Below, in pieces: positions 1-32,990 of a DNA stretch of 32,990 bases. The translations under genes were made by a program, and so were the position numbers. A model generated the notes under the pieces. The model was not told the origin of the DNA. It saw only the letters and a list, made by a program, of their open reading frames with translations, and searched no databases. The DNA is from Clostridia bacterium. Lineage in GTDB: Bacteria > Bacillota > Clostridia > DSM-8532. Positions within the stretch are counted from its first letter, which is position 1. Each line of letters starts with the position of its first letter. The stretch spans positions 1 to 32,990 of the forward strand of contig JAIFNI010000287.1 of the NCBI GenBank assembly GCA_020047785.1, written 5' to 3'.

Positions 1-199
1 CCTCGTCCGGTGAACCGAATTCCTTCAGCAGGATCTCCAGTTTTCCATCATCCGTGCCGGCTTCACCGGAGGGGGTCTGGCCGTCCTCCATGCGTTCCAG
101 CAAATCGGATTCCAGTTCCCGCAGAATATCCTCCCGGCCTTTGTCCGGCAGGTGTCGGCCGACAGCATGCAGATAGCGGTTCATCAGTTCCTTGTTCAT
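1..199 (-). CDS. HAAS-domain (DUF1700-like) protein, N-terminal part, runs off the window edge
   Basis: Reverse-strand translation from ATG at 199: MNKELMNRYLHAVGRHLPDKGREDILRELESDLLERMEDGQTPSGEAGTDDGKLEILLKEFGSPDE, typical of HAAS domains encoded next to PadR. ATGA overlap with the upstream padR frame. Confidence 0.75.
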   Translation of the reverse strand, partial: MNKELMNRYLHAVGRHLPDKGREDILRELESDLLERMEDGQTPSGEAGTDDGKLEILLKEFGSPDE

Positions 200-521
200 A
201 TTGCATCCTCCTTGCGGATGAGGGCGTTTACAGCCTCATTCATTTTATTCCAGGCTTCGACCAGTTCAGTCAGCGTCTGTTCTCCCAGCCTGTTGATACG
301 ATAATACCTTCTGGGGCGGGATTCTTCGAGATTCCAGCTGCTCTCGAGCAGATCCTGTTTCTCCAGACGCCGCAGCAGCGGATACAGCGTGTTCTGGCAT
401 CCGCCAGCCGCTGCTGGAGCAGATAGCCGTACAAAGGTTCCTTCAGGGCACCGAGTACGCAGAGGGTAAGGGTTCCCCGGCGCAGTTCCTGCGTCAGTGT
501 TTCCACAAGGGACACGTCCAT
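196..521 (-). pseudogene. PadR-family transcriptional regulator, frame-disrupted
   Basis: Frame 1 gives MDVSLVETLTQELRRGTLTLCVLGALKEPLYGYLLQQRLADA. A second frame continues from about 402 as QNTLYPLLRRLEKQDLLESSWNLEESRPRRYYRINRLGEQTLTELVEAWNKMNEAVNALIRKEDAI*. Both halves are PadR winged-helix sequence. Confidence 0.82.
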
Positions 522-570
522 GACATCACTTCCTGTTCCTTTGGATTTGAATCAGCATGCTTTCATTTGC

Positions 571-600
571 ATTATACTGTGTGACGAACAGTAATGTCAA
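571..600 (-). promoter_or_regulatory. Sigma70-type promoter of padR-HAAS with an operator-like dyad in the spacer
   Basis: Minus strand: TTGACA (600-595), 18-nt spacer, TATAAT (576-571). Dyad TACTGT-N7-ACAGTA at 575-593 overlaps the spacer and the -10. Confidence 0.7.
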
Positions 601-700
601 GAGAAAGTATAGCGATTCATTACGAAAATGTTAAATGCTATCGACACCACATGCATCAGGCATTTATACTCGATTGGATGGGCATTTGAGGCGAACCCAT

Positions 701-751
701 GCCCGAAACGGTTCAGCTGAACACATACCCGAAACGGTCAGCTGAATCCAT
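701..751 (+). repeat. 25/26-bp tandem duplication upstream of the glycosidase
   Basis: gcccgaaacggttcagctgaacacat / acccgaaacggtcagctgaatccat, followed by a partial third unit gcccggcag. Confidence 0.75.
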
Positions 752-775
752 GCCCGGCAGGGAGAGGAAGAAGAG

Positions 776-2629
776 ATGTCAACAACAGGAACTGAAGCCA
801 TTTATACACTCTCCAACACGTTTCTGGCAGTATCCTTTGCTGTGCGGGAGCGGCGCCTGTCCGTTCATGATCAGCGAATCGACAAATGCTGGACACAGGA
901 ACCGCTGGATCCGCGCTTTTACATCGAATTGGTTCAGGTGGAGGAGTCAAGCCTTTTTCTGACTCTTTCCGGTCCATTCCCCCTGCGACTCACCTATCGG
1001 CTGGAGGGTGCGGAGCTGATCCTGGCCTGCGCCGCGGATCCGGATGCGCCGCTTGATGCCGTTACCCTGCCGGCATTCCAGCCCCCGGACAAGGAGCATT
1101 GGCAGCTGCAGACCGATGGGGAGGGACTTCTGCTGAAAGTGGATGACACCGGTTACCCGTCGGGTGAATTCCCCCTGTACTTCTGCGGCGGAGGGCCTGC
1201 CATGGCGTGGGGCGGTCTGGTCGACGGCAGTCTGGACAGCGGATATATGGCCATCTTCGAGACCCCGTTCGACATGGCGGTCGGCTATCACCGTTCGGAA
1301 GGTCTCCTCGCATTCTCGCCGGTTCTTCTCGGTTCCATGGGCAAGCTGGGATACGAACGCCGGATCAGGTATGTGTTTTTCGATCACGGCGGGTATGTTG
1401 CGCAATGCAAGCGGTACCGCGCTTTCGCATGGGCTCGGTTCAATGTGGAGACCCTTCGGGAAAAGCAGAAGCGTTTTCCCGCACTGGCGAACATGCTTGG
1501 AGCCGTCCATGTGTATGTGTGGGACAAAGCACGCACCCCGGCATTTGCCATGCAGCTCAAAGCCGCGGGAATCGGGAAGGCGCTGATCCTTTGGGACCCC
1601 AACCATGTGCCTTATCCACCGGAAGGATATGATACGGCACTGAAGGAAATCGGATACGCCACAGGCGGCTATGAGCTCTTCACCGACATCCATCCGGACG
1701 ATTATCCCGGGAATGCGATGGTTCATTCCGCGCCGCTGAAAAGGAATGTCTATCCGGGCGGCTTTGACCGGCTGACCGCCCGCAGGAAGGATGGAACGAC
1801 CTATTCCAATGAATTTGGAAACTATATCTGCCCGGCGGCCATTCGTCCGGAAATGATCCGGCGCGTGGAAAAGGAACTGGCCGTCTACCCGCATGAGACC
1901 TATTTCCTGGACGTTTATCAGGCTAACGGTTTGTATGAGTGTCATCATCCGGAGCATCCGCTGACCCGGGAAGGTTATGCTGAAAACATCCTCGCCAATT
2001 GTTCCCTTCTGGAGGACCGGTACGGTCTGTATCTCGGCGGTGAATTCGGTTCGGATTTCGCGGCCGCCAAAGGCTGCTATGTGCACGGCATGATGACGCT
2101 GCAGCGGACGTGGTTCAACTCGGAAGCGGACCGACCGGGCACGATCTGGTACAAGGGGGATTGGGGAAGCAATCCGCGCCCCTCCATCATGCTGGGGGCC
2201 AGAACTGCATCCGACACGTATCACCGGTATTCGCTCAACGAGGGCACCCGCGTGCCGCTGTATGAACTGGTCTATCATGATGCCGTCGTCACGTCGTGGC
2301 GATGGGAGGACGGCAACCACCATTGTCCGGAAATCTGGTGGAAGAAGGACCTGTTCAACGTCCTGTATGGCTCCGCGCCGCTTTGGTCCATCGATCAGGA
2401 ACGTTGGGACAGCTTCCAGGCCAACTTTGTGGAAAGCTTCAACCGGATTTGTCCATGGCTGGAACAAGTCTGCCGGGATGAAATGACGGATCATCGGTTC
2501 GTCACGGCGGACGGTACGGTGCAGGAATCTTTGTTTTCTTCCGGCAAACGTGTCATCGTCAATTTCGGGGAGGAACCGGTTCAGGTTGACGGACATCATG
2601 TCGGGCGACGCGATTTCGTCACCTGCTGA
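776..2629 (+). CDS. Putative TIM-barrel glycoside hydrolase (GH101/DUF5696-like)
   Basis: 617-aa ORF with acidic barrel motifs, e.g. TYFLDVYQANGLYECHHPEHPLTREGY and YLGGEFGSDF; preceded by agggagaggaagaag. Family assignment is tentative. Confidence 0.6.
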   Translation: MSTTGTEAIYTLSNTFLAVSFAVRERRLSVHDQRIDKCWTQEPLDPRFYIELVQVEESSLFLTLSGPFPLRLTYRLEGAELILACAADPDAPLDAVTLPAFQPPDKEHWQLQTDGEGLLLKVDDTGYPSGEFPLYFCGGGPAMAWGGLVDGSLDSGYMAIFETPFDMAVGYHRSEGLLAFSPVLLGSMGKLGYERRIRYVFFDHGGYVAQCKRYRAFAWARFNVETLREKQKRFPALANMLGAVHVYVWDKARTPAFAMQLKAAGIGKALILWDPNHVPYPPEGYDTALKEIGYATGGYELFTDIHPDDYPGNAMVHSAPLKRNVYPGGFDRLTARRKDGTTYSNEFGNYICPAAIRPEMIRRVEKELAVYPHETYFLDVYQANGLYECHHPEHPLTREGYAENILANCSLLEDRYGLYLGGEFGSDFAAAKGCYVHGMMTLQRTWFNSEADRPGTIWYKGDWGSNPRPSIMLGARTASDTYHRYSLNEGTRVPLYELVYHDAVVTSWRWEDGNHHCPEIWWKKDLFNVLYGSAPLWSIDQERWDSFQANFVESFNRICPWLEQVCRDEMTDHRFVTADGTVQESLFSSGKRVIVNFGEEPVQVDGHHVGRRDFVTC

Positions 2630-2688
2630 TATCGGTCCCGCAAATGATATCGATACCTGCAGATACCGGTCACGCAGATGAATACATC
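2621..2688 (+). repeat. ~34-bp degenerate tandem duplication spanning the stop codon of the upstream gene
   Basis: acctgctgatatcggtcccgcaaatgatatcgat / acctgcagataccggtcacgcagatgaatacatc. Confidence 0.6.
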
Positions 2689-2737
2689 ACTTGCGGATGC
2701 CGCCCCCTCGCTGACAAAAAAGAACAGGAGCCCTCCT

Positions 2738-3430
2738 ATGACCGGATTTGCCGTGGATCGGCATGAATGGAAATATCTCGTATCCCGGAAGGAGCACCGG
2801 ATTCTGTCCGGACTGCTGGCCGGTGTGTTCGACGCGGACCCCCATGCAGGGTCCGAGGGCACGTACCCGGTTCGCAGCCTGTATTTTGACACTCCAGATC
2901 AATATGGATACCATTCGAAGATCGATGGCCTTTCGGACCGTCACAAGGTCCGTCTTCGGCTGTATGATGTCACACAGACAAAAGTGAAGCTGGAGCTGAA
3001 AGCGAAATCAGGAAATGTCATGCGAAAGGAAACCCTTTGGATTACAAGGCATGACGCGGAACAGCTGTGCAGGGGCGAGACGGATTTTCTGGCGGACCTG
3101 GAGGCGGGAAATGCGGGTGCCCTCTACCGGGCCATCAAGCGGGAGACACTGCGACCTGTCACTTTGGTGGAATATGACAGGGAGGCTTATATCTGTTCGG
3201 CCCAGTCCATCCGGATCAATTTCGATTTGAATGTGCGCGCAACGTCTTCCTGTCTTGATTTGTTTCATGAGGAACCAGCATTCACACGTCTTTCAGATAA
3301 AGAGGACATTGTTCTGGAGGTGAAACATCCCGGCCATCTGCCGGATTTTCTCCGAAGCCTCCTGTCCGTTTGTGACCCGGTCCGCACATCCTACAGCAAG
3401 TACTGCATCGCCAGGGAACGGATTTTCTGA
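2738..3430 (+). CDS. VTC-domain polyphosphate polymerase family protein
   Basis: RHEWKYLV, YPVRSLYFDTPDQYGYHSKIDGLSDRHKVRLRLYD, VKLELKAKSGNVMRKE, RPVTLVEYDREAY, VLEVKHPGHLPDF, SKYCIARER. RBS aggag upstream of ATG 2738. Confidence 0.88.
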   Translation: MTGFAVDRHEWKYLVSRKEHRILSGLLAGVFDADPHAGSEGTYPVRSLYFDTPDQYGYHSKIDGLSDRHKVRLRLYDVTQTKVKLELKAKSGNVMRKETLWITRHDAEQLCRGETDFLADLEAGNAGALYRAIKRETLRPVTLVEYDREAYICSAQSIRINFDLNVRATSSCLDLFHEEPAFTRLSDKEDIVLEVKHPGHLPDFLRSLLSVCDPVRTSYSKYCIARERIF

Positions 3431-3500
3431 TAGGGTCCGCACATCCTACAGCAAGTACTGCATGGCCAGGGAGCGGATATTCTGACCCGGTCCGCGCATC
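3379..3500 (+). repeat. 55-bp-period tandem duplication of the 3' end and stop codon of the VTC gene (2 copies plus a partial third)
   Basis: ggtccgcacatcctacagcaagtactgcatcgccagggaacggattttctga (3379-3430) repeats at 3434-3485 with 3 mismatches; third partial copy gacccggtccgcgcatcct. Confidence 0.92.
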
Positions 3501-3544
3501 CTGCCGGGAATGTTGAACAGAGAACAGAAACATGAGGAGGACAC

Positions 3545-4210
3545 ATGAAACAACTGATCGAACTGATGAATACCCCGGGCGCGGTGCTTGCCTGGCCGCA
3601 AATAGCTCTGAACCTTGGGGTCACCCTCATGCTGGCGCTCGTTCTGTTCTTCGCCTACCGGATGACGTATTCGGGCGTGGCATACTCGCGGAGCTTCAAT
3701 GTGTCCATTGTCATGACGGCCATGGTCACCGCCATTGTCATGATGGTCATCGGCAACAATCTGGCGCTGTCGCTCGGGATGGTGGGTGCCTTGTCGATTG
3801 TTCGTTTCCGTGCGGCGGTCAAAGAACCGAAGGACATTTCCTACCTGTTCTGGGGACTTGCCATCGGACTTTCCGCAGGAACAGGCGCCTATGGCATCGC
3901 CATCGTCGGAACACTGGCCATGACCTTTGTGGTGCTGGCATTTCATGTCACGGCAAGAGACCACGGGGCATCCTATCTGCTCGTTGTGAAGGGGGAAGCC
4001 TTTTCGACCGATGCGGTGGCCCGTCTTGTGAAGTCCGCGACGCGGAGACAGCGGTTGAAAATGCAGAATACCAGCCTGGACGCCGTGGAATGCGTCTTCG
4101 AAGTGAAAATCCGTCCAGCCTCGGAAGCCGACATTGTCAAGTCCCTCCGGGAAATCGAAGGAGTGCGGATTGTGAACCTCGTGTCCTATCACGGAGAAAT
4201 TGGCGGTTGA
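3545..4210 (+). CDS. DUF4956 membrane protein
   Basis: Several transmembrane segments; SLGMVGALSIVRFRAAVKEPKDISYLFWGLAIGLSAGTGAY is diagnostic of DUF4956. RBS gaggacac. Confidence 0.85.
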   Translation: MKQLIELMNTPGAVLAWPQIALNLGVTLMLALVLFFAYRMTYSGVAYSRSFNVSIVMTAMVTAIVMMVIGNNLALSLGMVGALSIVRFRAAVKEPKDISYLFWGLAIGLSAGTGAYGIAIVGTLAMTFVVLAFHVTARDHGASYLLVVKGEAFSTDAVARLVKSATRRQRLKMQNTSLDAVECVFEVKIRPASEADIVKSLREIEGVRIVNLVSYHGEIGG

Positions 4211-4214
4211 TGGG

Positions 4215-6491
4215 ATGGATGACAGGAAAGGGATCGCAATTTTCCTGGCAGCGGCGCTCTGCCTGATGGCCGTATCTGCTGTGGCCGACGCCAAAAACCG
4301 CTTGGACCCGGAAAACCTGTTGAAAATGGAAACGCCGATCCGCATCAATGAAGTGGTGACGGACAGCCGGTCTTTGCCGGAAGATCGGGATGGAACGCAT
4401 CAGGACTGGATTGAACTGTACAATTCGGGCAAAGAAGCCATTCGGCTCGAAGGGTATGGACTGAGTGACGAACCGTCCGTTCCGCTGAAATGGACCTTTC
4501 CCAATCGGGTGCTCGCGCCTGGGGCCTATCTTGTGGTTTTCGCCTCAGACAAGGAAACCGGCGGGGGAGAACTCCATACCGGGTTCAAGCTGAACCGGAG
4601 CGGAGACAAGCTCAGCCTTTCCGATCCGGAAGGACACCTGCTCCAGACCTTGCTGCTGGCTGAATCCGTTCCGGACATGGCTTATGGTCTTGATGAGAAC
4701 GGACAGTATGTGTACTGGACGCAGGGAACACCGGGTGAACGGAACAACGGAACCCTCATCGACGATGTCGGCGTTTACAGAAAGGGATGCGAAATCACAG
4801 CCTCGCATTCGGCCGGATTTTATCAAGAGGAATTTGATCTGACGCTTTCCGTGGACGGGGAAGACCTTGAAATCCACTATACGCTTGATGGGTCGACCCC
4901 GACGGTTGCTTCGCCCCAGTATGATTCTCCCATCCCGATTGATGCGCGAACCCATGACCTCTACTTATATGCCGGGAAACAGGTTTCCTTCGCCCAGCCG
5001 TTCGCGCCGGCACAGCGCAGCGTATTCAAGGGGACTGTCCTCTCCATGCAGGCCTTCCACGGAGAAACCCCTATTGGGAAACCGGAAATCCGGACTTTTT
5101 TCGTAGACCCGAAAGGTGCGGCGCGGTATTCTCTGCCTGTTGTTTCCCTCGTGACGGACTCGATGAATCTGTTCGACAATGCGACGGGAATTTTTGTCGT
5201 CGGCTCCGTATTTCAGGAGTCCGCGCCGGAAGTACCCGATGGAGGAACGCCTGCCAATTACAATCAGCGCGGGCGTGCCTGGGAAAGAGCTGTACATCTC
5301 GAATTCTTCGAAAAGGACGGCAAAACAACGTTCGAACAGAATCTTGGCATGCGGACGTTCGGGGCATGGTCCAGAGCAGAACCGAAGAAGTCGTTGAAGC
5401 TGTATGCGCGGGATGCGTACGAACCTGGTAAAGAAACGATGGATCATGCCTTGCTTCCAGGGCTTGTTGATGCGGGTGGTTCTCCTGTCGAATCCTTCCG
5501 TCAGCTGGTGCTGCGCAACGGAGGAAACGACTGGAATACGACCCTGTTCCGGGATCCGCTCATGCAGAGCCTTGCGGATGATGTGAAAGATAAACAGGCC
5601 AGTCGGCCCGTCATTGTCTTTCTGAACGGGGAGTACTGGGGTATTTATTATCTGACGGAAAGCCTGGATGCCGACTGGGTTTCGTCCCATTACGGGGTTG
5701 ACGCCGAAGAAATCGGCATCATCGTGAACGGCTGGGAGCTTTACGAGGGAGATGATGCAGATCTGACGGATTACCAGGGTATGATGGCCTTCACGGAATC
5801 GCATGATTTTTCGGTTGATGCCGATTTCGCGCAATTGTCCGAAATGTTGGATGTGGAGGCATATCTCCGCTATCAGGCCGCGCAGATTTATTTCGGCAAC
5901 GTGGATTGGCCGGGGAACAATCTGAAGATGTGGCGCATTCGGCCGCAGACGGATGCAGAGAAGTCTGCCACAGCAGATGCTGATGAGACTGCTGCTGTTC
6001 CGGAATCTGTCGCTGCGGAAACACAAGCAGAGAAGCCTTCCGGCAATCCCTTCGCTGACGGACGATGGCGCCCGATGCTCTACGATACGGATTTCGGATT
6101 CGGTCTGTATGGGGATCTTTCCGACTATACCCATGACACGTTGGCGTTTGTGATGGATCCCATTGGCAAGGACTGGCCCAATCCACCCTGGTCCACCTTG
6201 CTTTTCAGGAAAATGATGGATAACGCAACGTGCAGAACCCGTTTCGTTGAAATCATGACAGAAGCACTGGAGACACGCTATTCGACAGAAGTTGTGAAGA
6301 AGCGTATCCGCACATTCCAGAAAGAGCTGGAACCGGAAATGGCGGAATACGCATCCCGGTACCAGCTCTGGCGAATTTCCTCGGTCGAACAGTGGCGGGA
6401 CGAGGGCATCCGGGATTTGCTGAAGTATGCAGAGAAAAGACCGGGTTATGTCCGGATGCAGTTGAAACAGTTCATTTCAGGTCACCGGTAA
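4215..6491 (+). CDS. CotH-kinase family protein with lamin-tail and chitobiase-C-like domains
   Basis: IRINEVVTDSRSLPEDRDGTHQDWIELYNSGKEAIRLEGYGLSDEP (lamin tail), IHYTLDGSTPTVASPQYDSPI (chitobiase-C-like), KKSLKLYARDAY...RNGGNDWNTTLFRDPLMQSL...YWGIYYLTE...YDTDFGFGL (CotH). TTG at 4200 is an alternative start. Confidence 0.87.
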   Translation: MDDRKGIAIFLAAALCLMAVSAVADAKNRLDPENLLKMETPIRINEVVTDSRSLPEDRDGTHQDWIELYNSGKEAIRLEGYGLSDEPSVPLKWTFPNRVLAPGAYLVVFASDKETGGGELHTGFKLNRSGDKLSLSDPEGHLLQTLLLAESVPDMAYGLDENGQYVYWTQGTPGERNNGTLIDDVGVYRKGCEITASHSAGFYQEEFDLTLSVDGEDLEIHYTLDGSTPTVASPQYDSPIPIDARTHDLYLYAGKQVSFAQPFAPAQRSVFKGTVLSMQAFHGETPIGKPEIRTFFVDPKGAARYSLPVVSLVTDSMNLFDNATGIFVVGSVFQESAPEVPDGGTPANYNQRGRAWERAVHLEFFEKDGKTTFEQNLGMRTFGAWSRAEPKKSLKLYARDAYEPGKETMDHALLPGLVDAGGSPVESFRQLVLRNGGNDWNTTLFRDPLMQSLADDVKDKQASRPVIVFLNGEYWGIYYLTESLDADWVSSHYGVDAEEIGIIVNGWELYEGDDADLTDYQGMMAFTESHDFSVDADFAQLSEMLDVEAYLRYQAAQIYFGNVDWPGNNLKMWRIRPQTDAEKSATADADETAAVPESVAAETQAEKPSGNPFADGRWRPMLYDTDFGFGLYGDLSDYTHDTLAFVMDPIGKDWPNPPWSTLLFRKMMDNATCRTRFVEIMTEALETRYSTEVVKKRIRTFQKELEPEMAEYASRYQLWRISSVEQWRDEGIRDLLKYAEKRPGYVRMQLKQFISGHR

Positions 6492-6504
6492 AAAATGACC
6501 GATT

Positions 6505-7887
6505 TTATGCGATCCCCAACGGTTCCAGATGTGCCGTGAAATGCCTCAGCACCGGCGGTTCCCAGGTAATGCGATATCCCATGATGGCCGCCGCGCGGTC
6601 CCTGATATCCGTCATCACGTCCGCGATGTAGTCCATATGCGCCTGTGTGTAGACCCTGCGCGGGATGGCCAGCCGGCAGAATTCAAACTCCGCCTGCAGT
6701 TGTTTTCCCGTTTTCGGGTCGTTGCCCAGCATGTAGGAACCGATATCGCAGCAGCGGATACCGCCCTCCCGATACAATTCCAGGGTCAGCGCCTGCGCGG
6801 GGAATTCGTGATACGGGATATGGGGCAAAAGGGCCTTCGCATCGAGAAACACGGCGTGTCCACCGACCGGTGTCTGGAAGGGTATTCCCGCTTCCTGCAG
6901 CTTTGCGCCAAGGTACTCGATCTGGCCGATGCGGAACCGCAGCCAGCTTTCCTCCGTACCCTCATAAAGCCCGATGGCGAGTGCTTCCAAATCACGTCCG
7001 GACAATCCGCCGTATGTCACGAACCCTTCGAAGGGAACAGTGAGTTTCTTCACATTTTCATACAAATCAGAATCCTCCCGAATTCCGACCAATCCGCCCA
7101 TGTTCACAATGGCGTCTTTTTTGGCACTCATCGTGAAGGCATCCCCATACCGGAAGGTTTCACGAACAATATCCCGGATGGAAGCATCCTTGAATTCCGG
7201 TTCTCTCATTTTCACGAAATAAGCGTTCTCCGCGAAGCGGGCCGCATCAATGATCATGCGGATGCCATACCGGTCCGCGATGGCACGGGTTTCGCGGATG
7301 TTCGCGATGGAAACGGGTTGGCCGCCCGCGCTGTTGTTTGTGATGGTCATGATGATGAGGGCCACATTGGCGGCACCTGTTTCCTGAATGGTCCGTTCCA
7401 GTGCGGCCACATCCATGTTTCCCTTGAAAGGCGCGGAATGTGCGGTATCCATGGCTTCCGGCACCACACGGTCCACCGCGATGCCGCCGGCCAGTTCCAC
7501 ATGGGCGCGGGTCGTGTCGAAGTGCATGTTGGAGATGACCGTCTGCCCGGGTTTGATGAGGTTCGGAAAAAGAACCTGCTCGGCGGCGCGGCCCTGATGG
7601 ACGGGCTGTGCATAGGTATACCCGAACAAATCACGCACGGCATCCAGCACCTTGAAGTAGCCTCGGGAACCGGCATATGCTTCGTCGCCCATCATCATGC
7701 CAGCCCATTGTCTGTCGCTCATCGCACCGGTTCCGCTGTCCGTCAGCAGATCGATGTACACATCGTCCGAACGGATGTTGAAGACATTGTATTTTGCTTC
7801 CTGCAGGCGGATTTCCCGCTCTTCGCGGGTCAGCATGCGGATGGGTTCCACCATCTTGATGCGGTAGGGTTCCGGTATGTAACGCAT
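6505..7887 (-). CDS. tnaA: Tryptophanase (beta-eliminating lyase)
   Basis: [61 protein letters not shown]-lysine motif [27 protein letters not shown]. Closer to TnaA than to tyrosine phenol-lyase by eye. Confidence 0.88.
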
Positions 7888-7988
7888 GGATAGTCCTCCT
7901 CGCGGGTTCCTGATGCCGAAGGAGTCCTATCGGCCTTACCCGTCTTCTTATCTTCCCATACGGACATTTGCCGGAAAACGTCCTGAAT

Positions 7989-8018
7989 TTGACTTTAATT
8001 CGGAAACAAGGATAAAAT
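7989..8018 (+). promoter_or_regulatory. Candidate sigma70 promoter for the 8135 gene
   Basis: TTGACT (7989-7994), 18-nt spacer, TAAAAT (8013-8018); places the hexamer repeat in the 5'UTR. Confidence 0.5.
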
Positions 8019-8031
8019 CATGATATTCCAT

Positions 8032-8115
8032 CAGAATCAGAGTCAGAGTCAGAGTCAGAATCAGAGTCAGAATCAGAGTAAAAGTCAGAGTCAAAGTCCG
8101 AAACAGAGTCAGAGA
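8032..8115 (+). repeat. Hexanucleotide repeat (CAGAGT/CAGAAT), 14 units including variants
   Basis: cagaat cagagt cagagt cagagt cagaat cagagt cagaat cagagt aaaagt cagagt caaagt ccgaaa cagagt cagaga. Confidence 0.95.
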
Positions 8116-8134
8116 CATAACCTTTGGAGGTTCC

Positions 8135-9496
8135 ATGAGACTGCTTATCATCGGGCATCACCGCATGACAAATCTTGTACGGGTCAGTCTGAAGCGGTTG
8201 CTGCCTGCGATTGAAACCGAAGTGCTTCTGTTGGAGACTGAAGACGCCGCATCAATCAAGGAACGCTTTCGGCAGATGGAGATACGTTTCGACGGCGTTC
8301 TCTTCACGGGCAGAACGCCATACGAACTGCTCAATGGCGCCGTAATTTCGCAGCGGCCATGGTCGTATATCCGGCGCGATGCGGCACAATTGCTTGCCGC
8401 ACTCCTGAAGGCCGGTCGTCTGAACGGCTGGGATCCCGCGCGTGTCAGCATTGATTCCTATGCGCCTGAAGAAGTCAGCGCACTCTGCCGCGAGACAGGA
8501 ATTCCCGTTGATAGTCCCATCACTTATTCCGGAGCGGGTTACCGGGAAGGATTTCTTGATGATCTTACGCGTTTCCATCGGCGAAATGTAGCCTCAGGTC
8601 GCGCGCAGTTCTGCATAACCGGTATATCGAGCGTCTTTGAAGCACTTCAGGCACAAGGCGTGCCTGTGCTTATCCTGGACCCGACGGATGAATCTGTGCG
8701 CGATGCCCTGCATGTGCTTGAACTCAAACGTGAATCCCGGCTGGCGGAGGATCGGCAAATCGTCGTGTTGGCCGTCGAACGGGACCTTCCGGATGAACAT
8801 GCATTGATCCGGGAAAACGAATACCAGATGGCCCTTGAATCGATGGATATTTCCAAGGAGGTCTACCTTTTCGCGCAAAGGGTGCAGGCCGCGGTTGTTG
8901 AAAGGGAGTTGGGTCGGTTCCTGTTGTTTACCACGAAGAATCGGGTGGAGCTGGAAACGGACGGATTTCAATCCTTTTCCCTGCTTCGGGACAAGATTGG
9001 CGTGCGGTTCGGCAGCTTCAGCATCGGTGCGGGATATGGAGAAACAGCCAGAGAAGCGAAATACAACGCGAACCTCGGTCTGCTGAAGGCAAGACGGGCT
9101 GGGGGAGGATGCGCCTTTCTTGTGAAGAGTCCACAGGATATCCGATCCATTGCGTCCTCCCAACCAGAAGACACGTCGGCAAATGCGGCAGGCCAAATTG
9201 ACGGCATCTTTCAAGTGGCGGCTGAAAAGGCATGTGTCAGTCTGAACACCATCATGAAATTGCAGGGACTGATGGATTTTGAACGTCGAAACACCTTTAC
9301 TTCAGCGGAATTGGCCTCCTTGTGCCATATGACGCCACGAAGTGCGAACAGGCTACTTGAAAAATTACTGGAAGCTGGTTACGCACAGATTGTCGGAAGC
9401 AGTGCGCAGACAAAGGCCGGACGACCCTCGAGGGTCGTCCGGCTGACGTTTCGCAAGGAAGAAGCAAATCTGTTTTCAGACCTTGGCAAGGAATAA
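8135..9496 (+). CDS. Uncharacterised regulator: N-terminal sensor-like region, degenerate GGDEF-like segment, C-terminal winged helix
   Basis: 453 aa; RBS ttggagg; SIGAGYGETAREAKYNANLGLLKARRAGGG resembles a GGDEF-derived fold; C-terminus FTSAELASLCHMTPRSANRLLEKLLEAGYAQIVG is HTH-like. Confidence 0.6.
   Translation: MRLLIIGHHRMTNLVRVSLKRLLPAIETEVLLLETEDAASIKERFRQMEIRFDGVLFTGRTPYELLNGAVISQRPWSYIRRDAAQLLAALLKAGRLNGWDPARVSIDSYAPEEVSALCRETGIPVDSPITYSGAGYREGFLDDLTRFHRRNVASGRAQFCITGISSVFEALQAQGVPVLILDPTDESVRDALHVLELKRESRLAEDRQIVVLAVERDLPDEHALIRENEYQMALESMDISKEVYLFAQRVQAAVVERELGRFLLFTTKNRVELETDGFQSFSLLRDKIGVRFGSFSIGAGYGETAREAKYNANLGLLKARRAGGGCAFLVKSPQDIRSIASSQPEDTSANAAGQIDGIFQVAAEKACVSLNTIMKLQGLMDFERRNTFTSAELASLCHMTPRSANRLLEKLLEAGYAQIVGSSAQTKAGRPSRVVRLTFRKEEANLFSDLGKE
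9416..9443. repeat. 28-bp perfect gapless palindrome inside the 3' end of the 8135 gene
   Basis: GCCGGACGACCCTCGAGGGTCGTCCGGC equals its own reverse complement. Confidence 0.95.
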
Positions 9497-11491
9497 TTAT
9501 GTCTGGAAGCGTCGGGTGAGTTCCGACAGTTCCTGGGCCATGACGGAAAGTTGGCGGCTGGAATCGGACATCTCCCGGATCGAGGCGCCCTGCACCTGAA
9601 CCGAAGAAGAGGCTTCTTCGGTTCAGGCTGCGTTTTCCTCCGCAATCGCTAGCATGCCCTGCATGACATCCATGATCTCATCCTTGCTCTTTTTCAACTG
9701 ACGGTTTTCCAAATTGACCGCTCGAATCCGGGAAATGGAATTTGATACATCTTCGCCGATGTGGCGGAAGGTCTCCTCCGTTTTCTTCACACTGTCGAGC
9801 TGCAAAGCCACTTGTCCGGTGACTTCCTCCGAAACACGGACCGAGACCATGGAATGGCCGGACAATTCCTTCACCATGTCGTCGATGGTCTTGGTGGCAT
9901 TCGCCGATTGCTCCGCCAGCTTCCTGATTTCTTCGGCCACGACTGCGAACCCACGGCCTTGTTCACCCGCCCGTGCCGCTTCGATTGCAGCATTGAGCGC
10001 CAGCAGGTTCGTTTGTTCCGCGATGGCGCTGATCAGGTCGCTTGCTTCGCTGATTCTTGTAACGCTGGCATTGGTGCTCCGCGTGACTTCCCCAATCCGA
10101 CGGACGCCGGAAGCGGAGGATTCAGCTGTTCCACGAAGCGCATCAACCGCTCCGAGACCGTCCTGAATGCGCTTCTGCATGCTGTCGGCGGACTTGTCCA
10201 GTTCATCCAGACGAGTCACGTTTGCTTCAATGATGCTCCCCATGTGGGTGGCACCGTTCACACCGGTTTCCGTGGTATGCGCCTGATCGGTCGCACCGGC
10301 GGCAATATCTGATATGGTTCTGGAAATCCCGTCGGAAACACCGAGGATTTGGTCGGACGTAGCCGTAAGTTCTTCCGAAGAGGCAGCCACATGTTCCGCC
10401 AGATCCGCAATGGTGCCGACAAGATCCCTGAATTTCCCGGACATGCGGTTGAACGCTTCCGCCAGCCGTCCGAGTTCATCCTTGCGTTTCAGAAAGGAAG
10501 CCGGGACATCCATGCGAAGATCGCCTTCCGCCAGAACAAGTGCATGGGCTGTCGCTGCCTGAATGGGTTTCGCAATGCCGATTCCGACCGGGATCGAAAT
10601 GCCGATCGCAAGAACAAGCAGGATGAGAGAGGCGATGATGACAGCCAGACGCGTGGCATTCACACCGTAAAATGCTTCATCTCTTGTCAGGGTTACGCAG
10701 ATGCCCCAGGTGGTCCCTTTGATCGGGGCGTATCCCATCAGGTTGTCAACGTCCTGAAACCAATACTCCGCAAATCCGGATTTGCCTGCAAGCATCGCTT
10801 CCACAGCAGTTTGAAAATTCAGGAGCTTCGGGTCCTTCTTGAATTCCTCGACAAGATTGAACTGTTCCTTGACTAGTTTTGTATCCTTGTGCGCCTGAAC
10901 GATTCCCAGGGAGGAAAGAATGAAAGAGAAACTGGTACCGCCCATATTCACATCAGAGATGGCCTCGCTCAGATAGGCCGCATCCCGGGTGGCGCCCATG
11001 ACACCGACTAGCTCTCCCTTGTACTTCACGGGAACGGCAAAAGCCACAACAATGGAACCATCGGTCTTGCTGGCAATCGTATCGGACATGTTGGGGGTGC
11101 CGGCCAATGCCTTCTTGAAGTAGGTACGGTCACCCAGATTTTTCGAGGAACCATCGCTGTATAGCGCCGTACCGTCCGGGCGGATGAAAAAGACCCGGAC
11201 ATATCCGTTTCTCTCCAGTTCCTCCTGCATGGCGGCGGCGCGGTCTTCATCCGGGTTATCCGGATTGGACACACGCGTTCTCCCGGCGATCTGCTCCATG
11301 ATTTTCAATTCCTTGTCGATGATTTCCTGAACAATGCGTCCGCCATCCTTCGCCTTGTTTTCCAGACTGAGGTTCAATGTGTCCGACATCGCCTCACCGG
11401 CTACGTAGGTGGAAGCTGTTCCGAGCAGCAGGCATACGAACAGAATCAATCCACCGAAGATTAGGATGAGTTTCGTGCGAAGTGAACGCAT
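9497..11491 (-). pseudogene. Methyl-accepting chemotaxis protein with a premature TGA near the C-terminus
   Basis: TM-Cache-HAMP-MCP signalling domain ([43 protein letters not shown]). In-frame TGA at 9625-9623 after AEENAA; the same frame continues TEEASSSVQVQGASIREMSDSSRQLSVMAQELSELTRRFQT to TAA at 9499-9497. Confidence 0.88.
9595..9627. repeat. Perfect inverted repeat (14-bp arms, 5-nt loop) containing the premature MCP stop
   Basis: CCTGAACCGAAGAA-gaggc-TTCTTCGGTTCAGG. Confidence 0.95.
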
Positions 11492-11584
11492 GATGGTTCC
11501 CCCCAAATTTTGATTTTGACACGGACTACAGATTATGACTTACCATAAAATGCAAGCGGTCAAACAAAAAAGGAGGCGTGTCGG

Positions 11585-11635
11585 TCAGTCCTGTGTCCGG
11601 CTCAATCCTGTGTTCGGCTCAATACTGTGTCCTGC
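11585..11635 (-). repeat. 17-bp tandem repeat x3 starting at the stop codon of the glycyl-radical enzyme gene
   Basis: Minus strand: GCAGGACACAGTATTGA / GCCGAACACAGGATTGA / GCCGGACACAGGACTGA. Confidence 0.9.
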
Positions 11636-13687
11636 TGAGAATCTCCCGCTGTACGTTTTTTTCAAGGTCCACAAAGCGCGCGCTGAAGCCACCGACTCTG
11701 ACGAACAGATGACCGTATTTCTCAGGTTTTTCCACGGCGCGTGCCAGGTCCTCCCGGTTTACGACAGAAATCATGGCTTGCGTTCCGCCGTTGGCGAAAT
11801 AGGCGCCGACAATCTGCCGGACGAGGGACACGCCGTTTCGGAACAGGTCCGGCGACATCATGATGTTTTGGACCGCGCCGGCGTGGATGCGCGGATCCAG
11901 CTTGACGAGCGAGTTCAGCATGGCCGTCAATCCCATCCTGTCTGTGCCGTTCCATGGATTGTTCGCGTTGGCCATTGGCTCGCCTGCATGGCGGCCATCC
12001 GGGGATGCGGCTGTTTTCATACCCAGGATTGTGTTGGCGCTGTTGTTGATGACCACGACGAGATAGGAATGGAGCCCGACACGTACCGCTTCGTCTCTTG
12101 CTGCGTGGCATACCTGTTCATGTACGCGCATGGCCATCCGATCCGCTTCGGGATGGTCGTTGCCGTATTTCGGAAGAGCCAGCAGAAGACGCTGCAGGTC
12201 CGGACATCCGGCATAATCCGCGTCAAGCGCCGACATCAGGCGTCCGTGCTCCACCTGAGGCAGATCGAACAGTGTTTTTTTTACCGCAAGCAAGCTGTTC
12301 GCGGCATTGATGTTTCCATAGGTCTCGATTGTTCCGCCCAGGTAACGGACACCGCCCGTAAAAAGAGGCAAACCGCGGGAAATGCAATCATCATACAGCA
12401 GGCTCAGAAAAAGGAAAGGAGCGGTCCGTCCGACAACCTCGTACTCGATCTTCTCCTGTTCGGCCAACGCTGCGACAAAGTAGGATACCTGCCGGGCATA
12501 GGCGTCAAAAAAATCGTCGAAGGATGTGAATGAAGCAAGTTCACCGGTCTCCAGGCCGATTTGTCTGCCGGTCAGGGCATCCCGTCCATTTCTCAGGGTG
12601 ATTTCGACTGCCTTCAACAGGTTGATGACTCCGCTCGGTGTGCCGAAACTCCTATGGTCGATGACATATTCCCCGCAACCGAATGGAAGGTACTGAACAG
12701 CCTCCTCCATGGGAAGCCGGAAGGCATTTTGCACTGCCTCGATGTTGACATCATCGTTGTACAGCATCGGAAAGGTCCTGCCTTCCGCGATCACGGAGAG
12801 TGCCTTTTCCATCAGGGATTCATCCATGCCCGCATGCCATCGGAGCGTCAGCTGCGGGTCGGAACCCGGAACAAGCCGGGTCGCCTCCATGGCCAGCAGC
12901 GCGAATGCGTCGGCATTCCGTTCATTTCTGCGCCCGCGCCCGCCCAGAATGATTCTGCCGTTCCATGTGGTGTTCCTTTCGGCGATCAGTCGCCAGAAGG
13001 AGGTGACCATATCCTGCGCTTCCGCTGCTGTGAGACGTTCTTCTTCGAGGTCCCGGGCAAGGTAATCTCCAAGGCAGACATCCATCCGTCCATAGTTCAT
13101 GCTGCCGCTGAGAAGGGCATAGAGCCAGATCAGCTGGATGGCTTCCCTCAGGGTTTGCGGTGTACCCGTCGCGATGTTTCCCAGTGCTGTCGCGACAGCA
13201 TGCAGTCGGGAGCGGGTTTCTGCAGGGAGCAGGATGTTCCCGGCCAGCGCGAGGGATTCATCCGCATAACGTTGACAGACTTCGGACAGCAGATCGAGGG
13301 CGGCCAATGTGCCGGAAAGAAACGTTTCATCAGGGCTTGCTTCCGAGTGGCCCGCACCTTGAAACTGGTTTGCTCGGTTCGCCAGAAGTCAAGCATTTCA
13401 AGGATTTCCTTTTCGCCGGGACCCGTGTCTCCCTGAAGTGCCAGATCACGTCGGACCTCCTCCTCATTGCAGTAATAGCCGAGTCCGCCCGGCTCCGGAC
13501 TGAATCCGACAGGGCTCATGCGGATGCGGCCCGCGAACCCGTCTGTTTCCCGGATCGGCAGCAGGACATGCGGGAGCATTTCCGCCAGGCAGCGAGCTTC
13601 GCGAACGGCGGCAGGTTCACCGGCGCACGCCTGATAAACCCGGGTAAACTGGAGACTGTAACGAAGTGACTGCGCATGCTGGTTCAT
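11619..13687 (-). pseudogene. Glycyl-radical enzyme (pyruvate formate-lyase-like superfamily), frame-disrupted near the N-terminal third
   Basis: Active-site-type YLPFGCGEYVIDH, glycyl-radical motif HLFVRVGGFSARFVDL, MNYGRMDVCLGDYLARDL. N-terminal part (MNQHAQSLRYSLQFTRVYQA...FWRTEQTSFKVRAT) is in another frame from 13687; frames switch at about 13335-13355. Confidence 0.85.
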
Positions 13688-13725
13688 ATCGGATCCTCCG
13701 GTGGATTTGATTTTTCTTTTATATC

Positions 13726-13825
13726 CTGATTGTAGTTTCCACTGTGTATTCTGATTATAGTTTCCACTGTATATACTGATTTTAGTTTCTACCATATATT
13801 CTGATTTTTGTTTCCACTGATCAAT
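13726..13825. repeat. Four tandem 25-bp direct repeats between the GRE and AraC genes
   Basis: ctgattgtagtttccactgtgtatt / ctgattatagtttccactgtatata / ctgattttagtttctaccatatatt / ctgatttttgtttccactgatcaat. Confidence 0.93.
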
Positions 13826-13977
13826 TTTTTGTATATGAATCACATTCCTATCCCGATGATACGACAGGAATCCATGGAATGCTTGTTCCTTTATTGCTGA
13901 AAATTGTGCTATATTGACATCATGGAATTCATCCGGATAAATTGGCGGACTGCTGGAAGCAAAGGAAAATCAGAAAG

Positions 13978-14413
13978 ATGGCCTTCACCCGTACGCGTGT
14001 GCTTCGTGCCCAAGACCTTTTGGATGAAGAAACAGATCTCTTCGACAACATGGTCACGCAAGCGGATTTCTCGTTCGGCACACATGCGCATGACTTTCAT
14101 GAATTGTTTCTGATTGTCCATGGCAGTGCCATGCATCATGTGAACGGAAACTGTCCGGTTGTCCGGAAAGAGCCTGGCCTATCTGTGCAGGGCGTTTCAG
14201 GCCGAACTGGGAAAAACCCCGACCGAGTTTGTGAACAGCCTTCGTTTGAATTATGCCGCAAACATGCTTGCCCAAAGCGATTCGGATGTGCTGACCATCT
14301 CAATGGATGCCGGGTTCGGGAACCTGAGCCACTTTCATCATCTGTTCAAGGCACAATACGGACAAACGCCCCGAACCTACAGGAACGAGCGTCGGAAACG
14401 GTTGCAGCATTAA
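13978..14413 (+). pseudogene. AraC-family regulator with an internal deletion and frameshift
   Basis: N-terminal cupin piece MAFTRTRVLRAQDLLDEE...FSFGTHAHDFHELFLIVHGSAMHHVNGNCPV is followed directly, in another frame, by AraC C-terminal HTH SGKSLAYLCRAFQAELGKTPTEFVNSLRLNYAANMLAQ...AGFGNLSHFHHLFKAQYGQTPRTYRNERR. Confidence 0.85.
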
Positions 14414-15117
14414 GCGGGGCAATGCACGGCGCGTGCCGTCGCCCCCAAATGGCTCATTGCGTCCGCTGTTGCCTTCGGATCGCAGCCCAGCAGCCGGATG
14501 CCTTTTTCAGCTGTGTGGCGGAACATCATCTCCATGTTGTTGTATTGCGGCTGTGACATGTTGACGGCATGAACGCCCGGCATGTCCGACACTTGTTCGA
14601 TGTAGTGGTCTCCCCGTCCGCAAAAGTGCATGGCACCGCCGCCGAAAGCATCATACAGACACTGGTCGTATGGCCGGACGAACTCGGTGAACATGGCGGG
14701 AGACAGATTCATCATGGAATCGTTCCGAATCATGATGTGTCCTTTTTGCAGCCATCCCCAGTGAACGGAGTGTGAGCCGGCCGGAGGCCAGATTTTCTGC
14801 CATTCCCGCAGAAACCGGATGTAGGTTTCCGTGACAAGTGACAGCAGTTCATGCATGAGTTCGGGTTCATCGACCAGCATCAGGAAGAGGTCACTGCCGG
14901 CCAGCAGTTCGCAGATGTCCATCGGGCCCTGCAAATCCGGATGGTAGACATGGACATGCCGTCCGATTTTTGGATACCTGTCGGAAATCTGCCGAAATCT
15001 CCGGCCGACTTCGAAAACCTGATTCCCGCATCTGAAAGCAGGTTGGTCCGTTCCGTGCAAAAACAGGAGAACTCCATACCTTGAGCGCTTCGTTACGGAT
15101 CGGTATGATGATTTCAT
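14410..15117 (-). pseudogene. Uroporphyrinogen-decarboxylase-family protein, N-terminally truncated
   Basis: RYPKIGRHVHVYHPDLQGPMDICELLAGSDLFLMLVDEPELMHELLSLVTETYIRFLREW and MHFCGRGDHYIEQ...GVHAVNMSQPQYNNMEM match this family; the expected N-terminal region is absent and no good RBS is seen. Confidence 0.65.
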
Positions 15118-15175
15118 GAGGGTCGTCCGGTGGTTTGCACGGGGATCCGTGACATCAAATAAGGGGGAAACGGAA

Positions 15176-16492
15176 ATGTTCGACAAGCTTTCCAAGAAGA
15201 ATTACGAGGCACAGGTCGCATCCACCAGGGATCAGCGCATGCAGTGGTGGCGCGATGCCCGGTTCGGCATGTTCATCCATTATGGCCTGTATACCCAGGT
15301 CGGCCGCAATGAATGGGTCATGACGCTGGAAAACATCCCGATCCCGGAATACGAGAAGATGGCGGAGAACTTCTGTCCCAAGCCTGGCGCTCCCCGTGAA
15401 TGGGCGGCTCTTGCGAAGAAGGCCGGCATGAAGTACATGGTCCTCACCACCCGCCATCATGAGGGGTTCAGTCTGTGGGATTCGCGGGTCAACCCCTACA
15501 ATTCCGTGAATTACGGGCCCAAGCGTGATATCGTGCGGGAATTCGTCGATGCCTGCCGGGAATTCGACCTGGGCATCGGCTTTTATTCCTCGCTCATGGA
15601 CTGGCATCATCCGGACGGCTGGCGCTGCGCCTTCGATACGGAAGCCCGCACGCGTTTCAACAAGTACATTCGGGATATGAACACCGAATTGCTGACCCAA
15701 TACGGCAAGATCGACATCCTCTGGTATGATGTGTCGCTTCCGATGGAAAACTGGGAGGGCTGGGATTCGCTCGAACTGAACCAACACATGCGGTCCCTGC
15801 AGCCAAACATCCTCATCAACGATCGCAGCCACCTGCCCGAGGATTTCGGAACCCCTGAGGAGCATATTACGGCAGCCGACCGGGACTGGGAGGCCTGCAT
15901 GACCTTCAACGGCATCAGCTGGGGCTATGTCGACAGCAAACAGGCTGTCCCGTACAGCTACAACGCCCAGCGCATCCTGAAAATGCTTTCCACCTGCACC
16001 AACGGCGGAGGAAACCTGCTTCTGAACATCGGACCCATGCCGGACGGCTCCGTTCCCGAGGAAGCCGTGGCACCGTTGACGGCTGTCGGCGAATGGCTGA
16101 AGGAAAATGGTCAGGCAGTCTATGGCAAGGTGAACAAGTGCAAGGGCTGGACCGACAGGCCGTTTGGCGGTAACGGGGTTTCCGAGGCCACTTCCAGGGG
16201 GAATTCCGTGTACCTTTGGAATTGGATTTGGCCGACCGGCGGAGAAATGGCCATCGGCGGCTATCTGAATGCGCCCAAAGCTGTTCGCCTGTTGAAGGAT
16301 GGAACCCCAATCGATTTCGAGCACAGGGGACACCGGATTCTGCTGAAAAATCTTCCGACGGCTGTACCGGATGCAAATGCCGGGGTCTCGGTCATCGAGA
16401 TGGAATTCGAAGATGCGCCGAAATACCTGTTTGCCAGCTACTATCCGCAGCTGCACGGCGGGACGGATATCACTGGCGGTAGCAGGCTGTAA
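15176..16492 (+). CDS. Alpha-L-fucosidase, GH29
   Basis: WWRDARFGMFIHYGLYTQVGRNEWVM, MVLTTRHHEGFSLWDS, nucleophile region IDILWYDVS, NGGGNLLLNIGPMPDGSVP. RBS aagggggaaa. Confidence 0.93.
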   Translation: MFDKLSKKNYEAQVASTRDQRMQWWRDARFGMFIHYGLYTQVGRNEWVMTLENIPIPEYEKMAENFCPKPGAPREWAALAKKAGMKYMVLTTRHHEGFSLWDSRVNPYNSVNYGPKRDIVREFVDACREFDLGIGFYSSLMDWHHPDGWRCAFDTEARTRFNKYIRDMNTELLTQYGKIDILWYDVSLPMENWEGWDSLELNQHMRSLQPNILINDRSHLPEDFGTPEEHITAADRDWEACMTFNGISWGYVDSKQAVPYSYNAQRILKMLSTCTNGGGNLLLNIGPMPDGSVPEEAVAPLTAVGEWLKENGQAVYGKVNKCKGWTDRPFGGNGVSEATSRGNSVYLWNWIWPTGGEMAIGGYLNAPKAVRLLKDGTPIDFEHRGHRILLKNLPTAVPDANAGVSVIEMEFEDAPKYLFASYYPQLHGGTDITGGSRL

Positions 16493-16606
16493 TCTGCCGG
16501 ACCGAATACCGATGAACGCAATGGAGTCTCCTGACTTGTGTACGTGTAGTATACAGGTTGGGAGATTTCTATTATTTGTGCGAATTATCCGATACAGTAC
16601 AACCTG

Positions 16607-16636
16607 TTGACATACATGTTGTATATATGATAGGAT
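16607..16636 (+). promoter_or_regulatory. Promoter of the GntR-LacI regulator with an overlapping dyad
   Basis: TTGACA (16607-16612), 18-nt spacer, TAGGAT (16631-16636). Dyad ATACA-tgt-TGTAT at 16612-16624. ACAGGTTG (16553-16560) and CAACCTGT (16600-16607) form a second, spaced inverted repeat. Confidence 0.55.
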
Positions 16637-16770
16637 GCACTCAGACAAGAAAATGGTTGCGCCGGTGTAGTCAAGACGATATCATGATGGAAACATGGCA
16701 GATTCGAAGTTGTGCACTGCTTCTGAACAAGGCTGACATGAAGGTTATCGGACCAGAAGGATGTGAAGTT

Positions 16771-17871
16771 TTGACGATAGACCGCGCAAGTGCAATCCCT
16801 GTATACCGTCAGATATATAATGACATCAACGAACGGGTGCAAAGTGGAGATTTTTCGCTGGGGTCCATGCTTCCGTCCGAAAGCAGGCTCAGCAGCCAGT
16901 ACGGCGTGGAACGGGCGACAGTCCGGCGTGCGTTGGCCTTGCTTGTCGACGAAGGGAAAGCCGAAAAGATCCCCGGACTCGGCACGACCTTGATCGACCG
17001 GCAGGAGACTCCTGGCGCAGTGACACCGCGAACAACGAAAACCATGATGTTTTTGTTGCCCAGAGGCCGGAGGGATGCGGATCGCATCAACGAGTCCTTC
17101 AATGCCAAACTTCTGGCCACCATGGTGGATGATTGCGCCGACAGGGGATACGAGCTGCTATACAAGTCCTATACAAGGGATGATACTGCGGATGACCTCA
17201 TCAGCATGTGCAATCCGGCCGGTATCTTTTTCATCAGCTATTTGCCGGTTGATCTCTATAAACAGCTGAAGAAACGGAAAATCCCAGCTGTGCTCGTCAA
17301 TCAGGACCATCCGCTTTTTCCTGCGATAGGAATTGACAACCGCGGAGGGTCGAAGCTGGTTGTGGAATATTTTCTTTCCCTGGGTCACCAGAAAATCGGA
17401 TTCATCGACGGGCACGCTGACGATGCCATTGCATCAAGCAGATATCGGGGTTATCGGGATACCCTGAGGTCCAATGGATTGGAACTGAATTCGGATTGGG
17501 TCGTATCCGGTGATTGGACCATTGAAGGTGGAAGACTGGCAATGCGCGAACTGTTGAAAAAAGCCAAAACACTGCCTACTGCCATCTATTCCTCGAATGA
17601 TTCCATGGCGATTGGTGCGATTCGGGAGGCGAACGAAGCCGGATTGAACGTCCCAGAGGATATCAGTTTTGTCGGGTTTGACAATATCGACCAGTGTGAA
17701 TTTGTCAACCCGAAGCTGTCTTCGGTCGCGATGGATTATCATGCAATGACCTCAGCCGCCTGCATGCTCATGTTTGACATGCTGGAGCATGATTCGAGGG
17801 AATTGAATGTGAACATTTATGTACCGCTGCACCTGATCGAGCGGGAATCAGTCAGAGAAATGCCTGTCTGA
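16771..17871 (+). CDS. GntR-type winged-helix regulator with LacI-like ligand-binding domain
   Basis: [72 protein letters not shown] plus a periplasmic-binding-like domain ([13 protein letters not shown]...[35 protein letters not shown]-type). TTG start with RBS agaagga. Confidence 0.87.
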   Translation: [366 protein letters not shown]

Positions 17872-17883
17872 AAGACATGACGG

Positions 17884-17928
17884 AAAGAGCACGATGCATG
17901 GCATCGTTTCTGTTGACGTGCTCTTTTT
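17884..17928 (+). terminator. Intrinsic terminator after the GntR gene
   Basis: AAAGAGCACG ... CGTGCTCTTT followed by T residues; inner hairpin cgatgcatggcatcg. Confidence 0.8.
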
Positions 17929-18104
17929 CATGAATTCGTAATGAATATCCGATTGATCTGAAATCTTTTCTGCTGATGATGCCGGATTACGGTGCTGCGG
18001 TTCAGTTTTCCATACAGAAACCCAGCCTTGTGCTGTCGGGAATCGCCGGAGACTCTGTTGATTTGCGGCATGCCGGCAGTTCCATCGAAATGCAGGACGA
18101 TGCT

Positions 18105-19082
18105 ATGATTGAGGAGGAGAAAAGATTGGAACAGGTCAAACGAATCCGACGCAGGAGGATCCAACCGGAGGTGCCGCTTGGCACAAGAATCCGGAAGGAC
18201 TGGAACCAGTACCGGTTTGTCTATCTCATTGCGCTGCTCGGCATAGCCTACTATGTTGTTTTCTGCTATCTTCCCATGGGCGGCGTACTGATCGCGTTTG
18301 AGAATTACAAGCCCATGCGGGGCATTTTCGGAAGTGAATGGGTCGGATTGAAGTACTTCAATGATTTCTTCCGGGGACACTATTTCTGGCGACTCATGCG
18401 CAATACGGTGCTGCTGAACGCCTACGATCTCGTTTTCGGATTCCCGGCGCCCATCGTGTTTGCCATCCTGCTCAACGAACTGGCGGGAAAAACCTTCAAG
18501 CGTCTTGTCCAGACGGTTTCGTACCTGCCGTATTTCATTTCCCTCGTGGTCATCTGCGGCATCCTGATCGACTTTCTTTCCCTCGACGGCCTCCTCAATC
18601 AGCTGGCAGGTCTGTTCGGAGCCACGGAAACATCCTTTCTCCTCGACCCGAAGTATTTCAGAACCATCTACGTTGCATCGGGAATCTGGCAGGGCATGGG
18701 CTATGGGGCCATCATCTATCTGGCGGCGCTGGCCGCGGTGGATGTCCAATTGTTCGATGCAGCCGTCGTCGATGGATGCAACCGGTTTCAAAGGATTCTG
18801 CATGTGACCATCCCCGGCATCATGCCCACCATTCTCATCATGCTCATTCTACGACTTGGCAGCATGATGAATGTGGGTTTCGAGAAAATCATCCTGCTGT
18901 ACAACCCGTCCACCTATGAAACCGCCGATGTCATATCGAGTTTTGTATACCGGTACGGGCTGCTGCAGGGAAATTTCAGCTACAGCACGGCTGTCGGCCT
19001 GTTCAATTCGGTCATAAACTTCACGCTGCTCATTTTTGTGAACAACGTCAGCAGGCGTGTCAACAATGTATCACTCTGGTAA
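18105..19082 (+). CDS. Carbohydrate ABC transporter permease (LplB/UgpA type)
   Basis: DWNQYRFVYLIALLGIAYYVVFCYLPMGGVLIAFENYKP, DAAVVDGCNRFQRILHVTIPGIMPTI. TTG 18126 after gaggaggag is an alternative start. Confidence 0.88.
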   Translation: MIEEEKRLEQVKRIRRRRIQPEVPLGTRIRKDWNQYRFVYLIALLGIAYYVVFCYLPMGGVLIAFENYKPMRGIFGSEWVGLKYFNDFFRGHYFWRLMRNTVLLNAYDLVFGFPAPIVFAILLNELAGKTFKRLVQTVSYLPYFISLVVICGILIDFLSLDGLLNQLAGLFGATETSFLLDPKYFRTIYVASGIWQGMGYGAIIYLAALAAVDVQLFDAAVVDGCNRFQRILHVTIPGIMPTILIMLILRLGSMMNVGFEKIILLYNPSTYETADVISSFVYRYGLLQGNFSYSTAVGLFNSVINFTLLIFVNNVSRRVNNVSLW

Positions 19083-19097
19083 AGGAGGGGACGGCAA

Positions 19098-19994
19098 ATG
19101 TGGTCCTATGGCAAAAAAGGAATTGGCAGCCGCGTTTTTGATGCCCTGAATACCGGGTTCATGATTCTTTTGTCGGTTGTCACAATCTATCCCTTTCTGT
19201 TTGTTCTGTTCGCCTCCTTCAGCGAACCGATGGCCCTGATGGCGCACCGTGGACTGCTGCTGCACCCGCTCGGGTTTTCCCTGAAAGGGTATGAGCTTGT
19301 GTTCAACAACAACGACATCCTGAACGGGTATGGCGTGACCGCCTTCCTGGTGGTGGCCGGCACCGTGCTGAACATGCTCATGACCATCCTGTTCGCCTAT
19401 GTGCTGTCACGGCGAAATATGCTCTGGAACAGGATGCTGACGGTCATGGTCATCATCACGATGTATTTCGGCGGCGGCATGATTCCGTCCTTTCTGGTCA
19501 TCAAGGGCCTGGGACTGTATGACAGCATCTGGGCCCTGATCCTGCCGAACCTGATCAGCACGTACAATCTGATCATCATGCGCACGGCCATCTCCGCGGT
19601 TCCCGGTGAACTGGAGGAATCGGCGCGTCTGGATGGCGCGGGAGAACTGCGGGTTCTCTTCAACATCATTCTGCCGGCCTGCATTCCCACCATCGCTGCA
19701 CTGGGCCTGTTCTACGCGGTCGGGTACTGGAACAGCTGGTCCAGTGCGCTGGTCTACATCAAGTCACCCGACAAGTATCCGCTGCAGCTGGTTCTCCGGT
19801 CTGTTCTCGTCCAGAACAACACCGGCTCGATGACTTCCGGGGAGGCCATGTACCAGGCGGGCATGGCACAGGCGTATACACGGCTTCTGAAGTATTCGAC
19901 CGTCATCGTGTCCATTGTTCCCATCATGATGGTCTATCCATTCCTGCAGAAACATTTCACGCAGGGGATGATGATTGGTGCCGTGAAGGGCTGA
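19098..19994 (+). CDS. Carbohydrate ABC transporter permease (LplC/YtcP type)
   Basis: RBS aaaggagg; GELEESARLDGAGELRVLFNIILPACIPTIAALGLFYAVGYWNSW (EAA-loop region). Confidence 0.9.
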   Translation: MWSYGKKGIGSRVFDALNTGFMILLSVVTIYPFLFVLFASFSEPMALMAHRGLLLHPLGFSLKGYELVFNNNDILNGYGVTAFLVVAGTVLNMLMTILFAYVLSRRNMLWNRMLTVMVIITMYFGGGMIPSFLVIKGLGLYDSIWALILPNLISTYNLIIMRTAISAVPGELEESARLDGAGELRVLFNIILPACIPTIAALGLFYAVGYWNSWSSALVYIKSPDKYPLQLVLRSVLVQNNTGSMTSGEAMYQAGMAQAYTRLLKYSTVIVSIVPIMMVYPFLQKHFTQGMMIGAVKG

Positions 19995-20013
19995 CCACTT
20001 TCAGGAAAGGGCA

Positions 20014-20031
20014 ATACCGGGACGCCGGTAT
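20014..20031 (+). promoter_or_regulatory. Stem-loop in the leader of the solute-binding-protein gene
   Basis: ATACCGG-gacg-CCGGTAT, ending about 30 nt before the start codon. Confidence 0.65.
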
Positions 20032-20060
20032 CCATAAATCAGAAAAGGGAGGATATGTTC

Positions 20061-21752
20061 ATGAAGAAGAACCTCATCAAGTGTCTGGCTGTCGCCGGAG
20101 CACTGGTCCTGGCCATCACCGGCTGCGGACAGGTTGCGCCACAGCCATCCGCCTCTGCATCTGCCTCCGCCACCGCCTCCGCAAGTGTCGAAGCGAGTAC
20201 GGAAGCCACTGCCGCGGCCAGTTCGGAACCGGCCGCAGCGACTGCACCGACGAATGTCACCTATTTCCATTGGAAGATCAACACCAAAACCGTGCAGGAT
20301 TTCAAGGAAACCCTTTGGATCAAGGAACTTGAGAAGAAGGCCAATGTCACCATCGAATTCCAGGGACCGAACACAGGGGATGACTACAATCAGGCAGCCA
20401 GCATCATGCTGGCCAGCGGCACCATGTCCGATATGTTCTATTATGACTGGAACCGCTATGCAGGCGGTCTGGCCGGAGCCATCGCAGACGGAATCGTCGT
20501 CAACGTGAGCAAAAGCTATGCCGACAAGATGCCCACCTGGTTCGGCATTCTGGAAGGCAATGAAGCCATCAAGCGGGCCGTGACACTGGATGACGGAACT
20601 TCCGCCCTGTTCTGCCACCTGGAACTGGACCTGAAACGCGGCGCCTATGCCGGCAACTGGATTCGGGGAGATTGGCTTGAGAAGTTGAGCATGCCGGTCC
20701 CGACAACTATTGACGATTTCTACAAGTCCCTTGTCGCGTTCAAGGACAAGGACCCGAACGGCAACGGAAAGGCCGATGAAATCCCGTTCGCCGATGACAA
20801 GAACTTCGATGCGCTCAAGACACTGGCCGGCGCATGGGGTCTCGTGTACCAGGATATCCAGATGGATCCGGCCACACCGGGGAAAGTGACCTACTGGCCG
20901 CTGGTCAATGGCGGAAAGAACTTCACGGATTTTGTTACGACCCTGAACAAATGGTATAAAGAAAAACTGATCGATCAGGAATTTGCGTCTCAGGACGGCG
21001 CGCAGCGGGAAGCAAAGATTCTGACCGACATGGTCGGCTCTTCCTTTGCCTATACCGGCAACTATGCAACCTGGAGCGAAGGTCTGAAGGCGGCCGCGCC
21101 GAATGCCAAGCTCAGCGGCATGGTGCCTCTGGTCGGCATGGGCGGAAAAGCCTATTCGACGAACAACGCGCTGGTGCGCCCGGCTGCCAGCAATGAAGGA
21201 ACCTGCGTCACCACACTGGCCGAGAAGGATGGGTCCATTGAGGCCTGCCTCAGACTTCTTGACCTCATGTACACCAAGGAAGGCAGCGACATCATCGGCT
21301 GGGGCGTTGAAGGGGTCTCCTACAATGTCGGCGCGGATGGCAGGAAGACCTGGTCGGATGCCGTGACGAAGGATCCCGAGTTCAAGTTCAACGATATGGT
21401 CTTCAAGTTTGCATTGCCCACATGGGGCGGCTTCCCGAAGATCATGAGCTATGACGCCTGGGCTTCGATCGAACTGACGACGGAAGAATCCGTGCAGGCA
21501 CATGAAAACTATTTTGCGGCCGACACCGGTATCCTGACGCCTCCGCTCCTGCTCAGCCAGGCGGAATCGGAAGAATACAACAGGATCATGACCGACGTGA
21601 ATACGGCCATCGGAGAAAACTTCACGAAGATGGTGCTCGGTACCACACCCCTGACGGAAATACCGAACCTGCTGAAACAATTGAACGACATGGGACTTGA
21701 GAAGGCGATGGCCATGTATCAGGGCGCATATGACCGCTACTCGAAAAAGTAA
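20061..21752 (+). CDS. Extracellular solute-binding lipoprotein of the ABC transporter
   Basis: Signal peptide with lipobox AITGC, Ala/Ser linker, then VTIEFQGPNTGDDYNQAASIMLASGTMSDMFYYDW. RBS gggagg. Confidence 0.9.
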   Translation: MKKNLIKCLAVAGALVLAITGCGQVAPQPSASASASATASASVEASTEATAAASSEPAAATAPTNVTYFHWKINTKTVQDFKETLWIKELEKKANVTIEFQGPNTGDDYNQAASIMLASGTMSDMFYYDWNRYAGGLAGAIADGIVVNVSKSYADKMPTWFGILEGNEAIKRAVTLDDGTSALFCHLELDLKRGAYAGNWIRGDWLEKLSMPVPTTIDDFYKSLVAFKDKDPNGNGKADEIPFADDKNFDALKTLAGAWGLVYQDIQMDPATPGKVTYWPLVNGGKNFTDFVTTLNKWYKEKLIDQEFASQDGAQREAKILTDMVGSSFAYTGNYATWSEGLKAAAPNAKLSGMVPLVGMGGKAYSTNNALVRPAASNEGTCVTTLAEKDGSIEACLRLLDLMYTKEGSDIIGWGVEGVSYNVGADGRKTWSDAVTKDPEFKFNDMVFKFALPTWGGFPKIMSYDAWASIELTTEESVQAHENYFAADTGILTPPLLLSQAESEEYNRIMTDVNTAIGENFTKMVLGTTPLTEIPNLLKQLNDMGLEKAMAMYQGAYDRYSKK

Positions 21753-21792
21753 GCTTCCGGAATGATTTTTTGAACCTGATGCCACGTCACGG

Positions 21793-21818
21793 GGGCTTCC
21801 GGCGGTTGCCGGAAGCCC
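21793..21818 (+). terminator. Strong intercistronic hairpin between the solute-binding-protein gene and the GH95-like gene
   Basis: GGGCTTCCGGC-ggtt-GCCGGAAGCCC followed by only TTT; probable partial terminator or mRNA-stabilising element. Confidence 0.75.
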
Positions 21819-21839
21819 TTTGCAAATGGAGAAGAGACA

Positions 21840-24350
21840 ATGAGCAAACGCAGATTCATCCTTGATAAATCCGTGTCTTCCTGTGCGCCCATGCCGCAGG
21901 ACAAACGAACCCCGTATCTGCCACGCCATGGAATCTGCAGCACGGCGCCCGCCGAACGCTATTTCGACGCCCTTCAGGCGGCAGGGGCCGGAACAAAAAT
22001 GCTGATTTTCGGAGATCCTTCCGTCGAGACCCTCCTTTTTCAGCACGAACGGCTCTTCAAACGGAAATACAGGGAGAATCTGCAGCCGCCCCGTATCGCG
22101 GACCTGCTTCCAGAGGTGAGACGGCTTCTGCTGGAAGGAAAATCCGTCGAAGCGGCGCAGCTTTCCGTGAAAGGCGCGCGCGAGGACGGGTATGAAGACA
22201 AATTGAAATGGTCGAACGGAATGGAAATACCGGTTGTCAATTTCCAGGCGCATCCCGCTCTGCTCGCGCGCCTTGGCGTGAATGCCTCAGGGCCTGTGAA
22301 GGACTATCTGCGGACGCTGGATTTCGAGTCCGGCGAAGCTGCGGTTCGCTGGAAGGATGACCGGGGGGATTGGGTGAGACGCGGATTTGTCTCGATTCCC
22401 AGGCAACTGGCGGTTCTGCGGCTCATCGCCCCTTCAGGCGCGCCGGGATTTGATCTGGCGCTCGATCTGAGTGTGGCGGACAGCGTCAGCGAACATCCGT
22501 GGGAAAACATGCATTTTCCGGAAGACATGCTGGTGACGCGCGACTACGGGCCGGACATGCTGCTGACCTGCTGCCGGTACAATCCGGAAGTCAACGGGAA
22601 TTCCGGTTATGCGGTCGCAGTCGGCATCCGATCGGAAGGCGGCACCCCGGAAATTCGGGAAAGCGGGATACAAATGCAGGATGTCCGCTCCGTCATGCTG
22701 TTCGTGAAAATCCTTCACATGCCGGAATACGACACGGACGACGCATTGCACCTGGCCGAGTCCGTTCGGTCGGTGTCTTCCTCCTACGAAGAACTTCTGG
22801 CTGAAAACCGGGAAGTGCTCGGTGAAAAAATGCAGAGAAGCACCCTGTCGCTCGGAACCGGGGAAGACAGGGCTTTATCCGTCGAGGAACTTCTTGCGGA
22901 ACAGCATGGCGGACGTGATTTCAGTCTGAGGCTGGTGCATCGGCATGGTGGCTGCGATTTCAGTCCGAAGTTGGTGGAACAGCATGGTGGCCGCGATTTC
23001 AGTCCGAGGCTGGTGGAACTGCTGTACGACATGGGCCGGTTTTTTCTCATCACGGACACCGGGACCTTGCCGCCGGCCTGGGGACAGTACAACATCAATG
23101 TCAACCTCCAGGTATGTTCCGGAAACATCACGAACCTGCCGGAGGAAATGGAGGTCTTTTTCCGATTCATTGAAAGCAGGATTCCGGATTTTCGCGTGAA
23201 TGCACAGAACATTTTCGGGTGCAGGGGCATCCTCGGCGATATCCATCCGGATAGGGACAATGGTCTGCTCTATCATTTCTCTTCCACATGGCCGCATCAT
23301 TACTGGGTATCCTGTGCCGGGTGGGTCTACAATGAATTCTGGGGACACTGGCTTTCCACCGGAGATCAGGATTTCTTGCGAACCCGCGTGGTGCCTGGGT
23401 TGAAGGAAATCGCGCTGTTCTTCATGGATTATCTGAAAGACAGGGACGCACAGGGGAATTATCTGTTTTACCCAGGCTTCTCACCGGAGAACGCATTGGA
23501 TATGAAAACCTGGTGCGGTGTGACCGTCAATGCGACCATGGACATCATGGTCTGCCGGGAAGTGTTTGAAAATCTGATTTCGGCCTGCGAAATCCTTGAT
23601 ATCCAGGATGAGGACCTGCCCGTGTGGCAGGAAATCCTCGATCACCTGCCGCACCTGCTGCTCGATGAGGAAGGCGGCCTGAAGGAATGGGCCTGGGACG
23701 CCATTCCCGAAGACTACAACCATCGGCATGTATCCCACCATTATGACGCCTGGCCGGGACAAGCCGCCAGCTGGGAAGAAACACCGGAACTGGCCCGTGC
23801 CATCCTGATTTCGAACCGGAAACGGGGACAGCAGGATGACTCCGCCCATGGGATTCTGCACCGGATTTTCACGGCCATCCGTCTGAAGGATCCCTGTGAT
23901 TTCAGCATGAATCTCAAGCAGATTCTGGAGCATGGATTCCTCAACCGGAACCTTTCAGCGAATCACTATCCGTACCGGATCCCCTGTCCGGATGTGACCG
24001 GTTCACTGCCGGCCGTATTCGCCGAGATGGCCGTATCTTCCAGACCCGGCGTCATCGAGTTCCTGCCTGCCATGCCCGGCCAGTTCGGAACAGGTCGTCT
24101 GACCGGCATCTGCTCTTACTCGTTTGCACGGGTTTCATCTCTTGAATGGGATCTCGAAAAAGGCTTCATCCAGGCGGAGCTGTTTCCGTTGACGAGTCAG
24201 CGGATCCACATCGGCTGCGGGCTGAAAGTACGCTTCATGACCGCAGATGGGAGGGCGCTCTCGCTTAAGGACAACAGGGCATGGTTGGAACTTGAGAAGG
24301 GAAAGGCGGTCACAGTGACATTGGCTGTGGAACAGCGGCGTTTCGTGTGA
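21840..24350 (+). CDS. GH95-like glycoside hydrolase (alpha-fucosidase/galactosidase clan), copy 1
   Basis: QYNINVNLQVCSGNITNLPE, SSTWPHHYWVS, YPGFSPEN, YNHRHVSHHYDAWPG. Confidence 0.75.
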   Translation: MSKRRFILDKSVSSCAPMPQDKRTPYLPRHGICSTAPAERYFDALQAAGAGTKMLIFGDPSVETLLFQHERLFKRKYRENLQPPRIADLLPEVRRLLLEGKSVEAAQLSVKGAREDGYEDKLKWSNGMEIPVVNFQAHPALLARLGVNASGPVKDYLRTLDFESGEAAVRWKDDRGDWVRRGFVSIPRQLAVLRLIAPSGAPGFDLALDLSVADSVSEHPWENMHFPEDMLVTRDYGPDMLLTCCRYNPEVNGNSGYAVAVGIRSEGGTPEIRESGIQMQDVRSVMLFVKILHMPEYDTDDALHLAESVRSVSSSYEELLAENREVLGEKMQRSTLSLGTGEDRALSVEELLAEQHGGRDFSLRLVHRHGGCDFSPKLVEQHGGRDFSPRLVELLYDMGRFFLITDTGTLPPAWGQYNINVNLQVCSGNITNLPEEMEVFFRFIESRIPDFRVNAQNIFGCRGILGDIHPDRDNGLLYHFSSTWPHHYWVSCAGWVYNEFWGHWLSTGDQDFLRTRVVPGLKEIALFFMDYLKDRDAQGNYLFYPGFSPENALDMKTWCGVTVNATMDIMVCREVFENLISACEILDIQDEDLPVWQEILDHLPHLLLDEEGGLKEWAWDAIPEDYNHRHVSHHYDAWPGQAASWEETPELARAILISNRKRGQQDDSAHGILHRIFTAIRLKDPCDFSMNLKQILEHGFLNRNLSANHYPYRIPCPDVTGSLPAVFAEMAVSSRPGVIEFLPAMPGQFGTGRLTGICSYSFARVSSLEWDLEKGFIQAELFPLTSQRIHIGCGLKVRFMTADGRALSLKDNRAWLELEKGKAVTVTLAVEQRRFV
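22902..23018 (+). repeat. 39-bp in-frame tandem repeat x3 within GH95-like copy 1
   Basis: Units at 22902-22940, 22941-22979, 22980-23018 encode QHGGRDFSLRLVH / RHGGCDFSPKLVE / QHGGRDFSPRLVE. Confidence 0.95.
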
Positions 24351-24375
24351 TGGATGGCTGAATGGAGGAGAAACC

Positions 24376-25782
24376 ATGACATTCAATATTCATTGGAACA
24401 TGGAACACCAGGAGATCGACGGATTCGGAGCCTGCGGGGCCTTTCATCAGGCAGGTCATCTCATGAATTTCAAGGAACCGGAGCGTTCTGAAGTGCTGGA
24501 TCTCCTGTTTTCCAGAGAGAACGGCGCAGGACTTTCCATTCTCCGAAACATTGTCGGAGACGGAGGGGTATGGGGAGACGCACTCGATGGTCCGACGCCT
24601 TCCATCGAACCGGTCGAAGGACAATGGAACTGGTCCGGCGACGAAGAACAGATCTGGCTGATGCAGGAAGCGGAGAAAAGGGGATGCAGGCGGTTTTTCA
24701 GTTCCGTCTGGAGCCCTCCCGACTGGATGAAGACCACAAACTGCGTGCACGACGGCGGATTTCTCAGGAAGGACAAATATCAGGCATTTGCCGAATATCT
24801 CTCCGCCTATGTCCGGGGATACAGGGAACGATTCGGTCTTTGTCTGGAAGCGTTATCCATCACCAACGAACCCAACCTGGTCACGCATTATTCGTCGTGC
24901 GAATGGTCCGGGGAGCAGATTCGGACATTCCTTCGAGATTTCCTGATCCCTGTTTTCCGGAAGGACAATGTTGCCTGCAGCCTCCTGCTGCCTGAAACGG
25001 AGAAATTCGGAAACGAGTTCGAAGGACACTATGCGCCGGCGCTTCATGACCCGGAAGTCTGCGGGGCGGTCGGTATCGTGGCCCAGCATGGATACGGCGG
25101 GACGATCGAACCGCTGACGCTCGCACGTGAAAAGGGGAAACGGGTCTGGCAGACCGAGATCTGTGAAATCAGCATCATTCCGGCTGAGGAGACTGGTACG
25201 TCCATCCGGAACGGGATCTTCTGGGCGAAACAGATCCATGCGTATCTTGTGAAAGCGGAAGTCAATGCGTTCTGCTTTTTCTGGGCGGCATCCAAGTATC
25301 ATGACGGGGGTGGTGCTCTGATTGGTCTGAACCTGGCACAGGAAACAGTCGTTGAATACAAAAGGCTGTTCACGATGGGAAACTTCAGCCGGTTCATCCG
25401 TCCGGGTCATGTCCGCATCAATGTGACACAGGGCGAAGGGACGCAGCACGATGGTACGCAGAATAAAGGTGCGCAGGACGAATCGACACAAGACGAAGGT
25501 AACCGGGACGCGTGGACCGGAGAAGTTCTTGTTTCTGCCTATAAGGAAAAGGGAAAGGGCGGATTCGTCGTTGTAGCCATCAATGGAACAGGGACTGAAC
25601 AGGAAATTCGTCTCCGGTTTCCCGGATGCGGGATTTTGAAAGTTCAGGCGTTCAGAACATCCTCGAACGAGAATCTTGAGGCACAGATGGCGCAGATTTC
25701 GGATGAAGCATCCATTGTCGCGGTCTTGCCGGCGATGAGCGTGACGACATATACTGGGTCAATCAAGGGGGGCTCGGCATGA
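24376..25782 (+). CDS. GH30-family glycoside hydrolase
   Basis: EIDGFGACGAFHQ, FFSSVWSPPDWMKTTN, acid/base region ALSITNEPN, nucleophile region VWQTEICE, C-terminal beta domain. Confidence 0.85.
   Translation: MTFNIHWNMEHQEIDGFGACGAFHQAGHLMNFKEPERSEVLDLLFSRENGAGLSILRNIVGDGGVWGDALDGPTPSIEPVEGQWNWSGDEEQIWLMQEAEKRGCRRFFSSVWSPPDWMKTTNCVHDGGFLRKDKYQAFAEYLSAYVRGYRERFGLCLEALSITNEPNLVTHYSSCEWSGEQIRTFLRDFLIPVFRKDNVACSLLLPETEKFGNEFEGHYAPALHDPEVCGAVGIVAQHGYGGTIEPLTLAREKGKRVWQTEICEISIIPAEETGTSIRNGIFWAKQIHAYLVKAEVNAFCFFWAASKYHDGGGALIGLNLAQETVVEYKRLFTMGNFSRFIRPGHVRINVTQGEGTQHDGTQNKGAQDESTQDEGNRDAWTGEVLVSAYKEKGKGGFVVVAINGTGTEQEIRLRFPGCGILKVQAFRTSSNENLEAQMAQISDEASIVAVLPAMSVTTYTGSIKGGSA
25426..25515 (+). repeat. 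15-bp in-frame minisatellite (5 units plus a degenerate sixth) in the GH30 C-terminal domain
   Basis: acacagggcgaaggg acgcagcacgatggt acgcagaataaaggt gcgcaggacgaatcg acacaagacgaaggt aaccgggacgcgtgg, encoding (T/A)Q-rich pentapeptides. Confidence 0.88.
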
Positions 25783-28253
25783 ATCGGGAAATTCGGACAT
25801 TGTCCATGGAGAAACGAGTCGGATCGGTGGGACGCCATGCGGTTTCCGTCGGAACACCAGCCCGGTTTCAGCGGGACGCTCTCTTTACCGGCAACGGCCG
25901 GCATCGACTGCATGTTTTCGGGGATCCCTGCGAGGAAACAATGGTCCTCGAACAGGAAGACCTGTACATGCCCTTATGGAAAGAGACTCCGCGCCCCGCA
26001 GCCACCGCGCAGGTCCTTGGCGAAGTGCGGAGACTGCTGCTCGATGGCAGATATGAGGAGGCCTCATTTCTTTCCATCTATGGCTCCCTCGCGAACGGTG
26101 TCAGTGACCGGCATCTGTATCCTGCCGCCCATCCGGCTTTTGTCCTGAAGATCCGCCGGAACTGTGCCGGCACGGTTTATGATTATCTTCATTCGGTCAA
26201 CCTCCGGAATGCAGTTGTGACAACCCGATGGACGGATGAACGTGGTGCGTGGAGACGTGAATCCCTTGTACCGCGAACTGCTGAGAATATGGCATATACA
26301 CGTATCTCCGCGCCCGACGGATGCGAACAGGAAATCCGTCTGGTCATCGAGAGATCCTTTCCGGCGCTGGAGGGAGAATGGATTCAATCCGCCGACCAGG
26401 CGGTCGGGCATGCAGATTGGAGCACGGTGGACAAGACCGCATCGTTCCGCAGGCGGCCTCAGCCACCCGAACTCACGGTGAAGCATGCGGAAAGGGCCTT
26501 TCTGGTTACGGGCACGTACGCGAAGGAACTCGAAAGAGGCGGATATGCCGCGGTGCTCCTTGTGAACACGAAAGAGGGCAGTGTTTTCTGGGAAAACGAC
26601 GAATGCATCGTTCGAAGCCGCGGGGATATCCTTCTTCTGATGAAAGCGTTGCCGTGTCCTGTACAGACCCCGGACGACCTGCCGAACCTGCTGGATGCAT
26701 TGCAGGAAGCCAGCCGGAAAGCCGGAATGGATTTTGACGCGCTTGCCGAAAAAAACGCCTTGACCCACGGAAATATGTTCGACAGGCTGGAACTGTCTCT
26801 TGGTGCCAGGCCCATGGACTATTTCCTCACGACTGGAGAATTGCTTGAACAGCAGCGGCTGGGTCAGGGAATCCACCCGGTTCTGATGGAAAAAATAACG
26901 GATATGGGCCGTTTTTTTCTGCTCTGCTACGCCGGGCATTTGCCCCCCTTGTTCGGTCATGTCAACATCAACATCAACCATCAGGTGAGCTGCGGCAATA
27001 TCGGTGCGCTGCCGGAAATGCTGGATGTATTCCTGCAATGGATCGAGCGGCAGATTCCGGACGCCCGTGAAAACGCAAAACAGATTTTCGGTGCGCGCGG
27101 ATTCCTGATCGCGGGTCATCCGGATCACGAAAGCGGACTTCTTTATCACTTCAACCACAACTGGCCGCACCATTACTGGATATCCGGCTCCGGCTGGTGC
27201 CTTCAGCCATTTCTGGAGCATTATTTCTGCACAGGAGACATCCAATTCCTCAAGGAACGGCTGTTGCCTCTGTATGTGGAACTTTCGCTGTTTTATGAGG
27301 ATTATCTCACCCTCTTGGACGAGAACGGAAAATGGATCTTCGCCCCCTCCTATTCGCCGGAAAACTTTCCGGCCAATACCCGCACGCAGGTGGCCATCAA
27401 TGCGACGATGGATATCACGGTATGCAGGGAGGTGATGGATGTGCTGCTGGAACTGGGGCCGCTGGCAGGCGTGGGAACACTGGCACAGCGCGAAGTGTGG
27501 GAAAATATCAGGAACAGGCTTCCGGATTATCTGATTGGGGATCAGGGTGAACTGAAGGAATGGGCCTGGGCAAGTCTGGAGGAACGGTACGATCACCGGC
27601 ATCTCTCCCATCTGTACGGCGCGTACCCGGGAGATGAAATCCAACCGGACAGGGATATGGGACTGTACAAGGCGGCGTTCATCTCGAACCGGATGCGCGC
27701 GCAGGAAAATGCCTCGGCGCATGGGGTTGCGCACCGTGCACAGATTGCGGCACGACTGAAGGACCCGGAACTTGTGCAGCTATGTCTGAAGCAACTTTTG
27801 GAAACGGGATACCTCAACGAAGGTCTCTCCACCCGGCACAACCCGTATCTGCCGCACAGCTTTCCGGACGCCCAGGGAGCGATTCCAACCATTGTCCTGG
27901 AGTCCATTCTCTATTCACGCCCGGGACTGATTGAACTGCTGCCGGCAGTGCCCGACTGCTGGCCGGTCGGATCCCTCTCCGGAATGATGACACGCTCGGC
28001 GGTCCGGCTGGAACGACTGCAATGGAATCTTCCGGAAGGGAAGATGAAAATTGCGCTGATGCCGCTGAAGGATCAATGTCTTGAGTTGAAGTATCGGCCG
28101 GGATTTCAAACCCTTGCAGTTGATGGGGTCATCGTCGCGGAAGATGGGAAAGGGTCGAATCTTTTCCTGCACCTGGAGAAAGGCAAAGCCGTGGAGGTGA
28201 ATCTGTCAGGTGCGGGCAGGTTCGACATCAGCAAGGTCATGACGCTGCAGTGA
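25779..28253 (+). CDS. GH95-like glycoside hydrolase, copy 2
   Basis: Paralogue of 21840..24350: VNININHQVSCGNIGALPE, NHNWPHHYWIS, APSYSPEN, YDHRHLSHLYGAYPG. ATGA overlap with the GH30 stop. Confidence 0.75.
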   Translation: MNREIRTLSMEKRVGSVGRHAVSVGTPARFQRDALFTGNGRHRLHVFGDPCEETMVLEQEDLYMPLWKETPRPAATAQVLGEVRRLLLDGRYEEASFLSIYGSLANGVSDRHLYPAAHPAFVLKIRRNCAGTVYDYLHSVNLRNAVVTTRWTDERGAWRRESLVPRTAENMAYTRISAPDGCEQEIRLVIERSFPALEGEWIQSADQAVGHADWSTVDKTASFRRRPQPPELTVKHAERAFLVTGTYAKELERGGYAAVLLVNTKEGSVFWENDECIVRSRGDILLLMKALPCPVQTPDDLPNLLDALQEASRKAGMDFDALAEKNALTHGNMFDRLELSLGARPMDYFLTTGELLEQQRLGQGIHPVLMEKITDMGRFFLLCYAGHLPPLFGHVNININHQVSCGNIGALPEMLDVFLQWIERQIPDARENAKQIFGARGFLIAGHPDHESGLLYHFNHNWPHHYWISGSGWCLQPFLEHYFCTGDIQFLKERLLPLYVELSLFYEDYLTLLDENGKWIFAPSYSPENFPANTRTQVAINATMDITVCREVMDVLLELGPLAGVGTLAQREVWENIRNRLPDYLIGDQGELKEWAWASLEERYDHRHLSHLYGAYPGDEIQPDRDMGLYKAAFISNRMRAQENASAHGVAHRAQIAARLKDPELVQLCLKQLLETGYLNEGLSTRHNPYLPHSFPDAQGAIPTIVLESILYSRPGLIELLPAVPDCWPVGSLSGMMTRSAVRLERLQWNLPEGKMKIALMPLKDQCLELKYRPGFQTLAVDGVIVAEDGKGSNLFLHLEKGKAVEVNLSGAGRFDISKVMTLQ

Positions 28254-28353
28254 TTTCATGATATGGTTTTCCCATGGCCAGTTCAACTGGAGAAAGCATT
28301 CCATCCATGAGGGCTGATTGTCTGGAATCTGCCTATGAAAAGAGGTTCAGCAC

Positions 28354-30789
28354 ATGCGGATCAATCTGAACAATGATTGGAAATTCATGCATGGGGATTT
28401 CCCCGATGCACGGGAAAACACGTTTGATGATTCGGACTGGTACGATGTCGGGATTCCGCATTCATTCGGCATTCCTTATTTCATGGAAAACCATTTCTAC
28501 GTGGGGTACGGCTGTTACCGGAAGGTGCTTCGCATCGAACCGGAGTGGGCGGGCAAACGAATCTCCCTGGAATTTCAGGGGGCTTTTCAGGATGCGGAAA
28601 TTTTCCTGAACGGCCAGTTCGCGGGCGGGCACAAGGGTGGTTATACAGCCTTTCCCGTAGATGTCACGGATTTTGTGCAGCCGGGTGAAAATCTGCTGTT
28701 CGTCCGGCTGAACAACCTCTGGAATCCGCGTCTGGCCCCGAGAGGCGGGGAGCATGTCTTCAACGGCGGTCTGTACAGGGATGTCAGCCTGCTGGTGAAG
28801 GAGCCTGTTCATATCGCCTGGTACGGCACTTTCATCAGGACTCCGAACGTCAGCGAGGAAGAAGCGGAAATTGCCATATCAACGGAAGTCAGCAACGAGT
28901 CGGATTTCAGCATATCCGTACTACTGGTTTCCACCATATCTTTCAACGGCCAGTTTCTCTTTGACATGAAAACACCGCATCGCATGGCGCCATGGGAGAC
29001 TGTCACGATTTACCAGAACGGAACCCTGTCCGCCCCCCGCCTCTGGAGTCCCGAATCGCCTTCCCTGTACCTGCTGGGTTCACGGGTGCACGTTCTGGAC
29101 ACAGCGTCTGCCGGGTCATCCGATATACAGCAGACACAATTCGGCATCCGATGGTTTTCCTTCTCCGCGACAGCCGGGTTCTTTCTCAACGGGAAACCGT
29201 ATGACATTCTGGGTGCCAATGTCCATCAGGACCATGCAGGCTGGAGTGATGCCGTCACGCATGCCGGCATCCGGCGGGATGTGAAGCTGGTGAAGGACTG
29301 CGGCATGAACTTCATCCGTGGATCCCACTATCCGCATCATACGGTCTTTGCGGACGAATGCGATCGGCAGGGGCTGCTTTTCTGGTCGGAACTGTGCTTT
29401 TGGGGAACCGGCGGACCCAAGAAGGAAGGCTACTGGTACAGCAGTGCTTATCCCGTTCACGAAGAAGATATGGCACCGTTCGAGGAAAGCTGCCTGCAGG
29501 CTTTGAGTGAAATGATCCGAACAAACCGGAACCATCCGGGCATTATTGTATGGAGCATGAGCAACGAACCGTTCTTCTCCTGCGATGAGGTGATGGAGAA
29601 GGCCAGGGCACTCGTTGGCAGACTGGTTTCCGCATCCCGCGAAATGGACCCGACACGCCCGGCTGCGGTGGGCGGCGCGCAACGGGGCGGATTTGACATA
29701 CTGGGCGACCTCGCCGGATACAACGGCGACGGTGCGGTTCTTTACCCGGATCCCGGCATTCCGAATTTCGTTTCGGAGTACGGAAGCACGGTGGCGGATC
29801 GGCCGGGTGCCTACGAGCCGGGCTATACGGACGGTGTGGAGAAGCATTACCCATGGCGTTCCGGGAAGGCGCTCTGGTGCGGATTTCATCATGGCAGCAT
29901 TTTTGACGACATGGGTCACATGGGCATGGTTGACTATCATCGCCTGCCGCTGCGCACCTGGTACTGGTACAGGAACGAACTTCTCGGTATTGTGCCGCCT
30001 GAATCCGCCTTGCCCGGAACCCCGCATGCACTGCGGCTGGAAGCGGACAAGAAAGTCGTCGCGAACGATGGAACCGATGATGTGCACATCATTGTGACGC
30101 TGTTGGATTCGGAAGGCAGGCACATTTCCAATGCCATCCCGGTCACGCTGCGCATTGTTTCCGGCGGGGGTATGTTGCCCACCGGTGAAACCATCACCCT
30201 GTCTCCCGAAACCGGCAGTTTTCTGGATGGCCAGGGAGCCATTGAAATGCGGGTCCGGCATGCCGGGGAGATTCACATCTCTGCTGCCGCGGAAGGTGTG
30301 GTTGGGGATGAAATGCGCATCCTGTCACTTGGCGGTGAAAAATGGGACGGACGAAAACACAACTTTCAGCTTCCGCCGCCATCCGTCCTGATCCCGTCAC
30401 AGGAAGGTCTCTACGATATCGGAAGAAGCAGGCCGGTCTTCTGCAGCAGCCATGCGTCGGGATGCCCTGCCGGGCATGTGACCGACGGGAACAGCGGCAC
30501 TTGCTGGCGCCCGGCTGCCGGCACGCCGGGCGAATGGATCATGGTGGATCTGGAAGGGCGCAGATCCCTGGTCAGTCTGGAAGTCGAATTCATGGAGGAC
30601 TGGGTGAATCCCCTGCTTGTGCTGGGTTCTCTGGACGGAAAACAGTTCACCCGTCTGCTGGAGCGGGGAACGGAGAAAGCTTCCATGAAACTGGCATATC
30701 GTTTTGACGACCAGAAATACCGATATCTGAAAATCCTCTTTCCGGGGAAGTCATCCGGGATAAGAAGCATCCTGTTATGGGCGGACTGA
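28354..30789 (+). CDS. GH2-family beta-glycosidase with C-terminal F5/8 (discoidin)-like domain
   Basis: NDWKFMHGD...YRKVLRIEPEWAGKRISLEFQGAFQDAEIFLNG, VWSMSNEPFF (acid/base), FVSEYGS (nucleophile region), C-terminal GHVTDGNSGTCWRPAAGTPGEWIMVDLEGRRSL. Confidence 0.9.
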   Translation: MRINLNNDWKFMHGDFPDARENTFDDSDWYDVGIPHSFGIPYFMENHFYVGYGCYRKVLRIEPEWAGKRISLEFQGAFQDAEIFLNGQFAGGHKGGYTAFPVDVTDFVQPGENLLFVRLNNLWNPRLAPRGGEHVFNGGLYRDVSLLVKEPVHIAWYGTFIRTPNVSEEEAEIAISTEVSNESDFSISVLLVSTISFNGQFLFDMKTPHRMAPWETVTIYQNGTLSAPRLWSPESPSLYLLGSRVHVLDTASAGSSDIQQTQFGIRWFSFSATAGFFLNGKPYDILGANVHQDHAGWSDAVTHAGIRRDVKLVKDCGMNFIRGSHYPHHTVFADECDRQGLLFWSELCFWGTGGPKKEGYWYSSAYPVHEEDMAPFEESCLQALSEMIRTNRNHPGIIVWSMSNEPFFSCDEVMEKARALVGRLVSASREMDPTRPAAVGGAQRGGFDILGDLAGYNGDGAVLYPDPGIPNFVSEYGSTVADRPGAYEPGYTDGVEKHYPWRSGKALWCGFHHGSIFDDMGHMGMVDYHRLPLRTWYWYRNELLGIVPPESALPGTPHALRLEADKKVVANDGTDDVHIIVTLLDSEGRHISNAIPVTLRIVSGGGMLPTGETITLSPETGSFLDGQGAIEMRVRHAGEIHISAAAEGVVGDEMRILSLGGEKWDGRKHNFQLPPPSVLIPSQEGLYDIGRSRPVFCSSHASGCPAGHVTDGNSGTCWRPAAGTPGEWIMVDLEGRRSLVSLEVEFMEDWVNPLLVLGSLDGKQFTRLLERGTEKASMKLAYRFDDQKYRYLKILFPGKSSGIRSILLWAD

Positions 30790-30899
30790 ACGAGGGAACC
30801 ATGAAATATCCCAGGACGAAACCGGTGAAAAGGAGATGAAACTGGGTAATACCTACTGTGATGTTCCGCCGTATCGATTGATGATTCAGGAGATGCAGC

Positions 30900-32825
30900 A
30901 TGATAGGAAACATGAAATCTCTGAAGTTGAGCATTCAGTTTCTGATTGCCATCCTGTTGACTGTTCTCCTGTCGGTCGCCACGCTGACGCTGTATCTGGT
31001 CAGGGAACAGGAAAAATCGCTGATACACGAGATAGACAGCAAATTGTACGCGGTCGCCATCATGGCGGATGAAATGCTCCCGGAGGGATATCATGACAGG
31101 ATTTTTGATGCTTCTTCCATCCCGGATGCGGAATATCTTGCCATTGTGGACCGCTTCAACCACCTGTGCGCGTCCATGGGTCTTGAATACGTCTGGAGCC
31201 TGATGCGGATAAACGGGGTGACTGTCTTCACGACAGCCACATCGCCGGATAAAATCGCTGAAAATGGTCAGCAGGCTGCCTACTTTGAAGCGCATACAAA
31301 TCCCGAAGCATATGCAGCGGTTTTCGATTCAATGCAGCCGACTTATCAGCAAATCATCGACAAATGGGGCCGTATCCGTGCCGCATTGGTTCCCTTCCGG
31401 GATGGAAACGGGCGAGTCTATCTTTTTGGGGCCAGCATGCGGTTGGACGACGTGGAGGCTAAGGTTTTCGCCAGTTTCATGCGATGCATGATGATAAGCT
31501 TCGGCGCGCTGGTCATGTGCCTGATTGTTTCTCTTCTGCTGACCCGGTCGGTTGTCGGACCCATTGACGTTATGATTGGCCACATCGACCGAATGACGAA
31601 GGGCGGTGAGTATGGCACGGTTCCTGAAACGGGCTCGAAGGAACAGGTCGAACTGACCCGGACATTCAACCGGATGAATTCCTCCCTGCATGAACAGATT
31701 GAGCTGGTGCGGGACAGCGAGAACAGATACCGGGGGACCTTTGAACAGGCATCGATCGGGGTATGCCACGTATCCCTGCAAGGCACATTCATTCGTGTGA
31801 ACCGGAAAGTGCTGGAAGTTCTCGGATATCCGCAGAAGGAAGTACTTGGGCGGGCGGTGCTTGACTTCACCCATCCGGAAGACGTCGCGCTCAGCGCATC
31901 CGGCATGAAGGACCTGCTGGAAGGGCGCCGGGAGTCCTGCACATTTGAAAAGCGGTATGTCAGAAAAGATGGCGCAGTGATCTGGGCCACCGTGACAACC
32001 TCAATCATGCGGAAAACAGATGGAATCGCCGAATACTTCATCACGTTCATTCAGGACATCACCGAAAAGAAAAGGACCGAGGTTGCGCTTCATCAGGCCA
32101 TGGAGGAAGCGGAAGCTGCGAACAGGGCACAAAGTCAGTTTCTCGCCAACATGAGCCACGAAATCAGAACGCCCATGAATGGTTTCATGGGCATGATGCA
32201 GCTGCTGGAACAGACAAGCCTGACTGAGGAGCAGCAGAAGTACCTTCGGATTTCAAGGGCATCCTCCGATGCGCTGCTGGTTGTCATCAACGACATCCTT
32301 GACCATGCAAAGATAGAATCGGGCATGATGCGGCTTGAAGCCATCCGCTTCGACATGAGGAAGGTGCTGGACGACGCATTGGTGCTCTTCCTGCCGGCCG
32401 CAATGAAAAAAGACATCCGCATGAACTTGTCCGTCGATCGGGGTGTTCCTGAAACCCTGGTGGGGGATCCGTTCAGATTCAGACAGGTCCTCTCCAACCT
32501 TGTGGGGAATGCCCTGAAATATACCGAGCAGGGAAAAATCGACATATCCGTTGAGAATGCGGAAGAGCCGGATGAAGGCCGTGTGAAAATCAGGGTGACG
32601 GTCACCGATACTGGAATCGGCATCCCGCAGGGGAAAATGGATTTGCTGTTCAAGAATTTCAGCCAGGTGGATGACTCCAACACCCGGCAATATGGCGGGA
32701 CTGGCTTGGGACTATCCATCAGCAAAAAACTGGTTGAGCTGATGAAAGGCGATATTGGTGTGGAAAGTGAAGAAGGAAAGGGCAGCTGTTTTCACTTCAC
32801 CTGCGTCATGGATGTCGCACAATGA
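30900..32825 (+). CDS. Membrane sensor histidine kinase (HAMP-PAS-HisKA-HATPase)
   Basis: N-terminal TM and extracellular sensor, HAMP, PAS (YRGTFEQASIGVCHVSLQGTFIRVNRKVLEVLGY), NMSHEIRTPMNGFMGMMQLLEQT, DTGIGIPQGKMDLLFKNFSQVDDSNTRQYGGTGLGLSISK. No receiver domain. Confidence 0.92.
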   Translation: MIGNMKSLKLSIQFLIAILLTVLLSVATLTLYLVREQEKSLIHEIDSKLYAVAIMADEMLPEGYHDRIFDASSIPDAEYLAIVDRFNHLCASMGLEYVWSLMRINGVTVFTTATSPDKIAENGQQAAYFEAHTNPEAYAAVFDSMQPTYQQIIDKWGRIRAALVPFRDGNGRVYLFGASMRLDDVEAKVFASFMRCMMISFGALVMCLIVSLLLTRSVVGPIDVMIGHIDRMTKGGEYGTVPETGSKEQVELTRTFNRMNSSLHEQIELVRDSENRYRGTFEQASIGVCHVSLQGTFIRVNRKVLEVLGYPQKEVLGRAVLDFTHPEDVALSASGMKDLLEGRRESCTFEKRYVRKDGAVIWATVTTSIMRKTDGIAEYFITFIQDITEKKRTEVALHQAMEEAEAANRAQSQFLANMSHEIRTPMNGFMGMMQLLEQTSLTEEQQKYLRISRASSDALLVVINDILDHAKIESGMMRLEAIRFDMRKVLDDALVLFLPAAMKKDIRMNLSVDRGVPETLVGDPFRFRQVLSNLVGNALKYTEQGKIDISVENAEEPDEGRVKIRVTVTDTGIGIPQGKMDLLFKNFSQVDDSNTRQYGGTGLGLSISKKLVELMKGDIGVESEEGKGSCFHFTCVMDVAQ

Positions 32826-32867
32826 ATCAGGTCTCTTTTTTCGCGTGGAGGGTTTAAAACTGTTTAC

Positions 32868-32896
32868 TTGATATATAACAAATACTATGATATAAT
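32868..32896 (+). promoter_or_regulatory. Near-consensus sigma70 promoter immediately upstream of the IS607-type ORF
   Basis: TTGATA (32868-32873), 17-nt spacer, TATAAT (32891-32896), ATG at 32904. Confidence 0.7.
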
Positions 32897-32903
32897 ATCC
32901 ATT

Positions 32904-32990
32904 ATGAGTAGAATAGTATCGATTGGACAAGCCTCGGAAATTCTTGGTGTTTCCATTTCCACTTTACGCCGGTGGGAAATGGTTGGCAAA
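32904..32990 (+). mobile_element. N-terminus of an IS607-family serine recombinase (MerR-like HTH), truncated by the window end
   Basis: MSRIVSIGQASEILGVSISTLRRWEMVGK matches the IS607 TnpA N-terminal HTH pattern; composition shifts to AT-rich from about 32853. Confidence 0.75.

Follow-up and report, generated by a model that had tools for sequence, protein, structure and literature searches.

A gene for a glycoside hydrolase in the stretch of DNA from a Clostridia bacterium that was analysed here (32,990 nt, called the window) encodes one 13-residue segment three times in a row. This locus raises the question of how the repeat arose and whether its cause has to be sought in this particular gene or in the genome as a whole. 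We favour the following account, to which we assign a probability of roughly 0.85: the array is a coding minisatellite, formed by tandem duplication of a native segment, tolerated by the protein, and one of many such arrays in the genus. The relevant features are:

21840-24350, + strand: gene for the array-bearing GH95-like glycoside hydrolase, 836 aa (open reading frame, Pfam, structure-sequence similarity)
22898-22905, + strand: left member of an 8-nt imperfect direct repeat, GGAACAGC (8-nt overlap between the 47-nt copies)
22902-22940, + strand: unit 1, encoding QHGGRDFSLRLVH
22941-22979, + strand: unit 2, encoding RHGGCDFSPKLVE
22980-23018, + strand: unit 3, encoding QHGGRDFSPRLVE
23015-23022, + strand: right member of the flanking direct repeat, GGAACTGC, 7/8 identical
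25779-28253, + strand: paralogue of the array gene, likewise GH95-like (35% identity), with one unit at the matching place (Pfam, alignment, codon view)

The three 39-bp copies at 22902-23018 (+ strand) follow each other in tandem in the frame of the open reading frame 21840-24350, where they form codons 355-393, that is, three consecutive units of 13 codons. Tandem Repeats Finder (TRF) reported a period of 39, 3.1 copies and a score of 163, and with head-to-tail copies and a unit between 10 and 100 bp the array is a minisatellite. TRF and the alignment of the units thus confirm the three-fold 13-residue duplication that a preliminary description of this DNA had noted. The units had been called nearly identical at the DNA level, which is an overstatement, as they differ at 10 (units 1 and 2), 6 (1 and 3) and 4 (2 and 3) of 39 positions, corresponding to identities of 74%, 85% and 90%. 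In the same order, the silent and replacing codon differences number 3 and 5, 3 and 2, and 1 and 3. Compared with the single-unit state the expansion adds 26 amino acids, and the reading frame is intact across all 836 codons. Since order-2 and order-5 Markov sequences matched in size and composition to the 464-kb sample of the source genome yielded no array at a TRF score of at least 60, the array is not a product of chance.

The 836-aa protein belongs to GH95 by the Pfam gathering score: the catalytic domain PF22124 (Glyco_hydro_95_cat) is matched with 181.4 bits against a cut-off of 27 (E 3.6e-53). The GH65/95 N-terminal domain PF14498 is found as well (E 1.1e-12), and in a phmmer search solved GH95 structures including 4ufc were matched, the best being 2rdy (E 2e-37). 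The residues N420, N422, E616 and D718, which we take to be catalytic from general knowledge of AfcA, match alignment columns whose conservation extends to 29-33 of the 35 rows, duplicate rows included. The two Asn, the Glu and the Asp are accordingly predicted to be retained, and the protein is presumably an active enzyme. Both Pfam domains and the predicted N, N, E and D are shared with the GH95 enzymes BH0842 (2rdy), 4ufc and the alpha-1,2-fucosidase 7znz, whereas the LQGIWN-bearing loop of canonical members is missing from the subgroup of the array protein and its 26 additional residues are absent from these three enzymes. Genes for a GH30/GH59-like enzyme, a GH29-like alpha-L-fucosidase and a GH2 enzyme lie nearby, so the setting is a glycan-degradation cluster. 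The GH30-like neighbour (open reading frame 24376-25782) contains at 25400-25560 a degenerate GTQHDGTQNKGAQDESTQDEG stretch that resembles an older 5-residue repeat; no repeat was detected there at the DNA level.

The homologues show what the site looks like without the expansion. The closest one, in genome G016 (53% identical), reads EELLALQHGKQDLCPALLEKLYDLGRY between the same flanks and is two units shorter there than the array protein. Because the QHG..D sequence is recognisable at this site in the G016 homologue, it was a native segment that was duplicated. By alignment and codon view a single unit-length segment is also present in G011, G006, G019 and G015, in the second G016 copy and in the paralogue at 25779-28253, as the preliminary description had stated for the latter. 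The one exception among the aligned homologues is the remote L027 (23% identical), which has an unrelated longer insert at the array site. A search of 32 genomes of the family gave no further close homologue of the array gene, and the congener (G001), one of two genomes of the genus in the comparison, is without an orthologue. With single-unit homologues and no other close homologue, the expansion is lineage-specific among the genomes compared; apart from L027, the aligned homologues carry at most one unit, and the comparison did not reveal an ancient, fixed state with three diverged units in all orthologues. The expansion had also been called recent. This holds in so far as it took place once the lineage had separated from that of the 53% identical homologue, but the copies have since diverged by 10-26%.

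In our view, tandem duplication close to the beginning of the GH95 catalytic domain turned one native segment of 39 nt into three copies in this lineage; strand slippage between short direct repeats is the likeliest route, and point mutation then made the copies diverge. Since 39 is a multiple of three, the frame was preserved. As the array is bounded by GGAACAGC and GGAACTGC, short direct repeats spaced 39 nt apart may already have been present in the ancestor with one copy, as would be expected under slippage, and the flanking 8-nt repeat is possibly the homology that was used. This arrangement is suggestive only: the 8-nt homology is not visible in the G016 gene and could be due to chance. 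Insertion of a dispersed element was considered and rejected, since a 201-bp query matched only itself and 23 bp in an oxidoreductase-like gene. This exact match, TCCGTCGAGGAACTTCTTGCGGA, lies at 22878-22900 just before the array and at 1501-1523 of L002, reads SVEELLA in frame in both genes and is probably a convergence through codon bias. A scan of genome_contigs gave a single weak match, which is irrelevant.

As to its place in the protein, the repeat had been predicted to lie ahead of the catalytic barrel. In canonical GH95 members the Pfam catalytic domain begins at residues 278-286, and the array site corresponds approximately to residues 321-329 of L012 and to positions 44-52 of the 408 positions of the Pfam GH95 catalytic profile. 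The profile alignment begins at position 6 in the unexpanded G016 protein and at position 72 in the array protein. From this correspondence and these alignment starts it follows that the insertion falls within the annotated catalytic domain, close to its beginning. The array precedes N420 and N422, the asparagines predicted for the active site, by about 30 residues. A structure prediction for two proteins of the window reached a mean pLDDT of 38.5 and was not used as evidence; that the insertion falls between a helix-like SVEELLA segment and a LVELLYDMGRFF helix is only a guess, with the helices assigned from this poor model. The additional 26 residues probably lengthen a loop on the surface, ahead of the first helix of the barrel, and the enzyme probably tolerates them.

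The array is not alone. Sampled stretches of the source genome, of the congener and of relatives, chosen by contig number and covering 12% of the source genome and about 6% of the congener, were scanned with TRF at a score of 60, and arrays were counted on readable bases. These samples contained 60 arrays for the source genome (464 kb, 12.9 per 100 kb) and 37 for the congener (153 kb, 24.1 per 100 kb). Elsewhere in the family, six genera together had 4 arrays (410 kb, 1.0 per 100 kb); in 332 kb from other families of the class there were 6 (1.8 per 100 kb; 2 of the 20 fetched stretches were wholly masked), and in 100 kb of E. coli MG1655 there was none. The sampled density in the genus is thus 13-25 times that of its sister genera. 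The Poisson probabilities against the family rate, about 3e-45 for the source genome and about 5e-38 for the congener, assume independent arrays and a fair sample, so that more weight should be given to the fold change than to these values. By extrapolation the source genome is estimated to hold about 500 arrays. Five more were found by TRF in the window, at 693-756, 3373-3502, 8031-8114, 11585-11636 and 13720-13819, with periods of 26, 55, 6, 17 and 25, respectively; the one with the 55-bp period begins at the 3' end of a 250-aa open reading frame and continues past its stop.

Across both genomes of the genus the period is divisible by three in 36 of 40 arrays within open reading frames of at least 300 aa and in 11 of 46 outside open reading frames (Fisher p about 3e-10). 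Part of this bias may stem from the calling of the frames, which was done mechanically from stop to stop, and repeats with other periods are themselves likelier to break a frame; the rest is what selection against frameshifts would leave. The array in the GH95-like gene is therefore best described as one instance of the 10-60-bp tandem duplications that occur in excess across the genus and have passed a filter for reading frame. Minisatellites are well known in bacterial genomes as small variable segments, and the arrays found here resemble such VNTR loci in their tandem units of 10-100 bp, in their genic or intergenic location and in being in frame when genic (PMC2884548). They differ in their density of 13-24 per 100 kb in the sampled genus, far above that of the relatives. 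In a narrow literature search no description of this array excess at the level of the genus was found.

Two other explanations of the array itself were weighed. The repeat could have been selected because it alters substrate access, oligomerisation or stability of the enzyme, and both its site shortly before the predicted active-site asparagines and the intact frame would suit such a role. However, the copies differ by 2-5 amino-acid changes with no clear excess of silent ones, and since like arrays occur all over the genome, within and outside genes, a gene-specific cause is not needed; we therefore regard a functional insertion as unlikely. An artefact of assembly or binning is more improbable still. 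Assembly errors are known to arise at tandem repeats (PMC6868369), and the genome bin is fragmented, with 332 contigs and an estimated completeness of 75%, but the three copies can be told apart by 4-10 substitutions, the frame is unbroken over 836 codons and a separately assembled congener has the same kind of excess.

The array is thus real and ordinary in kind, a tandem duplication that would be neutral for the enzyme. The preliminary description was correct in the main, its reading as an expansion being sound, and missed the wealth of such arrays genome-wide. As a single case the locus illustrates that an enzyme domain accepts a 26-residue tandem insertion near its start. Its value is that of a pointer to a minisatellite-rich genus, and it is the genome-wide excess that is noteworthy: the genus is suited to the study of slippage, frame selection and protein tolerance acting together, and a comparison with the low-repeat sister genera might reveal a difference in replication or repair.

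What could cause the excess? The genus could be in a heritable mutator state for tandem duplications, in which an altered replication or repair factor raises their formation or lowers their removal, a proposal to which we give somewhat less than an even chance. If true, it would supply a steady stream of in-frame insertions into ordinary enzymes, of which the present array would be one. Alternatively, the cause could be purely selective, with a small population size leading to weaker removal of neutral duplications. Loss of a repair gene was rejected as the cause, as both genus members have PolA, MutL, RecJ and the large subunit of ExoVII (in the congener PolA is represented by a C-terminal piece only, on a contig) and the source genome has a full MutS; that MutS is absent from the congener, which is 83% complete, is uninformative. 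The SbcC model gave nothing above the cut-off in any relative, so that no conclusion on SbcC is drawn. High G+C was discarded as well, because in genus g7, whose G+C is 50%, 73 kb contained no array. Both genus members encode an additional DNA polymerase of family A that has no match to the 5' exonuclease part (G000:C200:16492-17775, L094, and G001:C137:3429-4958); it occurs also in the low-repeat G007 and was likewise rejected. Most relatives have a PolA match of about 2640-2706 bp, while that of the source genome spans 2778 bp; for RecJ, the open frame is 768-798 aa long in the two genus members and about 720-760 aa in most of the family. These long PolA and RecJ genes are located on G000:C127, G000:C12 and G001:C148, and their excess length is possibly due to insertions of the same kind as the array.
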